A stretch of DNA of 64,000 nt, taken from the NCBI RefSeq assembly GCF_003386795.1, contig NZ_QTUC01000001.1, forward strand, positions 2,046,001 to 2,110,000. The letters are read 5' to 3'. Below the pieces are notes generated by a model. It saw nothing but the letters and a program-made list of their open reading frames with translations, did no database searches and was not told where the DNA came from. The number at the start of each line of letters is the position of its first letter. Within the stretch, counting starts at the first letter, position 1. Positions 1 to 64,000 of the stretch are shown here, piece by piece. The position numbers and the translations under genes are program-made. This DNA comes from Thermasporomyces composti. GTDB lineage: Bacteria; Actinomycetota; Actinomycetes; Propionibacteriales; Actinopolymorphaceae.

Positions 1-1114
1 CGTCCGCGAGCCGTCTAGCGGCTGCTTCTGCCTTTCCAACTGTCTCTTGACAAAGAAGCAAAGCTTTATCTGTAAGGCTAACAATACGCTTGGTGAGCGT
101 CACACCGTCACCGCCTGCGGCCAGGTCAGGAAAGACAAACAGCCGGCGACCGGAGCGAGGCAGTGTTTTCGTTGGCCGCGGCATACGTACAATCTCGGCC
201 CGCCCAAACGCGCGTTCCAGCTCACCGCCTGATCCAAGCGTCGCAGAAACGTAAATACGCTGCTTAGCCCGCGAAAAAACCCTGTTCTCAAACGTGGGTG
301 GAATCATGGGGCGGATCTGGATACCACCGTACGATAAGTAAACACAGCACGAATGTAGTCCTTCACGAATCATGCCAAATCGAAACTTGTAAGGCTCAGG
401 GAGCTGAGCGAGAGTGGCGTCTAGTTTGGCGAGCGCATCCTTATCTACAGCAGGCAGAATTAGACGCACCTGGTGGTGTGCACCCAGATCATCTTTTCCG
501 CTGAGACGTTGCAGCAGTAAGTCGGGCAAAAAGGGCTTCAATGCATCTAGAACTAAAAAATAGAAGTCGCGCGCATCATGGCGGCGGATTGTCACACCGT
601 ACTCCTCGCCCACGAACTGCTCGCCAGCATGGGCGTCATCAAAAATGATCAAACGCGGTTCTGGCAGTTTAGGGTTGCTGTTGAAGATCGCACTGTACGT
701 GACAATTCCGATAGCCTCAGCACCCTCAACAGCGCTTTGTTCCCTGACCTCCCAATTGGACGCCGGTCCGATGAGCAGGTGACTAGGCACGCCCTCACGT
801 CGAGCGGTCACAAATACCTGTCGGGCGAGCTGCTTGGTCAGCGCAGCATAAATGACGGGTCCCTCGTTTTTGCGACGAACCCACTCACCAATCAGGAGAC
901 TTGGAATGGTCTTTCCGGATCCAGTCGGCAGCTCCAATGCAAGATCAGGTATTTCTTGATATTTTTCCGCGTAGGCTCGAATGACATCGCCCTGGTGCAC
1001 CCAAAGTCCATCCACTGCCTCTGTAGTTCGAGGTAGTGTGCCGCTGAGATACATTTCCTCGGGCGAATCGAACCGCTGCTGCGACTTCTTTGACTTGCCG
1101 ACGAACACCATCAT
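1..1114 (-). CDS. DEAD/DEAH-like helicase of a defence operon, 3' part beyond the left edge
   Basis: The frame was translated by hand and is open for 371 codons from ATG at 1114 (a second ATG is at 1111) to the window edge, so the C-terminal helicase domain is missing. Visible motifs are a Walker A loop LPTGSGKT near residues 62-69, a motif II DDAH near 159-162 and a motif III SAT near 290-292, all typical of superfamily 2 helicases. It lies 37 bases downstream of the DUF499 gene and reads the same way, so it is probably the last visible gene of the same operon. Five counted 60-base lines hold 29-37 G+C (about 53%), far below the rest of the window, which suggests separate acquisition. The substrate is unknown; a nucleic-acid translocase in anti-phage defence is an inference from context. 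Confidence 0.85.
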   Translation of the reverse strand, partial: MMVFVGKSKKSQQRFDSPEEMYLSGTLPRTTEAVDGLWVHQGDVIRAYAEKYQEIPDLALELPTGSGKTIPSLLIGEWVRRKNEGPVIYAALTKQLARQVFVTARREGVPSHLLIGPASNWEVREQSAVEGAEAIGIVTYSAIFNSNPKLPEPRLIIFDDAHAGEQFVGEEYGVTIRRHDARDFYFLVLDALKPFLPDLLLQRLSGKDDLGAHHQVRLILPAVDKDALAKLDATLAQLPEPYKFRFGMIREGLHSCCVYLSYGGIQIRPMIPPTFENRVFSRAKQRIYVSATLGSGGELERAFGRAEIVRMPRPTKTLPRSGRRLFVFPDLAAGGDGVTLTKRIVSLTDKALLLCQETVGKAEAAARRLAD

Positions 1115-1151
1115 GACTCGCTCTGCACCTCGTTAAGCACCTCTTGCGTGC

Positions 1152-4100
1152 TCAGTCGTTCTCAAAACCAAACTGTTCGAACTTGAGGGTTCTGGCGTTC
1201 TCGGTCACGATGCGAACCTTGTCATCTGGAAATCCGTCGGGCTTCACGGCGCTGATCTCCACTCGTACCTGCAGCTGAGCTCCCTCGGCGGCGGCTAGGT
1301 GCTGCAGGATCTCTTGTGCGATGCGGGTGAGGTCGCGGCCGTAGCGTTCGGGGTTCAGCTGCATGACGCCGAAGAAGCGAACGTTCTGCGGGGACGGTGG
1401 CTCGGGACGGGGTGACTGATCGGCCTCGTCAGGAGCAGGACGGACGGAAGTGGTCGTGCCCTCTGCGGCGCCGACTTCCGCACCACCCGTGACGGTACTG
1501 ACGGTCGCCGCAGCTCGTTCGGCCTCTTGCTGTTGACGCGCGATGGCTGGCAGGACCAGCAAGGTCGAGTCGGTGATCGGCCCGAAGGTTCCTTCGTGCG
1601 GGATAGTCAGACCCTTGTAACGGCCTGATGTCTCGTCGAAGCCTTCAGCGAGCGCGAAGCCCTCCTGCTCCCAGGTGATTTCATTGAGCACGGCCCGTAC
1701 CGCGTCGTCGAGCACCGAACGGTCGCGCAGCCGAGTGAGGTACGGGTGGCGGCAGTAGTACGCCCACAGGTCTCCTACCGAAACGTGGCCGTGGGACCAC
1801 ACCACCGAAAGCAGACCGTCCAGCTCCATCCGGATGTTGCGAGGCGCGTAGGTACTGGTGAGGAGTCCTTCCTGGCGGAGCCTCGCGGAGACGCGCGGTC
1901 CGAGCCCGTCCCTCGCACTCTCCGCCCGGAGCGCCCGCAGAGTCACCGGCCCGGCCGGATCCGGTTGGTCCGGTACGAGCACCCAGATGTACGTCTCGGC
2001 GATGCGCCGCTTCACCGTGTCGTCGGCGTCGTCGCGACGGCGCTGCGCCATCGCCGCCTGCTGTGGCGCCAGGTTCAGCTCGGTGACCCGCTCACAGATG
2101 TACCGCCACGCGAGCAGGTCGCGCACGGCCTCGTCCAACTCCTCCAGGCGCCGGTCGTCCGGGGCGAGGAACACGACCATGTTGCGGTTGGTCCGTGGCG
2201 CCGTTCCGCGGGTCTCCAAACACTGCCGGGCGAACCGCATCGCCGGCGAGTCGTCACCATTGCGCACGTGCTTGTCCCGCGGGTGCAGGATGACCAGCTT
2301 GGCCTCCTCGCTGTCGGGCACCGAGCCGGTGTCGTCTGGGCAGGCGTGGACCGTGGCGAAGTCGCCAGCCGTGCGACGCTCACGACCAAGCCGCTCGACC
2401 AGCTCAGCCCAAACCGCCTCGGGGTGCTCACGCAGCCGGTCGGCGTAGTCCTGCGCGGTTCTGGTGACCGATGCCTGCGTGTCATACCAGTAGCGCGCGT
2501 TGTCGACGTAGAGGTAGGTGGCGCGCTGGCTGAGCACCTCCAACGCCGACCCGAAGTTGCCGACGGTGTCGCCGGGCACCGCCACGCCGGCCCAGATGTG
2601 CTGACGTTCGATGCCCTTGTGAGCGCTGCGCAGAGTAGGTGCGGATCCGATGAAGATCGTGCGGGCGATGCGGCGGGTCAGCGCACGCTCACCAAACGCG
2701 GGCCGCTGTGTGTCGATCTCGACCGGGGTGGAGCCGTCACCGTCGATGTCCGCGTCAATGATCGGTTTCCAGGCGTCGGGTAGGTACTGGGTCAACTCAC
2801 CGGAGACGGTGTTGAGCATCAACGGCACCGAGCCGGGCATGATGAGCGGGCTCGCGTCCTGTGACCGCCACAGCTCGTGCACCACCTTGCTGATCAACCG
2901 CAGGACGCCTCGAGTGCGCTGGAAACGCTCGAGTGTGGACCAGTCCTGGTAGAGCCGGTCGAACAGCTCCGGGTGGATGGGGTACGCCCGACGAATCCGC
3001 TCCTCGTAGGCGATCTCCCCGAACTGGCGAGGAAACTCGTCCCGGTGCTGGGAGTAGAACTCGACGAACCGCCGGGCAACCGCGGCGATGTCCCGCTGGG
3101 CGTCCGCATCGGGCGGCTCGAAAAGCCGCCGGCGGACGATCTCGAACGACTCCTCGCCGGTAGCCGGCCGCCATGGATGGGCGATGCGGCGGACGACGTT
3201 CTGCAGGCGTTCCAGCGCCTTCTGCCCGTTGGGGCCTCCGACCTCCAAGTCGCTTCCACCCGTACCGTCCGGACCGGTCGGGGTATCCGATGCTGGGATC
3301 GAGATCACCAACAGCGCGCCCTTGATGGCCTTGACGGTCTCGGTGAGGGTCTGCGCGAACGTGAACTGGGTGTCGAACGTCCCAGCAGGCAGGTCGTCGC
3401 GGCCGTAGAGCTGACGAGCGTACGCCACCCACTCGTCGATGAGGATGAGGCAGGGGGTGTGCGCGGCGATGAGCTCGTGCAGCGCGGTGCCGGGGTTGGT
3501 GGCGGTACGGTCCGCCTCGGCGACGATGTCGTACGCGGCTCGCCCGCCGAGCTGCCAGGCCAGCTCGCCCCAGATAGTGCGAACCTCGGTGCCATCCTCT
3601 TTGACACTCGTTTCACCAGGGGCAGGCATGAGCCGAGTGCCGACCAGCGCCACCCTGCGCACCTGGCCAGGGCCGGGAAGAGTGATCCCCTCGAGCGCGT
3701 CCTGCACCTCCTGCGGGAAGGCGGTGACTGGCGTACCAGAGAACAGGTGGTAGAGCGCCAGCATGGAGTGAGTCTTGCCACCGCCGAAGTTGGTCTGCAG
3801 GTTGATGATGGGGCTGGCGTTCCTATCGCCGGCGATCCGGCGCGCGGCCCGCTCGATGAGGTCCCGCAGCCCATCGGTTAGGTAGGTACGTTGGAAGAAC
3901 TCGACAGGGTCCCGGTACTCCGGACCCACGTCAGTGCTGCCGGTCGCGACCATGTAGAGGTCGGCGGCGAACTCGGCGGCGTCGTAGCGCCCTGTGGCCA
4001 CGTCCTCGTGTGGTGTGATGACCTCCCGCCAGGGCTTGAGCCCAGTACCAGGCACGTCCGGCATGCTCGATCGGAGCGCTCGCCGGGTCTCCGCCTCGTA

Positions 4101-4526
4101 CTGCGCCCGCTGGTGATCCAGTCGCAGCTTGCGTACCTGCTCGGCGTGTCCGAGCGCACCAGCGGCTATCAGGAGGCGTTCCATGGTGTCCAGGGCACGG
4201 TACGTGTCGTCCGGGCTGAACGGAGCGTTGTGCGCCCAGCGGTTGCCAACCTCGCGCAGCTCGGTGGCAAACGACTGCTCCGTGCGCGAAAGCTTGTCCT
4301 TAAAGACCCGCCACTCTTCGGTTATCACGCGCAGCAGCAGCCGAGGATCGCGCTTGTCGTATGTCTTCGCCGCGCCGTGCCTCGTTTCGTCGCGGGCGGC
4401 CAGCATCTCCAGCCAATCGCGCCCAGCCGGCACCGCAGCGGTCATCGCGTCGTCAACGAAACGCTCAAGCCCGGCCGCCAGGATCTCCAGGCCCCTGCCA
4501 ATCCGTTCCCGGTTGCTGATGGCCAT
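1152..4526 (-). CDS. DUF499 P-loop ATPase with N-terminal Swt1-type HEPN domain
   Basis: A protein of 1124 residues. Residues 1-150 (starting ISNRERIGRGLEILAAGLER) resemble the Swt1 family HEPN domain, with an RWAHN-type motif near residues 97-100. The ATPase follows with Walker A GGGKTH near 248-253 and Walker B LILIDEW about 130 residues later, as in COG1483/DUF499. ATG 4526 is preferred over an upstream in-frame start at 4592, because it sits 7 bases after the methylase stop behind GGAG/GAGG. Proteins of this family recur beside DUF1156 methylases and helicases in bacterial defence islands (established); the mechanism is not known to me. HEPN domains are often RNases, so a toxic effector role is possible but is inference. 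Confidence 0.9.
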   Translation of the reverse strand: MAISNRERIGRGLEILAAGLERFVDDAMTAAVPAGRDWLEMLAARDETRHGAAKTYDKRDPRLLLRVITEEWRVFKDKLSRTEQSFATELREVGNRWAHNAPFSPDDTYRALDTMERLLIAAGALGHAEQVRKLRLDHQRAQYEAETRRALRSSMPDVPGTGLKPWREVITPHEDVATGRYDAAEFAADLYMVATGSTDVGPEYRDPVEFFQRTYLTDGLRDLIERAARRIAGDRNASPIINLQTNFGGGKTHSMLALYHLFSGTPVTAFPQEVQDALEGITLPGPGQVRRVALVGTRLMPAPGETSVKEDGTEVRTIWGELAWQLGGRAAYDIVAEADRTATNPGTALHELIAAHTPCLILIDEWVAYARQLYGRDDLPAGTFDTQFTFAQTLTETVKAIKGALLVISIPASDTPTGPDGTGGSDLEVGGPNGQKALERLQNVVRRIAHPWRPATGEESFEIVRRRLFEPPDADAQRDIAAVARRFVEFYSQHRDEFPRQFGEIAYEERIRRAYPIHPELFDRLYQDWSTLERFQRTRGVLRLISKVVHELWRSQDASPLIMPGSVPLMLNTVSGELTQYLPDAWKPIIDADIDGDGSTPVEIDTQRPAFGERALTRRIARTIFIGSAPTLRSAHKGIERQHIWAGVAVPGDTVGNFGSALEVLSQRATYLYVDNARYWYDTQASVTRTAQDYADRLREHPEAVWAELVERLGRERRTAGDFATVHACPDDTGSVPDSEEAKLVILHPRDKHVRNGDDSPAMRFARQCLETRGTAPRTNRNMVVFLAPDDRRLEELDEAVRDLLAWRYICERVTELNLAPQQAAMAQRRRDDADDTVKRRIAETYIWVLVPDQPDPAGPVTLRALRAESARDGLGPRVSARLRQEGLLTSTYAPRNIRMELDGLLSVVWSHGHVSVGDLWAYYCRHPYLTRLRDRSVLDDAVRAVLNEITWEQEGFALAEGFDETSGRYKGLTIPHEGTFGPITDSTLLVLPAIARQQQEAERAAATVSTVTGGAEVGAAEGTTTSVRPAPDEADQSPRPEPPSPQNVRFFGVMQLNPERYGRDLTRIAQEILQHLAAAEGAQLQVRVEISAVKPDGFPDDKVRIVTENARTLKFEQFGFEND

Positions 4527-4533
4527 CCGCGCC

Positions 4534-7368
4534 TCACTCCTCGTCCGTGCCGAAGTCCAGCTGGGTCTGGGCCGATGGCGGCGTGAGCGCACCGCCGGTC
4601 CGGGTCGCCGCGGACACGTCCGTCCACGAAGTACCGAGGTTGTTGAACAGCAGACCGGTCCTACTCCAGTTCTTCTTCTCGCAGATCGAATAGAGCAGGT
4701 ACGCCAACTCCTTGGCGGCGTCCAAGTCGACCCGTCGGCCGGCTGTAGCCATCAACCGGGCTGCCTCATCTACGCCCTTCTCGTCGAGCGCTTTGGCCAG
4801 CCGTAGCACGACCTCCCACACACTGATCCGGTCATCGCCGGCCGGATCCCAGTTCTCCGACAGCTCGGAGGGCTCAAGCAGTCGCGCCTTGCCTGCCCGT
4901 GACCAGAAAATCCCGCCACGAACAAGCCCGTCGACCGATGTGTTAGTGGCACGTGACAGCTCGTCGGCGCGCCCGTACGGCTGCTCATCCCAGCCGAACT
5001 GCTGAAACCAACGCACGCAGAACCGGGTGTCCGTGTCAAAGTCACCCTCCTGCTCCGCCAGCACCTCATCCAGTGCCTCGTTGATGAGCGTCAGTGCGGT
5101 GCGCACGGTCATTTTGGAGCCATCCGGCTCGACAACCTTCGCGTACCGGGAGAAGATCGCCATGCCCGGCCCGATCGCCGCCTGCGCCAGGTCTACCGGC
5201 GCGATGCTAGCCTGCTGCAGCTCCTTGAGCCGACTCGGAAGCTCCCCCTTCAATGCAGCTAGGAATGCCCGCCGAGTTGACGGTGGCGCATCCTCCGGCC
5301 GTGGACGGCACGCCAAGACAACGGACGACGCCAGCGCGTTAGAGTCTTGTCCGCGCAACCGTGAAGCATTCTCCGTCCGCATGGGCCATGTGCCAGTCAC
5401 TTCCCATCCGGAATGGATCAACCCTTCGAGAAGGGCTTCCCAACCCGTACTCGCGGCTCCCTCATGACTCTTCTCGGTCTGCTTGAATGCATAGAAGATG
5501 GTGATCGGCGTGGTAGGCACACCCCCACGCCGTATTAGGTCAAATACACGGACGAAGCCTTTCTCAAAGTATCTAGTAGCAGCTGCCTTGTCACCCCGGC
5601 GGAAGGGATCTGCGACGAGCTCGGCTTCTTTTGGAGTCAACATCGTCCCAAGAACCGACGGCAGGACCCGCGCTAGGCATCGGCGCAGCCACACATAGAA
5701 AAAGTCGGCGAGGTCGGCATAACCGACGTTGTCGTAGTAGGGAGGGTCTGTGGAAACCAGCATGGAGTCATAGGGGCGACGTGCGGCGTCAGCACAAGTG
5801 ACCCTTCCCGGTCGAGCTGCGGGTGGCGCGAATGGTCGGCTCTCTATCGCCCTGATCGCGCCATCGATTAGTACGGCTACGGAGCCCGACGACTCGCCAA
5901 GTGGCGATCCCTCGGCGAAGTCCCAGGTCATCGGGATAGCCTGCCTACCGAAGAGGTGGCGGGGACATTCCGCTACAGGCTCCCAGCCGCACAGGCGATT
6001 GCCAAGATCAGCCAGTCGACTAACGAGAAACGCCAAATATACGCTAACCGCGTCCGCGTAGGCAGCCGCGTCAGCGCCGCCCGCTTCGAGGCGGTCGCCC
6101 TCTGGCATTCCGGCGGCAAGTGCGTCGGCGAGAACCTTCTCACGGGCCTCTTTAACAATGTCGCAAAAAGTGTTGAGCGCGGTCAACTGGCGCGGAGTGA
6201 ACAAGTCGGCGTGCCGGGTAATGCCGTATCCCTGGACCCGGAAACCGAGCGCCGCTTCCGGGAGTTCGGTATCGGGGACTTCGGCAGGGATGGGGACGTC
6301 AGCGGCAGCTTCGTGTTCCGAGTTGGGCGGGAGGTAGACGCGGCGGCGGTCACCTTCAGCGACGATCGCCATCAGCTGCGCACCCATCCGCTTTGCCTTG
6401 CCCTCGGCGCGTACATAGGACAGCGGTACAGCCGTCTTACACGCCACGCAGACCGCACCGTTGCGGGTGACCGTGCCATCGTTGTCCTTCGTCGGCGCAT
6501 GCGCAGGGTCGTGACCGATCGAAAACTCGACCCGGCCGTCGACCACCTTCGGGACGACGTACGCCTCCTTGCCCTTCTTCTTGCCGAGCCACCACGATCG
6601 GACTAGAGGCATACGGATGCCGCAGGCGGGGTTGGGACAGGTGACTGTGCGCGCCCAGATCCAGGCGATCACATTCGCCTCACTGCCGTCGGGCAGCTTC
6701 GCTTTCGGATACATGTACCCGATGCGCTTCTCGGCCTCGTCGCGAATCCACTCCCCGTACCGGCGCACGTCCTCGGCTAGCCCAGTCGCCCGTGGCCACT
6801 CTCCCATGCGTGACTCCGCTGCGCCTGGGAACACCGGCGGCCGGCCAGCGAACTTTGGCGGAATTTCGATCAACGCCTTATTGATCAACACCGCCACTGG
6901 GTTCAGGTCGCTGGCGTGCGCCTCCAGGCCGAGCCGCTGCGCCTCGAGCGGGATCGAGCCGCCGCCAGCGAAGGGATCGAGAATCGTCGGTGGCTTGCCG
7001 TCGAAGCACTTCGCGATCTCCTCGCGCGCCTCACGGAGAAGCGTCTCATCGTTACTGTTCTCCCACTTCACCAGGCGCTCTATGAGATCGAACAGTCGCC
7101 GCCGTTCTTTGGCCTGGAGCTCCTCGGTGGGGAACCGGTCCGGGTGCGCGGACGGATCGTCGACGAGCTGAGCGAACAGCACCGCTCGGCAGGCAGCCAA
7201 TGGTCGTCTCGCCCACCACAGGTGCAGCGTCGACGGGTGGCCGTGCCGGATCGACTTCTCCCGTGCCGACTCCCGGTTAATCGCCTCCAGCGGCAACGCC
7301 ACCTCAATGAGCTTGCGCTTGACCGGCGCTTGCGTCGTGCTCACAGCGGTGCTACTCCCTTGCTCCAC
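4534..7368 (-). CDS. DUF1156 family N6-adenine DNA methyltransferase
   Basis: 944 residues from GTG 7368. The N-terminus carries the DUF1156 hallmark (KRKLIEVALPLEAINRES near 17-34, then LHLWWARRPLAA). SAM-binding motif I DPFAGGG is at 131-137 and catalytic motif IV DPPY at 542-545, the order expected of adenine methylases. Cysteine pairs at 245/250 and 308/311 may hold a zinc. The first 28 bases overlap the helicase gene; a second GTG at 7344 overlaps that gene's TGA (GTGA) behind AAGGGAG, so either start fits translational coupling. It probably marks host DNA for a restriction-type system. G+C is uneven (60-base lines of 29 and 36 G+C against 40 or more nearby), suggesting mosaic origin. 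Confidence 0.93.
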   Translation of the reverse strand: MEQGSSTAVSTTQAPVKRKLIEVALPLEAINRESAREKSIRHGHPSTLHLWWARRPLAACRAVLFAQLVDDPSAHPDRFPTEELQAKERRRLFDLIERLVKWENSNDETLLREAREEIAKCFDGKPPTILDPFAGGGSIPLEAQRLGLEAHASDLNPVAVLINKALIEIPPKFAGRPPVFPGAAESRMGEWPRATGLAEDVRRYGEWIRDEAEKRIGYMYPKAKLPDGSEANVIAWIWARTVTCPNPACGIRMPLVRSWWLGKKKGKEAYVVPKVVDGRVEFSIGHDPAHAPTKDNDGTVTRNGAVCVACKTAVPLSYVRAEGKAKRMGAQLMAIVAEGDRRRVYLPPNSEHEAAADVPIPAEVPDTELPEAALGFRVQGYGITRHADLFTPRQLTALNTFCDIVKEAREKVLADALAAGMPEGDRLEAGGADAAAYADAVSVYLAFLVSRLADLGNRLCGWEPVAECPRHLFGRQAIPMTWDFAEGSPLGESSGSVAVLIDGAIRAIESRPFAPPAARPGRVTCADAARRPYDSMLVSTDPPYYDNVGYADLADFFYVWLRRCLARVLPSVLGTMLTPKEAELVADPFRRGDKAAATRYFEKGFVRVFDLIRRGGVPTTPITIFYAFKQTEKSHEGAASTGWEALLEGLIHSGWEVTGTWPMRTENASRLRGQDSNALASSVVLACRPRPEDAPPSTRRAFLAALKGELPSRLKELQQASIAPVDLAQAAIGPGMAIFSRYAKVVEPDGSKMTVRTALTLINEALDEVLAEQEGDFDTDTRFCVRWFQQFGWDEQPYGRADELSRATNTSVDGLVRGGIFWSRAGKARLLEPSELSENWDPAGDDRISVWEVVLRLAKALDEKGVDEAARLMATAGRRVDLDAAKELAYLLYSICEKKNWSRTGLLFNNLGTSWTDVSAATRTGGALTPPSAQTQLDFGTDEE

Positions 7369-10300
7369 ATCTCCTGCCAGTTGCCGCGTACCGCGTCCGC
7401 GGCGAAGCTACCGAACTCGAATCCGCGGAACGGATCGAGCACGTACCGCACCTCATCAAACTCGGGCCCCTCCGGGTGGACGCTCACCAGTGCCAGCCGG
7501 TACCGCTCGGCGTTCTGGCCATACAGCACCTCGTTGCGAGTCACCACGAAGTCCTCGGCGCCTGCCATTCGGCCCTTCACTTCGATAAAGACGTAGTGAC
7601 CGTCCGGCGTCAGCGACCGGATGTCGTAGCCCTTGTTGTTGTGCGGCATCTCGGTGGGCATCCGGCCTAGACGCCTCTCGGCGGCCATCACGGCCGCCAC
7701 AGCACGTCGGTTCACCTCCGCAGTGTCCTTGGCGTACGTCACGACTGGCCCACTACGCCGGCCGAGGAGCCGATCCAGGAGACCCTGCGGCACCACGAGC
7801 GCGCCACCGACGACCACGGGGGGCAAGGGTCGCAGCGCCTCGTCGAGGTCGAGCTCGGCAAGCCGCTTCTCCAGGCGCCGCTCCAGGTCGCGAGCACGGC
7901 GATGTGCGGTCTCCGGCTTGATCTTCAACGTCTTGCCGGCGGCTTGTTGGTCGAGCAACTCGGCGTACCGTGTGTCCCAGTAGTTGATCTCCTGGGTGAG
8001 CCGCTGCCGCACGTGGACCCGTGTGCGGGCAACCATCGTCTTGACCCGCTCCTCGGCCTCACGGAGGTGATCGTTCACTCCATGGGTGATCGCCCAGTTG
8101 ATCGCCAACTCTTCCACACCGGACGTGAGCCAGGATTCGGTCAACAGGCGCTTGAGGTGTGGCTCTTCATCGGCGGTGGGCGCCCTGTAGTCGAGGTACG
8201 GTGCCGGTCCAGCGGACTCCGCCTGCCCGTCTCGGCGAATCTCCACGAACTCAAAGCGCTTCGAGATCGTCTTGGCAGGGGTACGCCCATCGACGATCTC
8301 GTGCGTCATCGCCACCAGCAGTCGCGGCTCTTCACCCGGATCAGTTCCGTCGATGAGCAACGCGCCCTGCTTGAGCAGAGTGCCGTACCGCTCGATCACC
8401 ACATCGACGACCGAGTCGAGCAGCGGATGGCCTGGCGCGATGAGCGCGGCCTTGCTCTTTCCGGGTGGCTGGATGTACTTCCGGTCGAAACACACGCGCG
8501 CATAGCTGCGCAACACCGGTGGACCTGTGCCGATCTGCCGGTCGCGATCCCTGACCTCACCAGGAACGTGGCTGATCTCGTACCGGCCGGCCTCGCGCGC
8601 TGACATCACTCCGCCCAGCAGCCGGAACACCTCGCTGAAGAACGCCTGCACGTAGTGCGGCTGAAGTCTTCTGATACGCGCTTCCTCCATACGAAGTCGC
8701 AGCTCTTGAACGTCGGCCTCAGCGAGGACGTCATGGTGTAGCGCCCGCTCGGAAATCAGCTTCTCCATCGCCCTGCGGGGCTCGGCGTCGATGACCTGGT
8801 TGAGACGCTCTCGCACCTCAGGCTGATCTCCGTACCTGATCGCCTCGATCAGCACCTCACGCAGCGACCGTCCCTCGAACGCACGTCCGAGAACGTCGAA
8901 CACCTTCCCCTGGTAGGCACGCCGCTGCTCCTCCACCTTGGCGAGCAAGCGAAGGAAGACCGCGCCCTCACGGGTGTCGTCGGCCACAAGGTTCCAGAGC
9001 CGGCATACCTCCCGCTGCCCGATTCGGTGGATACGGCCGAACCGCTGATCGATACGGTTAGGGTTCCACGGCAGGTCGTAGTTGACCATCAGATGGGCAC
9101 GCTGCAAGTTCAAGCCTTCACCAGCCGCGTCGGTCGCCACGAGAACGACCGCATCCTTGTCGTTGGTGAATCGCTCCTGGGCAGCACGTCGTGCCTCACG
9201 CCGAACACCGCCGTGGATGGCGATGACAGCATCGTCTCGACCGAGCAAATCTTGAATTTGGTCGACGAGGTAGTTAAGGGTGTCGCGATGCTCGGTGAAG
9301 ATGATGATCTTGCGACGCGAGCCGTCCGTGTCATACATCGAGCTGTTGTCGAGCAGCAGGCTGCGGAGCTCGGTCCACTTCTTGTCCGTGCCCGACCACC
9401 GGACCCGTTGAGCCAGCTCCTCCAAGCCGGCGAGAATCTTGATCTCAGCGTCCAGCTCGGCAAGTGTGCGAGCCGCGGATGCGGTGTCGACGAGCTTCTC
9501 TTCAAGCTCCTCACGTTCGTCGCCAGTGAGGTCCTCGAGCATGTCCTCAGTGACCTCATCGGGTACGACCTCCGTCCCGTCACTGACGCGGCCGAGCAAC
9601 AGGGCGAGGCGGCGTTCCAGGTTGGTCTCACCCGCGCCACGTTCGGCGTACAGCTGCTGGCGGCGCTGCTCCAGCCTGCGGCGCCGGCGTTCCAGTGAAC
9701 GCAAGATCGCTTCGGGACTCGAGGCCAGCCGACGCTGGAGGACGGTCAAGGCGAAGCCGACTGTGTTGCCGCGCCGACCCTCACCTTCGGCCTTGAGCTG
9801 GTCAGCGCGGTTCATCTCCTCACGGACGTACTGGGTGACCGCCTCGTACAACTCACGCTCGAACGGCGAGAGCTGGTAGCGCAGGGTCTCCGCGATCCGC
9901 TCGGGGAACAGCGGCTTTCCCTCGAACGTCACCAGCTCTTCCTTGACCATGCGCCGCATCAGTCCGTCGGTATCGACCGAGTGCACTCCGTCGCGGTATC
10001 GGCCCTCGAATCGATCCGCGTCGAGCAGTGCCATGAACAGCTGGAAGTCCTCTTGCTTCCCGGTGTGCGGGGTGGCGGTCATCAGCAGGAAGTGCCGCGT
10101 CACCCGGCCGAGCAGGCGACCCAACTCATACCGCTTGGTGGTCTTCAGCTCCGTGCCGAAGTAGTGCGCGGACATGCGGTGCGCCTCATCGACCACCACC
10201 AGGTCCCAATCCGAACGCTCCAGCTGCTGCTTCAAGTCCTCGGCACGGGACAGCTGGTCCATCCGGGCGATGAGGAGCGGCACCTTGTCGAAGACCGACT

Positions 10301-10958
10301 CGTCCAGGCTCGCCTCGACCATCGATCGGGTCAGCAGCTCGAAACGCAACTCGAACCGGTCTAGCAGCTCCTCCTGCCACTGCTCGACCAGGCTGCCTGG
10401 AGCCACGATGAGACACCGGGCCAGATCGCCGCGGAGCATCAACTCTTTGATGTAGAGGCCGGCCATGATCGTCTTGCCGGCGCCCGGGTCGTCAGCGAGC
10501 AGGAACCGGAGCGGAGTGCGTGGCAGCAGCTCGCCGTACACGGCCTTGATCTGGTGCGGCAAGGGCTCCAGGTCACTCGTCGTCACCGCCAACATCGGAT
10601 CGAACTGGGCAGCCATCCTGATGCGGAGCGCCTCCGCCGCCAGCCTGAACAACGCCGGGTCGCCGTCGAACGCGTAGGGTCGAGAGGCCTCCTCCAACGA
10701 CAGGATGGACTCGTGATCGCGGTACAGCAGTCGCTGATGCGTCTGCCCAGAAGGATCCCGGTAGGTCAACGTGATGGCGTTGGATCCATGCCACACGACG
10801 TCTACCACGGTGACTGGCTGGTTGACGACGACGCCGCTGACCCGCGTCCCTGGCGTCAGCGCCTCGAGCTTGACCCTCCTGGGCTCTTGGTCGCCATGTC
10901 GTCCATTCAGCGTTGGCTCGGAATTAGAGTGCGGAAGCGAGTCATCCGCGCTGCCCAT
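7341..10958 (-). CDS. SNF2-family helicase with C-terminal DUF3883 domain, DrmD-like
   Basis: 1205 residues. The N-terminal stretch (VKLEALTPGTRVSGVV near 29-44) and the ATPase core match the SNF2-like helicases annotated as DrmD of class 1 DISARM. Walker A is DDPGAGKT at 156-163, DEAH is at 257-260, a TATPH motif III follows, and a second RecA domain carries the DAAGEGLNLQ and RFGRIHRIGQ motifs. The last 100 residues (NNKGYDIRS, then FIEVKGR) look like DUF3883, a nuclease-like fold. ATG 10958 has an AAGGGG ribosome-binding site. It is the first gene of the leftward four-gene operon. DISARM class 1 pairs DrmD with an adenine methylase, but DrmA, DrmB and DrmC are not seen here. Confidence 0.92.
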   Translation of the reverse strand: MGSADDSLPHSNSEPTLNGRHGDQEPRRVKLEALTPGTRVSGVVVNQPVTVVDVVWHGSNAITLTYRDPSGQTHQRLLYRDHESILSLEEASRPYAFDGDPALFRLAAEALRIRMAAQFDPMLAVTTSDLEPLPHQIKAVYGELLPRTPLRFLLADDPGAGKTIMAGLYIKELMLRGDLARCLIVAPGSLVEQWQEELLDRFELRFELLTRSMVEASLDESVFDKVPLLIARMDQLSRAEDLKQQLERSDWDLVVVDEAHRMSAHYFGTELKTTKRYELGRLLGRVTRHFLLMTATPHTGKQEDFQLFMALLDADRFEGRYRDGVHSVDTDGLMRRMVKEELVTFEGKPLFPERIAETLRYQLSPFERELYEAVTQYVREEMNRADQLKAEGEGRRGNTVGFALTVLQRRLASSPEAILRSLERRRRRLEQRRQQLYAERGAGETNLERRLALLLGRVSDGTEVVPDEVTEDMLEDLTGDEREELEEKLVDTASAARTLAELDAEIKILAGLEELAQRVRWSGTDKKWTELRSLLLDNSSMYDTDGSRRKIIIFTEHRDTLNYLVDQIQDLLGRDDAVIAIHGGVRREARRAAQERFTNDKDAVVLVATDAAGEGLNLQRAHLMVNYDLPWNPNRIDQRFGRIHRIGQREVCRLWNLVADDTREGAVFLRLLAKVEEQRRAYQGKVFDVLGRAFEGRSLREVLIEAIRYGDQPEVRERLNQVIDAEPRRAMEKLISERALHHDVLAEADVQELRLRMEEARIRRLQPHYVQAFFSEVFRLLGGVMSAREAGRYEISHVPGEVRDRDRQIGTGPPVLRSYARVCFDRKYIQPPGKSKAALIAPGHPLLDSVVDVVIERYGTLLKQGALLIDGTDPGEEPRLLVAMTHEIVDGRTPAKTISKRFEFVEIRRDGQAESAGPAPYLDYRAPTADEEPHLKRLLTESWLTSGVEELAINWAITHGVNDHLREAEERVKTMVARTRVHVRQRLTQEINYWDTRYAELLDQQAAGKTLKIKPETAHRRARDLERRLEKRLAELDLDEALRPLPPVVVGGALVVPQGLLDRLLGRRSGPVVTYAKDTAEVNRRAVAAVMAAERRLGRMPTEMPHNNKGYDIRSLTPDGHYVFIEVKGRMAGAEDFVVTRNEVLYGQNAERYRLALVSVHPEGPEFDEVRYVLDPFRGFEFGSFAADAVRGNWQEMWSKGVAPL

Positions 10959-11122
10959 GCCGACCCCTTGCCTCGATGAAGTTCCGGCTCACGTCGCTGC
11001 TCCAGCGTCACCCCACAATGTCACACACCCTCAGTCATCACACCATCACGTTATCGAGACCGTGAGACTCGCCAGGCCCTGTGGGCCACCACCGCGAGCA
11101 GACGCCGTAGTGTGGTCAACCG

Positions 11123-11654
11123 TTACTGACCGTGGCTGCTCTGGTCGCAACGACCACTGGGGCGGTGTCGCTCCTGCTCACCCACGCATCGAGGGAATGG
11201 ATGGAAGCCGATCTGGCACGTTGAGGTCCCTCGCGACCATGAGCCGGCACCGCAACTCAGCTGGGGTACCAGTCGAGTACGTGGAGCCTGGCGTACCAGG
11301 AGGTAGTCACAGACCGCGCGCTTGACCCGATGCCGGCGGCCTGAGCGGTCCAAGCACCACTCGACCAGGGAGCCGAAGGCGACATGACAATCAGGTTCGA
11401 CGTCTAAGTCGACCTCGGTAATCGCCACACCTTCCATCTCCGACGCTTCGTAGCGTCGCGGCCGTGGCGACCATCGGCTGGAAGTCACCGATCAGACAGC
11501 ATCGGTTGGGTGCCGCCACGAAGGCGCCCATGGCCAGGTCACGTGCGGTCGATACCGCCATTCGCTCACCCCCCTGTAGATCGCCAAGCGGTGCGAAGCG
11601 ATCCTCCCTGGCTCCAGGGCTTCGGCTGCTGCCGGCTACAAAGTCCGAAGCCAT
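11123..11654 (-). pseudogene. frameshifted hypothetical gene beside the tRNA
   Basis: Two overlapping leftward frames join into one plausible protein. The first frame (from 11654) reads through DLAMGAFVAAPNRCCLIGDF and stops at 11391. The second picks up near 11440 with EGVAITEVDLDVEPDCHVAF and SLVEWCLDRSGRRHRV and ends at 11123. A single-base shift around 11430-11455 would connect them. I do not recognise the family. The composition reads like protein (alternating hydrophobic strands) only in these halves. It is either a decayed gene between the defence operon and the tRNA or a chance reading. Confidence 0.35.
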
Positions 11655-11990
11655 CTCCTGCCGCTACCGAAGTCCATCCCCACCAGCGGCGGAGTTGCCT
11701 GAAAGGTCATGACAATTTAACGCAGGGATCTGACACACGTCGAGACCCGCCTACTACTCGCGGTCAGGAGATACGTACAACGCGAGGCGCCATCACAACC
11801 GGCCGCTCCGCCTCCCAGAAGAGCCGGTCGGTCTTCGCCAGTAGCCCTTTGGGGAACCTTCACCCCACGGCTACCACGGCGAGCCAGACTCACCGCAGGT
11901 GCCCCGAACCATGCGCCATGCGCGGCCTTCCGGGCACCTCGACCAACCGGTTGCACGCGAACCCGACCACCGCGTCGGTCTGAGTCTCCG
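11655..11990. other. intergenic stretch between pseudogene and tRNA-Ser
   Basis: About 336 bases with no gene I can support. Short open frames on both strands have actinobacterial third-position G+C only by chance and match nothing I know. No integrase, inverted repeat or second copy of the tRNA 3' end was seen. Confidence 0.5.
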
Positions 11991-12081
11991 CGGAGGGCGT
12001 GGGATTCGAACCCACGACCGAGAGGGGTCCCTCGGTAGCGGTTTTCAAGACCGCCGCACTAGGCCACTATGCGAGCCCTCC
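11991..12081 (-). tRNA. tRNA-Ser (anticodon UGA)
   Basis: The leftward 91-base sequence folds as a class II tRNA. The acceptor strands GGAGGGC (12075-12081) and GCCCTCC (11992-11998) pair and are followed by discriminator G73, as in serine tRNAs. The anticodon stem GCGGT/ACCGC encloses the loop CTTGAAA, giving anticodon TGA, which reads UCA. There is a long variable arm and a TTCGAATCC T-loop. CCA is not encoded. The 3' end faces the defence operon, so an element integrated at this tRNA would lie on exactly that side. Confidence 0.95.
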
Positions 12082-12501
12082 TCGCCAGCAGGCAGGTCGG
12101 AGCTCTCCATGTGGCGACGCCGTGATCCCCCCGACGTGCCCGCAGGCAACGCCCGGACGTCCCCGGGCGCGTAGTCAAGTCTCCCATAGACGCGCTGCGT
12201 GACCACGTCGGCTGACCTGCGTTGGCTAGGCGGCATGTCGATCATGATCACGAATGCTTCGCTCACGGCACGCCTCAGCCGCGACATTGCCGCTGAGCGA
12301 AGCCCGTCAGTGATCAATAGTGCGAATGTGGCAAACGGCATGCGGTTGACCGGAGAGCGCTACCAGGCACTGGACAGGCGCCGCGGCGAGGTGAGCCGCT
12401 CGCCCGAGACCAGCGAACCAACAACGTGACGGCGCACGTGCGAGCGATCTCGCGATGCCGCGCCGAAAAGCGGCTGCGAGCCTGGCGATCACTCCACCAC
12501 G
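12082..12501. other. intergenic stretch upstream of the tRNA and kinase
   Basis: About 420 bases that should hold the tRNA promoter (leftward) and the promoter of the kinase-like gene (rightward). A TTGACT at about 12170-12175 on the minus strand is a possible -35 box but no convincing -10 lies at the right distance. Short frames of 76-98 codons on either strand match nothing I recognise. Confidence 0.4.
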
Positions 12502-13089
12502 ATGGGCGCCGTGGAGCACGACGAGCCAGGAGAACACATCGCCAAGCGCCCCGACGGGAGGCCTCGCGTCTTCGTCGTCACCGGGATCATGGCGTCGGGC
12601 AAGTCGACGGTCGCCCAGGCGCTCGCCGAGCGGTTCACTCGCTCGGTCCACGTGCGTGGCGACGTCTTCCGCCGCATGATCGTCTCGGGCTCGGCGCCGA
12701 TCACGCCGGCTGGCGGCGAGGCGATGGACGCCGAGCTGCGCCTGCGGTATCGGCTGTCAGCCATGGTCACCGAGGAGTACGCCCGGGCCGGCTATACCGT
12801 CGTCGTCCAGGACGTCATCCTCGGCCCGGACCTCGCGACGTACGTCGGCATGATCGGGCACCGGCCGCTGTCCGTCGTCGTGCTGGCGCCCCGGCCGGAG
12901 GTCGTGGCACGACGCGCCGACTCATCAGCTGGGCGAGGATCGCGGCACGGCGAGGTCGAGAAAGCCGAACGGGCGGACGCGCCCTTGCGCCCGCCCGTCG
13001 GGAGAGCCCGCCAACCCGTGTGCCTCGAACCCGATCACGGTGCTCGTGCCAACCGCAGGGTCGAGTTGACGAGCGTCAGTCGACGTTGA
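12502..13089 (+). CDS. P-loop kinase-like protein, probably truncated or frameshifted
   Basis: Residues 20-140 look like a small nucleotide kinase of the shikimate/chloramphenicol phosphotransferase type. There is a Walker A loop TGIMASGKST near 27-36 followed by HVRGDVFRRMI, and VVVQDVILGPDL and LSVVVLAPRPEVVARR at the expected spacing. After residue about 140 the sequence becomes Arg/Ala-rich and no longer resembles the family; the usual helical end (GYGxW, then LDTS) is missing in all frames. A strong hairpin at 12969-12998 lies inside the nominal frame, so the last 40-odd codons are probably not functional coding sequence. Function unknown; a decayed or shortened gene is likely. Confidence 0.55.
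   Translation: MGAVEHDEPGEHIAKRPDGRPRVFVVTGIMASGKSTVAQALAERFTRSVHVRGDVFRRMIVSGSAPITPAGGEAMDAELRLRYRLSAMVTEEYARAGYTVVVQDVILGPDLATYVGMIGHRPLSVVVLAPRPEVVARRADSSAGRGSRHGEVEKAERADAPLRPPVGRARQPVCLEPDHGARANRRVELTSVSRR
12969..12998. terminator. strong hairpin, probable bidirectional terminator
   Basis: ACGGGCGG (12969-12976) pairs with CCGCCCGT (12991-12998), and the 14-base loop contains a further GCGC-CCTT-GCGC stem. It lies about 95 bases past the stop of the leftward exo/endonuclease-phosphatase gene and inside the nominal 3' end of the kinase-like frame. There is no U tract, as is common in actinobacteria. Confidence 0.6.
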
Positions 13090-13092
13090 CAG

Positions 13093-13959
13093 TCACTTCA
13101 CGAACCGCTTGATGGTGATGTCAGCGAAGTATGGACGGTGGTCCGACGCGTCGGCGTTCACCACCTCGGCGTGGTGGACGTCGATGTCGCGCGAGGTGAG
13201 CACGTAGTCGATGCGGCGGTCCGGGTTCTCGGCCGGGTAGGTGTAGCCGTCGCCCTCGCCGGCCAGCTCCCAGGTGTCGTTGAAGACATCGGTGAGGATG
13301 GAGATCTCCGGCGTACCGGGCACGGCGTTCAGGTCACCGGTGAGGATGGTTCGCGTCGGGTTGTCACCGAGCAGCTCGACGATCTTCGCGGCCTGGACCT
13401 CGCGCTCCAGGTTGTCGTTGTGCTGCAGGTGGGTGTTCGCGAAGCGCACCGGCACCCCCCGCACCCGAAGGTTGGCGACGAGCAAGCCGCGCTGCTCGTG
13501 GTCGTCGAACTTGGGCAGGTAGGTGTTGCTCCACGAGGTGATCGGGTACCGGGACAGGATCGCGGTGCCGTACTGCCGACGCTCCTGGCCAGGCTCGGCG
13601 GGGTCGAGGTCGAGGTTGGCGCCGTAGACCACCCGCATGTCGAGCCGGTCGGCCAGCCACGCCGCCTGGTCGACGAAGTCACTGCGCTCGCCCCAGTGCC
13701 GGTCGACCTCCTGCAGACCCACGACGTCGGCCCGCATCGTCTCGATGACCTTGGCGACGTGCTCCAGGTCCAGGACGTCGTCCGGTCCGGCGCCGTGGTG
13801 GATGTTGAACGTCGCCACCCGCAGCGACACCTCCCGCGCGACGTCGCCAGGCTTGTCGCTGGCGTTCGCGGCGGTCGGCGTCAGCGTGGCGGCGGCCATG
13901 GAGACCAACATCCCAGTCAACGCGAGGACACGTCCCCACCTCTTCGTACGTTGAGGCAC
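13093..13959 (-). CDS. secreted endonuclease/exonuclease/phosphatase family protein
   Basis: 288 residues from GTG 13959, which has GGAAGGGA six bases upstream (GTG 13965 overlaps that site and is less likely). Residues 1-35 are a signal peptide (RTKRWGRVLAL core, ending ANAS). The mature part has the EEP motifs in order: ATFNIHHG, GLQEVDRHW, ANTHLQHN, LTGDLNAVPGTPE, RIDYVLTS and a final SDHRPY with the catalytic Asp-His. The enzyme is a metal-dependent phosphoesterase acting outside the cell; the substrate (nucleic acid, phospholipid or inositol phosphate) cannot be told from sequence. It is monocistronic. Confidence 0.9.
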   Translation of the reverse strand: MPQRTKRWGRVLALTGMLVSMAAATLTPTAANASDKPGDVAREVSLRVATFNIHHGAGPDDVLDLEHVAKVIETMRADVVGLQEVDRHWGERSDFVDQAAWLADRLDMRVVYGANLDLDPAEPGQERRQYGTAILSRYPITSWSNTYLPKFDDHEQRGLLVANLRVRGVPVRFANTHLQHNDNLEREVQAAKIVELLGDNPTRTILTGDLNAVPGTPEISILTDVFNDTWELAGEGDGYTYPAENPDRRIDYVLTSRDIDVHHAEVVNADASDHRPYFADITIKRFVK

Positions 13960-14210
13960 GGACACTCCCTTCCTGACGGTTCGCTCGGTTGGCCGTCAAG
14001 CTAGGGGAGGTCCGGTCGTTCGGGATGACGAGATGATCACCTGTCCGATCTTGGACAGCAGCGCGATCTCACTGCGAAAGCACTTCTTGACAATGTGTGA
14101 TCGCGTCGGCGAGTGGCAGGCGTTGCCCGGCGGCGCGTCAGCGGCTCGTACGACTGCTCGCCTCCGCGACCGGCGCTTCCGCCGCCAGACTCGGGAGCGG
14201 CCGAACGGGA

Positions 14211-15179
14211 TCAGGCCAGCGTCGCCGGATCGACGGGCTCGCCACGGCGTGCCGACTCCACGCCGGCCAGCGCGATGAGCAGCGCGGTCAACCCGTCCTC
14301 GGCGGTGACCCGAGGCTCGACCGTGCCCTCGATGGCCGCGAGGAACTCGCGCAGCTGCTCGGCGTACGGGTCGACCGACAGGTCGTCCTCGAACAGCACC
14401 GCGCCGGAGCCGTCGGTGAGCACCGGCGTGGGCGAGGAGTCGAACCGCAGCACACCCTCGGACCCGACGATTTCGAACGTCGACCGCAGCGGGGTGCCCG
14501 CGACATCCCACACGGCCGTGACCGTCGACTGGACTCCGCCGGCGTGGGTGAGGGTCGCCGTGTGGCGGGCGGGCAGCCCGTCGTGGGGTCCTTCCTCGTA
14601 CGTACCCGCCACGCTCGTCACGTCGCCCGCGATCCACCGGGCGAAGTCGAGGTCGTGGATGCCGAGGTCGACGAGAACACCCCCGGAGCGCTCCACGTCG
14701 GCGAACCACGTGTCGCTGCCCGGGCTGGCGTTGATCCGGGAGAACGTGAGCTTCTCCAGCTTCCCGACGCGTCCCGAGCTGATCGCGTCCCGCGCGGCGA
14801 CGTACGCAGGGAAGTACCGCAGCACCTGGGCGGCGAACAGACCCACACCCGCCGAGCGGCACTCCTCGATCATCTGCCGCCCCTCGGCGGGCGTGCGGGC
14901 CAGCGGCTTCTCGCAGATGACGTGTCGACCGGCGGCCGCCGCCCGGAGCGTCAGCTCCGCGTGGGTGTCGGTCGGCGTGCAGATGTCGACGACCGACGCC
15001 TCGGCCAGCAGCGTGTCCAGATCGGCGACCGCGGTGGCCCCGTGCTCGGCGGCGAAGGCCTGGCCGCGCTCGGCGGACCGGGAGTAGACCAGGACGTCGA
15101 CGCCCAGCGCCCGCCACGCGCGCGTGTGCGTACGCCCCATCTCGCCCGTGCCGATCACCCCGGCTTTGGTGTCGCTCAT
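14211..15179 (-). CDS. Gfo/Idh/MocA family oxidoreductase
   Basis: 322 residues from ATG 15179, chosen because GGGAGG lies just upstream; a longer frame to 15335 has no site. The NAD(P)-binding fold opens with GVIGTGEMGRTH, followed by CTPTDTHAEL and the family signature HVICEKPLARTPAEG with its catalytic Lys. DLGIHDLDFARWI in the C-terminal domain supplies the usual His. Members oxidise or reduce sugars, inositols and related compounds; the substrate is not evident. The neighbouring ceramidase-like hydrolase and transporter on the same strand suggest a scavenging locus. Confidence 0.9.
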   Translation of the reverse strand: MSDTKAGVIGTGEMGRTHTRAWRALGVDVLVYSRSAERGQAFAAEHGATAVADLDTLLAEASVVDICTPTDTHAELTLRAAAAGRHVICEKPLARTPAEGRQMIEECRSAGVGLFAAQVLRYFPAYVAARDAISSGRVGKLEKLTFSRINASPGSDTWFADVERSGGVLVDLGIHDLDFARWIAGDVTSVAGTYEEGPHDGLPARHTATLTHAGGVQSTVTAVWDVAGTPLRSTFEIVGSEGVLRFDSSPTPVLTDGSGAVLFEDDLSVDPYAEQLREFLAAIEGTVEPRVTAEDGLTALLIALAGVESARRGEPVDPATLA

Positions 15180-15282
15180 GGTGCCTCCCGCTGGTCGGCT
15201 GCTCGCCGCGTCATGCCCTGACTCTGGAGCCGGACAATAGCGGCTTCCCGTGGCCTCGCCCATCCCCTCGGGGTGCCCCTGG

Positions 15283-16665
15283 TCACAGGTCGGCGAGCAC
15301 CGCGTCCACGGCCGCCGTGACCCGCTCCTCCACACCGAGCGCCCACCGACCGGGCCGGTAGATGTACGGATACGACTCGTTCGGCTCGTAGCCGCCTTGG
15401 CGCAGCTGCTCGTCGGTCACGACGTACCCGACCATGCCGTTGGTGTAGGGCAGCGGCAGCACCCGTGAGCCCGAGCGCCGCTTGACCTCGAACCCGTACG
15501 CGACGGTCACCTCGGCGTCGAAGCCCAACAGCGCCAGCTCCGGGCTGAGGGACAGCAGGGTCAACCGCAGCGGGACGTGGTCGACGAGCCGCGCCGGGTC
15601 CGCGAGGAGGTGGCGCGCCCAGTCGCCCCAGATGCCCTCGTCGTCGCGCAGGGCGAGGAGCTGGTCCCGGGACGGCGTCGCGAGGGGAAGGTCGACCGTC
15701 CGGGTCTGGACACGCACCTCGCCGTCCGGCAGGTCGGTCATCGGCCCGGACAGGACGTCCCGCACGCTGGCCGCCAACGCGCTACCGAGCTGGGCGAGCT
15801 CGGCGTCACCGCCCCGGTGGAACTGGCCGTCGCGCACGACCGCGGGGTTGATGTCACCGCAGCACCCCTGGAGGAAGCTGATCACGACGTCCTCGCCGAG
15901 GCTCTCCCGGAGGGCGTCCCGCATCGCGCCCGGGTAGTCGGCGGAGACCTGAGGCGCGTCACTGGTCGTCGGATGACAGGTGTAGTGGACGAGGACGGCG
16001 AGCGTCTCGTCCGCCATCGTCCCCTGGGACTCAGCCGTGAGGGACGCAGCCGAGCCGTGCGGCTCCGTTGAGCCCGCCTCCTCGGCGTGGGCGCCCTCGC
16101 CTGTCACACGGCTGAGCCGCAGGACGTGCACCTCGGGGTCGACGGGACCGCCCGGGTTGGGTGCCAGCACCCACCCGTCGGGTCGGGCGCGTCGGCGGTT
16201 CACGCCGATTCGGCACGTGCCGACGCCACGGCTCAGCCGCACCGGCACCATCCGGTCGATCGCCCGCCCGACCGCGTCCACGACGGTGGCCTGCAAGGCG
16301 TCCAGGTAGTCCGGGTCACCCTTCCCCAGCAGTGGCGAGCAGGTGAGGCCGGGCTGGGGAGCGCCGTGGGTGTGGGTGGCGTGGAGGACGATCGCCTCCG
16401 GCGGGATCGCGTAGCGCTCCGCGATGCGCTGGGTGAGCGAGGCGACGAGGTCCGGACCCCACCAGAGCAGGTCGGCGCACACCAGGACGGCGGAGCAGGT
16501 GACTCGCCCGTCCACCCCTGGCGTGCCGAACGCGAACGCCTGGAGGGACAGCGGGTCTCGGATTTTCTCCCACGGCACCAGCCGGACCGCGAACCCGGCG
16601 AGAGGCACCGGCTTCTCGGGCGTGATGTCCGCGACGGAGACTCCGACGTAGGTCGCCACGATCAC
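15283..16665 (-). CDS. neutral/alkaline ceramidase-like hydrolase
   Basis: About 460 residues from GTG 16665; a GTG two codons later at 16659 has the better-placed GAGG. The start VSVADITPEKPVPLAGF and the metal-site motif HATHTHGAPQPG near residues 95-106 belong to the neutral/alkaline non-lysosomal ceramidase N-terminal family. HYTCHPTT, SADYPGAMRDAL and QGCCGDINP follow in family order. There is no signal peptide and no C-terminal immunoglobulin-like domain, so it is the short cytosolic bacterial version. True ceramidase activity is unproven; many relatives sit in carbohydrate or glycoside clusters with Gfo/Idh oxidoreductases, as here. Confidence 0.85.
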   Translation of the reverse strand: MIVATYVGVSVADITPEKPVPLAGFAVRLVPWEKIRDPLSLQAFAFGTPGVDGRVTCSAVLVCADLLWWGPDLVASLTQRIAERYAIPPEAIVLHATHTHGAPQPGLTCSPLLGKGDPDYLDALQATVVDAVGRAIDRMVPVRLSRGVGTCRIGVNRRRARPDGWVLAPNPGGPVDPEVHVLRLSRVTGEGAHAEEAGSTEPHGSAASLTAESQGTMADETLAVLVHYTCHPTTSDAPQVSADYPGAMRDALRESLGEDVVISFLQGCCGDINPAVVRDGQFHRGGDAELAQLGSALAASVRDVLSGPMTDLPDGEVRVQTRTVDLPLATPSRDQLLALRDDEGIWGDWARHLLADPARLVDHVPLRLTLLSLSPELALLGFDAEVTVAYGFEVKRRSGSRVLPLPYTNGMVGYVVTDEQLRQGGYEPNESYPYIYRPGRWALGVEERVTAAVDAVLADL

Positions 16666-16796
16666 CCTCGTTCCCGGTCGGTCGCTCGCGCGCACGGCTG
16701 GCGGACACGGCGCACGGACGCCCCCACCGTCGGTGGGCCGGCACGCGGATGACCGGATTCTCCCGCCGTACCGCCGATCGAGGAAGACGTCGACAC

Positions 16797-18230
16797 TCAC
16801 ACCGTGGTGGACGAGCGGGCCGCCTCGGACCGGGCGAGCGGCGCGATCTCGTCGTCCACGTATGCCGGTCGGGCGGCCACGAGACCCGCCACGACCTGCG
16901 GGATCACGAGCAGCAACAGCGACCAGAGCGGGATCGTCCACCCGCCGGTGAGGTCGAACAGAGCCCCCAACCCCAGCGGTCCGACGATGGCCACGAGGTA
17001 GCCCACGCTCTGGCTGAATCCGGACAGCTCCGTGGTGACGGCCGCTTCCCGCGAGCGCAGACCGATGAGGGTGAGCGCGAGCGGGAAGGCGCCGCCGCCG
17101 AGCCCGAGCAGGACCGCCCACGTGAGCGCGCCGCCCCGAGGCGCCACGATGAGGCCGACGTACCCCACGACGTAGGCGAGGCCGCACAGCCACACCAAGA
17201 GGCGCTGGTCGGAGCGACGGGCCGCGACGATGGGGAGGACCAACGACAGCGGGATCCCCATGAGCGGAAGGACCGCCACGAGCAGCCCCGCGCTGGTGGG
17301 GTCGAGCCCGGCGTCCCGGTAGATCTGTGGCAGCCAGCCGAACGCGGCATACGCCTGGAGCGACTGGAGGCCGAAGTAGAACGCGAGCGACCACGCCAGG
17401 GTGGAGCGCCGCAGTCGCGGCACCGAGTCCCGGGAGGCCGACGCGGACCGGCTCGGAGAAGGGCTCGGCAAGGGTCGCCGGAACACGGTCCGCCAGCCAC
17501 GCGACCCGAGAGGCCCTCGCCGTCCGATCGACGCAGGCCGACCGATGGACCCACGACCGATGGACCAAGAACGACCGGTGAACGCAGGCTGCTCCCTGCA
17601 TCCGGGGCGCGCCCCGGCGGGCCGCCGACCTGCGGGGTCTCGCGCGAACGCGACCCAGGCGGCCAAGGCGACGGCGGCCGTCCCCGCCCACACGACCAGG
17701 CCGTACCGCCAGCCACCGAGGCTGTCACTGATCGGCACGGTGAGTCCGGACGCGACGGCCGTGCCCGCCGAGAGCGAGGTGGTGTACGCCGCGCTCGCCA
17801 GCCCGATGCGTCGAGGGAAGCGCTGCTTGACGAACGCCGGGACGACGACGTTGCCGATCGCCATGCCGGCCAGCGCGACCCCGCTGGCGAGCAGGAAGAG
17901 CGTGGGGGACGACCCGAGCACCCGGACGACCTGACCGACGACCACGGCGACGAGCGCCCACGCGAGCACCTGCCAGGCACCGTACCGGCGGGCGCACCGC
18001 GCCGCCACCGCTCCGAAGACGGAGAAGCACACCACCGGCAAGGTGGTGAGCACGCCAGCGGCCGTGGGCGACAAGCCCAGGTCGGTGCTCACGTCCTCGA
18101 GGACCGCGCCCACACTCACCGCAGCGGACCGCAGGTTGAAGGCGAGGAGGACGACGGCGGTGAGAAGGAGCCAGCCCCGCCGTGCTCGCCACACACGCGG
18201 TCGGGGCCCGGGTCGGAATAAGGGCATCAC
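16797..18230 (-). CDS. MFS transporter, CynX/NimT-like
   Basis: 477 residues with twelve hydrophobic segments in two halves, starting WLLLTAVVLLAFNLRSAAVS, the signature of the CynX/NimT branch (cyanate, 2-nitroimidazole and similar small solutes). Between TM6 and TM7 a 70-residue Ser/Arg/Gly/Pro-rich loop replaces the usual short linker, and its DNA contains a 15-base tandem repeat (17539-17568). The first codon is GTG 18230 followed by ATG 18227; TACCAT at 18236-18241 (minus strand) sits 5-8 bases upstream, so the transcript may be leaderless. The substrate cannot be predicted. Confidence 0.88.
   Translation of the reverse strand: MMPLFRPGPRPRVWRARRGWLLLTAVVLLAFNLRSAAVSVGAVLEDVSTDLGLSPTAAGVLTTLPVVCFSVFGAVAARCARRYGAWQVLAWALVAVVVGQVVRVLGSSPTLFLLASGVALAGMAIGNVVVPAFVKQRFPRRIGLASAAYTTSLSAGTAVASGLTVPISDSLGGWRYGLVVWAGTAAVALAAWVAFARDPAGRRPAGARPGCREQPAFTGRSWSIGRGSIGRPASIGRRGPLGSRGWRTVFRRPLPSPSPSRSASASRDSVPRLRRSTLAWSLAFYFGLQSLQAYAAFGWLPQIYRDAGLDPTSAGLLVAVLPLMGIPLSLVLPIVAARRSDQRLLVWLCGLAYVVGYVGLIVAPRGGALTWAVLLGLGGGAFPLALTLIGLRSREAAVTTELSGFSQSVGYLVAIVGPLGLGALFDLTGGWTIPLWSLLLLVIPQVVAGLVAARPAYVDDEIAPLARSEAARSSTTV
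17539..17568. repeat. 15-base tandem repeat in the transporter loop
   Basis: Two adjacent copies, CGACCGATGGACCCA (17539-17553) and CGACCGATGGACCAA (17554-17568), with weaker related units on both sides. The unit length keeps the reading frame and lengthens a cytosolic loop of the MFS protein. Confidence 0.8.
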
Positions 18231-18318
18231 GGCCGATGGTAAGCGCGGTCGGCGGCGAGGAACGCGTCTCCCTCGCCCGCCTCGATCAGCTGGTACCGCT
18301 CTCCGAGCGGTCGGGCCG

Positions 18319-19092
18319 TCACGTGCGGTTGGCGCGGGGACGCTGCAGCACCGCCCGGAGGACCAGGACCACGAACTTCGTGTTGGTCACCGCGTACCGC
18401 CGGAACAGCCGACGCGGCTCCTGGACGAGCCGGAACAGCCACTCCAGGCCCATTCGCTGCAGGGCACGGGGCGCGCGACGCAGCTCACCAGCCAGGACGT
18501 CGAAGCTGCCGCCGACACCGATGCAGACGGGGACGCCCGTGAGGCAGCCGCCGTCGATGATGAAGCGCTCCTTGTCCGGCGTGGGCATGCCGACGAAGAG
18601 CACGTCGGCCCCGCTCTCCCGGATCTGCTCGAGGATGCGCGGCTCCTCACTGCGGTCGAAGTAGCCGTCCCGGTAGCCGGCGATGTTCACACCCTCGGCA
18701 CGTAGGCGAGCGGACAGGCGTTCGACGACGTGTGGCTTCGCCCCCAACAGGAAGATCTTCCAGCCGGTGTGCCGGGCTCGCTTGAGGATCTCCTCCATCA
18801 GGTCGATGCCGGCGACCCGCTCCGGCAGCGGGTGGCCGAGCATGCGGGCCGCCCACACGAAGGGCTGGCCGTCGCAACCGATGAGGTCGCCGCGCTCGAG
18901 CAGCGCGAGGTACTCGGGGTCGTCGTGGGCGCGGACGACGTTCGCGGCGTTGACGCACAGGTGAGTGCCGGGCTCACGGGTGCTGATGCGGTGCTCGACC
19001 CAGGCGAGGGTGTCGCTCATTCCGACGGCGTCGACGGGCACGCCGAGCACGCGCAGCCTGCGATCCCGGCTGACCAGTGCCATCTCTTGCAC
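18319..19092 (-). CDS. WecG/TagA/CpsF family glycosyltransferase
   Basis: 257 residues from GTG 19092, five bases after AGAGGGG; ATG 19083 is the alternative. The family motifs occur in order: LCVNAANVVRAHDDPEY, GCDGQPFVWAARML, ERVAGIDLMEEIL, FLLGAKP, GYRDGYF and VGMPTPDKERFI, with the Thr and Asp residues used in N-acetylmannosaminyl transfer to undecaprenyl-linked sugars. It acts at the inner face of the membrane in surface polysaccharide or teichoic acid synthesis. No other polysaccharide genes are nearby, so its pathway partners lie elsewhere. Confidence 0.9.
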   Translation of the reverse strand: MQEMALVSRDRRLRVLGVPVDAVGMSDTLAWVEHRISTREPGTHLCVNAANVVRAHDDPEYLALLERGDLIGCDGQPFVWAARMLGHPLPERVAGIDLMEEILKRARHTGWKIFLLGAKPHVVERLSARLRAEGVNIAGYRDGYFDRSEEPRILEQIRESGADVLFVGMPTPDKERFIIDGGCLTGVPVCIGVGGSFDVLAGELRRAPRALQRMGLEWLFRLVQEPRRLFRRYAVTNTKFVVLVLRAVLQRPRANRT

Positions 19093-19202
19093 CCACACCC
19101 CTCTGTGGCGGTTTCGCTCCAGGCGCAACCCTAGAGGCGAACAATCCTTGCAGATGTCCGGGGCGCCGCTCGTGACGGTGTGCGGCCGCTCGATGACGGA
19201 GC

Positions 19203-20000
19203 TTACGAGACGTCGCGAGGCGCGACGCGGAAGCGTCGGTGGGCGAGTGTCGGGTTGCGCCGCCGCACCTCGGCGATCCGTTCCGGCTCGACGTCGCCCA
19301 CACAGACGCCGACCTGCTCGCCGAGGGAGGTCACGACCACGCCCATGGGGTCGACGAGCATGCTGCGCCCTGAGTACGACGGACCGCACTGGGCAGCCGC
19401 CGCGACGTAGCAGGTGTTCTCGATGGCGCGGGCTCGGACCAGGGTCGTCCAGTGGTCCTCCTTGAGCGGTCCGTGCACCCACGCCGCAGGCACCACCAAC
19501 GCCTGCGCACCAGCGTCGACGAGTGCGCGCCCCAGCTCGGGAAACCGAAGGTCGTAGCAGGTCACCAGACCCCACCGCAGGCCGCCGACCTCGATCACGC
19601 AGCAGTCGTCCCCGGCGATGAGCCGGTCGGACTCACGGAAGCCGAACGCGTCGTAGAGGTGGATCTTGCGGTACGCGCCGGCCAGGGTTCCGTCGGGGGT
19701 CACGGCGACGACGGTGTTGTACGCCCGGTCAGCGTCACCTGCCGTCTCGAACATCCCGGCGACCACGACGGCGCCGAGCTCGCCGGCGAGGTCGGCGAGC
19801 GCGGAGACGAACGGCCCGTCGACGGGCTCCGCGGCCGGCGCGAGGGGGGCGTCCGCGGCCCCGAAGTCGTACATGCTCGCCTCGGGACACACCACGAGGT
19901 CGGGCTCGCTGGGCGCGGCACGTCTGGCCAACTCGCGGATCGTCGCGAGGTTCTCCGCCTTGTCCTGGCTGGCCGCGAACTGCAGCAAAGCGACACGCAC
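19203..20000 (-). CDS. carbon-nitrogen hydrolase (nitrilase superfamily)
   Basis: 265 residues, full length for the family. The catalytic Glu-Lys-Cys triad is visible as E40 in DLVVCPEASMYDFG, K112 in YRKIHLYDAFGF and C148 in GLVTCYDLRFPEL. The YDLRFPEL context and the RKIHLYDAF loop resemble deaminated-glutathione amidase and other Nit-like omega-amidases, so metabolite repair is the best guess, with a broader amidase role possible. The start is GTG 20000. It is separated from the glycosyltransferase gene by 110 bases. Confidence 0.88.
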   Translation of the reverse strand: MRVALLQFAASQDKAENLATIRELARRAAPSEPDLVVCPEASMYDFGAADAPLAPAAEPVDGPFVSALADLAGELGAVVVAGMFETAGDADRAYNTVVAVTPDGTLAGAYRKIHLYDAFGFRESDRLIAGDDCCVIEVGGLRWGLVTCYDLRFPELGRALVDAGAQALVVPAAWVHGPLKEDHWTTLVRARAIENTCYVAAAAQCGPSYSGRSMLVDPMGVVVTSLGEQVGVCVGDVEPERIAEVRRRNPTLAHRRFRVAPRDVS

Positions 20001-20394
20001 GAGAGACAGTCTGCCCGCCCGAGCCTGGCACTCACCGCACCTGTGTCCACAAACCGACAGGTGGCGGCGTCGCCCACAGACCGGTTCGCACCACGCCTAT
20101 CCCCGAGCCGCGACAAGTGCGAGACTCGACCTCGTGCGGCGCAACCACCCGGGCGCGCGGAACAGCCTGTGGCCGGCGGCCACGGGCCGGCCGGAAGACC
20201 CCACTCAGCTGGTCCACACCCTTCAGCCACTCGGCGCGGATGGTCGACACCGGGCACCCGGTCAGCGTCAGGCCTTCAGTCACGACAGAACACCCGGTCA
20301 CTCCGACCGACCGATCGGCACCCGACAACCAGTCGACACCGGACACGCGGCGAACGCCGGCCAGCCGGCGAGCACGAGAGGGCGGCACGCAGTC
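20001..20394. other. repeat-rich intergenic region
   Basis: About 394 bases between divergent genes. From about 20190 to 20380 short related phrases recur, built on CGACACCGG, CACCCGGTCA and CCGACCGATCGG. I see no confident promoter. The rightward frame of the following gene stays open through this stretch, so a longer N-terminus cannot be excluded. Confidence 0.4.
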
Positions 20395-21159
20395 ATGTGG
20401 AACCCCGCGGAAGCACCGACGCGGTCACCTATCCCTCAGGTCCCTCAGGCACCCAGCTCTCAGGCGCCTGGCTCTCCGGCACCAGTCGCCTCGGCGGCAG
20501 GTGAGCCCACGACGCCAGGGCACGGGAACGCGCTGGGCTTCACCTCGGCCGGCGGGTGGCGGCCAGCCACCGCGACCCACCTCCAGGCCTACGACGTCGT
20601 GGTCCTCGCGGGAGGCGCCGCCCGACGCTTCGGCGGAGCCGACAAGGTGCTGCTCCCCGTGGCAGGCCGGCCCATGCTGGAGCGGGTGCTCGCGGCGGGC
20701 GCCGGCGCACGGACGACCGTCGTCGTGGGTCCACGCCGCCCCCTCCCGGTGGCGGTCCGATGGACCCGGGAGGATCCGCCTGGTTCCGGCCCGCTCGCGG
20801 CACTCGCCGCCGGGTTGTCGCTCTGCGAGGCTCCGATCACCACCGTCCTCGCCGCCGACATGCCCATGCTCGACGAGACCGTGGTCGCCGCCTTGGTCGA
20901 GGCCGCCTCCGCCGACGACGTCGACGGTGCCGTTCTCACCGACGACACCGGCGAGCAACAGCCGCTCGCAGCGGCCTACCGTCGGCAGGCTTTGCAGGAT
21001 GTCCTCACGACGATCGGCGATCCCCGTGACCGTCCGATGCGGCTCCTGCTCCGTGCGCTCCGGCTGGCCACCGTGCCGAACCCACGGGCCGCCCTCGACT
21101 GCGACACTCCGGACGACCTCTTCCACGCCGACCGCGTGGCGGAGCAACGTCTCTCGTAG
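20395..21159 (+). CDS. MobA-like nucleotidyltransferase
   Basis: 255 codons from ATG 20395. After a 65-residue Pro/Ser/Ala-rich leader comes the nucleotidyltransferase signature VVLAGGAARRFGGADK, then PLAALAAGLSLCE, the Asp-containing LAADMPMLDE and a C-terminal DCDTPDDL, the arrangement of molybdopterin guanylyltransferase (MobA) and MocA-type enzymes. It would attach GMP or CMP to molybdopterin. The N-terminal extension is atypical and the true start may be further downstream, although no good ribosome-binding site marks one. DUF6457, common beside mobA in actinobacteria, is next. Confidence 0.82.
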   Translation: MWNPAEAPTRSPIPQVPQAPSSQAPGSPAPVASAAGEPTTPGHGNALGFTSAGGWRPATATHLQAYDVVVLAGGAARRFGGADKVLLPVAGRPMLERVLAAGAGARTTVVVGPRRPLPVAVRWTREDPPGSGPLAALAAGLSLCEAPITTVLAADMPMLDETVVAALVEAASADDVDGAVLTDDTGEQQPLAAAYRRQALQDVLTTIGDPRDRPMRLLLRALRLATVPNPRAALDCDTPDDLFHADRVAEQRLS

Positions 21160-21383
21160 CCCTAGCCAGAGCGCGCTCCCCGATGCACATCCGTGTGGGC
21201 ACGTGCTTGACCTGGGACCACCCTCGCCAGGTGGCCGTGACGTCCAGGTGGCCACGACATCGACGGGCCGTCTGTGGATGACCGACAACTGCGAGGGATC
21301 GAGGTGGGTCAGGCAGGGAAGGGCAACAAGCAAGGCCAGCGCGGGCCCACGCGCGTAGGCCGCTCCGAGCAGGAAGGTGCAGC

Positions 21384-21713
21384 GTGCTTCTCGACTGGTC
21401 TCGCGAGGTGTCGTCCGCTCTCGGACTCGACTCGACGTCCGCCACCACGCCGGACGGTGAGGGCCTGAACGTCGACGAGAAGGTGATCGACGACGTCCTG
21501 GCGCTCGCCCGGGACGCGGCGCACGCCGTCGAGCGGCCAGCGGCGCCTCTCACGACCTTCCTCGTCGGCTACGCGGCCGGGCTGCGCGGAGGCGGCGTGA
21601 GTTCCGTCTCCGAGTGCGTCGCCGTCGTCCAGTCCCTCGCCCGCTCCTGGCGCGAGGGCGCGCCTCGGCGCACTGCCGACACAGGCATCTCCGGTGACCG
21701 AGGCGCAAGCTAG
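21384..21713 (+). CDS. DUF6457 domain protein
   Basis: 109 residues from GTG 21384, preceded by AGGAAGG. The motifs LDWSREVSSALGLD, VLALARDAAHAVERPAAPL and TTFLVGYAAGLRGG identify DUF6457, a small helical actinobacterial domain often beside or fused to molybdenum cofactor enzymes. Its role is unknown; the position after a MobA-like gene supports a molybdopterin link. The K+ channel gene starts 12 bases after its stop, so these genes are probably co-transcribed. Confidence 0.8.
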   Translation: MLLDWSREVSSALGLDSTSATTPDGEGLNVDEKVIDDVLALARDAAHAVERPAAPLTTFLVGYAAGLRGGGVSSVSECVAVVQSLARSWREGAPRRTADTGISGDRGAS

Positions 21714-21725
21714 TGTCGTCCCGCC

Positions 21726-22826
21726 ATGATCAGGCCTCCGTCAAGCGAGCGGGTGCAGCCGACCACCGACATCCAGCTGCCGCTCCGCTACGCGTCACCG
21801 CCTCGGCAGATCGGGATCCGAGTGCTCGTGGCGCTCGCCCTGGTCATGCTCGTCGTCCTGATCGTCTACCTCGGGCGGGACGGGTACCGCGACGCCGCCG
21901 GTGGGCCCATCAGTCTCCTTGACGCGGCCTACTACGCGACCGTGACGCTCACCACCACCGGGTACGGCGACATCACGCCGGTCACGCCGACCGCCCGACT
22001 GGTCAACGTCGTCCTCATCACGCCGTTGCGGCTGACGTTCCTCATCGTGCTGGTGGGAACGACACTGGAGGTCCTGGCGACCCGGAGCCGCGAACACTGG
22101 CGAATCACGCGATGGAGGAATCGGTTGCGCGACCACACCGTGATCATCGGCTTCGGAACCAAGGGTCGCGGCGCAGCCGACACCCTGGTCAGCAGCGGCG
22201 TGCCCAAGGACCAGATCGTGGTGATCGACGCCAAGCAGGCCGCCGTGGCTGAGGCGAACGCGCTCGGGCTGGGCGCGATCGTCGGCGACGCCACCCGCAC
22301 CGAGGTGCTACGGCGGGTCAAGGCGGAGTCGGCCGCCCGGATCATCGTGACCACGCACCGCGACGACACCGCGGTCCTGGTCACCCTCACCGCCCGCCGG
22401 ATCAACCCGGACGCCTTGGTGGTCGTGTCGGCCCGGGAGACCGACAACATCCCCCTGCTCAGGCAGAGTGGTGCCGACATCACGGTGACCTCCTCGGAGG
22501 CGGTCGGCCGCATCATGGGCCTGTCGACGGTCAGCCCCGCGCTCGGAACCGTCCTGGGCGACCTCCTCACGTACGGCAAGGGCATGGAGGTGGCCGAGCG
22601 CCCGGTGCTGCCACGCGAGGAGGGGCGGTCACCGCGCGACTTGGAGGACGTCGTCGTGGCCGTGGTGCGGGACGACGAGGTCTACGGCTACTACGACCCC
22701 ACCGTGTCGCAGGTGCTGCGCGGCGACCGGGTGGTCGTCGTCCGTCCGTCCGAGGAGCAGCCGTGGGCGCCGCGACCGGGTGAGCGGCCGGAGGACTACA
22801 CCGAACCATCCGAGGACGAGGAGTGA
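21726..22826 (+). CDS. two-TM potassium channel with cytosolic RCK (TrkA-N) domain
   Basis: 366 residues. TM1 lies at about 32-50, the pore helix and selectivity filter TTTGYGD at 76-82 and TM2 at about 92-112. A Rossmann-type RCK domain follows (HTVIIGFGTKGRGAADTL, then VVIDAKQAAV and a TrkA-C-like end). This is the architecture of MthK-like ligand-gated K+ channels. The last 60 residues are acidic and end EPSEDEE. The quinone reductase gene starts two bases after its stop behind GAGGACGAGGAG, so the two are coupled. Confidence 0.93.
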   Translation: MIRPPSSERVQPTTDIQLPLRYASPPRQIGIRVLVALALVMLVVLIVYLGRDGYRDAAGGPISLLDAAYYATVTLTTTGYGDITPVTPTARLVNVVLITPLRLTFLIVLVGTTLEVLATRSREHWRITRWRNRLRDHTVIIGFGTKGRGAADTLVSSGVPKDQIVVIDAKQAAVAEANALGLGAIVGDATRTEVLRRVKAESAARIIVTTHRDDTAVLVTLTARRINPDALVVVSARETDNIPLLRQSGADITVTSSEAVGRIMGLSTVSPALGTVLGDLLTYGKGMEVAERPVLPREEGRSPRDLEDVVVAVVRDDEVYGYYDPTVSQVLRGDRVVVVRPSEEQPWAPRPGERPEDYTEPSEDEE

Positions 22827-22827
22827 C

Positions 22828-23811
22828 ATGCGTGCGGTGGTGACACACGGCTCCGGTGGTCGTGAGGTCCTCGCGGTCGAGGAGGTACCCGACCCAGAGC
22901 CCGGCCGCGGGGAGGTGCTCATCGAGGTCGAGGCCGCCGGTGTCAACCGGGCCGACATCCTGCAGCGCGAGGGCGGCTACCCACCCCCGCCCCACGCGTC
23001 CCCGATCCTCGGTCTGGAGTGCTCGGGCAGGGTTGCCGCGGTGGGCCCGGAGGTCGCGGACTTCGCGGTCGGTGACGAGGTGTGCGCGCTGCTCGACGGT
23101 GGCGGCTACGCCGAGCTCGTCGCCGCTCCGGCCGGTCAGGTCCTCCGCCGGCCTGAGGGGGTGAGCCTGGTCGACGCCGCCGGACTCCCGGAGGCGGTCT
23201 GTACCGTGTGGTCGAACCTCTTCATGGTGGCCGGTCTGCGTCCGGGGGAGACCCTGCTCGTCCACGGAGGAGCGAGCGGCATCGGCACGACCGCGATCCA
23301 ACTGGCCGTCGCCCTCGGGGCGAAGGTCATCGCCACCGTCGGCACCGCCGCGAAGGCCGACCGCTGCCGCGACCTCGGCGCGGAACTCGTCATCAACTAC
23401 CGCGAGGACGACTTCGTCGAGGCCGTGCGGGGCGCGACCGACGGGCGGGGAGCCGACGTGATTCTCGACATCGTCGGCGCTGAGTACCTTCCTCGGAACG
23501 TCCGTGCGCTCGCGACTGAGGGACGCCTCGTCGTCATCGGGATGCTCGGCGGTCGGCGCGGCGAGCTCGACCTGGGCACGCTGCTCCGCAAGCGCGCGGC
23601 CGTCCTCGCCACCACCTTGCGCGGGCGACCACCCGCGCAGAAGGCGGCGATCGTCTCCAGCGTCGCCGAGAACGTCTGGCCTCTCGTCGCCGACGGACAC
23701 GTGCGACCGATCATCGACCGAGTGCTCCCGCTCGACCAGGTGGCCGAAGCTCATCGGGTCATGGAGGCGAGTGAGCACGTGGGCAAGGTCCTGCTGTCGA
23801 CGCGCCCCTGA
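22828..23811 (+). CDS. NAD(P)H:quinone oxidoreductase, zinc-independent MDR family
   Basis: 327 residues of the medium-chain dehydrogenase/reductase superfamily. The N-terminal GroES-like domain has AAGVNRADILQREGGYPPPP, typical of the quinone oxidoreductase/PIG3 branch, and lacks the catalytic zinc cysteines. The nucleotide-binding domain carries LLVHGGASGIGTTAIQLA. It would reduce quinones or enones with NADPH. The start ATG 22828 lies directly behind the channel gene, so expression is shared. Confidence 0.93.
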   Translation: MRAVVTHGSGGREVLAVEEVPDPEPGRGEVLIEVEAAGVNRADILQREGGYPPPPHASPILGLECSGRVAAVGPEVADFAVGDEVCALLDGGGYAELVAAPAGQVLRRPEGVSLVDAAGLPEAVCTVWSNLFMVAGLRPGETLLVHGGASGIGTTAIQLAVALGAKVIATVGTAAKADRCRDLGAELVINYREDDFVEAVRGATDGRGADVILDIVGAEYLPRNVRALATEGRLVVIGMLGGRRGELDLGTLLRKRAAVLATTLRGRPPAQKAAIVSSVAENVWPLVADGHVRPIIDRVLPLDQVAEAHRVMEASEHVGKVLLSTRP

Positions 23812-24215
23812 GCTCTCTCGGCCTGCGGCCTCGGGCGGACGGCCGGCGACGAAGGCGCCGCCGGACCTTCCCTCCTCTCCCGGTTCCCGTCTCACCGCGG
23901 GTCTCGCCTCGACGCGAACCTGCTGAGACCGCGCGTGCGTCCCGCCACGCGCTGTGGGCATGCAGCCACCATGTGTCGGCGATCGGGTCCGCAGAAAGTT
24001 CTGGACACGAGGAAACCAATCCGGCCGGCTGATCGTCGTACGAGTAATCCACGCAACTCGGACAACGGTGATCAGATGGCGTATTGGTGATCAACCGCGA
24101 TCGCCGAGCCAGCACCTGACGAACGGGTCCGGCTGACGCTCCGGCAGCGCGCCACGGCCCGGCGCTCGGAGCGAGACCGACGGGACGTCCAGCGACGCGG
24201 AAGGCGGGTGATGAC
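23812..24215. other. intergenic region upstream of the bpa locus
   Basis: About 404 bases. The octamer GGTGATCA occurs twice, 19 bases apart (24067-24074 and 24086-24093), in a locally A+T-richer patch that could hold an operator and promoter for the small basic frame and bpa. No gene supported on either strand. Confidence 0.4.
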
Positions 24216-24416
24216 ATGAACATCGACCACGCGCACAGGCAACGACGGCTCGCCCGGATCCGGATCTGGGCCGAGGTGGAGCGACGACGTTCCGAACGTC
24301 TCCGTCAGAACGCACGGGCCGCGAAGTCCAGCGGCGACGACGCGGGTCGACGCCAGGAGTCGAGCAGTGGTGAGTCTCCCGGGGGGCACTCTCGCTTGAA
24401 TTGCCCCTTGGGGTAA
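24216..24416 (+). CDS. small basic protein, hypothetical
   Basis: 66 codons from an ATG about ten bases after GGAAGGCGGG. The first 40 residues are strongly basic and helical (RLARIRIWAEVERRRSERLR), the rest Ser/Gly-rich. It ends 10 bases before bpa. I do not recognise it; it may be a real co-transcribed small gene or a chance frame. Confidence 0.35.
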   Translation: MNIDHAHRQRRLARIRIWAEVERRRSERLRQNARAAKSSGDDAGRRQESSSGESPGGHSRLNCPLG

Positions 24417-24426
24417 GGATGGGGCT

Positions 24427-25038
24427 ATGACCGAGCCTCAGCAGACCCCTGACGCCGAACGGACCCGCGGCGAATCCGCCAAGAGGGGGCAGGAGTCCGA
24501 CTCCCCCCGCATCGTGATCGTCGGGCCCGACGGGATGGCCGTCGAGGGCCCTCCCCGACCCGCTGAGGGCCGTGAGGAGGAGGAAGACGACGAGCGGTCG
24601 GTCACCGACCTCGTCGAGCAGCCCGCGAAGGTCATGCGGATCGGCAGCATGATCAAGCAGCTGCTCGAGGAGGTGAAGTCCGCACCGCTCGACGAGGCGA
24701 GCCGGCAGCGGCTCCGCGAGATTCACAAGTCGTCCATCGCGGAGCTGGAGAAGGGGCTCGCTCCCGAGCTGGTTGAGGAGCTCGAGCGCCTGTCGCTGCC
24801 GTTCGAGGAAGGCGAGGTCCCAAGCGAAGCGGAGCTTCGCGTCGCCCAGGCCCAGCTCGTCGGTTGGCTGGAAGGGCTCTTCCACGGCATCCAGACGGCC
24901 CTGTTCGCTCAGCAGATGGCGGCTCGTGCCCAGCTGGAGCAGATCCGGCGCTCACTGCCACCGGGGACGCCGATGTCGCAGATGCAGCAGTCGCAGCGGC
25001 ACGAGCCCGACCGGGGCGGCAGTGGCATGTACCTGTGA
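24427..25038 (+). CDS. bpa: bacterial proteasome activator
   Basis: 203 residues of the DUF2587 family. An acidic disordered N-terminus is followed by the helical bundle (VMRIGSMIKQLLEEVKSAPL near 69-88, LREIHKSSIAELEKGLAPEL, LRVAQAQLVGWLEGLFHGIQ). The C-terminus ends GGSGMYL, matching the GQYL/HbYX-like tail with which Bpa docks onto the 20S proteasome and opens its gate, without ATP. The presence of bpa implies that this organism has a proteasome, encoded elsewhere. A GGGGTAAGGAT box lies just upstream of the ATG, so the transcript may have a very short leader. Confidence 0.95.
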   Translation: MTEPQQTPDAERTRGESAKRGQESDSPRIVIVGPDGMAVEGPPRPAEGREEEEDDERSVTDLVEQPAKVMRIGSMIKQLLEEVKSAPLDEASRQRLREIHKSSIAELEKGLAPELVEELERLSLPFEEGEVPSEAELRVAQAQLVGWLEGLFHGIQTALFAQQMAARAQLEQIRRSLPPGTPMSQMQQSQRHEPDRGGSGMYL

Positions 25039-25060
25039 CGTGACGGGACCGACGTTCACC

Positions 25061-25105
25061 GCCGGCACGCGTCGGTGGCGAGGGCGAGGGCCGGCGCGTG
25101 CCGGC
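25061..25105. terminator. terminator between convergent bpa and HAD gene
   Basis: GCCGGCACGCG (25061-25071) and CGCGTGCCGGC (25095-25105) form a perfect 11-base inverted repeat with a 23-base loop, 23 bases after the bpa stop and 23 bases before the HAD gene end on the other strand. The placement fits a bidirectional terminator. Confidence 0.7.
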
Positions 25106-25127
25106 TGCGGAGGCGCCGCGAGACCGC

Positions 25128-25943
25128 TCAGTCCGGCAGGCCGAACAGGCTCTCCAACACCTGCGCGACGCCGTCCTCGTCGTTGCTGGGGCATCGCCGG
25201 CTGACCGCCGCGAGGACGTCGGGGTGAGCGCCGGCCACGGCGTATGACGTGCCCGCCCATCCCAGCATCGCCAAGTCGTTCGGCATGTCACCGAACGCCA
25301 CGACCTCGCTCGCTGCGATGCCGTTCTCCCGACACCACGCGGCGAGGGTCGTCGCCTTCGACACCCCGCGCGCGGAGATCTCCAGCAACCCGACCTTGCT
25401 CGCGTGGGTGACCTCGGCGAGGTCCCCCACCACCGCGCGGGCCTTGGCCAAGAGCATGTCGGGGTGGTACTCCTCGTGCCTGGCCAGGAGCTTCACCGGC
25501 GGTGTGTTCAGCAGCTCGGTCAGCTCTCCGACGAACACCTCGTGCCGGCGTTCCTCCGCCACCCGGTACGTCGGCTCGTGCCCGAAGCGATCCCCGAACT
25601 CCACGCCGAACGCCACGCCCGGCACCGCCGTCCGAAGCGCCTCCACCAGCCTCAGGCCGACCTCGGGTGCGATCGGGCGACGTCGTAGCTCGCGCTCCCT
25701 GTGGAGGTCATAGACCACGGCCCCGTTCGAGCACACGGCGACGCCGCGGTGGTCGGTCTGGTCAGCGATCGACCGCATCCAGCGGGGTGGCCGTCCCGTG
25801 GCGAAGATGACGGTCGAACCGCATCGCTCCACGTGGGCCAGTGCCCGGCGCGTGCGCTCGGACACCGTGCCGTCGGAACGCAGGAGTGTGCCGTCGAGGT
25901 CGCTGACGACCAAGCGGGGAACGCGAGGTGAGGTCCGAGCCAC
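25128..25943 (-). CDS. HAD superfamily phosphatase, Cof-type
   Basis: 271 residues from GTG 25943; the frame is open to 26114 but the extra 57 residues are Ala/Arg/Thr-rich filler. The motifs are LVVSDLDGTLL (nucleophile Asp), IFATGRPP, a Lys before LLEISARGVSKATTL and FGDMPNDLAML, the HAD-IIB Cof subfamily order with a C2 cap. Such enzymes dephosphorylate sugar phosphates or cofactors. The paralogue at 29075-29965 shares the same motifs but sits in another operon. Confidence 0.87.
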   Translation of the reverse strand: MARTSPRVPRLVVSDLDGTLLRSDGTVSERTRRALAHVERCGSTVIFATGRPPRWMRSIADQTDHRGVAVCSNGAVVYDLHRERELRRRPIAPEVGLRLVEALRTAVPGVAFGVEFGDRFGHEPTYRVAEERRHEVFVGELTELLNTPPVKLLARHEEYHPDMLLAKARAVVGDLAEVTHASKVGLLEISARGVSKATTLAAWCRENGIAASEVVAFGDMPNDLAMLGWAGTSYAVAGAHPDVLAAVSRRCPSNDEDGVAQVLESLFGLPD

Positions 25944-26456
25944 ACCGTCGTAGGAGCTACGCGCCTGGCGTGCGGTGCCAGCCGCCCCTGTCGTCCTGGC
26001 CAGGCGCGGTGTCCTGGTCGGCCCACCGGCCGGCGCAGCGGTGCCGGCCCGCTCCGCCGCGCTGGCACGTTCAGCGTGGGACTCCGCATCGGGACCGGGA
26101 CTCACGCACCTCATCCTGTCAGATCAGCCGCCGGGATGGGCTGGCCCGATCGCGCGAGGTCCGTCCGGACCTGGTCAAGGGTGCTCGAGCGTGGCCTACC
26201 CGGGGCGCATCGGACATCGCTCTCGGGTGGGACAAGGCGGGAAGCGCGGACGACCACGAGTCACGACGGTCAGGAGTCACCACACATGGTGAAGGCCTTC
26301 GCGACATGGTGAAGGCCCTCGCGCACCGTCACCGGAGGTCGAGGGCCTTCGCGTGTGCCGAGCCGCCAGGTCACGGGAGGAGACGTCGCCTGAGGAGGAG
26401 CCCCCGACGACCTCGTCACCGGAGATGGAGCGGGTCGAGCGGTGCGAGGAAATCGC
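25944..26456. other. intergenic region with repeated hairpin unit
   Basis: About 510 bases between the HAD gene start and the lipoprotein gene end. Up to 26114 it is the low-complexity upstream extension of the HAD frame. At 26285-26350 a 20-base phrase is repeated and forms hairpins (separate entry). No other gene supported. Confidence 0.45.
26285..26350. terminator. tandem hairpin downstream of the lipoprotein gene
   Basis: CATGGTGAAGGCCTTCGCGA (26285-26304) is repeated with two changes at 26305-26324. GAAGGCCCTCG (26311-26321) then forms a perfect 11-base inverted repeat with CGAGGGCCTTC (26340-26350). It lies about 107 bases past the lipoprotein stop and probably terminates that leftward transcript. 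Confidence 0.55.
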
Positions 26457-27164
26457 TCAGTTCAGCGCCCGCTCCAGCCGCTGCGCGGCCTTGACGGTCA
26501 AGTCCTCCGCGACCTCGTCGAGCTGGTCCTTGTCGGTGGACCAGACGTAGATCGCGCTGAGGAGGTCACCGTTGCGCTGGTAGACCGCGATGTAGGAGTA
26601 GTCGGCTTCCTTCCGGTCGTCGGTTCCCCGCCAGGCGAACGATCCCTCGAGCGCACCCTTCGGCGCGTCGACGACCTCGATGTCCTTGATCTGCCCCTCG
26701 TCGTGCTTCCAGCCGTCGCAGTCCTCGACAGCCTTCTTGATCTCCTCGAGGGCCGCCTCACCCTTGCCGGGCTTGTAGGCGACGGCCTCGTTGCTGACGA
26801 CCAGGTCCGGGTTCCGCGCGCCCTTCCAGAAGAAGTCCTGGTTGCGGGCCAGGCGGTCGCCGTCACTCCGCCCCTGCTTGCCGCAGACGTCGTTGGTCGG
26901 CACATCGAGGGAGTCGTCCTGATTCTGCACCTCGGTGTCGTGGCCGATGTCTCCCTCGCTGAGGATGACCCGGCCGATCGCCGCCTTGAGCTGGTCAGGC
27001 GTGAGCTCGCGCTCCCTGCTGTCATTCTCGTTGGCGACCCGGGCCTCGTTCTGCTGACGAGGCGCGGAGTTATCCGCCGGTGGCTCGCCGTCGTTCGAAC
27101 TGCAGCCGGTGAACATCACCGCACCTGCGGCGAGCATCGCGAGTACGAGTCGGGTTCTAGGCAC
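26457..27164 (-). CDS. secreted lipoprotein, unknown function
   Basis: 235 residues from GTG 27164. The N-terminus (VPRTRLVLAMLAAGAVMF) is a lipoprotein signal peptide ending in a TGC lipobox, so the protein is anchored on the outer face of the membrane. The mature part is acidic, with a conserved-looking DVCGKQGRSDGDRLARNQDF and two internal Cys residues that could pair. I do not recognise a family. Its start overlaps the metG stop by 8 bases and lacks its own ribosome-binding site, so it is translationally coupled to metG and under the same leader control. Confidence 0.75.
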   Translation of the reverse strand: MPRTRLVLAMLAAGAVMFTGCSSNDGEPPADNSAPRQQNEARVANENDSRERELTPDQLKAAIGRVILSEGDIGHDTEVQNQDDSLDVPTNDVCGKQGRSDGDRLARNQDFFWKGARNPDLVVSNEAVAYKPGKGEAALEEIKKAVEDCDGWKHDEGQIKDIEVVDAPKGALEGSFAWRGTDDRKEADYSYIAVYQRNGDLLSAIYVWSTDKDQLDEVAEDLTVKAAQRLERALN

Positions 27165-28818
27165 GAGCCCGCACTTTACTGAAGATCTCTGACGCCCCTG
27201 TACCGTCCCCACCACACTCCGCGATCTCCACCCGGCGAAAGAGCGGTTCGAGCCTGGGAAGCGCGCCGTCCGGCTGGTGGGACCCGGACTGATGCGCGAG
27301 CTTGGCCGCGAGCCCGGGGACGAACGGCTCGATCTCTCGCGCGAGGACGCGCAACGCCGCCACCAGGGTGGCCAGTGTCTGGTCGAGACGAAGCCCAGCG
27401 TCGGCGTCGCCACCGCGTTCCGCCTTCGCCAACGCCCACGGCGCCGTCCGCTCGATGCAGCGGTTGATCTCCGCGACGAAGGCCGTGATGGCGCGTGCCG
27501 CGCGCCGCAGGTCGAAGTCCTCCAACGCCGCGTCGATCCGGTGCGGGAGCCCGGAGGCCGCTGCGTCGAGACGGGCCAAGGCGGCGCCGATCCTGTCGCT
27601 GAGCACGCCTGGGCCGGGCGTCACTGCGACGCGACTCGGCGCGACGCCGACGGCGAGGGACACGGCGGGCGGCACGACGCCTCCGCGGAAGCGGTGCACC
27701 ATGGCGAGCACACGCTGCGCCACGTTCCCGAGACCCCCTGCGAGGTCGCGGTTGGCCGCGTCGACGAGGCGGCGCAGGGTGAAGTCGGTGTCGCCGACCT
27801 TGGACACCTCGGCGATGAGCCACCAGCGCACGGCGTCGACGCCATACTGGTCGGCGAGGTGCATCGGATCGACCACGTTGCCGAGCGTCTTGCTCAGCTT
27901 CTGGCCGTTCGCGGTGAGGAAGTCGTGGACGTAGATGTCCGTGGGCAGGGGCAGGCCCGCTGAGAGCAGCATGGCGGGCCAGTAGACGGCGTGGAACCGC
28001 AGGATGTCCTTGCCGATCACGTGCACCCGACGACCGTCACTCGCCCACCAGGTCCGGAACGCCTCGGCGTCAGGGCCCTTGCCGTAGTCGAGGGAGGTGA
28101 CGTAGTAGCCGAGCGCGTCCCACCAGACGTACATGACCTGGGTCGGATCGCCGGGGACCGGGATGCCCCACCCGCGGGCGCGCTCGACCGAGCGGGAGAT
28201 GGAGAAGTCGGCCAGGCCGCGCTCGACGAAGGCTCGGACCTCGTTGGCCCGCACCTCCGGCTCGATGCGCAGCCGACCACTGAGCAGCAACTCGCGCAAG
28301 GGCTTCTGGTAGCGGGAGAGCCGGAAGAACCAGTTCTCCTCGCTCACCAAGGTAGGCGCCGTGCCGTGGGCGGGGCACACGCCGTCGACCAGCTCGTCGT
28401 CGGTGTAGAACTGCTCGCAGCCGACGCAGTACAGCCCTTCGTAGTGGCGGCGGTCGATGTCTCCCGCGGCGGCGCAAGCTCGCCACAGCCGCTCCGCCCC
28501 GGCGCGATGCCGCGGATCCACGCTGGTGCGCAGGAAGTCGTCGTAGGAGGCGTCGAGCCGCTCACCCAGGCGGCGGAACGCCTCAGCGCGCTGGGCGACG
28601 AACTCCGCCACGGGAAGACCCGCGCGGTCGGCGGCCTGGACATTCTTGATCGCGTGGTCATCGGTGCCGGACAGCAGACGGACCTGGTCGCCGCGAAGCC
28701 GCCGATGGCGGGCGAGCACGTCCGCCTGCACCACCTCGAGCGCGAAACCGAGGTGCGGGTCGGCGTTGACGTACGGGATGGACGTGGTGACGTAGAACCG
28801 CTGCGGCGCGGTGGACAT
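27157..28818 (-). CDS. metG: methionyl-tRNA synthetase
   Basis: 553 residues. The class I motifs are present: HLGF (HIGH equivalent) at 22-25 in SIPYVNADPHLGFALEV, and KLSKT (KMSKS equivalent) at 307-311. A single zinc knuckle, C131-x2-C134 and C148-x2-H151, sits in the connective peptide, and WALAKAERGG lies in the anticodon-binding helices. There is no C-terminal tRNA-binding EMAP domain. The ATG 28818 has GAGAGGAG upstream. The leader at 28819-28981 carries a methionine-codon reading frame and hairpins (separate entries). Whether the genome has a second metG cannot be told from this window; if so, this could be an inducible copy. Confidence 0.95.
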   Translation of the reverse strand: MSTAPQRFYVTTSIPYVNADPHLGFALEVVQADVLARHRRLRGDQVRLLSGTDDHAIKNVQAADRAGLPVAEFVAQRAEAFRRLGERLDASYDDFLRTSVDPRHRAGAERLWRACAAAGDIDRRHYEGLYCVGCEQFYTDDELVDGVCPAHGTAPTLVSEENWFFRLSRYQKPLRELLLSGRLRIEPEVRANEVRAFVERGLADFSISRSVERARGWGIPVPGDPTQVMYVWWDALGYYVTSLDYGKGPDAEAFRTWWASDGRRVHVIGKDILRFHAVYWPAMLLSAGLPLPTDIYVHDFLTANGQKLSKTLGNVVDPMHLADQYGVDAVRWWLIAEVSKVGDTDFTLRRLVDAANRDLAGGLGNVAQRVLAMVHRFRGGVVPPAVSLAVGVAPSRVAVTPGPGVLSDRIGAALARLDAAASGLPHRIDAALEDFDLRRAARAITAFVAEINRCIERTAPWALAKAERGGDADAGLRLDQTLATLVAALRVLAREIEPFVPGLAAKLAHQSGSHQPDGALPRLEPLFRRVEIAECGGDGTGASEIFSKVRARA

Positions 28819-28820
28819 CG

Positions 28821-28856
28821 GCGCTCCTCTCGCTCGCCCTTCGCGGCGAGGAGCGC
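28821..28856 (-). promoter_or_regulatory. hairpin that can mask the metG ribosome-binding site
   Basis: GCGCTCCTC (28848-28856 on the sense strand) pairs perfectly with GAGGAGCGC (28821-28829), which contains the Shine-Dalgarno sequence two bases before the metG ATG. The stem of 9 pairs with an 18-base loop would hide the site. It lies downstream of the terminator-like stem, so it may add a translational level of control. Confidence 0.55.
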
Positions 28857-28876
28857 TCGGAGACTCGACACGAGGA

Positions 28877-28941
28877 AGGCCCCTTTCCGCGAAGGGGCCT
28901 GACCGGTGGGTATGGCACGTGGACGGCCCCTAGCGGGGCCG
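28877..28941 (-). promoter_or_regulatory. competing attenuator hairpins in the metG leader
   Basis: On the sense strand, segment 1 CGGCCCC (28935-28941) pairs with segment 2 GGGGCCG (28924-28930), with the leader stop codon TAG at the loop. Segment 3 AGGCCCCTT (28892-28900) pairs with segment 4 AAGGGGCCT (28877-28885), 9 pairs followed by the pyrimidine-rich TCCTCGTGT. Segment 2 can instead pair with segment 3 (GGGGCC with GGCCCC), preventing the 3:4 stem. This is the classic four-segment layout of ribosome-mediated attenuation. The U tract after stem 3:4 is weak. Confidence 0.65.
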
Positions 28942-28968
28942 CATCATCTCCTCGTGCCGGAACGTCAT
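28930..28968 (-). CDS. leader peptide with tandem Met codons upstream of metG
   Basis: A 12-codon frame reads MTFRHEEMMRPR then TAG. Met codons are at positions 1, 8 and 9, with the 8-9 pair immediately before hairpin segment 1. A ribosome waiting for Met-tRNA at codons 8-9 would cover segment 1 and free segment 2 to form the antiterminator; one that reaches the stop would cover both and let the terminator form. The ATG is preceded by TATCAT and seven bases, so it is probably the first transcribed codon (leaderless). Peptide length and codon position are identical to the trp leader at 60332-60370. Expression of the peptide is inferred, not shown. Confidence 0.6.
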   Translation of the reverse strand: MTFRHEEMMRPR

Positions 28969-28975
28969 GCCGGCG

Positions 28976-28981
28976 ATGATA
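28976..28981 (-). promoter_or_regulatory. -10 box of the metG leader
   Basis: TATCAT (TANNNT consensus) ends seven bases before the leader ATG at 28968, placing the probable transcription start at or next to that codon. No clear -35 hexamer is visible. Confidence 0.55.
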
Positions 28982-29074
28982 GCTCGCCGGCATCGCGGGC
29001 CGCGAAGGAAACCAGTCAGGGTCGGCCACACCAGGGGGTCGCCTGCGGGTCGACCGCGTCCGGAGTCGACCGCG

Positions 29075-29965
29075 TCAGGGACGGTCGACGTCGTCGAACC
29101 ACCGGCTGAGCTCGAGCGCCACGCCGTCGTCGTCCACGCTCGCCGTCACGTCGTCGGCGACGTCCTTCACCTCGCTGGCGGCGTTGCCCATCGCGACCCC
29201 ACGGCCGGCCCACGACAGCATCTCCAGGTCATTGCTGCCATCGCCGATGGCGAGCACGTCCTCGCGACGGATACCCAACCGCTCGGCGACCTTGGCCAGA
29301 CCGGTCGCCTTGCTCACACCCTCCGGCGCGAGGTCCAGCCAGGCGGTGTAGCCGATGTAGTAGGACACCCCGTGCAGACCGACCCGGTCGATCACGTCCA
29401 GGAAGTGCTCGGCCTCGATCGACGGCTCGCGCAGGATGACCCGGGTGGCCGGGTCGTTGACGAGGTTCTCGAGCGGCTCGATGCTGATCCGTCCGGTGAG
29501 CTCGCCCGGTGGGAAGGGAGCGTTGACGCGGTAGCCGACGCCGAGCTCCTCCACGGCCACCAACGCCTCGGGGAGCCTGGCCAGCAGCATCCGAAGCACC
29601 GGGGCCGGGTCGAAGGTCACCAGGTCGATCACCTCGACACCGCGGTCGTCGACCGGCCCGTCCGACCGCCCCTCCGACGCGAGTGAGCCGGCCTCGGGGT
29701 GCAGACGTACCACCACCGCGCCGTTGCTGCAGACCAAGTACGGCTTGGGCAGGTCGAACTGCTCCGCGACCGGCCTGGTGGCGGTGAGCCCACGCCCGGT
29801 GGCCAGCACCACGTGCGCGCCCGACTCGACCACCCGACGAGCGGCCCGCTCGACCGCGGGCGAGATCCGACCCTGCAGGTCGATGAGAGTGCCGTCGATG
29901 TCGAGCGCCACCATCCGCGGCCGCCACCCCGCGGTGCCTGGCGTGGGCTCGTCGTGACGGGTCAC
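29075..29965 (-). CDS. HAD superfamily phosphatase, Cof-type, coupled to serS
   Basis: 296 residues. The HAD motifs are [21 protein letters not shown], a Lys in [13 protein letters not shown] and [16 protein letters not shown], with an HAD-IIB cap. The GTG start overlaps the serS TGA in a GTGA (29962-29965), so the two are translationally coupled. This serS-HAD arrangement occurs in many actinobacteria. Substrate unknown, probably a small phosphorylated metabolite. The gene ends about 94 bases upstream of the metG leader promoter. Confidence 0.9.
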
Positions 29966-31236
29966 GCCAGCGGCTCCAGACGAGCCCGTCCTCCCAGGTA
30001 AGGCTGCAACGCCTTGGGCACGCGGACCCCACCGTCCGCTTCCTGGTGGTTCTCCAGGAGGGCGACGATCGCCCGGGCCACCGCGACGAGCGTGCCGTTG
30101 AGGGTGGCGACGTAGCGGGTGCCGGTGTCGTCACGGAACCGGATAGCGAGTCTGCGCGCCTGGAACTCCGTGCAGTTCGAGGTGGAGGTCACCTCGCGGT
30201 AGCGGCCCTGGGTGGGAAGCCAGGCCTCGATGTCGAACTTGCGGGCCGCGCTGGCGCCGAGGTCACCGGCGGCGGTGTCGATGACGCGGTACGGCACCTC
30301 CAGCTTGTCCCAGAACTCCTTCTCCCACGCGAGGAAGCGACGGTGCTCCTCCCGCGCCTCGTCGGGGTGGCAGAAGGAGAACATCTCCACCTTGTCGAAC
30401 CAGTGGACGCGGATGATGCCGCGGGTGTCCTTGCCGTAGGAGCCGGCCTCGCGCCGGAAGCACGGGCTGAAGCCGGCGTAGCGCAGCGGCAGCTGGTCGG
30501 CCCGCAGGATCTCGTCGCTGTGGTAGGCGGCCAAGGGAACCTCGGAGGTGCCGACGAGGTAGAGGTCGTCCCGCTCGAGCCGGTAGACGTCGTCGGCGGC
30601 CTGGCCGAGGAAGCCGGTGCCCTCCATCGCCCTGGGCTTGACCAGGGACGGCGGGATCACCGGCGTGAACCCGTAGCTCAACGCCTGGTCCACGGCCATG
30701 TTGACGAGGGCGAGCTCCAGCAGGGCACCGACGCCGGTGAGGTAGTAGAAGCGCGCGCCGGACACCTTGGCCCCTCGTTCGACGTCGATCGCACCGAGGA
30801 TCCGGCCAAGGTCCACATGGTCGCGCGGCGCGAACCCCTCGGCGGCGAAGTCGCGCGGCTGGCCGACCTCCTCGAGCACGACGTAGTCGTCCTCCCCACC
30901 CGGGGGCACGTCGTCCTCGACGAGGTTGTCGATCTGGAGGCTGAGCCGCTGGTACTCCTGCTCGGCCTCGGCCATCGCCGCCTCGGCCGCCTTGACCTGT
31001 GCGGCCAGCTCGCGGGTGCGCGCGAGAAGCTGCTGCTTCTCGTCTCCCTGCGCACGCGGGATCTGCTTACTGAGCCCCTTCTGCTCCGACCTGAGCTGTT
31101 CGTACGACGCGATCGCCGACCGGCGACGCTCCTCGGCGGCGAGCACCTGGTCGACCAGCTCCACCGAGGCGCCGCGCCGTCGCTGGCTCTCGCGCACTCG
31201 CTCGGGATTCTCGCGCAGCAGCTTGGGGTCGATCAC
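29962..31236 (-). CDS. serS: seryl-tRNA synthetase
   Basis: 424 residues from GTG 31236 ([18 protein letters not shown]). The N-terminal coiled-coil arm that grips the long variable arm of tRNA-Ser spans about residues 30-100. The class II motifs follow: motif 2 in [14 protein letters not shown] and motif 3 in the C-terminal [16 protein letters not shown]. The longer frame to 31296 is not needed: TACGCT at 31244-31249 lies seven bases before the GTG, indicating a leaderless transcript and fixing the start. Its substrate tRNA gene is at 11991-12081. Confidence 0.96.
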
Positions 31237-31243
31237 GGCATCG

Positions 31244-31249
31244 AGCGTA
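31244..31249 (-). promoter_or_regulatory. -10 box of serS, leaderless start
   Basis: TACGCT followed by seven bases and the GTG start codon. The identical hexamer at the same distance precedes pheA (44952-44957). Confidence 0.55.
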
Positions 31250-31426
31250 ACCGGCCACCCGACCCCATCCGCCACCGGTTTCCGGTGCGGGTCCACGTGC
31301 TGTCCATCCCGATCTGTCCGCCGGCTCCCTGGTCAGCGAGCGGCGACCCGGGACCGCCCGAGGAGAGCGCGGAGCGAAACCCCAGCCCGCCCCGGTGAGA
31401 CGTCCCGGTGAGGGCGAGGGGTAGAC

Positions 31427-33604
31427 ATGCCTTCCGTGAGCGACCAGGGCGGTGCGCCGCCGCCGGAGGACGCGGCGGCGTCGGGTGCGCGGCGAGAGAG
31501 CACCAGGGGCCGGCCTCGTCGCGCCGCGCGGGGCGGCCGATGGCGAGCGTGGACCTCGCGCGCTGACTCGCCACCGGACGAAGACTCGCGAACGGAGCCT
31601 TCGGCGCGAACTCGACCGGTCGAGTCGACCTCGGAGGTCACTCGACGATCCGACCGGCGGCCGGACCCTTCCGGCGAGGTCGGACCATCGCGGCAGCCCG
31701 GCCCAGCACGCCGTCACCGGTGGAATCCGGACCTGTCCTCCGGAAAGTCCTCGGCGCGGCCGGAACGGCCACGCCCTGACCGACCCCACCCGTCCGGAGA
31801 GCAACCCCGCCTCGATCAACCCCGCCTCGATCGACCCCGCCGCCGAGATCAACCCATCCGACCAGTCCAGCGCGATCCCTCCGGCCCCGGTCACTCCGGC
31901 CGGGCCACGCTCGACCGCGCCGAGCGTCGGCAGCGCGAGCGCCCACCCGCCGACACCCCGCTGAGGTCGAGTCCACGCGTCGAGCGCCCGCCCACGGTCG
32001 CGGGACGCTCGAGACCCACCCGACCCACCACCCAGGTTCCGGTGGGGGTGACCGAACGACAGGCGGCCTTCGCCGCCGTGCTCGGTGGCGGGGTCTTCGT
32101 CGCCATCGTCGTCCTCGTCCTGGCCGGGTGGCCCCCGATCGTCGGCCTCGACCGGGCCATCGCCCGTGGACTTGCCAGCTTGTTCGACCAACCGGTCGCG
32201 ATCGAGGTTCTCCTGGTGCTCGCGCACCTGACCGCACCGTGGGTGCTGCGGGGGGTGAGCGTGATCGTCGCGGCCGTCCTGCTCCGACGCGGGTCACGAC
32301 GCCTCGCCGCCTGGCTGCTGGGCACGGTCGCGTTCGGCGTCGTCCTCGAGTACGGCTTGAAGAGCCTCATCGCTCGTCCTCGACCGCCCGTCGCGGCGGT
32401 GCGGATCCCAGCCAGCGCGCTCCCCTCCGGGCACGCCCTCACCTCGGCCCTCGTTGTCGGGGCGCTCCTGCTGGTGCTGAGCCGGCCGGGCGTGTCGCGG
32501 AGGGTCCGGACCGCCGCGTGGTCGACCGGCATCGCCTTCGTGCTCGTCGTCGGGTTCGACCGGATGGCGTTGGCCGTCCACTACCTCTCCGACGTCCTCG
32601 CCGGCTGGGCACTCGCCGTAGGAGCGCTCGGTCTCACCGCCCTGGTCGGCGGCGTGGCTCGACGGTTCCCCCGTCCACGCGGAACCCGCCGCTTCGGCTC
32701 CCGGCAGCGGGTCGCGGTCATCCTCAACCCGTCCAAGGTGGAGGACGGCGACTACCTCCGATACCTCGTCGAGCGCCAGGCGGCGAAGTCAGGCTGGGCG
32801 GAGCCGCTGTGGTTCGAGACGACGCCGGACGACCCAGGACACGCGATGGCACGCGCCGCCCTCGAGGCCAAGGTCGACCTGGTCATCGCCGCCGGGGGCG
32901 ACGGGACCGTCCGGGTGGTCTGCGGGGAGCTGGCCGGCACGGGCGTCCCAGTCGGCATCCTGCCGGTCGGCACGGGCAACCTGCTGGTGCGCAACCTGGG
33001 CTTGCCGCTCGACCTGTCCGCCGCCGTCCGGGTCGCCCTGACCGGGCGCAACCGCGCGCTCGACTTGGTCCGCGTCGAAGGCGATCACCTGCCGACCGAC
33101 CGTTTCGCCGTCATGGCAGGGCTGGGCCTCGACGCGGCCGTCGTGGGCGAGGCGCCGCCGAAGCTGAAGGCTCGCATGGGCTGGCCCGCGTACGTGGTCT
33201 CCATCGTGCGCAACCTGTCCTTCCCCGCCGTCCGGGTCGAGATCGCCGTGGACAACCAGCCTCCGGTCCGGCGATGGGTTCGCACCGTGCTCGTCGGCAA
33301 CGTCGGGACACTGCACGGCGGCCTGTCCCTCCTGCCGAACGCTCGGCCCGACGACGGCCTCCTCGACGTGGTCGCGGTGGCGCCGCGTCGGCTGACGGAC
33401 TGGCCGGCGCTGGCCTGGCGTGTCGTTCGACGCTCCAAGGGACAGGACGAACGGCTGCGGACCTGGCGGGGCCGTCGGGTGGTGATCCGCGCGGAGGACG
33501 CCTGTCCACGCCAGCTCGACGGGGACGTCATCGAATTCGGCCACGAGCTGCGCTGCGAGATCGAGCCGGGTGTCCTCCTGGTCCGCGTGCCGGCCGACCG
33601 CTAG
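31427..33604 (+). CDS. PAP2 phosphatase fused to diacylglycerol-kinase-like lipid kinase
   Basis: 725 residues. Residues 1-200 are disordered, rich in Pro, Arg, Ser and Asp, with 15-base repeats in the DNA. A membrane PAP2 domain follows with the three phosphatase motifs KSLIARPRPP, PSGHA and DRMALAVHYLSD. The C-terminal half is a DAGK catalytic domain with AAGGDGTVRVV and LPVGTGNLLVRN. The protein could both dephosphorylate and phosphorylate membrane lipids. The two domains are common separately and fused forms exist in actinobacteria; the long N-terminal tail is unusual. The ATG 31427 lies 190 bases from the divergent serS start. Confidence 0.9.
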   Translation: MPSVSDQGGAPPPEDAAASGARRESTRGRPRRAARGGRWRAWTSRADSPPDEDSRTEPSARTRPVESTSEVTRRSDRRPDPSGEVGPSRQPGPARRHRWNPDLSSGKSSARPERPRPDRPHPSGEQPRLDQPRLDRPRRRDQPIRPVQRDPSGPGHSGRATLDRAERRQRERPPADTPLRSSPRVERPPTVAGRSRPTRPTTQVPVGVTERQAAFAAVLGGGVFVAIVVLVLAGWPPIVGLDRAIARGLASLFDQPVAIEVLLVLAHLTAPWVLRGVSVIVAAVLLRRGSRRLAAWLLGTVAFGVVLEYGLKSLIARPRPPVAAVRIPASALPSGHALTSALVVGALLLVLSRPGVSRRVRTAAWSTGIAFVLVVGFDRMALAVHYLSDVLAGWALAVGALGLTALVGGVARRFPRPRGTRRFGSRQRVAVILNPSKVEDGDYLRYLVERQAAKSGWAEPLWFETTPDDPGHAMARAALEAKVDLVIAAGGDGTVRVVCGELAGTGVPVGILPVGTGNLLVRNLGLPLDLSAAVRVALTGRNRALDLVRVEGDHLPTDRFAVMAGLGLDAAVVGEAPPKLKARMGWPAYVVSIVRNLSFPAVRVEIAVDNQPPVRRWVRTVLVGNVGTLHGGLSLLPNARPDDGLLDVVAVAPRRLTDWPALAWRVVRRSKGQDERLRTWRGRRVVIRAEDACPRQLDGDVIEFGHELRCEIEPGVLLVRVPADR
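31805..31852. repeat. 15-base tandem repeat in the disordered tail
   Basis: CCCCGCCTCGATCAA (31805-31819), CCCCGCCTCGATCGA (31820-31834) and an expanded third unit to 31852. The period is a multiple of three and the repeat encodes Asn/Pro/Ala/Ser-Ile units of the disordered N-terminus. Confidence 0.8.
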
Positions 33605-33675
33605 ACCACCCCTCGCGCCGAACCGCGGTCTGCCACGGGCCGCCACACGGCCTCGGGTCCAGCACGATGCGTCGC

Positions 33676-36600
33676 TCAGTCGTCGTAGACCGACTCGGCG
33701 AGCAGCTCGGGCAAGCGGTCCGGTTCGGCGAGGACGGCGGCGATCGCGTGCCGCTGGTCCCACCGGCCAGCCGCCCACGCCAACGCTCGCGCCAACCCTT
33801 CCCCCGTGGCCGCGTGCGGCCGGCCCTCGTCGTCGACCCACCAGTCGACCGGATGCCCGTCGACCCGCAAGTCGTCGTGCTCCCACCATGCCCGCGGGAC
33901 CTCGGGCAGGAGCCGACGGACCGCGGTCGGAACGGGCAGCCGGACACCGTCGTCACTCACCACGCCCTCCGCCGACTCCGAGGCGAGCGGGATGTCGAGC
34001 AGATCGGCGAGGGTGTCCGCCGCGGCACCGGACGCGAGCACCTGGCCACCGAGGTCCGTCCGTTGCGCCCACATGGGGTCGTCCACGACGACCGCGTCGC
34101 GGGTGGACACCACCTGGGTCCGGTCGCCGGTGAGGACCCGAACTCGTTCCGGCGCCGGGCCCTCGAGCGCCGAGGAGTCCAGGTCCTCGAACTGCGCCCA
34201 CAAGGCCAGCATGGTCTCCACCGGCACGGTGAGGGAGGGGTCGGCGAGACGGTCGAGGATCCGCCGGACACCTCGCGCGTCGAGGTCGCCGATGGTGCGG
34301 ACGAGGCCCAGCGCGGCGCGGATCCCCGGGTCGAGGTCGGCCACCCACGCGGGCGGCTCCGCCAGCAGCGCGGCGAGCGCGGGGTCCGCGTCCGGGTCGG
34401 CGAACGCCGTGATCGGTTGCCCGTCGATGCGGACGTGCCGGCGAATCCACCACGCGGTGTACGACGACACCCGGACCACCCGGTCGGGATCTTCCACGTC
34501 CCGCACGCGGACCGGCTCGGCCAGGGCCTGCCGGGTCTCCCGCTCGCTGGCGAGGAGGGACAGCGCGCGTGGCCACGCGTCGTCCCGGACGAAGTCCAGG
34601 TCCCGAATGGCGCTCATCTCGTCGACCCGAGCACCGAGCACGCCCGGCGATTCATCGGGCCCTTCGCTGGCGAGCGCGTCGAGGGCGGCATGGGCCCAGG
34701 CCTCGATGTCGTCGAGGTCGGCGAGGTGGTCGGGCAGCGCGGCCACGTCCACGTCGGTCGCGGTGAGGACGCTCAGTCCGCGCGCGACGCCGACGGCTTG
34801 GAGCACCTCAGGACCCCACCGCTGGAGCAAGGAGTCGTTGACAGTGCTGAACTCCTCCGGATCGAGGATCTCGTGCGCGGGGGACCCCGGCAGCACGAGC
34901 CCGTTGGCCGGGACCGACTGGCCCTCCGCGTCGAGCAGGGCGAGGTCGCCCAGCCAAGGCAGCTCCTCGTGGGTGAGCTCGCCGGCGTCGAGCGCCGCGG
35001 CGACGAGGGAGAGGACGCTGTCCGACACAGCCGTGGGATCCTCGGCGTCGAGGGAGTTCTCCACGGCCACCCGCACGGCGCCGTCCTCGAGCAACGCTCG
35101 CGGCCCTGCCATGGTCGCGCCCAAGCGAACGAGCGCGTCGGAGGCCGCGTCGGCGGCGGCCTCCGGATGGACCAGGCGCAACCCGTACGGCGCGAACACG
35201 GCGAGCGCCTCCGCCGACACACCGGCGGCGCCGGGCAGCAGGAGCCCGCGGGCGCCTCGAACGACGCGCCCGTCGACCAACGGGACGGGCAGCGCACCGA
35301 GGGCGTCCCGCAGACCCGGGTCCGCGGCGGCAGGCGCCAAGGCCACGTAGAGGTCGTGCCACCAGCGCGGTGGGAAGGCGGTGGCCTGTCCGGCGAGCTC
35401 GTCCACCAGGTCGGCCAGCGAGAGCCGGCGGACACCGAGCGCGTCGTAGGCCGCCTGGTCACGACGGCGGAAGGGGACGAGCCCACCCACCACGGGGGCG
35501 AGCAGGCGTAGGAGGGAGTCGTCGGCTCCATCGATGGCGACCGCGTCCCGAGGCCGCACGACGCCACCCGCGACTGTGCGAAGGATCGGCGTGTCGGGGA
35601 GCCGGCGGAGGATGGCCTCCCGCAACGCGGCGTCGAGCCGCCCCGCCGCCAGCCCCACGGGTACCAGCGCCACCACGTCGTCGCCGGCCTCCGCGCGCTG
35701 GCGCGCCAGCTCGGCGTACGCCGTGGCCGCTTCCTCCACCAGACGATCGGTGAGCGGGCCGGGCGCGACGTGCCGGCGCGTGGGGTCGAGCGGGAAGGAC
35801 GCGAGGAGCATGGCCGGCAGCGACAACGGCTCGTCAGTGGGAGTCGGTGCGTGGACCACGCTGGGCGTGGCGAGGGTGTCGCCCGCACCCGCCAGCGGCT
35901 CAGCGTCCGTGCTGACCTTCGGCAGCGCCCACAGCACCGACCAGAACGGTCGATCCCTCTCCTCGGTGGGCCGGTCGGCCAGGAGACGCGCCCGCTCCTC
36001 CGCCGTCCAGGTGCCGCCGCAGCGGTAGGAGTGCCAGCGGCTGTCGACGTTCTCCAGGACCCGAACGCCGGACTCGTCGACGTCGATCTCCACGCGTGCG
36101 AGTCGCGGCAGGGCCAGCAGGAGAGCGTCGTCGGCTTGGGCGAGGAGGCGACGGACCAGGTCGGCCGCGGCCTCGTCCCGCAGGGGTAGGACGACGGCGG
36201 TGTCGAAGCCCTCCGGAGGCTCCCCTTCGGCGGGGAACGGTAGCCGGAGCACCGGGACGTGCCCGCCGCGCCGGCGCAGCTCCGCCCCCAGGCCGGGTGC
36301 GGTGGCCGCCGCCTGCTCCACCAACGCCACGGTGTCGGCGCGAGAGAACCGCACGCCGCCGCTCCGGGACACGATCGTGGGCTCGTCGGTCACCGCGAGG
36401 ACCGCCGCGAAGCCCACGCCGAACCGACCCACTGGCAGCTGGTCGTCCGACGACTGGCCGACCTCGTCCCGTTTCGCCGAGGCGCGCAAGGTCGCGAGCG
36501 CCTCGACACCCGCGGCGGTGAGGGGAGCACCGACGTTGGCGGCGACCAGGACCGGGCCGCCCGACTCGGCCCGCGCGCGTTCGTCGTCACGCAAGGTGAA

Positions 36601-36798
36601 CCGGAGGCGTCCGGGCACCCCGGCCCGGGCGGCGGCGTCAGCGGCGTTCTGGGCGAGCTCGACGATGAGTCGGTCACGGTAGCCGCCGAGCGCGAGGTCC
36701 TCTTCGGTGTTGGCGTCTTCGCGAAAGCGGGCTGGCGAGGCCTGCCAGGCCGCGAGCACCCGGTCGCGGATGGCGGCCGTCCCGAACGGATCGTCCAC
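33676..36798 (-). CDS. sacsin-like protein with HSP90-type ATPase domain
   Basis: 1040 residues from GTG 36798, which matches the DDPFGTAAIRDRVLAAW start of actinobacterial relatives; the frame is open to 36849. Residues 25-200 are a GHKL/HSP90-like ATP-binding domain of the sacsin type: N-box ELAQNAADA at 47-55 and glycine-rich GRFGVGF at 124-130. The usual DxGxG loop reads VAANVGAP near 85-92, so the ATP-contacting Asp is replaced. The remaining 800 residues are Leu/Asp-rich repeats without known motifs. The role is unknown; chaperone-like or defence-associated functions are possible. TAATTT four bases before the GTG may be its -10 box. Confidence 0.85.
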   Translation of the reverse strand: MDDPFGTAAIRDRVLAAWQASPARFREDANTEEDLALGGYRDRLIVELAQNAADAAARAGVPGRLRFTLRDDERARAESGGPVLVAANVGAPLTAAGVEALATLRASAKRDEVGQSSDDQLPVGRFGVGFAAVLAVTDEPTIVSRSGGVRFSRADTVALVEQAAATAPGLGAELRRRGGHVPVLRLPFPAEGEPPEGFDTAVVLPLRDEAAADLVRRLLAQADDALLLALPRLARVEIDVDESGVRVLENVDSRWHSYRCGGTWTAEERARLLADRPTEERDRPFWSVLWALPKVSTDAEPLAGAGDTLATPSVVHAPTPTDEPLSLPAMLLASFPLDPTRRHVAPGPLTDRLVEEAATAYAELARQRAEAGDDVVALVPVGLAAGRLDAALREAILRRLPDTPILRTVAGGVVRPRDAVAIDGADDSLLRLLAPVVGGLVPFRRRDQAAYDALGVRRLSLADLVDELAGQATAFPPRWWHDLYVALAPAAADPGLRDALGALPVPLVDGRVVRGARGLLLPGAAGVSAEALAVFAPYGLRLVHPEAAADAASDALVRLGATMAGPRALLEDGAVRVAVENSLDAEDPTAVSDSVLSLVAAALDAGELTHEELPWLGDLALLDAEGQSVPANGLVLPGSPAHEILDPEEFSTVNDSLLQRWGPEVLQAVGVARGLSVLTATDVDVAALPDHLADLDDIEAWAHAALDALASEGPDESPGVLGARVDEMSAIRDLDFVRDDAWPRALSLLASERETRQALAEPVRVRDVEDPDRVVRVSSYTAWWIRRHVRIDGQPITAFADPDADPALAALLAEPPAWVADLDPGIRAALGLVRTIGDLDARGVRRILDRLADPSLTVPVETMLALWAQFEDLDSSALEGPAPERVRVLTGDRTQVVSTRDAVVVDDPMWAQRTDLGGQVLASGAAADTLADLLDIPLASESAEGVVSDDGVRLPVPTAVRRLLPEVPRAWWEHDDLRVDGHPVDWWVDDEGRPHAATGEGLARALAWAAGRWDQRHAIAAVLAEPDRLPELLAESVYDD

Positions 36799-36871
36799 CC
36801 CGAAATTATTGACGCTCACCGGCACGCCCACGCCCGACCGCGAGGTCACCGGGCTCGCGTCGCCGCACGGT

Positions 36872-36877
36872 TAGCCT
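36872..36877 (+). promoter_or_regulatory. -10 box of cutA, leaderless start
   Basis: TAGCCT followed by six bases and the cutA ATG, with no ribosome-binding site between. The same hexamer, with a seven-base gap, precedes the trp leader. Confidence 0.5.
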
Positions 36878-36883
36878 TCCGGG

Positions 36884-37207
36884 ATGCAGCACGAACACCT
36901 GCTCGTGACGACGACGTGCGACGACGAGGAGAGGGCACGCACCCTGGCTCGGTCCGCCGTCGAAGCGCGGACGGCCGCGTGCGCCCAGGTCGTGGGACCG
37001 CTGACCTCCACCTACTGGTGGGACGGCAAGGTCACCGAGTCGAAGGAGTGGATGGTGGTGTTCAAGACCACCGCCGAGCGCTTCCCCGACCTGGAGTCTC
37101 ACGTCAAGGTTCACCACACGTACGAGGTCCCGGAGCTGGTCGCGACTCCCGTCACCGGTGGGAGCTCGGCCTACCTGGACTGGATCACGCAGGAGACCCG
37201 CCGCTGA
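36884..37207 (+). CDS. cutA: CutA family divalent-cation tolerance protein
   Basis: 107 residues, the full length of CutA. Recognisable stretches are TTTCDDEERARTLA, the AACAQVVGPLTSTYWWDGKV core and SHVKVHHTYEVPELVA. CutA forms very stable trimers of ferredoxin-like folds; the link to copper tolerance in Escherichia coli is established but the molecular role is not. The gene starts leaderless and its last four codons form the upstream arm of a terminator stem. Confidence 0.95.
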   Translation: MQHEHLLVTTTCDDEERARTLARSAVEARTAACAQVVGPLTSTYWWDGKVTESKEWMVVFKTTAERFPDLESHVKVHHTYEVPELVATPVTGGSSAYLDWITQETRR

Positions 37208-37223
37208 TCCGCGGCGGGTCTCC
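37192..37223. terminator. terminator with the cutA stop codon in its loop
   Basis: GGAGACCCGCCGC (37192-37204) and GCGGCGGGTCTCC (37211-37223) pair perfectly over 13 bases. The six-base loop TGATCC contains the cutA stop codon TGA. It serves cutA and, from the other strand, the XRE gene that ends at 37251. Confidence 0.75.
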
Positions 37224-37250
37224 CGATCGCCCCCGGCGGGACCTGAGGGC

Positions 37251-38843
37251 TTACACCAGGGTGGCGAGCCGGGCGGACAGGTCGGAGAGGACGGCGACGT
37301 CCCGCCGCGGGGCGATCAGCTGATGAAGTTCGCGGAGCCGTCGGCTGCCCAGGCTGGCCTCCTGCGCCAGCGTGACGTCCAGCGCCTCGTGAGCCAGCTC
37401 CGCGCCGCGCTCGTACTGCTGCCGGTAGATCTGCGCGGTCGCGACGTCGGCGAGGATGATCGCCTTCACCTTCGCGTCGGTGTCCGGGAGGGCACTGATC
37501 ACCTGGTCTGCCACGCTTTCCAAACCCCGGTGACGCAGCCGGACGTACGTCGTCACGGTGAGGCTGCCGAGCCGGGACCCGTTGTAGAACCTCGTCCAGA
37601 CACGTTCCTGCTCGGGCTCGGCGTAGTCGAACGCGGTCGTGGCCCGCTCCAGCGCGCGCAGGGCTTCCGCCTCCTCACGCAACCCTGCCTGGCATTCGGC
37701 CAGTCGAGCGGCGATCCACGAACGGGTGGCGGCATGGCTTCGTCCTCGCGCCATGCCCTCGGCCTCGATCAGCACGTCACGGGCCTGGGTCAGTCGTCCG
37801 GCGGCCTCCTCCAGGTAGGAGCGGTAGGTGAGGACGCAGGCGAGCAAGGGGCCGTCCCCTGCCTTCCGGGCCGCAGCCGCCGCCTTGTCATACCAGCGAA
37901 GAGCGCTCGCGTAGTCGCCCCGGTCGAACGCGAGCCAGCCGTACAACGCCAACGACTCTCCGACAGTGGAGAGGAGCCGGCCTTCCAGAGCGCTCGGGAC
38001 ACTTCCTTTGAGAATCCGGCCCAGCCGACGGAGGTGGTCGTTGAGCGCGGGCGTCAGCTCTCGCGCGGGTACCGTCTCCTCTCGTCGGAACAACTCCGCG
38101 GTACGGCGTTCGAGATGCTCCACGGACGCGAGGTCGAGGGTCGTCGACCTGTCCAGCACCCGCGCCAGACGATCCCACGACTCGCTCTGGGAGGCGGGAA
38201 TGCCAACCAGGGAGAGTCCCAACAGGGTACGGCGGTGCATGTCGTTGTCTTCTCCAAAGCTGTCAGTGTCCCTGCCCACTGAGTGACGGGTCGCCTGGAG
38301 CGGCCCTCGTTGGCGGGCCGTTCCGTGACGGTCCCCCGTCGCGTGCTGCGTCAACGGTCTGGGGGTCAACGGTCTGGGGGTCAACGGTCTGGGGGTCAAC
38401 GGTTTGGGAGCCGACGTGCTCTTGGTCGGCTTGGTAGGCGGCGGCTTGTAGGTGATGTCGAACCACGCGTAGTCCGCCGGCATGCGCAGTGCTTCGGCCC
38501 AGCTCGCGAGCGCGTCGAGGGTGCGGACGCGATTGCGACCGTGCTCGATGCGCGAGACCTGGGCTTGCGTGATCCCGACCCAGGAGGCGACCCACTCCTG
38601 GGGGATGATCCGGCCGTGCGCGGGGTGGGTGCGGTAGGCGACGGAGACCGCACCCATGTCGCGGGTCTCCCTCGCCCGCTGCATCTCTGGTGTCGACCAG
38701 AACTCCGGTCCCATCTGGGGCGCTGTCGCCGGTGCGCTCGCCTTGTGCCGCGAGCACGGCGAGCAGAGTTGGCCGGCGTTGTCACGCGCGAGCCTGCCCT
38801 CGCACCCGCACGGACAGGCACAGCTTCGAGCACCGGATGCCAT
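37251..38843 (-). CDS. XRE-family regulator with N-terminal Cys cluster and TPR-like C-terminus
   Basis: 530 residues from ATG 38843. Six cysteines at 8, 10, 12, 14, 27 and 30 (CACPCGC then CSPC) look like a metal-binding or zinc-ribbon motif. A helix-turn-helix follows near 75-115 (WVASWVGITQAQVSRIEHGR). A linker near 140-165 carries four Pro-Leu-Thr-Pro-Arg repeats. The C-terminal 300 residues are TPR-like helices (YASALRWYDKAAAAARKAGD). The plan resembles WhiJ-type and signal-sensing XRE regulators of streptomycetes, though the Cys cluster is not a standard part. An array of GTATGCG motifs in front of the gene probably includes its own operator. Confidence 0.85.
   Translation of the reverse strand: MASGARSCACPCGCEGRLARDNAGQLCSPCSRHKASAPATAPQMGPEFWSTPEMQRARETRDMGAVSVAYRTHPAHGRIIPQEWVASWVGITQAQVSRIEHGRNRVRTLDALASWAEALRMPADYAWFDITYKPPPTKPTKSTSAPKPLTPRPLTPRPLTPRPLTQHATGDRHGTARQRGPLQATRHSVGRDTDSFGEDNDMHRRTLLGLSLVGIPASQSESWDRLARVLDRSTTLDLASVEHLERRTAELFRREETVPARELTPALNDHLRRLGRILKGSVPSALEGRLLSTVGESLALYGWLAFDRGDYASALRWYDKAAAAARKAGDGPLLACVLTYRSYLEEAAGRLTQARDVLIEAEGMARGRSHAATRSWIAARLAECQAGLREEAEALRALERATTAFDYAEPEQERVWTRFYNGSRLGSLTVTTYVRLRHRGLESVADQVISALPDTDAKVKAIILADVATAQIYRQQYERGAELAHEALDVTLAQEASLGSRRLRELHQLIAPRRDVAVLSDLSARLATLV
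38350..38409. repeat. four 15-base tandem repeats in the XRE linker
   Basis: Three perfect copies of GTCAACGGTCTGGGG (38350-38394) and a fourth with two changes (38395-38409). On the coding strand they give a Pro-Leu-Thr-Pro-Arg linker. Copy number could vary between strains by slippage. Confidence 0.95.
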
Positions 38844-38867
38844 AACCGAAGCGTAGCGAGACGATTG

Positions 38868-38926
38868 CGATACGTTGTATGGTATGCGTAACCTGCATAC
38901 GGTATGCGTGAAACGCGTCGTATGCG
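38868..38926. promoter_or_regulatory. operator-like array upstream of the XRE gene
   Basis: GTATGCG occurs at 38882, 38902 and 38920 (20 and 18 bases apart, two helical turns). GCATAC-G-GTATGC (38895-38907) is a perfect 13-base inverted repeat, and ATAC-GTT-GTAT (38870-38880) another. TACCAT on the minus strand (38879-38884) is a possible -10 box inside the array. The arrangement suggests cooperative binding of a repressor, most likely the XRE protein itself. Confidence 0.6.
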
Positions 38927-39100
38927 CGTGACGTGTGTGCTTATGTCGACTTTGTCGGGAAAGCTCTGACTGCACGGCTCGGCGGTTGGCTGCGCCCCGC
39001 CCCGTCTCTGCCCCGGCCGCCGGGCCGACAGCTCACCGCGTCAGGTCCGCCAGACGGCGGGCCTGGCCGCGGTCGCTCCCCGTTCGCGTCGTCGCGACAC

Positions 39101-40222
39101 TCAGCCGTCGAGGGCGGTCACCCGCCGTGCCGAGGACCGCGGAGTCGACAAGGCTCCCGTGCTCTCCGGAACGACGGTGCTCTCTCGAACGATGGTGCTC
39201 TCCCGAACGACGAGCTGGAAGCCGACATGCACCCGACGCGGGGGCAGCGTTGCTCGACTCGACACCCGCCGGTCCAGCAAGTCGACCGCGGTCTCCGCGA
39301 TCGCCCGCTTGTCCGGTGAGATCGTCGTGAGGGAGGGAACGGCAATCCGCCCGTAGGGAATGTCGTCGTGCCCGACGATCGCGATGTCCTCGGGAACACG
39401 TAGACCACGTCGGTGGATGCTTCGGAGCGCGCCCAGGGCCAGCAGGTCGGTGAAGCAGAACACCGCGTCGGGTGGGTCGTCGAGGTCGAGCAGCTGGTCC
39501 ATGGCGGCGGCCCCGATCTCACCGACGTACCGAGCGGCCTGGCCGATGAGTGCGGGATCCACGTGCAAGCCCGCCTCGGTCAACGCCTGCTGGTAGCCCT
39601 CGAGCCGTTGCCGAGCGGCGCCTCGGGCGCGGCGCCCCATCGCGCCGATCGCGGCGACACGTCGTCGGCCAAGGTCGATGAGGTGCTGGGTCGCGGTCCG
39701 CGCGGCCGCCACATTGTCGATCGAGACGTGGTCCAGCGTGGCGTCATCGATGACCTCGCCGATGAGCACGATCGGGGTCGAGCTCGTCCGGCGGCGCAGC
39801 GCCGCGGCGCTGATCCGACTGGGGCTGTAGATCATGCCGTCGATCCGCCGGCACAGCCTGCCGTCAATGATCTCTTGCTCAAGGTCCTTGTCGCCCAAGG
39901 TCTGCTCGATGAGCACCACCCACGAACGCTGCTGCGCGACCTCGACGACGTGCCGGGCCAGCTCACTGAAGTAGGGCATGTCCAGCTGCGGGATGACGAG
40001 CGCGATGACCCCCGTCCGGCCTCGCGCGAGGTTGCGCGCGGACAGGTTGGGCTGATAGCCCAGCTCCTCGATCGCCTGGAGAACTCGCTTCCTGGTGTGC
40101 TCGGCGACGAACGGATGGTTGTTGACCACGTTCGACACGGTCTTCTTCGACACGCCCGCGCGCGCCGCCACATCGGCCAGTCGCGGCCGGCGCGCCTGTC
40201 CACGCACCATCCCGTCCACCAT
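39101..40222 (-). CDS. LacI-family transcriptional regulator
   Basis: 373 residues. The LacI-type helix-turn-helix (RLADVAARAGVSKKTVSNVV with hinge LARGRTG) is followed by a periplasmic-binding-like sensor domain ending at GFQLVVRES. The last 30 residues hold three 6-residue VRESTx repeats from an 18-base DNA repeat. ATG 40222 or ATG 40210 may be the start. It is divergent from the solute-binding protein gene, whose promoter contains a perfect 28-base palindrome, the probable operator. A repressor released by a sugar ligand is the family norm. Confidence 0.92.
   Translation of the reverse strand: MVDGMVRGQARRPRLADVAARAGVSKKTVSNVVNNHPFVAEHTRKRVLQAIEELGYQPNLSARNLARGRTGVIALVIPQLDMPYFSELARHVVEVAQQRSWVVLIEQTLGDKDLEQEIIDGRLCRRIDGMIYSPSRISAAALRRRTSSTPIVLIGEVIDDATLDHVSIDNVAAARTATQHLIDLGRRRVAAIGAMGRRARGAARQRLEGYQQALTEAGLHVDPALIGQAARYVGEIGAAAMDQLLDLDDPPDAVFCFTDLLALGALRSIHRRGLRVPEDIAIVGHDDIPYGRIAVPSLTTISPDKRAIAETAVDLLDRRVSSRATLPPRRVHVGFQLVVRESTIVRESTVVPESTGALSTPRSSARRVTALDG
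39159..39212. repeat. three 18-base tandem repeats at the LacI gene end
   Basis: Units start at 39159, 39177 and 39195 with the form GTGCTCTCNNGAACGAYG. They encode repeats of six residues in the C-terminal tail. Two internal positions vary and the frame is kept. Confidence 0.9.
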
Positions 40223-40290
40223 CTCCGTCTCGCCTTGTTCGCCGTGTCGTCAGGCGTGCCCTGACCACCCACCCTGGTGGTGGGACCGTC

Positions 40291-40320
40291 GTCGCTGGGT
40301 GGCTCGTCGCTGGGTGGCAC
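40291..40320. repeat. 15-base direct repeat in the LacI/SBP intergenic region
   Basis: GTCGCTGGGTGGCTC (40291-40305) followed by GTCGCTGGGTGGCAC (40306-40320), between the divergent genes and upstream of the operator. Confidence 0.75.
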
Positions 40321-40360
40321 CGTATCCCGCCGTTGTCCCGACGTGACCGCCACCGGTGTC

Positions 40361-40388
40361 TTTACACCGGTGCATACACCGGTGTAAA
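40361..40388. promoter_or_regulatory. palindromic operator of the SBP-sulfatase unit
   Basis: TTTACACCGGTG (40361-40372), the four-base centre CATA, then CACCGGTGTAAA (40377-40388): a perfect inverted repeat with 12-base arms. A further half-site CACCGGTGTC lies directly upstream at 40351-40360. It sits 18 bases before the solute-binding protein ATG, where a bound LacI-type repressor would block transcription. Confidence 0.85.
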
Positions 40389-40406
40389 CAGGCAGCGGAG
40401 GTCGCC

Positions 40407-42386
40407 ATGGACGAGTCCACCAGCCGGCGAGCGGGTCGGCGAACGTACACCCGGCGCGCCGCCCTGACGATGACCAGCCTCGGCCTCGTCGTCGCCTCGG
40501 CCTGCGACGCCCTCTCCACCCAGCCGCGGGGCAAACCCAGCCCGAGCGCCCGTCAACGCGACGGCAAGGAGCCCCCGCAGCTGGCCGAGCAGGTCGCCGC
40601 CGGCGAGCTTCCGCCGCTGAGCGAGCGGCTTCCGGACAATCCCATGGTGGTCGAGCCACTGAAGGAGATCGGCCGCTACGGCGGTCAGCTGATCCTGCTC
40701 GGACTCCACGAGGTCGTCGACGTCAACACGACGATCGGCTACGAGAACCTGGTTCGCTGGAAGCCCGGCATCGAGACCGACCTCACCGCCGACCAGGTCA
40801 TTCCCAACGTGGCGGAAAGCGTGGAGGTCGGCGCCGACGGCGCCGAGTACACCTTCCGGCTCCGCAAGGGCATGAAGTGGTCGGACGGCGAGCCGTTCAC
40901 CGCCGACGACATCCTGTTCTGGTACACGAGCGTCGCCAGCAACCGCGAGCTCACCCCGGTGCCGATCGACTGGCTGGCGGTCGACGGCAAGCCGTTCGAG
41001 GTCGCCAAGCTCGACGACCACACGGTCGTGTTCCGCTTCCCGCAACCCAACGGTCTGTTCCTCACCAACCTCGCCACCCAGCGCGGGACGCCGATCACCG
41101 ACTTCCCAGCGCACTACCTGAAGGATTTCCACCCGGACTACGTCGACGTCGAGAAGCTGGTCGCCGAGTCCGACAGCGACTCCTGGGTGGACCTGTTCTG
41201 GTCGAAAGCCAACCGGCAGGAGAACCCGGAACGCCCGGTCATCGACGCCTGGCAGCTCACCACCGCGGTCGCCGACTCACGTCGCCCCGTGGCGGTACGC
41301 AACCCCTACTACTGGAAGGTCGATCCGGACGGGCGCCAGCTCCCCTACATCGACCGGGTCGTGTTCGAGCTCGTGCAGGACGAGGAGACCGCGGTCCTCC
41401 GCGCCACCAACGGTGAGTTCCACCTGGTCGACCGCGACATCACGACGCTGCGGAACAAGCCGGTGTTCGGACGCAGCCGTGAGGAGGGCGGATACGAGTT
41501 CTTCGAGACGATCCCGCAGCAGATGAACCAGATGATCATCATGCTGAACCTCACCCACAAGGACCGCGCGCTGCGGGAGGTCTTCCAGAACAAGGACTTC
41601 CGTATCGGCCTGTCACACGCGATCAATCGCGACGAGATCATCACCGCGGTCTTTCAACGCCAGGGCGAGCCGTGGCAGGCCGCGCCCCGCCCCGAGTCGC
41701 CCTTCTACCACGAGCGGCTCGCCAAGCAGTACACCGAGTACGACCCGGCGAAGGCCACGGAGTACCTGGACAGGGCCCTCCCGAGGAAGGACGCACGCGG
41801 CCGGCGACTCCGCCCGGACGGCCGAGCGCTCTCCTTCCAGGTCGAGGTCACCACGAACTTTCCCGACCTGATCGACGCGCTGGAGCTGGTGCGGCAGCAC
41901 TGGCGCGCGGTCGGTGTCGACATGAGCGTGCGGAGCGAGCAGCAGAACCTGTTCTTCGAACGGATGGAGGCCAACGCTCACGACGCCTGCGTGTGGATCG
42001 GCGGTGGTGGGCTCGGGGCCACCATGGACCCCTTCTACTACATGCCGTACAACTTCAACACCCGGTACGCGATGCCGTGGTACTTCTGGTACTTCGATCC
42101 GAAGGACGAGCGCGCCGAGACACCGCCGCCAGCGGCACGACGTCAGATCACGTTGTACCGGCAGCTGCTCGCCACCAGTGATCCCGCACGCCAGGACCAG
42201 CTCATGCGGGCGATCCTCGACATCGCGGCCGAGGAGTTCTACTGCATGGGCGTCGCGTTGCGAGGCCGGGAGTACGGCCTGGTGCATGCCAAGCTCCGCA
42301 ACGTGCCGAAGGTCTCGATCACCGGCTGGCTGCACGCGAACCTGATGCCGGCGAACCCCCAGCAGTTCTTCTTCGCCGAGGACTGA
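40407..42386 (+). CDS. family 5 extracellular solute-binding lipoprotein
   Basis: 659 residues from ATG 40407 behind GGAGG. The signal peptide has Arg-Arg pairs (RRTYTRRAALTMTSLGL) and a lipobox ending at Cys33, so it is a lipoprotein, possibly Tat-exported. The mature domain shows the family 5 features (YTFRLRKGMKWSDGEPFTAD, then GLSHAINRDEI). Family 5 proteins capture peptides, nickel chelates or oligosaccharides for ABC import. No permease or ATPase gene is near, so it depends on a transporter elsewhere. The adjoining sulfatase and LacI regulator favour a sulfated carbohydrate ligand (inference). Confidence 0.92.
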   Translation: MDESTSRRAGRRTYTRRAALTMTSLGLVVASACDALSTQPRGKPSPSARQRDGKEPPQLAEQVAAGELPPLSERLPDNPMVVEPLKEIGRYGGQLILLGLHEVVDVNTTIGYENLVRWKPGIETDLTADQVIPNVAESVEVGADGAEYTFRLRKGMKWSDGEPFTADDILFWYTSVASNRELTPVPIDWLAVDGKPFEVAKLDDHTVVFRFPQPNGLFLTNLATQRGTPITDFPAHYLKDFHPDYVDVEKLVAESDSDSWVDLFWSKANRQENPERPVIDAWQLTTAVADSRRPVAVRNPYYWKVDPDGRQLPYIDRVVFELVQDEETAVLRATNGEFHLVDRDITTLRNKPVFGRSREEGGYEFFETIPQQMNQMIIMLNLTHKDRALREVFQNKDFRIGLSHAINRDEIITAVFQRQGEPWQAAPRPESPFYHERLAKQYTEYDPAKATEYLDRALPRKDARGRRLRPDGRALSFQVEVTTNFPDLIDALELVRQHWRAVGVDMSVRSEQQNLFFERMEANAHDACVWIGGGGLGATMDPFYYMPYNFNTRYAMPWYFWYFDPKDERAETPPPAARRQITLYRQLLATSDPARQDQLMRAILDIAAEEFYCMGVALRGREYGLVHAKLRNVPKVSITGWLHANLMPANPQQFFFAED

Positions 42387-42445
42387 CTCGTCGCCGTGGA
42401 CTGACACCAGGGGGCCAGGACGTCGACGACCGCGAAGGGGCGCGC

Positions 42446-43930
42446 ATGACCGAGCTGCCGAACATCCTGCTGGTGATGACCGACCAGCACCGAGCCGGCT
42501 TCACCGCCGGCGAGGGTTTCCCGCTGGACACGATGCCGTTCACGGACTCCCTCGCCGCAGCCGGGACGCGCTTCCGCAACGCGTACACGACCTCGCCCGC
42601 CTGCGTACCGGCCCGCACGAGCCTGCTGACTGGACGGTTCCCCACCGCGCACCGGGTTCGGCAGAACTCCGCCACGCACCACGTCCTGCGCGGCGACGAC
42701 CTGCTCGACGTGCTCCGTCGGGCTGGCTACTCCCTGCACTTCGCCGGCAAGACCCACATGTACCGAGGGCGGCAGGACTTCGACAGCTTCGCCGGCCCGT
42801 ACTGGCACGAGCGCGGCCCGGAGGGCAGCCAGCAAGACCAGGCGTTCTCCGCCTGGCTGCGTTCGATCGACCATGGGCCGACCACGGAGCCGACGCCGTT
42901 CCCACTGGAGTGCCAGTTCCCGTACCGCATCGTCTCCGACGCGATCGCGGGGCTGTCCCGCCGCGACCGCGGCCGACCGTTCTTCGGCTGGGTGTCGTTC
43001 CCGGAGCCGCACAACCCCTACCAGGCGCCGGAACCGTACTTCTCGATGTTTCCGGAGGAGGTCGTCCCTGACCGACTGTGCGGTCCGGAGGCGGCCCGAG
43101 CCAAGGGTGGGGCGTGGCGCTGGCTCGCGGATCTGCTGGAGAGCAAGCGCCCAGGGTACGACCGGCTGTGGCGCCGCTACCGGGCCACCTACTGCGGCAT
43201 GCTCCGGCTCATCGACGACCAGATTCGGCGGCTCGTCACCTGGCTCGACGACGACGGCTGCCTCGACGACACCCTCATCATCCTCCTCGCCGACCATGGC
43301 GACTACGTCGGCGAGTACGGCCTCCAGCGCAAGGGCGCCGGCATGCCTGAGGCGCTCATGCGCGTCCCGTTCGCCGTGCGCGGACCGGGCGTGCGAGCGC
43401 ACGACAACAACCGCGACTTCGTCTCCCTGGTCGACGTCTTCCCGACCTTGTGCGAGGTGGTCGGCGCCGACATTCCCGACGGTGTGCAAGGACGCAGCCT
43501 GTGGCCGCTGCTGACCGGTGCGGACTACCCGGTGGAGGAGTTCGGCGAGATCTACGCCGAGCGTGGCTTCGGCGGGTTGCCGTACGAGGAGGACGCCCGG
43601 ATACCGCTGCACTTCCCGTACGAGGGGCCGACGTACGACGAGCTCAACAGCGTGACCCAGAGCGGGACGACCAGGATGCTGCGGCACGGGCGGTGGAAGC
43701 TGCTCTACGACGTCACCGGACGCGGTGAGCTCTACGACCTCGAGCGGGATCCGATGGAGCTCGACAACCGGTGGGACGATCCGGACCTCCGCGACGTGCG
43801 CGCCCGGCTGACCGAGCGGCTGCTGTGGTGGTCGACCCGCGTCGTCGACGACCTGCCGCGAGCGCGCTACGAGCCACGTCGGGCGCCCCGCAACTACTAC
43901 GCGCCCTTCCGGGTTCGCGAGACCGGCTGA
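42446..43930 (+). CDS. type I sulfatase
   Basis: 494 residues. The metal ligands begin at D13-Q14 in LLVMTDQHRAG. The sulfatase signature CVPARTSLLTGR places the Cys53 that is converted to formylglycine (CxPxR). GKTHMYRG, a calcium-binding LADHGDYVGEYGL and a C-terminal RHGRWKLLYDV complete the set. No signal peptide, so it is cytosolic and would act on an imported sulfate ester. The gene follows the solute-binding protein by 59 bases and shares its LacI operator. A formylglycine-generating enzyme is needed and is not in the window. Confidence 0.93.
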   Translation: MTELPNILLVMTDQHRAGFTAGEGFPLDTMPFTDSLAAAGTRFRNAYTTSPACVPARTSLLTGRFPTAHRVRQNSATHHVLRGDDLLDVLRRAGYSLHFAGKTHMYRGRQDFDSFAGPYWHERGPEGSQQDQAFSAWLRSIDHGPTTEPTPFPLECQFPYRIVSDAIAGLSRRDRGRPFFGWVSFPEPHNPYQAPEPYFSMFPEEVVPDRLCGPEAARAKGGAWRWLADLLESKRPGYDRLWRRYRATYCGMLRLIDDQIRRLVTWLDDDGCLDDTLIILLADHGDYVGEYGLQRKGAGMPEALMRVPFAVRGPGVRAHDNNRDFVSLVDVFPTLCEVVGADIPDGVQGRSLWPLLTGADYPVEEFGEIYAERGFGGLPYEEDARIPLHFPYEGPTYDELNSVTQSGTTRMLRHGRWKLLYDVTGRGELYDLERDPMELDNRWDDPDLRDVRARLTERLLWWSTRVVDDLPRARYEPRRAPRNYYAPFRVRETG

Positions 43931-44005
43931 GTGGGACCGAAAGCACGCCAGGACCCCGAGGTCTCCACCGTCGCGCGCTCAGGGTGAGCTCTCGGACCGG
44001 GTCCG

Positions 44006-44944
44006 TCAGACGCGGCCCTCCTTCAACGCCGCGAGCCACGCGGCGGCGCTGGCGAAGTCGGCGTCGGTGGTGCCGGGCCGTGGGCAGACCCGCACCCCGT
44101 CCGCCCGCGGATACGAGCCGAGGAAGCGCACCTCGGCGCACACCCGACGCAGGCCCATGAGGGCCTCACCCACCCGGGCCTCGGTCAGGTGACCCTCGCA
44201 GTCGATCGAGAAGCAGTACTTGCCGAGCCGTTCCTTCGTGGGCCGGGACTCGATCCGGGTGAGGTTGATGCCCCGGATCGCGAACTCCTCCAGGATCTCG
44301 AGCAGCGCGCCTGGGTGGTCGTCTCGAATGAACGCGACGACGGAGGTCTTGTCCGCCCCGGTAGGCGCCGGCGGCGGCGCCGGACGGGAGACCACGACGA
44401 ACCTGGTCACCGCATCCGGGGTGTCCTCGATCTCGCTGGCCAGCACGTCCAGGCCGTAGTGCCGGGCGGCGACCGGCGGCGCGATCGCGGCGTCGAACTC
44501 CGACGTCTCCTCGGCGACGGCGGCGGCCGCGGCCGCGGTGGAGGAGGCGAGCAGGACCTCGGCGTGCGGGAGCCGCTCGGCCAGCCACTGGCGGCACTGG
44601 GCCGCCGCGTGCGGATGGGTCACGATCCGCTTGCAGTCCTCCAGCTGGGTGTCGGGTCGGGCCAGCAGGGCGAACGAGACCCGCAAGAGGATCTCCCGGG
44701 TGATCATGAGGTGCCCGTTGGCGAGCTCGTCGAGCGTGACGGGCACCGCGCCCTCCACCGAGTTCTCGATGGGCACGACGGCGGCGTCGGCGGCGCCGGA
44801 GCGGACGGCGTCGAGCGCGGCGGGCACCGTGTCCGCCGGGGTCAGCTCCGCCTGCTCGGCGTCCGGCAGGGTCCGCAGCGCGGCCTCGGTGAAGGTCCCA
44901 GCCGGGCCGAGGTAGGCGTAACGCGTACGGGGGGTGTCGACCAC
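44006..44944 (-). CDS. pheA: prephenate dehydratase
   Basis: 312 residues from GTG 44944. The catalytic domain has YLGPAGTFTEAAL, VVPIENSVEGAVPVTLDEL and a TRFVVVSRP region. An ACT domain follows (IRDDHPGALLEILEEFAIRG, then NLTRIESRPTKERLGKYCF, the phenylalanine-binding motif). It makes phenylpyruvate for phenylalanine synthesis and should be feedback inhibited. A longer frame to 44995 is disfavoured because TACGCT sits seven bases before the GTG, a leaderless start identical to that of serS. Confidence 0.94.
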   Translation of the reverse strand: MVDTPRTRYAYLGPAGTFTEAALRTLPDAEQAELTPADTVPAALDAVRSGAADAAVVPIENSVEGAVPVTLDELANGHLMITREILLRVSFALLARPDTQLEDCKRIVTHPHAAAQCRQWLAERLPHAEVLLASSTAAAAAAVAEETSEFDAAIAPPVAARHYGLDVLASEIEDTPDAVTRFVVVSRPAPPPAPTGADKTSVVAFIRDDHPGALLEILEEFAIRGINLTRIESRPTKERLGKYCFSIDCEGHLTEARVGEALMGLRRVCAEVRFLGSYPRADGVRVCPRPGTTDADFASAAAWLAALKEGRV

Positions 44945-44951
44945 GCTCTTG

Positions 44952-44957
44952 AGCGTA
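44952..44957 (-). promoter_or_regulatory. -10 box of pheA, leaderless start
   Basis: TACGCT followed by seven bases and GTG 44944, with no ribosome-binding site. Confidence 0.55.
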
Positions 44958-45126
44958 CGAGTCGCTGTCCTGGATCGGCCGCTCGACCCCCGCACCGGCC
45001 GACGGATCTGATAACCCGGCGATTCGGGCGAGTCGTAGGCCGCCGTCCGCTGTGCTTTGGGAGAGTCCGCTGATTGGTCTGGGATCGGCGATTGAAAATG
45101 GATCGGTAACCCGGGCCAACGTTGCC

Positions 45127-45132
45127 TAGCAT
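45127..45132 (+). promoter_or_regulatory. -10 box of the aldo/keto reductase gene, leaderless start
   Basis: TAGCAT followed by six bases and ATG 45139, with no ribosome-binding site. Confidence 0.5.
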
Positions 45133-45138
45133 CCTGGC

Positions 45139-46149
45139 ATGCAGATCAACAACGCGACCACCCGCCGTCTGGGGCGGTCCGACATCGAGGTGAGCGCGCT
45201 CGGCCTCGGATGCTGGGCGATCGGCGGACCGTTCTCGATGTTCGGCCAGCCGGACGGGTGGGGTGAGGTGGACGACGCCGAGTCCACCCGCGCCATCCGC
45301 CGCGCCGTCGAGCTCGGCGTGACCTTCTTCGACACCGCCGACGCCTACGGCACCGGCCACAGCGAGCGCGTGCTCGGCCGGGCCCTCGGCGCGCACCGCG
45401 ACCAGGTGGTGATCGCCACCAAGGTCGGCTACACGTACGACGAGGAGCGACGCGAGCTCACCGGCACCGACGCCTCTCCCGCCTACATCAAGCGAGCGTG
45501 CGAGGCGTCCCTGCGCCGTCTCAACACCGACTACATCGACCTGTACCAGCTGCACGTCGGAGACCTGTCGGAGACGCAAGCCCAGGACGTCCGCGCGGTC
45601 CTGGAGGACCTCCTCGACGCCGGGACGATTCGGGCGTACGGCTGGAGCACCGATGACGTCGAGGGCATGAAGGCCTTCGCGTCCGGCGGACGCTGCGCGG
45701 CCGTCCAGCACCAGCTCAACGTGTTCGAGCTGCTCGACCCCGACAGCAGCGCCTTCGCCATGCTGCGGCTCTGCGACGAGCTCGACCTGGCGAGCATCAA
45801 CCGCTCACCGCTCGCGATGGGGCTGCTGACCGGCAAGTTCACCGCGGACACCCGACTGCCCTCCGACGACGTCCGCGCCAACGCGCCATGGCTGCGGTGG
45901 TTCCGCGACGGTCGACCGGCGCCCGACCTGTTGCGACGGCTCGACGCAGTCCGCGAGATCCTCACCAGCGAGGGACGCACGCTCGCCCAGGGAGCGCTCG
46001 GCTGGATCTGGGCGCGGAGCGAGCGCACCATCCCCATCCCGGGCTTCAAGACCGTCGCCCAGGCCGAGGAGAACGCCCGGGCCTTGGAGTTCGGCCCCCT
46101 ACGACCGGAGCAGGTGGCCGAGATCGACCACCTGCTCCGTGCCGAGTGA
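45139..46149 (+). CDS. aldo/keto reductase
   Basis: 336 residues of the (beta/alpha)8 aldo/keto reductase superfamily. The start LGRSDIEVSALGLGCWAIGG, the catalytic Asp and Tyr in FFDTADAYGTGHSERVLGRA, the Lys in IATKVGYT and the His in YQLHVGD give the full tetrad. The C-terminal IPIPGFKTVAQAEENA binds the nicotinamide cofactor. It reduces aldehydes or sugars with NADPH; the substrate is open. It is a single gene, convergent with gnd. Confidence 0.93.
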   Translation: MQINNATTRRLGRSDIEVSALGLGCWAIGGPFSMFGQPDGWGEVDDAESTRAIRRAVELGVTFFDTADAYGTGHSERVLGRALGAHRDQVVIATKVGYTYDEERRELTGTDASPAYIKRACEASLRRLNTDYIDLYQLHVGDLSETQAQDVRAVLEDLLDAGTIRAYGWSTDDVEGMKAFASGGRCAAVQHQLNVFELLDPDSSAFAMLRLCDELDLASINRSPLAMGLLTGKFTADTRLPSDDVRANAPWLRWFRDGRPAPDLLRRLDAVREILTSEGRTLAQGALGWIWARSERTIPIPGFKTVAQAEENARALEFGPLRPEQVAEIDHLLRAE

Positions 46150-46201
46150 CGTCATCGAAATGCCAGGCACCTAGGAGGACACCCGGCGACTGACTCGGCG
46201 C

Positions 46202-47680
46202 TCACGCCTCCCGCTCGGACCTGTCGCCCGACCAGTCGAGGTGGAACGTGCCGTCGGCGTCGATCCGGCGGTAGGTGTGGGCGCCGAACAGGTCCCGCAT
46301 CCCCTGGATGAGGGCGGCGGGCAGCCGGTCGCGCCGCAGTCCGTCGTAGAACGCCAACGTGGCCGAGAAACCTGGGACCGGAACGCCGGCCGCGGCCGCC
46401 ACCGACACCACACGGCGCCACGACGCCTGCCCCTCGCTGACCGCCTTCGCGAAGTACGGGTCCACCATGAGCGACGGCAGGTCGGGTCGCTTCTCGTAGG
46501 CCTCGCGGATCCGGTCGAGGAACCGGGCGCGGATGATGCACCCGCCCCGCCAGATCGTGGCGATCTTGCCGAGGTCGATGTTCCAGTCGTACAGCTGGGA
46601 GCCGGCCCGGATCATGTCGAAGCCTTGGGCGTAGGCGACGACCTTCGACGCGTACAACGCCCGGCGAACGTCCCCGACGAAGGTGTCCGGGTCGTCGATC
46701 GAGACCGCCTCCGTTGGCCCCGCCAGCAGCTCGCGAGCCGCTGCCCGCTGCGCGGCGTGGGCCGACAGGGACCGGGCGAACACGGCCTCGGCGATGCCGG
46801 ACACCGGGCTGCCGAGGTCGAGGGCGATCTGGACGGTCCAGCGACCGGTGCCCTTCTGCTCGGCCTGGTCGAGGATGACGTCGACGAGTGGCTGGTCCCC
46901 GCGCGGGTCCTTCGTCGCGAGCACCTCGGCCGTGATCTCGATGAGGAACGACTCGAGGTCCCCCTCGTTCCAGCCGCGGAAGATTTCCGCCAGCTCTGCC
47001 GGCGTCTTGCCCAGGACGGTGCGGAGCAGGTCGTACGACTCCGCGATGAGCTGCATGTCGGCGTACTCGATGCCGTTGTGGACCATCTTCACGAAGTGGC
47101 CCGCGCCATCGGGACCGACGTGGGTGCAGCACGGGGTGCCGTCGACCTTGGCGGCGATGGACTCCAGGATCGGGCCGAGGGTCTGGTAGGCCTCCGGCGT
47201 GCCGCCGGGCATGATGCTCGGCCCGTTGAGCGCGCCTTCCTCGCCGCCGGAGATCCCGACGCCGACGAAGTGGATGCCGCGCTCCCGTAGCGTCGACTCG
47301 CGTCGGCGGGTGTCGATGAAGTGGGCGTTGCCACCGTCGACCACGATGTCGCCGGGTTCGAGCACCTCCGCGAGCTGGTCCAGCACCTCGTCCGTCGGAG
47401 CGCCGGCCTGGACCATGACGATCACCGTCCGGGGGCGCTTCAGCACCGCTGCCAGCTCCCGCAGGGAGCTGGTCGGGACGAAGGTCCCCTCGCTGCCGTG
47501 CTCGGCGATCAGCGCGTCCGTCCGAGCCTGGGTGCGGTTGTGAACCGCCACCACGTGGCCGTTGCGGGCGAGGTTCCTCGCCAGGTTGCGGCCCATCGTG
47601 GCGAGCCCGGTGACGCCGATGTCCGCCAGTGGCGCCTGGGTCTTCGTCGTCTCGGTGCTCTCGGTCGTCGTCTCGGTCAT
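46202..47680 (-). CDS. gnd: 6-phosphogluconate dehydrogenase (decarboxylating)
   Basis: 492 residues. NADP-binding GVTGLATMGRNLARNLARNG, VDGGNAHFIDT, the active-site GISGGEEGALNGPSIMPGG and the catalytic HFVKMVHNGIEYADMQ identify the enzyme, which gives ribulose 5-phosphate, CO2 and NADPH. It is of the long (Gnd, not GndA-short) type. The first 15 residues are a Thr/Glu tail. Its ATG overlaps the anmK stop by four bases (47677-47680), so anmK and gnd form an operon; salvage of cell-wall sugar and pentose phosphate metabolism are thereby linked. Confidence 0.96.
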   Translation of the reverse strand: MTETTTESTETTKTQAPLADIGVTGLATMGRNLARNLARNGHVVAVHNRTQARTDALIAEHGSEGTFVPTSSLRELAAVLKRPRTVIVMVQAGAPTDEVLDQLAEVLEPGDIVVDGGNAHFIDTRRRESTLRERGIHFVGVGISGGEEGALNGPSIMPGGTPEAYQTLGPILESIAAKVDGTPCCTHVGPDGAGHFVKMVHNGIEYADMQLIAESYDLLRTVLGKTPAELAEIFRGWNEGDLESFLIEITAEVLATKDPRGDQPLVDVILDQAEQKGTGRWTVQIALDLGSPVSGIAEAVFARSLSAHAAQRAAARELLAGPTEAVSIDDPDTFVGDVRRALYASKVVAYAQGFDMIRAGSQLYDWNIDLGKIATIWRGGCIIRARFLDRIREAYEKRPDLPSLMVDPYFAKAVSEGQASWRRVVSVAAAAGVPVPGFSATLAFYDGLRRDRLPAALIQGMRDLFGAHTYRRIDADGTFHLDWSGDRSEREA

Positions 47681-49038
47681 GGTGCGATCCTCTCGCTTCC
47701 CCCGTGCAGGATCCGGAGCCGGGTCGGCACGCTGCCGGCGGGGGAGGGTAGCAGGAGGGGTCCCGACCCCGGCGTGAGCGACCCCAGGAGGGCCGCCGAG
47801 CGAGCGCCCGTGCAGGCGGGGACCGTCGCCGGGAGACCGTGGACGGTGAGGAAGCCGAGCAGGGCGAACGCGTACGCCTCCTTGCTGTCGGCCGGGAGCC
47901 CGAGGTCGTCGATCGGGCGTAGGACGAGCCCTCGCCCGCCGGGATCGGTCAGCCCAGCCCTCGGCGAGTCGGCGTCGGCTGAGTCGAGCACAGCTTGCTC
48001 GACAGCGGCTGGCTCGGCTCCGGGTGACCCGGCGCCGAGTGACGTGGCGCCGGTCAGCTCCGCGATGCGGCGCATGAGCCACGAGTTGCGCACGCCGCCT
48101 CCCGACACGACGAGCTCACCGACCGCGTGGGCCGCGCACTCCCGCGCGACGAGCCGCGCCGTCAGCTCGGTGACCGTGGCCACGATGTCAGCTGGGGGCA
48201 GCTCGGGGTGAGCCGCCAGCCGCCGGTCGAGGTAGCCGGCGTGGAACAGCTCCTTGCCGGTCGACTTCGGCGGCGGGAGGTCGAAGTACGGGTCGTCCAG
48301 CAGCGCGGCGAGGAGCGCGTCGTGCACCGTTCCGGACGCGGCACGTCTGCCGTCCACGTCGTAGGGCTCGCCGAAGTAGCGCCGGCAGGCGAGGTCGATG
48401 AGCGCGTTCGCCGGGCCGAGGTCGTAGGCGAGGACGCTCCCGTCGGGGCGGATGAGGGTCATGTTGGCGATCCCGCCGAGGTTCAAGGCCGCCTTGGCGC
48501 GCGGCCCGGGCGGGAGCAGCAGCACGTCGAGGATGCTCACCAGCGGCGCACCCTGTCCACCCAGTGTGATGTCCCGGGAGCGCAGATCGGAGACGACGGG
48601 GACGCCGGTGCGCTCGGCGATCCACGCCGGCTGGCCGAGCTGGAGCGTCCCACGCGCCCGCCCGTCCTCCACCCAGTGGAAGACCGTCTGCCCGTGCGAG
48701 ACGACCAGGTCGGCGTGCCCTCCGGCGAGCTCCGCGATCCCACGGGCCGCCGCCTCGGCGAACGCCTGCCCGAGGAGGGTGTCGAGCCGGCAGACCTGCT
48801 CCAGCGTCGTCGTGGCCGGTGGCAGGACCTCGGTGAGGAGGTCTCGCACCTCGGCGCTGTGTGGTTGCTCGAGGGCACCACGAGGCCGCAGCAGCACCTC
48901 CTCGCCGTCGAGGCACAGATCCGCCACAGCCACGTCGATCCCGTCGTAGGAAGTCCCGGACATCAGGCCGACCACGCGGCACACCTGGCCTGGGATGGGC
49001 CTTCCGGTCGGGTTTGTCCCGCTGGACGTTGTCGCCAT
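47677..49038 (-). CDS. anmK: anhydro-N-acetylmuramic acid kinase
   Basis: 453 residues from ATG 49038. The AnmK motifs are GLMSGTSYDGIDVAVAD (phosphate loop), HADLVVSHGQTVFHW, LGGIANMTL and LVVSGGGVRNSWLM. It phosphorylates and hydrolyses 1,6-anhydro-MurNAc from peptidoglycan turnover to MurNAc 6-phosphate. An Ala/Ser/Asp-rich insertion near 375-400 is longer than usual. The gene overlaps gnd by four bases. The MurNAc 6-phosphate etherase is not in the window. Confidence 0.93.
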   Translation of the reverse strand: MATTSSGTNPTGRPIPGQVCRVVGLMSGTSYDGIDVAVADLCLDGEEVLLRPRGALEQPHSAEVRDLLTEVLPPATTTLEQVCRLDTLLGQAFAEAAARGIAELAGGHADLVVSHGQTVFHWVEDGRARGTLQLGQPAWIAERTGVPVVSDLRSRDITLGGQGAPLVSILDVLLLPPGPRAKAALNLGGIANMTLIRPDGSVLAYDLGPANALIDLACRRYFGEPYDVDGRRAASGTVHDALLAALLDDPYFDLPPPKSTGKELFHAGYLDRRLAAHPELPPADIVATVTELTARLVARECAAHAVGELVVSGGGVRNSWLMRRIAELTGATSLGAGSPGAEPAAVEQAVLDSADADSPRAGLTDPGGRGLVLRPIDDLGLPADSKEAYAFALLGFLTVHGLPATVPACTGARSAALLGSLTPGSGPLLLPSPAGSVPTRLRILHGGSERIAP

Positions 49039-49278
49039 CGAGTACTCACCAGAAACGTCTGTCGACGTCAGTCGTCGCGAGGGCACGACCTGACCAACCT
49101 AGGGCAATCCAGCCAGGGAGGGCCCGCCCGGATCCGAACGCCAAGCCGCCGCACTCAGGCAGCGGTGACTCTCCGCACACAACAGGGCGGCAGAGTGATA
49201 CCGGCTGTACACTCCTCGGTCGGACATGGACGTGTACACGCATCCCGTCGAGGACTGGTGACTCGCGAGGGTTCGGGC

Positions 49279-51132
49279 GTGCGCCCCTTCGGCCGGACAC
49301 GGCGGCTCAGCCCGCACGTCTCCGCCTTCACCGACACCTGCGAGGTCTACGTCCTGCACACCGGTGACCGCGCGGTCCTCGTCGACTTCGGCAGCGGCGC
49401 GGTTCTCGACCACCTCGACGAGCTCGGTGTCCGCGAGGTGACCGACGTCCTCGTCACCCACCACCACCGCGACCAGGTGCAAGGACTCGCCCGTGCAGCG
49501 GGCCGAGGCATCCGGATCTGGGTGCCCCCGGTCGAGATCGACCTCATCGCGCACGTCGACGAGCACTGGCGGACCCGGCCGCTCGACAACGGATACGACC
49601 TGCGGGAGGACCGCTTCTCGCTGCTGGAGCAGGTCCCGGTCACGGGCACCGTCGCGGAGTACCGCACTCGCCGATACGGCGACGTCGACGTCCACACCCT
49701 GCCCACACCGGGCCACACCGTCGGCTCGGTCACCTACCTGGTCGACATCGACGGCCGGCGGCTGGCGTTCGTCGGCGACCTCGTGCGCGGACCCGGCCAG
49801 GTGTGGTCGCTGGCGGCGACGCAGTGGACCTACACCGGCATCGAGGGTCTCGCGACCACCGTTCACTCCTGCCAGACGCTCCTCGACGAGCGTCCCGACG
49901 TCCTCCTGCCCTCGCACGGTGACCCGATCCACGACCCCGCGGCCGGCTTGTCGCTCGTCGTCGACCGGCTCGCCGCGCTCGCCTCGATGCGGCTGGGTCG
50001 ACCGTGGGACGCCTCGTCCCGCCGCGGCGACACCTGGGAGACCCTGACCCCTCACCTGCTGCGCAGTCGGACCACGTTCGCCACCACGTACGCCCTCCTG
50101 TCGCGGGACGGCACAGCGCTGTTCTTCGACTTCGGGTACGACGCGGCCATGCCGATGGCCGGCAACGACCGAGCCTCGCGGCGTCCGCTGCTCTCCCCGC
50201 TCACCAGCCTGCGACGCGACCACGGCGTCGAGCGGGTCGAGGTCGCGATGCCGACCCACTACCACGACGACCACGTGGCCGGGTTCAACCTGCTCCGCGA
50301 GGTCGAGGGCACCGAGATCTGGACCGCGGAGACGATCACACCGATCCTCGACGCGCCGCGCGCCTTCGACCTGCCGTGCCTGTGGTACGACCCGATCCCG
50401 TCCGACGGGGTCCTTCCCCTCGGCCGGCCGGTGCGCTGGCGAGAGTACGAGCTCACCGTCCACGAGCTGCCCGGCCACACGCTCTACGCCGTCGCGATCG
50501 AGGTAGTGGTCGACGGTGTGCGCGTCGTCGTCACCGGCGACCAGCAGGACGGCGGCTGGGTCCAGGGACAGCGCAGCGAGGTGCTCAACTACCAGTACCG
50601 CAACGGCTTCCACTACGACGACTACATCCGCAGCGCGGAGCTGTACCGCAAGCTGCGTCCCGACCTCATGGTCAGCGGGCACTGGCGGCCTCGCTGGGTC
50701 GACGAGGCCTACCTGGATCGGCTGCTCGAGGACGGACGGCGGCTCGCGGAGCTGCACCGCGCCCTGCTGCCGCTCGACGAGGTGGACCTCGGCCGGTTCG
50801 GCCTCGGGACGCGGATCCTGCCGTACCGCTCCCGGGTGGCGGCCGGCTCCTCCGCCGAGGTGACCGTCCTCGTGCGCAACCCCCTCAGCGTCACGGCAGA
50901 CCGCGCGGTCGAGTCGGAGCCGGTCGTGCTCGAGCTGGTCCTCCCGGCCGGATGGGGGACGCCGCGACGGCGACAGGTCGTTCAGCTGGCCCGTGGGCAG
51001 GAGGCTCGGGTGCCGTTCGTCCTCTGTCCGCCCGCCGGCATCCGAGCCGATCGCGCCCGGATCGCCGTCGACCTGACGGTGGGGCAGGTGCGGTTCGGTC
51101 AGGTCGCCGAGGCGCTGGTCGACGTCCGGTGA
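49279..51132 (+). CDS. double metallo-beta-lactamase-fold protein with C-terminal beta domain
   Basis: 617 residues from GTG 49279 (GCGAGGG seven bases upstream; GTG 49258 is an alternative). The first metallo-beta-lactamase domain has THHHRDQ where HxHxDH is expected, losing the last metal ligand. The second, from about residue 265, has the intact THYHDDHV. A C-terminal beta-sandwich domain of about 90 residues (NPLSVTADRAVESEPVVLEL) resembles NEW3-type domains of glycosidases. No signal peptide is visible. It may be a hydrolase with one active site and one regulatory copy; the substrate is unknown. The GH38 and SIS genes nearby hint at carbohydrate metabolism. Confidence 0.85.
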   Translation: MRPFGRTRRLSPHVSAFTDTCEVYVLHTGDRAVLVDFGSGAVLDHLDELGVREVTDVLVTHHHRDQVQGLARAAGRGIRIWVPPVEIDLIAHVDEHWRTRPLDNGYDLREDRFSLLEQVPVTGTVAEYRTRRYGDVDVHTLPTPGHTVGSVTYLVDIDGRRLAFVGDLVRGPGQVWSLAATQWTYTGIEGLATTVHSCQTLLDERPDVLLPSHGDPIHDPAAGLSLVVDRLAALASMRLGRPWDASSRRGDTWETLTPHLLRSRTTFATTYALLSRDGTALFFDFGYDAAMPMAGNDRASRRPLLSPLTSLRRDHGVERVEVAMPTHYHDDHVAGFNLLREVEGTEIWTAETITPILDAPRAFDLPCLWYDPIPSDGVLPLGRPVRWREYELTVHELPGHTLYAVAIEVVVDGVRVVVTGDQQDGGWVQGQRSEVLNYQYRNGFHYDDYIRSAELYRKLRPDLMVSGHWRPRWVDEAYLDRLLEDGRRLAELHRALLPLDEVDLGRFGLGTRILPYRSRVAAGSSAEVTVLVRNPLSVTADRAVESEPVVLELVLPAGWGTPRRRQVVQLARGQEARVPFVLCPPAGIRADRARIAVDLTVGQVRFGQVAEALVDVR

Positions 51133-51187
51133 CCGCCGGTCGTCGCCTGTCCCGACCCGGGAATGCCGTCCCCCGTCCGCGCCACCG

Positions 51188-51796
51188 TCACCCTGTGACG
51201 GCTTGGATGACGTTGCCGCTCTCGTCCACCTCGCCGGCCGCCCACGCGTCCACCCACTCGCTCAGCAGATGCAGGATCAGCTGGTGCATCTCCTGGGTGC
51301 GGGGGGTGGTGAGCGACGGCACGAGCACCGCGTAGTCGGCGTACTGGAGCGCGTCGCCACCGCCACCGGCCGCGAAGAGCACCGTCGTCGCGCGAGCGTC
51401 GCGTGCGGCGGCGAGACCACGGACGATGTTCGGCGAGCGACCGCTCGTGGTGAAGCCAGCGACCACGTCACCGGAACGCGCTAACGCGCTGACCTGGCGG
51501 GCGAAGACGTCGTCGTAGGAGTAGTCGTTGGCGACGCAGGTGACCACGGAGGGGTCGACCGTCAACGCGACGGCCGGGAGTGGGCGACGATCCCGCTTGT
51601 AGCGGCCGACCATCTCCGCGGCGAGATGCTGCGCGTCCGCCGCACTGCCGCCATTGCCGAACGTGTAGAGCCGACCACCCTGGGCGAAAGTCCGGCACAG
51701 CAGCTCTCCGATGTCACAGACCAAGGGCAGCAGCGCCTCGACGCTGCGAGCTGTCTCGATGTGGTCGCCAAGCTGGCGAGCCAACAGCTCACGCAT
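51188..51796 (-). CDS. SIS-domain phosphosugar isomerase, GmhA-like
   Basis: 202 residues from ATG 51796 behind GGAGGGG. The SIS fold carries YTFGNGGSAADAQHLAAEMVGRY, which matches sedoheptulose 7-phosphate isomerase (GmhA), and the second loop FTTSGRSPNIVRGL and the metal-type residues near the end (QEMHQLILHLLSEW). Heptose synthesis genes are absent, so a related phosphosugar is possible. It lies 181 bases downstream of the GH38 gene on the same strand. Confidence 0.88.
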   Translation of the reverse strand: MRELLARQLGDHIETARSVEALLPLVCDIGELLCRTFAQGGRLYTFGNGGSAADAQHLAAEMVGRYKRDRRPLPAVALTVDPSVVTCVANDYSYDDVFARQVSALARSGDVVAGFTTSGRSPNIVRGLAAARDARATTVLFAAGGGGDALQYADYAVLVPSLTTPRTQEMHQLILHLLSEWVDAWAAGEVDESGNVIQAVTG

Positions 51797-51858
51797 CTCG
51801 TCCCCTCCCACGACGCGTCCTCGCGGGCAGGTGGCTGCCCGGCCTGAGGTTACCGAGA

Positions 51859-51869
51859 AAACGATCCCA
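51859..51869. promoter_or_regulatory. shared motif upstream of the SIS gene
   Basis: AAACGATCCCA here recurs in inverted orientation upstream of the GH38 gene (54528-54538). It may be a binding site of the LacI-type regulator at 54657-55739. Confidence 0.4.
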
Positions 51870-51977
51870 CGAGACCGACCTCACGGAGAAGCGGGTCGGA
51901 CGCCACAGCGTTTCCCTCGGCGGATCGCCCGTTCCGTGAGGATCTGTCCGTGGTGGTCCGGACCGCGCGTCGCACCG

Positions 51978-54452
51978 TCAGGACACCGGCTCCTCCAGGA
52001 TCGTCGCCGCCACGACCGGACGGTCGGGGTCGGTCGGCACCAGCAGCGTGGTGATCTCGTGCGGGGCGACATCGACCGTGACGTCCCGATCCAGGAACGG
52101 CAACCGCAGGGTCATCCGTCCTCCCGCGCCGGACGAGTCGTAGGCGCGGACGACGACGTGCTCGGGACCGTCCTCGGCCCGCTTGAGCACGGTGGGGATG
52201 ATCGGGCCGTCCTCGACGTGGGCGAACGAGCGTGCGGAGGGCAGCGTCCCGGCGTGGAAGGACTCGTACGTCGCCGTCGGAGGCTGGGCGAGCTCGGCGG
52301 CGAGCCGAGGCACACCCGCCGCGCACCAGTCCCCGTCATGCGGGACCAGGAGGTAGCGGAACGTCTGACGGCCCTGGTCTTGGTAGCTGTAGGGCTCGTC
52401 GGGGTCGAGGCGTCGCGGCTCGTGCCAGGCGTAGACCGGGCTCCGCACGGCGGTGATGCCGATGTCGGGGCCGCTCACGTCGTACGCCGCCTTCGCGTCG
52501 TTGAGGACGGCCAGACTCGCCCGACGCCCGTCGGGCAGCTCACCCGTCACGTTCACCCACGACTGCCCGGGCTCCTCCGCTCCGTCGGTGGGCCGCTCCA
52601 GGTGGCCGTACGGGATCTCGTAGGTCGCGACGGGGTTCCGCAGCGCCGTGGGGAACCTCAGCTTGAGCAGCTTGAGCCGCTCGTGCCAGTCGAGGGTCAC
52701 CCGCACCTCGAGGTGTCGCGCTTCCGCGCCCAGGATCAGCTCCTCGACCAAGGTGGAGGTGCCGTACCCGCTCTCGATCCGCACGACGGTGCGGACGGGG
52801 CCCTGCTCGACGATCCGCGCCGACTGACACTTGAACGGCGTCCCCGGGCCGGCGTAGGAGACGACGCGGTGCCCCCACGTGTCGGTCGGGTCATCGGCGA
52901 CGACCGTGTGCGGGCGGTCGACGCCGGCGAGCAGGTCCGCGCCGCTCCCCTTGTCGAGCAGGCTGCGCAGCCAGCCCGTGGTCGGGTCGACCTCGACTCG
53001 GAGGTGGGCGTTCTCGATCACGACGCGCTCGCCGGGCGTCCCCCCGGCGGGCCGTCCTGCGCCGGTCACGGCCGGGGTGAGCCCCTCGGCCGGCAGCAGC
53101 CAGTACAGGCGGTAGCCGAGGGGCGGCAGCTCGACCGGGAAGACCAACCGGCGGGGGTTCGACGTGGTGGCGAGCGGCCGGGTGCGCTGCACCGGGACCG
53201 CCTGGCCGGTGTCGTCCTCCACCCGGTCCAGGTTGACGCTGAGGCCGAACTCGCACTCGACGTCCGCGCGCACCGGCCACGGGTGCGGGTTCCAGACCAG
53301 GACGGGCTGGGCGCCCTCGCGGAGCGGGATGTCGACGTCCCGCGCGATGCTCTGCAGGGCGAGGTTGACAACGCGCCGCGCGATCGCGCGCGCCTCGCCG
53401 AGCTCGTCCCGCGCGTCCTCGTACGCGGGCTCGATCGAGGTACCCGGCAGGATGTCGTGGAACTGGTTGAAGAGGACGAGCTTCCACGCGTGGGTGAGCT
53501 CCTCGTCCGGATACCGCGTGCCGGCCACGTGGGAGGCGACGAGCGCCCACTTCTCCGCCTCCAGGAGCGCGTGCTCCGCGCTGCGCATCCACGCCTTGAT
53601 GCCGGAGTGCGCGGCATAGCAGCCGGCGGCGTGGTGCTGCAGCTCACCCTTCCACACCGGCAGGTCGACGCCGGACGCGCGCACCGCGTCGACGTACGCC
53701 GGCGGGCTGGAGAGCACGAGCTCGCCGTACGTGCCCAGCTCGTCGAGCCGGTGAATGCTGTCGATGTTGGCCTTCGTGGGCCCGCCACCATGGTTGCCGA
53801 CGCCGTAGAAGACCATCGCCTCGGTCAGGCCCGGTGGCAGCTGGGCCACCGCCTTGTCGATGTGGTAGCCGATGTCGGCGCCTGGGCTGCAGTACTCGTG
53901 CGGGATGCGGTAGGCGAGCACGCGCGAGCCGTCCGGGCCTTCCCACCAGAACGGGTTGCCCGGCAAGGTCGCCTCGTGCGGACCCGGCCGCAGGAAGCCG
54001 TACGCCTCCAGGCCCTGCTTGCGCAGGATCTGCGGGAGGTTGGCGTGGTGGCCGAACGGGTCGGCGTTGAGGCCGACGGTGGCCTTCCGGCCGAACTTCT
54101 CCGCCAGGTAGCGCTGGCCGTACAAGCCCTGGCGGCAGAAGGACTCACCCGTCGGCAGGTTGCAGTCCGGCTCCACCCACCAGCCGCCGACATTGACCCA
54201 CCGACCTTCGGCCACTCGCCTGCGGATCTCCTCGAAGAGCGCGGGGTCGGTCTGCTCGACCCACGCCAGCAACGCCACCTGGTCACAGGTGAAGACGAAG
54301 TCGGGGTACTCCTCCATCCGGTGGATCGCCGACCAGAAGGTCGCCCTCGCCTCCGCGAGGCCTTCCGGCCACCGCCACAGCCACACCGGGTCGATGTGCG
54401 CGTTGCCCACCATGTGGAGGGTCCGTCGCGGTGCGGCCTGAGGCCTCGACAT
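51978..54452 (-). CDS. glycoside hydrolase family 38 alpha-mannosidase
   Basis: 824 residues. Zinc ligands appear in MVGNAHIDPVWLWRW (His19, Asp21), and the catalytic nucleophile Asp131 in GLNADPFGHHANLPQIL. A third zinc-site His cluster lies in LFNQFHDILPGT. The large C-terminal beta domains are complete. There is no signal peptide, so mannosides enter the cell first. The ATG has GGGAGGGAG upstream. A LacI-type regulator gene is next to it and an operator-like sequence lies 77 bases before the start. Confidence 0.94.
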   Translation of the reverse strand: MSRPQAAPRRTLHMVGNAHIDPVWLWRWPEGLAEARATFWSAIHRMEEYPDFVFTCDQVALLAWVEQTDPALFEEIRRRVAEGRWVNVGGWWVEPDCNLPTGESFCRQGLYGQRYLAEKFGRKATVGLNADPFGHHANLPQILRKQGLEAYGFLRPGPHEATLPGNPFWWEGPDGSRVLAYRIPHEYCSPGADIGYHIDKAVAQLPPGLTEAMVFYGVGNHGGGPTKANIDSIHRLDELGTYGELVLSSPPAYVDAVRASGVDLPVWKGELQHHAAGCYAAHSGIKAWMRSAEHALLEAEKWALVASHVAGTRYPDEELTHAWKLVLFNQFHDILPGTSIEPAYEDARDELGEARAIARRVVNLALQSIARDVDIPLREGAQPVLVWNPHPWPVRADVECEFGLSVNLDRVEDDTGQAVPVQRTRPLATTSNPRRLVFPVELPPLGYRLYWLLPAEGLTPAVTGAGRPAGGTPGERVVIENAHLRVEVDPTTGWLRSLLDKGSGADLLAGVDRPHTVVADDPTDTWGHRVVSYAGPGTPFKCQSARIVEQGPVRTVVRIESGYGTSTLVEELILGAEARHLEVRVTLDWHERLKLLKLRFPTALRNPVATYEIPYGHLERPTDGAEEPGQSWVNVTGELPDGRRASLAVLNDAKAAYDVSGPDIGITAVRSPVYAWHEPRRLDPDEPYSYQDQGRQTFRYLLVPHDGDWCAAGVPRLAAELAQPPTATYESFHAGTLPSARSFAHVEDGPIIPTVLKRAEDGPEHVVVRAYDSSGAGGRMTLRLPFLDRDVTVDVAPHEITTLLVPTDPDRPVVAATILEEPVS

Positions 54453-54527
54453 CGGCCACTCCCTCCCGCTGCTCGCCGGCCCGCTTCTCGCGTCCTCTCG
54501 CTCCCGCCATCCCGGTCAGGAGCAGCA

Positions 54528-54541
54528 TGGGATCGTTTCCA
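54528..54541. promoter_or_regulatory. LacI-type operator candidate upstream of the mannosidase
   Basis: TGGGATCGTTTCCA has a CG centre and five of seven symmetric pairs, the usual shape of LacI-family operators. Its eleven-base core is repeated upstream of the SIS gene (51859-51869). Confidence 0.5.
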
Positions 54542-54656
54542 TAACCGTAGGAACCGTAGGGCCGGCGCGAAGCGGCGTCAACGCCGGCCCCGTCCGCGAG
54601 CCAGCGTGACGCTGCGTCAGAACCCACGAACAGACCGCGACATCGCTGTGGACGCG

Positions 54657-55739
54657 TCAGGTCGGACGGGTCTGACGGGTGCGCCGAGCCGGACGCGCGG
54701 TCGAGCCGCGCATGATGAGCGGGCAGTCCAGTCGAGTGGTGCGCGGACGCCCGGGCTTGGCGATGCGCGACAGCAACACCGTCGCGGCCCGCGCACCGAG
54801 CTCGGCCGCCGGCTGCCCCGCTGTCGTGATGCCTGGCTCCACCATGCTCATCCACGGCGAGTCGTCGAACGCGACGAACGACAGGTCCTCGGGGATCCGC
54901 AGACCGAGCGCCTTGGCCTGCCGCCAGACCGCCGCGGCGACGAGGTTGTTGGCGGCGAAGACCGCGGTCGGCCGACGGCGGCTGGACAGCAGCGCCGCGA
55001 CCTCCTTCTCGATACGCGCCTGGTCGAACCCACAGCACAGGATCGCCTCGTCACCCACCGGTCGACCGGCTTGGACGAGCGCCTGCCGGTATCCCTTGGC
55101 CCGACCGGCACTCGACGTCCAGTCGATCTCGTCGACGACCATCGTGATGCGCCGGTGGCCGAGCTCGAGCAGGTGACGCGTGAGCTCGCGGGCCGCCGTG
55201 ACGTTGTCGACCAGCACCGCGTCGCACTCGCCACGGCAGAACTGCCGGTCGATCTCGACGACGGGCACACCGTGTCGGAGGACGAACTGGCTCGCCGCCT
55301 TGGACACCGGTGTGAGCAGCACGCCCGCCACGCGCATCGCGAGGAAGGTCCGCGCCGCGGCCATCTCCTCCACGTCGCTGCCCGCGTCGTCCACGAGCAC
55401 GATCGTGTATCCCTCCTGGCGGAGCACACCGCCCGCGCCGGCGGCGACCTCGGCGTAGAAGGGGTTCCGCAAGTCGGACACGAGGAGCCCGACGGTCGCC
55501 GTGCGACGTGCCTTGAGCCCGCGGGCGTTCGCGTCGGGCACGTACCCCAGCTCTTCCGCCGCCTTCCGGACGCGCTCCTTCACCTCGGGTGCCGCGTAGC
55601 CCCGCCCGGTGAGGGCACGGGACGCTGTCGAGCGGGAGACACCAGCGCGGAGCGCGACGTCGAACAAGGTCGCGCGAGCGGGGACCGGACCACGCTCCGA
55701 CTGCTGGGGAGCGTCCGAGACCTGATCCGCCTGGGCCAA
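54657..55739 (-). CDS. LacI-family transcriptional regulator
   Basis: 360 residues from TTG 55739, which has GGAGGT four to five bases upstream. The helix-turn-helix LFDVALRAGVSRSTASRALT and hinge ARGLKARRTATVG precede a sugar-sensing core ending at LDCPLIMRGST and an Arg/Thr tail. The rare TTG start is chosen for its good ribosome-binding site. It lies upstream of and reads toward the GH38 gene, so GH38 and SIS are its likely targets. Confidence 0.92.
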   Translation of the reverse strand: MAQADQVSDAPQQSERGPVPARATLFDVALRAGVSRSTASRALTGRGYAAPEVKERVRKAAEELGYVPDANARGLKARRTATVGLLVSDLRNPFYAEVAAGAGGVLRQEGYTIVLVDDAGSDVEEMAAARTFLAMRVAGVLLTPVSKAASQFVLRHGVPVVEIDRQFCRGECDAVLVDNVTAARELTRHLLELGHRRITMVVDEIDWTSSAGRAKGYRQALVQAGRPVGDEAILCCGFDQARIEKEVAALLSSRRRPTAVFAANNLVAAAVWRQAKALGLRIPEDLSFVAFDDSPWMSMVEPGITTAGQPAAELGARAATVLLSRIAKPGRPRTTRLDCPLIMRGSTARPARRTRQTRPT

Positions 55740-55859
55740 ACAGCACCTCCATCTGCGCGCCGCGACCGGCGCGGCCGTCGAACGCGTCGGGAAGACCGCC
55801 GCGCGGAGTGTCGTACGGAACGTAGTCAGCGAGCTCTGGGAGCGTCAACACACCTGCCG

Positions 55860-56933
55860 TCACGGTGCCAGCACGCTCGACGACAGCACCTGGGCCCGAG
55901 GACGGTGCTTCTCGGTGGGTCCGTCGGTGGGCCCGTCGGTGGGGAGGTGAGCGGTGCCGTCGCCGGATCGGAAAGCACCCGGCGTGACGCCCCAGTGGCG
56001 CCGGAACACGGTGGTGAAGTGGCGCACGTCGGGATACCCACAGGAGCGGGCCACCTCCGCGATGGAGACCGGACCAGCCTTCGCCGCGCGGGCCAGCAGG
56101 CGCTGAGCGGCGATCTCGAGCCGCAACCGGACGAGAAACGCGTGGATCGTCGTCCCCGTGAAGACGCGGAACAGCCGGCTCGCGTGGCGCTCGCTCACGT
56201 GCACCTGGGCCGCCACGTCCCGGACCCGGACCGGCCGGTCGTAGTTGTCTCGCAGGTAGCGGACCATGGTCCGAACCATCTGCTCGTCGCGGGTCGGTGC
56301 CTCGGGCGCGGGTTCCGGTGTCAGGTTCTGGTCATCCACGACCGCGCGAGCGGTCTCGACGACCAACAACCCAGCGAGGTTGCGGACCACGTCCCCGACG
56401 CCGGGGCCGGGGTTCGCCGCCTCCGCGCACAGCAGCTCCAGGATGGCGGGAACCTGGCCGGACCGCCGGGACAGCACCGGGGCCGCTGGCTCCGCGAAGG
56501 CGGCGAGCAACGCGCGCCCGTGGTCGTGGTCCGACGAGCCGGATCGCGCCGCCGCCCTCACCGGGATGAGCGTGTAGGACCAGAAGTGGATGCCGAGCGG
56601 GTCGTCGTCGCTCGAGACGATCTCGTGGACGTCGCCTGGTCGCGCCACGAACACAGCGCCCGCCTCGACCGGGTACTCCCTCGCCCCGGTGCGGAACACG
56701 CCCCGCCCGGCGTACGCGTAGCAGATCTCGTAGAACGAGTGCGTGTGCAGGTAGTTCCGCCAGGGCGAGGGCTCGTAGAAGCCCCACGAGAGGAACTCCG
56801 CCTGGTGGCCGCCGACCTCCACCGCGACGCGCACGGCGTTGAGGCGCTCGATCGCCCTCCCCCCGCGGGCCAGGCTGGTGTGCTCCCGGGCCTGGTGACC
56901 CGGGAACACACCACGCGACGGTGAAGCGGTCAC
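55860..56933 (-). CDS. AraC-family transcriptional regulator
   Basis: 357 residues. An N-terminal cupin-like sensor (HTHSFYEICYAYAGRGVFRT, GAVFVARPGDVHEI) precedes the two helix-turn-helix motifs (VRVRDVAAQVHVSERHASRL and IAEVARSCGYPDVRHFTTVF). The C-terminus has TDGP repeats from a 12-base DNA repeat (55914-55944). The GTG start overlaps the dioxygenase stop in GTGA, so both are one transcription unit; it probably activates that unit and perhaps the divergent kinase gene. Confidence 0.92.
   Translation of the reverse strand: MTASPSRGVFPGHQAREHTSLARGGRAIERLNAVRVAVEVGGHQAEFLSWGFYEPSPWRNYLHTHSFYEICYAYAGRGVFRTGAREYPVEAGAVFVARPGDVHEIVSSDDDPLGIHFWSYTLIPVRAAARSGSSDHDHGRALLAAFAEPAAPVLSRRSGQVPAILELLCAEAANPGPGVGDVVRNLAGLLVVETARAVVDDQNLTPEPAPEAPTRDEQMVRTMVRYLRDNYDRPVRVRDVAAQVHVSERHASRLFRVFTGTTIHAFLVRLRLEIAAQRLLARAAKAGPVSIAEVARSCGYPDVRHFTTVFRRHWGVTPGAFRSGDGTAHLPTDGPTDGPTEKHRPRAQVLSSSVLAP
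55914..55944. repeat. 12-base tandem repeat at the AraC gene end
   Basis: GGTGGGTCCGTC (55914-55925), GGTGGGCCCGTC (55926-55937) and a partial third copy to 55944, encoding TDGP units. Confidence 0.85.
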
Positions 56934-57703
56934 GCTGTCGTGGATCCCCGCGCGGTCGGGTCGATGCCGCGGAGCATCATGCCCTGGCCCAGCGACTCGG
57001 TGTGGACGTTCTTCGTCGGCGGGTCGGTGGGGTCGCGGAACTGCACGAGCAGCGTGGTCCGCGCCTCCGACGTGCGGTTGACGCCCGAGCCGTGGACGAG
57101 GAGGTAGCTGAAGAACAGCACGTCGCCGGCCTCCGCCTCACACGGCACCGACTCCTCGAGCGGCCACTCGCTGAAGGGCAGGTGCCAACCGCCCTCCTCC
57201 CGGTGCGGCAGCGGCCCCTTCGTGTGGCTCCCCGGCACGACCCGGACACAGCCCTTCTCCACCGGGGCGTCGTCGAAATGGAAGATCGCCGCCCCCACCG
57301 AGTGCTTGGCGTGCGGGAAGAACGGATAGTCCTGGTGCATCGGGAACGGCGAACCCTTCTCCGGCGGCTTGATGAACATCTTCGTGTGGTGGAGCTGGAC
57401 GTTCGGCGTCCCCATGACCGCCGCGGCCACGTCGGTGAACCGCGGGTCGACGATGAGCCGGGCGAACGCGCCCGCGTAGAACTGGACGTCGTGGCAATGC
57501 CGCAGCTGCGTCGGGCTCCCCATGGTCAGCTCTCGAGCGCTGCCCCAGGTGGGATCGACGTCTCGATTGAGCCGCTCGATGAGCGCGTGGCACTCCTCTC
57601 GATAGGCCTTCGCCTCGTCCTTGCCGAGCAGTCCCTTGACGAGCACGTAGCCGTTCTCGGCGTAGGCCTTCGCGTACTCGGCGAGCCGCGCGTCGTCGAC
57701 CAT
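56930..57703 (-). CDS. phytanoyl-CoA dioxygenase family protein
   Basis: 257 residues from ATG 57703 behind GGAGG. The non-haem iron site is visible as His123 and Asp125 in PMHQDYPFFPH and His204 in YLLVHGSGVN, with Arg215 nearby to bind 2-oxoglutarate. PhyH enzymes hydroxylate varied small molecules; relatives in sugar or ectoine-like clusters act on non-lipid substrates. It is coupled to the AraC gene and divergent from the PfkB kinase gene. Confidence 0.92.
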   Translation of the reverse strand: MVDDARLAEYAKAYAENGYVLVKGLLGKDEAKAYREECHALIERLNRDVDPTWGSARELTMGSPTQLRHCHDVQFYAGAFARLIVDPRFTDVAAAVMGTPNVQLHHTKMFIKPPEKGSPFPMHQDYPFFPHAKHSVGAAIFHFDDAPVEKGCVRVVPGSHTKGPLPHREEGGWHLPFSEWPLEESVPCEAEAGDVLFFSYLLVHGSGVNRTSEARTTLLVQFRDPTDPPTKNVHTESLGQGMMLRGIDPTARGSTTA

Positions 57704-57863
57704 GGTTCCTCCCGCAGGTGACAGGGATGGGCACCGACGTGCTCGACGGTAGGCCGGACCGCGCACGTGGTCGCGGGCTGGAACAGACATCCTTGTTGAC
57801 GAAACGGACACGGGCCCGGCCCCGTGCCGATGTCGGACAACCCAGAAGGGAACGCCCGCGCCC

Positions 57864-58739
57864 ATGAGTCGGCTGGTCTTCGTCGGTTCGGTCAACGTCG
57901 ACACGATCACGGTCGTGCCGCACGTCCCGGCCCCGGACGAGCGTCTGGTGGCCGAGACGATCGTGTCCGGCTACGGCGGGAACTCCGCGACAGCCGCCGT
58001 CGCGGCCGCGCGCCTCGGCGGCGACGTCGCGTTCATCGGACCGATCGCGGACGACGAGCAGGGCGAGCGGGTTCGAGCGGACCTCGAGCGCGAGGGTGTC
58101 GACACCTCCGGCGTCATCCCCGTCCCGGCCGGCGAGGGTGGCGCCAGCGTCATCCTGGTCGACCGGTCCACGAGAACCCGAGCGATCTGCACCCGACCGA
58201 TGCCACCGTTCGAGCTGACGCCCCGAGCGCGTGAGCTGGTCGCGAACGCCGCGTGGGTTCACGTCGACCACCTCGGCTGGTCGCCCGTGCGAGGGCTGGA
58301 CACCACGCCCCGGTTGTCCGTGGACGCCGGCAACCCCATACCGGACTTCACACCCCGCGATGTCGACCTCTACGTCCCCACGACCGCCTCGCTCCAGCGC
58401 GCCTATGGGGACCTGCCCATCGCGGCGCTCCTCGACCGCGCGTTGGCGGACGGAGCCCGCGTCGTCGTGGCCACCGACGGCGCCGCCGGGGCCTACGCCG
58501 CCGAGGCACGAGGGCGACACGTCCACGTGCCCGGCTTCGAGGTCGAGGTGGTGAGCACGCTCGGAGCCGGCGACGTCTTCCACGGCGCGCTGCTCGTCGC
58601 CGTCGACCGCGGGCTGCCGCTCGCGGAAGCGGTCCGCTACGCGAACGCGGCGGCCGCCCTGTCCTGTCGCGCCATCGACGGACGGTCGGGGATCCCCACG
58701 CGGACCGAGCTGGAGGAATGGCTCGCCGCCCGGTCCTAG
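57864..58739 (+). CDS. PfkB-family (ribokinase-like) sugar kinase
   Basis: 291 residues. PfkB signature 1 appears as SGYGGNSATAAVAAARLGG near 35-53 and signature 2 as STLGAGDVFHGALL with catalytic Asp237. VGSVNVDTITVVPHVP is the usual N-terminal strand. It phosphorylates a sugar or nucleoside that cannot be named from sequence. It diverges from the dioxygenase-AraC pair and precedes the transporter gene by 103 bases. Confidence 0.93.
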   Translation: MSRLVFVGSVNVDTITVVPHVPAPDERLVAETIVSGYGGNSATAAVAAARLGGDVAFIGPIADDEQGERVRADLEREGVDTSGVIPVPAGEGGASVILVDRSTRTRAICTRPMPPFELTPRARELVANAAWVHVDHLGWSPVRGLDTTPRLSVDAGNPIPDFTPRDVDLYVPTTASLQRAYGDLPIAALLDRALADGARVVVATDGAAGAYAAEARGRHVHVPGFEVEVVSTLGAGDVFHGALLVAVDRGLPLAEAVRYANAAAALSCRAIDGRSGIPTRTELEEWLAARS

Positions 58740-58842
58740 GCAGGTGACCGATATCGGCTCGACCTCCTGACCCTCGCCCGAGCCGGACCTATGGTCGCGA
58801 ACAGGGTCGCTCGCGCCACGGCCAGCCGGGAGGAGGTCCGCC

Positions 58843-60237
58843 ATGGCCATCGAGACCGCAGCGGCCGACCCGTACCGGCTCACGACCGAGGGGATCAGGG
58901 AGCCGCCGAAAGGCTGGGGAGCGAGCCTTCGCTACCTCGGCCCCGGGCTCATCGTGAGCGCCTCGATCGTCGGGTCCGGCGAGCTGATCGCGACGACGGC
59001 TCTCGGCGCCGAGGCGGGTTTCGCGCTGCTGTGGATGGTCATCCTGTCGACGACCGTCAAGGTCGCCGTCCAGGTCGAGCTGGCACGCTGGACGATCTCC
59101 ACCGGCCAACCCGCGCTCACCGGCTACGACAAGGTGCCGCCCCGCTTCGGCCGGATCGGCTGGGTCAACGCCTTGTGGATCGTCCTGGCGCTGTCGAAGA
59201 TCCTCCAGCTCGGCGGCGTCATCGGCGGGGTCGCGGCCGCCCTCAGCTTGCTGTTCCCCTTCGGCGAGCCGCTTGGCAAGACGTCCTTGACGATCTGGAC
59301 GATCGCCCTGATCGCCGGCAGCATCGCGCTGCTGTACTCCAACCGCTACAGCCTCATCGAGCGCGGCGCGTTCGTCCTGGTCGCGATCTTCTCCGTCCTC
59401 ACCGTCGCGATCGCGTTCGGGCTGCCCTTCACGCCGTTCGCCTACAACAGCGAGGACATCCTCAACGGGCTCGCGCTACGGATCCCCGCCGGCGCGGTGG
59501 GCGCGGCGGTGGCGATGTTCGGCATCACCGGAGTCGGCGCCGACGAGATCACCTTCTACACCTACTGGTGTCTCGAGAAGGGCTACGCGCGGTGGACCGG
59601 CCCGCCGGACGGCTCGGACGCCTGGGTTCGCCGCGCCAAGGGGTGGATCCGGGTGATGTACAAGGACGCGTTCGTCTCCTGGGTGATCTACACGTTCGCG
59701 ACCCTGGCGTTCTTCATCATGGGCGCCGCCGTCCTGCACCCGCAGGGCCTCCAGCCCGAGGGCAACGAGATGTTGACAGCCCTCTCCCGCATGTACACCG
59801 ACACCCTCGGCGAGTGGGCGACGATCTCCTTCCTCATCGGCGCCATCGCCGTCCTGGGCTCGACGCTGTGGGCGTCGATCCCGAGCTGGTCGCGGATGCA
59901 CGTCAACGTGCTCGGCACCCTGCGCCTCGTCGACTGGGACAACCAGGCAAGCCGACAACGCTGGACCCGGTTCTTCACCGTCGTGCTGCCCATCGTCTGG
60001 GGCTTGGCGTACCTCGTCATCGGCTCCCCGGTGATCATGGTGCAGGTCGGTGGCGTGATGACCGGGATCTTCCTCCTCGCCGTCGTCGTGGCCGTGTGGT
60101 ACCTGCGGCGGACCGAGGTCGACCCCAGGATCTACGGCGGACGCGCCTTCCACAGCCTGCTCGTCATCAGCAGCGTGGCCATCATCCTGGTCGCTGTGTA
60201 CTCGGTCCTCGGCGCCTTCGGGATCACCATCGAGTGA
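58843..60237 (+). CDS. Nramp-like transporter without canonical metal motifs
   Basis: 464 residues with eleven to twelve hydrophobic helices of the Nramp/LeuT fold. GPGLIVSASIVGSGELIATT near residue 33 aligns with TM1 but has GSGE where Nramp manganese transporters have DPGN. TM6 shows FGITGVGADE in place of the MPH motif. Both metal-ligand sites are therefore changed, and Mn2+/Fe2+ transport should not be assumed. Good GGAGGAGG before ATG 58843. Adjacent to a sugar kinase, so an organic or different cation substrate is possible. Confidence 0.88.
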   Translation: MAIETAAADPYRLTTEGIREPPKGWGASLRYLGPGLIVSASIVGSGELIATTALGAEAGFALLWMVILSTTVKVAVQVELARWTISTGQPALTGYDKVPPRFGRIGWVNALWIVLALSKILQLGGVIGGVAAALSLLFPFGEPLGKTSLTIWTIALIAGSIALLYSNRYSLIERGAFVLVAIFSVLTVAIAFGLPFTPFAYNSEDILNGLALRIPAGAVGAAVAMFGITGVGADEITFYTYWCLEKGYARWTGPPDGSDAWVRRAKGWIRVMYKDAFVSWVIYTFATLAFFIMGAAVLHPQGLQPEGNEMLTALSRMYTDTLGEWATISFLIGAIAVLGSTLWASIPSWSRMHVNVLGTLRLVDWDNQASRQRWTRFFTVVLPIVWGLAYLVIGSPVIMVQVGGVMTGIFLLAVVVAVWYLRRTEVDPRIYGGRAFHSLLVISSVAIILVAVYSVLGAFGITIE

Positions 60238-60318
60238 GCTCGTGGGGCGACGCGACGGACCTCGAGCCGGGGGTGTTCGGTCTGGACGTCGGTCTGTTGG
60301 AGACCGCCGGATCGGTGG

Positions 60319-60324
60319 TAGCCT
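60319..60324 (+). promoter_or_regulatory. -10 box of the trp leader
   Basis: TAGCCT followed by seven bases and the leader ATG at 60332. TTGGAG 16 bases upstream (60297-60302) is a fair -35 box. The transcript is probably leaderless. Confidence 0.6.
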
Positions 60325-60331
60325 CCCGGCC

Positions 60332-60370
60332 ATGCGCAGGTCGAACACCCAGTGGTGGCGCCGCCCGTAG
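60332..60370 (+). CDS. trpL: trp leader peptide
   Basis: A 12-codon frame reads MRRSNTQWWRRP then TAG, with tandem Trp codons at positions 8 and 9. This is the form of the trp leader described in streptomycetes and corynebacteria. Codons 8-9 directly precede the first hairpin arm, so ribosome stalling at low Trp-tRNA would favour the antiterminator. Confidence 0.85.
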   Translation: MRRSNTQWWRRP

Positions 60371-60427
60371 GGCGGCCGCTCGGTCTGCGCACCCCGATCG
60401 ACGAAGCGACCGCCCGCACCGGCGGTC
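60360..60427 (+). promoter_or_regulatory. trp attenuator hairpins
   Basis: Segment 1 GCCGCCC (60360-60366) pairs with segment 2 GGGCGGC (60370-60376), with the stop codon straddling the three-base loop. Segment 3 GACCGCC (60408-60414) pairs with segment 4 GGCGGTC (60421-60427), followed by TCTTCGTCC. Segment 2 can pair with CCGCCC (60410-60415) as antiterminator. GCCCGCACCG near 60413-60422 can also pair with CGGTGCGGGC near 60456-60465. Confidence 0.75.
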
Positions 60428-60487
60428 TCTTCGTCCTACGACCGGAGCGCTCCGGCGGTGCGGGCCCGACTCGAAAGGCCGACCGCC

Positions 60488-62653
60488 GTGGACGACACGC
60501 TCCGCTACCTCACCGCCGGCGGGATCACCGTGACGCGGACCGCCGCCCCGGTCGATCCGACGACCCTCGACCAGCTCGCGGCCAGGCTCGACAGCCGGCG
60601 CGGTGGTGTCTTGAGCTCAGGCGTGGACTATCCGGGCCGCTACAGCCGCTGGCACCTGGGGTACGTCGACCCACCGCTGGAGCTCGTCGCCTACGGCCGC
60701 CGACTGCGCGCGCGGGCGCTGAACGAGCGGGGCACCGTGCTGCTGCGAGCCGTCGAAGCGGCGCTGGCGACCGTCGGCGAGCTCCTCGAACGGGAGACGA
60801 CCACCCTCACGATCGACATCCCGCCCTCCGACCAGCTGTTCACCGAGGAGGAGCGGCACCGCCAGCCCACCGTCTTCACCGCCCTCCGCGCGATTGTCGC
60901 GGCGTTCGCCAGCCCAGAGGACCCGCACCTCGGGCTGTACGGCGCCTACGGGTACGACCTGGCGACGCAGTTCGAGCCGCTGCGGCTCCGCCACGACCGA
61001 ACGACGGCCCCGCACCGCGACCTGGTCCTCCACCTGCCCGACGAGATCCTCGTCATCGACCGGAAGCGGGAGACGAGCCTCCGCTACTCCTACGACTTCG
61101 AGATCGGGGGAGAGAGCACCCACGGTTCGCCACGAGTAACCCCACCGACGCCTCGGCATCCAGCCCAGGTCAGCCCGCCCGCGCCTCCACCGCCGGGCCG
61201 CTTCGCCGCGATCGTCGAGAAGGCCAAGGAGCACTTCCGGCGAGGCGACCTGTTCGAGGTGACACCCAGCCACGCGCTCCACGTCTCGTGCGACTCGCCC
61301 GCCGCGTTCTTCGCACGGCTGCGCAGTCGCAACCCCGCGCCGTACGAGTTCTTCTTCAACCTCGGGGACGGCGAGTACCTCGTCGGGGCTTCGCCCGAGA
61401 TGTACGTGCGAGTGACCGGAGACCGGGTGGAGACCTGCCCGATCGCCGGCACCATCCGGCGCGGGAAGGACGCCCTCGACGACGAGCGGCAGATCCGCGC
61501 CCTGCTCAACTCCGTCAAGGACGAGTCCGAGCTGACCATGTGCACCGACGTCGACCGCAACGACAAGGCGCGGGTCTGCGTCCCGGGCAGCGTGCGCGTG
61601 ATCGGCCGACGCCAGATCGAGCTCTACAGCCGGCTGATCCACACCGTCGACCACATCGAGGGGCGCTTGCGGCCCGGCCTCGACGCGTTCGACGCCTTCC
61701 TCACCCACATGTGGGCCGTCACGGTGACCGGCGCGCCCAAGCAGTGGGCGATGCAGTTCATCGAGGACCACGAGGACGCGCCCCGCCGCTGGTACGGCGC
61801 CGCTGTCGGCTTCGCCGGCTTCGACGGGTCGATGAACACCGGTCTCACCTTGCGAGCGGCGCACATCGAGAACGGCGTCGCCACGATCCGGGTGGGAGCC
61901 ACCCTCTTGTACGACTCCGACCCCGAGGCGGAGGAACGCGAGACCTACCTCAAGGCGCGCGCCCTGCTGGAGACCCTGACCGAGCCGACGGACACCCACC
62001 AAGCTCCCCAGAACAGGACGAGCGACGGGAGCACCCGCCCAGCCGGACGTCGCGTGCTCCTCGTCGACCACCAGGACTCCTTCGTCCTCACGCTCGGCGA
62101 CTACTTCCGGCAGCACGGTGCCGAGGTCACGACCTTGCGCTACGGCTTCCCCGAGCGGCTGCTCGACGAGCTGGCGCCGGACCTGGTGGTGCTCTCGCCC
62201 GGACCCGGCCGCCCCGAGGACTTCGCCTGTGCCCGCCTCCTGGCGGCGATCGAGGAGCGCGGCCTGCCGGCGTTCGGGGTGTGCCTGGGTCTGCAAGCCA
62301 TGGTGGAGTACGTCGGCGGCCAGCTCGACCTGCTGCCGTACCCGGTCCACGGCAAGCCGGGGTCGGTGCGGGTGCTCGGCGGCCGGCTGCTCACCGGGCT
62401 CGGGGAGCAGTTCACCGCCGGGCGCTACCACTCGCTCTACGCCGAGCCGGACCAGGTGAAGGAGTTCGAGGTGACCGCGGTCACCGAGGACCCCAGCGGC
62501 GCCACGGTCACCATGGCCATCGAGGACCCCCACCGACGGTGGTGGGCGGTGCAGTTCCACCCGGAGTCCATCCTCACCGCGCACGGCGACTCCGGACACC
62601 GGGTGATCGAGAACGTCCTGGCCCTGTGCCGGGGGGACACCCGTGTGCCGTGA
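60488..62653 (+). CDS. trpEG: anthranilate synthase, fused TrpE-TrpG
   Basis: 721 residues from GTG 60488, nine bases after GAAAGG; the frame is open to 60458. Residues 1-510 are the chorismate-binding TrpE part (DLFEVTPSHAL, ETCPIAGTIRRGKD, ELTMCTDVDRNDKAR, VTVTGAPKQWAMQFIE). A linker leads to the TrpG glutaminase (VLLVDHQDSFVLTLGDYF, LSPGPGRP, nucleophile in FGVCLGLQAMVEYVGG, His-Glu in WAVQFHPES). The fused enzyme makes anthranilate for tryptophan synthesis; fusions are known in rhizobia and some actinobacteria. The Trp leader upstream sets its level. It stands alone, without trpB, trpC or trpD. Confidence 0.95.
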   Translation: MDDTLRYLTAGGITVTRTAAPVDPTTLDQLAARLDSRRGGVLSSGVDYPGRYSRWHLGYVDPPLELVAYGRRLRARALNERGTVLLRAVEAALATVGELLERETTTLTIDIPPSDQLFTEEERHRQPTVFTALRAIVAAFASPEDPHLGLYGAYGYDLATQFEPLRLRHDRTTAPHRDLVLHLPDEILVIDRKRETSLRYSYDFEIGGESTHGSPRVTPPTPRHPAQVSPPAPPPPGRFAAIVEKAKEHFRRGDLFEVTPSHALHVSCDSPAAFFARLRSRNPAPYEFFFNLGDGEYLVGASPEMYVRVTGDRVETCPIAGTIRRGKDALDDERQIRALLNSVKDESELTMCTDVDRNDKARVCVPGSVRVIGRRQIELYSRLIHTVDHIEGRLRPGLDAFDAFLTHMWAVTVTGAPKQWAMQFIEDHEDAPRRWYGAAVGFAGFDGSMNTGLTLRAAHIENGVATIRVGATLLYDSDPEAEERETYLKARALLETLTEPTDTHQAPQNRTSDGSTRPAGRRVLLVDHQDSFVLTLGDYFRQHGAEVTTLRYGFPERLLDELAPDLVVLSPGPGRPEDFACARLLAAIEERGLPAFGVCLGLQAMVEYVGGQLDLLPYPVHGKPGSVRVLGGRLLTGLGEQFTAGRYHSLYAEPDQVKEFEVTAVTEDPSGATVTMAIEDPHRRWWAVQFHPESILTAHGDSGHRVIENVLALCRGDTRVP

Positions 62654-62756
62654 CGGTGCGTCCCGTTCACGCCGTCCGTCGTGATTCGCGATGGGCCCAC
62701 GGACGCGACCTCGACCCGCCCCACGGCGCTGGAGACCGGCGTGCAAGGCTCGGCAC

Positions 62757-64000
62757 GTGCCTAGAACCACGCAGACCGCGAAACCGGAGGTTGACGCGCC
62801 GGCCCTGCGCAAGGAGCTGGCCAAGGTCGTCCGTGGGCCCGTGCGCTTCGACGCCGCGAGCCGTGCCATGTGGAGCGCGGACGCCTCCAACTACCGGCAC
62901 GTGCCGATCGGAGTGGTCCAGCCCTACGACACCGACGACGTGCTCGCCACGATCGAGGTGTGCCATCGCCTCGGCGTCCCGATCCTGCCGCGCGGCGCCG
63001 GCACCAGCATCGGCGGCCAGGCGGTCAACACCGCGGTCGTGCTCGACTTCAGCCGCTACCTCAACGCGATCCTGGAGATCGACCCCGACCGCCGACGGGC
63101 GCGCGTCCAACCGGGCGTCGTGCTCGACGACCTGCGCCGGGCGGCCAGCCGGCACGGCCTGACGTTCGGACCGGACCCGTCCACCCACAACCGCTGCACC
63201 CTCGGCGGCATGATCGGCAACAACGCGTGCGGCGCCCACTCGGTCGCGTGGGGCAAGACCGTCGACAACGTGGCCTCCCTCGACGTGGTCCTCGCCGACG
63301 GAACCCGGCTCACCGTGGGCCCCACCTCCGACGAGGAGCTCGCCCGACGGTGCGAGGAACCCGGGCGGGTCGGTCGGCTCTACCGGGCACTGCGCGCCCT
63401 GCGTGACCAGTACGGTCCTCGGATCGAGGAGCTGTACGGCGACCCGGCCCAGGCCGGCCCGGCGCACTCCACCCTCACCCGGAGAGTCTCCGGCTACAAC
63501 CTGGACCAGCTCCTGCCGACGGCCGGCTTCGACCTGGCGAAGGCTCTCGTGGGCACCGAGGGCACGTGCGCCACGATCCTGGAGGCCGAGGTCCGCCTGG
63601 TCGAGGCGCCGGCGGCCCGGACGCTCGTCGTCCTCGGCTTCCCCGACCAGTTCGTGGCCGCCGACCACGTCCTGCCCCTCCTCGACCTTCGCCCTCTGGC
63701 GATCGAAAGCGTCGACGCCACGATCGTCGACATCGTGCGGTCCCGGAACCCGGCGAACCCCGCGCTCGACAGCCTGCCGGCCGGCGGCGCGTGGCTCTAC
63801 GTGGAGACCGGTGGGGAGTCGCCGGCCGAGGCCGAGGAGCGCGCCCGCGAGGTCGCCCGAGCGATGGAGAAGTACGGCGCCACCAGCCTGGTCGTCACCG
63901 ACCCGGCGCAGGCGCGAGCGCTGTGGCGCATTCGCGAGGACGGCGCCGGCAGCACGACCCGACTGCCCGACGGCGGTGAGGCGTGGCCCGGCTGGGAGGA
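62757..64000 (+). CDS. FAD-linked oxidase, 3' part beyond the right edge
   Basis: 414 codons from GTG 62757 to the window end. The FAD-binding type 4 (GlcD/LDH-like) domain shows the pyrophosphate loop ILPRGAGTSIGGQAVN, RVQPGVVLDDLRRAASRHGL, FGPDPSTHNRCTLGGMIGNN and SGYNLDQLLP. Proteins of this size with this start are often fused to a C-terminal Fe-S and CCG-motif domain (D-lactate dehydrogenase-like), which would lie beyond the edge. It oxidises a 2-hydroxy acid; which one is open. Confidence 0.9.
   Translation, partial: MPRTTQTAKPEVDAPALRKELAKVVRGPVRFDAASRAMWSADASNYRHVPIGVVQPYDTDDVLATIEVCHRLGVPILPRGAGTSIGGQAVNTAVVLDFSRYLNAILEIDPDRRRARVQPGVVLDDLRRAASRHGLTFGPDPSTHNRCTLGGMIGNNACGAHSVAWGKTVDNVASLDVVLADGTRLTVGPTSDEELARRCEEPGRVGRLYRALRALRDQYGPRIEELYGDPAQAGPAHSTLTRRVSGYNLDQLLPTAGFDLAKALVGTEGTCATILEAEVRLVEAPAARTLVVLGFPDQFVAADHVLPLLDLRPLAIESVDATIVDIVRSRNPANPALDSLPAGGAWLYVETGGESPAEAEERAREVARAMEKYGATSLVVTDPAQARALWRIREDGAGSTTRLPDGGEAWPGWE

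Follow-up and report, generated by a model that had tools for sequence, protein, structure and literature searches.

The window (the whole stretch of 64,000 nt that was analysed) carries on its minus strand a HAD-family gene (29965-29075) and metG (28818-27157), separated by 256 nt. A serS-like (seryl-tRNA synthetase) ORF is located upstream of these two genes (29962-31296, minus strand), and a tRNA-Ser(TGA) gene is present at 11990-12081 on the same strand. The region between the HAD-family gene and metG contains a short frame, ATG ACG TTC CGG CAC GAG GAG ATG ATG CGG CCC CGC TAG (28968-28930, minus strand). It is the only short frame on either strand of the 64 kb that has adjacent internal Met codons together with a TAnnnT motif 5-8 nt upstream. 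The features of the locus, in the direction of transcription, are listed below.

28981-28976 (-): putative -10 promoter element TATCAT, 7 nt 5′ of the leader ATG (TAnnnT motif)
28968-28930 (-): leader peptide frame MTFRHEEMMRPR, 12 codons, stop TAG (all 64 related loci have such a frame containing Met codons)
28968-28966 (-): leader start ATG (sequence)
28958-28953 (-): 5′ arm of the outer helix P0, GGCACG (other families have a corresponding helix of different sequence)
28947-28942 (-): tandem, putatively regulatory Met codons 8 (28947-28945) and 9 (28944-28942) (in-frame test and folding maximum)
28941-28935 (-): segment 1, CGGCCCC (folding)
28932-28930 (-): leader stop TAG (sequence)
28931-28924 (-): segment 2, AGGGGCCG, predicted partner of segment 1 or segment 3 (folding; RNAalifold on alignment A1)
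28919-28914 (-): 3′ arm of P0, CGTGCC (pairs with GGCACG)
28900-28892 (-): segment 3, AGGCCCCTT, predicted 5′ arm of the terminator and 3′ arm of the antiterminator (folding)
28885-28877 (-): segment 4, AAGGGGCCT, 3′ arm of the terminator-like hairpin, -16.0 kcal/mol (folding)
28828-28824 (-): metG Shine-Dalgarno sequence AGGAG, predicted to be paired (folding)
28818-27157 (-): auxiliary methionyl-tRNA synthetase (MetRS) gene metG, 553 aa, motif GTDDHAIK (TIGR00398 above cut-off)

An earlier note, made from the letters of this DNA, had described the 12-codon frame with Met codons at positions 8 and 9 and four competing segments; the coordinates and pairings are all borne out by the sequence. 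Segments 1 and 2 can form a hairpin of seven pairs, CGGCCCC (28941-28935) with GGGGCCG (28930-28924). Segments 3 and 4 form a terminator-like hairpin of nine pairs, AGGCCCCTT (28900-28892) with AAGGGGCCT (28885-28877), followed by a poor U tract, TCCTCGTGT. The antiterminator is the pairing of AGGGGCC in segment 2 (28931-28925) with GGCCCCT in segment 3 (28899-28893). The earlier note did not mention the -10 element TATCAT or the outer helix GGCACG/CGTGCC. This helix, P0, encloses the Met codons and hairpin 1:2, and the predicted ribosome-free fold of the leader is a single long hairpin of two storeys, with the terminator-like hairpin downstream of it. The fold from the ATG to the terminator has z = -2.9 compared with dinucleotide shuffles. 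From the position of TATCAT, 7 nt before the ATG, the frame appears to be leaderless, with its promoter at about 28981; this would make a transcription start downstream of 28930 unlikely.

To examine conservation we used 64 upstream regions belonging to one MetRS clade. They come from Actinopolymorphaceae, other actinobacteria, actinomycete and Rhizobiaceae plasmids, and a single metagenome-assembled genome (MAG), on which the occurrence in Chloroflexota rests. A short frame with internal Met codons was found in all 64. The two comparisons that the earlier note had proposed both came out in its favour: no related metG leader differs in where its Met codons stand, and the competing stems recur in relatives, with different sequences. 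Examples of the leader peptides are MTFRHQEMMRPR in Actinopolymorpha, MNSFPSQQMMPR in family f3, MITFECRRAMMPRRRGC in Streptomyces longispororuber, MNATTAASMMRLHRGT in Sanguibacter, MTQCTQPMMRPVRGPLRVR in family f23, MSTARVTAEAASPRMMLMSMPSGLFRAS (with a GTG start) in genus g48 and MTTYAVMMTP in family f20. Rhizobiaceae plasmids carry MNRSLANATMMMPRS and three more MMM versions, and the leader peptide of the Anaerolineae MAG begins MSIASFITTFFMMSMVMRM.

A TAnnnT motif is present 6-8 nt 5′ of the start in 56 of the 64 leaders, in which it also helped to pick the start. To avoid circularity, the start was set by the promoter motif alone and an independently located ATGATG, a sequence expected about 0.02 times per 150 nt, was then checked for being in frame and open. 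This was the case in 47 of the 47 testable loci, against an expectation of one third (p = 4e-23); nine loci stood outside this test, including the six rhizobial ones (leaderless starts are less clear there). ATGATG was absent upstream of the 18 actinobacterial housekeeping metG genes examined and upstream of three further loci (L107, L120 and L121). Met accounts for 13.5% of internal leader residues. Within family A2 the amino acid varies at 12 of 18 non-start codons and the last Met (Met9) is constant, and a single Met codon is retained in L088, L089, L094 and L096. Judged by these sequences, the conserved part of the leader is the codons and the peptide is otherwise free.

Independent recognition of the element was obtained with an Infernal covariance model (R1) built from f23 (A2) leaders only and hence tuned to one family. 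Its best match in the window was the leader described here (28965-28875, E = 0.0033). Over 395 genomes of the class the model gave 18 matches, of which 17 lie directly before metG of the clade, indicating that the element goes with that gene; the remaining one is an unrelated terminator next to a tRNA. The 17 include one frameshifted and one internally deleted copy of metG whose leaders survive; decayed auxiliary metG genes of these two kinds, with the Met-codon leader retained, are L139 (genome G102) and L141 (genome G146).

RNAalifold on A1 selected helix 2:3, and formal base-pair covariation was modest within one alignment. Because MAFFT failed to align hairpin 1:2 across families (A1), shuffle controls and a stall-position profile were employed. 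Each nascent leader RNA was folded as far as the terminator loop, with the ribosome-covered stretch blocked and the A site placed at a chosen codon, and the upstream pairing of segment 3 was computed. Mean antiterminator pairing in 48 non-redundant leaders was 0.32 with no ribosome, 0.13 with the ribosome at the stop codon and 0.74 when it stood at the first Met codon; for the window leader this last value was 0.78, and the other two states gave 0.36 and 0.19. Blocking RNA normally lowers pairing, and shuffled leaders behaved in this way: the difference between stalled and ribosome-free states was -0.07 in shuffles (standard deviation of set means 0.03) versus +0.42 in the real leaders. The mean profile peaked at the Met codons, with 0.75, 0.74 and 0.72 at codons -1, 0 and +1 relative to the first Met; it was 0.55-0.58 upstream of the peak, and 0.53, 0.46 and 0.41 just after it. 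L105 and L106 failed the stall-response test, L036 and L104 could not be distinguished from their own shuffles, and L100 failed after being scored on a wrong hairpin. Overall, the folding model agrees with the mechanism suggested in the earlier note: stalling at the Met codons is predicted to free segment 2 for segment 3.

The earlier note had also named metG as the controlled gene. The leader does precede metG; however, the gene is not the housekeeping one but a second MetRS of patchy distribution, and the housekeeping metG has no such leader. Two MetRS genes are present in the source genome (G000, a single contig of 4.37 Mb). The one outside the window (G000:C1:1283628-1285088) groups with housekeeping enzymes of the order and is without a Met leader. 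The window MetRS falls into a separate clade (support 99), outside which lies the leader-less L107. In nearly all clade members GTDD[NHG] replaces the housekeeping GTDEHG, and the window MetRS and many other clade members have Phe in place of the second His of the HIGH motif (PHLGF). These enzymes may have an altered inhibitor sensitivity.

Among the 395 genomes of the class, no more than 36 have a match to the window MetRS at E <= 1e-120. The f3 genomes hold at least three separate lineages of clade MetRS, and clade MetRS genes are found on plasmids or second replicons of Streptomyces, Embleya and Rhizobiaceae; no relative was found among viral contigs. The patchy spread, the several lineages and the plasmids form the pattern of an auxiliary gene moving between genomes. 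Forty-two carrier genomes were checked for a second MetRS. All 18 carriers of f1, f3 and f23 have one (two or more matches), as do most others; in the usual case the controlled gene is a second and apparently mobile MetRS. In 13 genomes of genus g48 (family f21; G095, G142 and G274 among them) and in G225 the clade enzyme was the only MetRS found, with one match at E <= 1e-20, a result bounded by the sensitivity of the search; three of the 13 are single-contig assemblies. In g48 and G225 the leader-controlled MetRS therefore appears to be the only one.

These data are best explained by a classical ribosome-mediated transcription attenuator in which a leader peptide senses the supply of charged Met-tRNA and thereby regulates the auxiliary MetRS gene; we consider this very probable. 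From the anatomy, the conservation and the predicted structural response we infer the start site, translation, stalling, termination and induction as follows. RNA polymerase would take the A of the leader start codon as the first nucleotide of the transcript, and translation of the leaderless frame would begin with a 70S ribosome and fMet-tRNA. When elongator Met-tRNA is plentiful, the ribosome would run on to the stop codon, which lies between segments 1 and 2, and mask segment 2; hairpin 3:4 would then form and transcription would end. When Met-tRNA is short, for example through inhibition of the housekeeping MetRS or lack of methionine, the ribosome would stall at Met8 or Met9. It would then cover segment 1 and P0, so that 2:3 pairs, no terminator forms and metG is transcribed. 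An untranslated leader would form P0 and 1:2, leaving metG off.

As Met starts every protein, the sensor would have to separate a shortage of elongator from a shortage of initiator Met-tRNA, a problem which to our knowledge is not met with in other amino-acid leaders. Low Met also reduces initiation with fMet-tRNA, and in the model this favours the off state. Severe loss of Met-tRNA would thus switch metG off again, and moderate loss would be the inducing range.

As far as the predictions go, the system works like a leader-peptide attenuator in these defining features: a short frame with cognate codons (64 loci, in frame in all 47 that could be scored), competing hairpins 1:2, 2:3 and 3:4 that exclude one another, with codons placed for stalling (predicted by folding), and a downstream gene in the pathway of the sensed amino acid (metG, TIGR00398). 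More tentatively, and at somewhat less than even probability, the alternative and possibly inhibitor-tolerant MetRS with its own Met-tRNA sensor may be a mobile unit, silent until the housekeeping MetRS fails. If so, one actinobacterial genus, with the unit as its only MetRS, would have turned the loop from backup into homeostasis.

The best of the other explanations, although an unlikely one, is that hairpin 3:4 is no real terminator and the leader acts mainly on translation or on Rho-dependent termination, a stalled ribosome opening the ribosome-binding site of metG or hiding a Rho site. The U tracts are poor. The earlier note had called that of the window weak, and rightly so; there it follows a strong stem. 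The number of U residues after the hairpin in relatives ranges from 0 to 6 of 8 nt, the tract being lacking in some of them (0-1 in 8 nt) and hardly any U being left in the Frankia-like group C. Where U is scarce, the hairpin may terminate transcription inefficiently or only with the help of Rho or NusG. Mycobacterial Cys leaders without terminators have also been described (PMC1262725). Against this, the hairpin is strong (mostly -15 to -24 kcal/mol in actinobacteria) and its spacing from the Met codons is nearly always the same, and T-rich tails are present in rhizobial and several actinobacterial versions. For translation, pairing of the metG Shine-Dalgarno sequence somewhat exceeds that in shuffles (unpaired fraction 0.31, against 0.42), but this pairing is independent of segment 4, the freeing of which leaves it unchanged (0.29 against 0.31). 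A second layer of control, in which segment 4 would open a hairpin sequestering the Shine-Dalgarno sequence, was rejected on these grounds, the pairing being only a little above shuffles. A hairpin GCGCUCCUC/GAGGAGCGC (28849-28819) does cover this sequence, and similar ones occur in several relatives, weakly above shuffles.

It is still less probable that the leader is a drug-sensing arrest leader, like those of erm genes and whiB7, in which the signal is a general slowing of ribosomes and not Met-tRNA. Such leaderless short frames do occur in actinobacteria, and whiB7 provides an example of stalling on a uORF (PMC13236596). However, the peptide is free to vary except at the Met codons, these sit where stalling has its predicted effect, and the gene under control is the cognate synthetase. 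As for a chance association of a random short frame with the ordinary terminator of the HAD-family gene, short frames are common and that gene ends only about 100 nt from the leader, but conservation in 64 of 64 loci, 47 of 47 in frame and the match to a remote model contradict it, and its probability is negligible.

Attenuation by Met-tRNA can be compared with several known systems. Attenuators of trpS and leuS were predicted in Streptomyces by Seliverstov et al. (2005; PMC1262725), who reported that methionine operons in Actinobacteria are not preceded by RNA structures. According to the work of Vecchione and Sello (2010) as it is cited in PMC4787780, the gene for an auxiliary tryptophanyl-tRNA synthetase in S. 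coelicolor is under ribosome-mediated attenuation. Leader peptides also precede hisS paralogues in bacilli (PMC2965389). A Met-codon leader or such a metG attenuator was not found in the literature searched, which covered few subscription papers. Nor did the leader match the T-box or any other Rfam family; the Rfam scan of the window returned one tRNA only.

If the proposed mechanism is correct, leader-peptide attenuation also senses methionine, which is unique among amino acids in that initiation and elongation draw competitively on one synthetase. The prediction is that an essential drug-target enzyme can be inducibly replaced, both in actinobacteria of soil and from plasmids of rhizobia, and the predicted Met-responsive switch could be tested with simple reporter fusions.

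Like T-box leaders of Firmicutes, the leader would sense tRNA charging to control a synthetase gene, but there the tRNA binds the T-box RNA directly. With the attenuators of trp, his, leu, ilv, thr and pheST in Proteobacteria and with the mycobacterial ilvB1 leader (PMC13236596) it shares four segments and a stall codon beside segment 1; those respond to other amino acids and serve mostly biosynthetic operons. It resembles the trpS and leuS attenuators of Streptomyces in having a leader peptide with cognate codons and an antiterminator competing with a terminator upstream of an aminoacyl-tRNA synthetase gene, and, on the cited account, the S. coelicolor tryptophanyl-tRNA synthetase case in that an auxiliary enzyme is controlled. 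Unlike the trpS and leuS attenuators, its codons are Met, which also starts every peptide, and its range extends beyond Streptomyces to many families of actinobacteria, to plasmids of Rhizobiaceae and to a single MAG from Chloroflexota. The novelty of the system is in the amino acid sensed, in its broad and partly plasmid-borne distribution and in its tie to an alternative MetRS.
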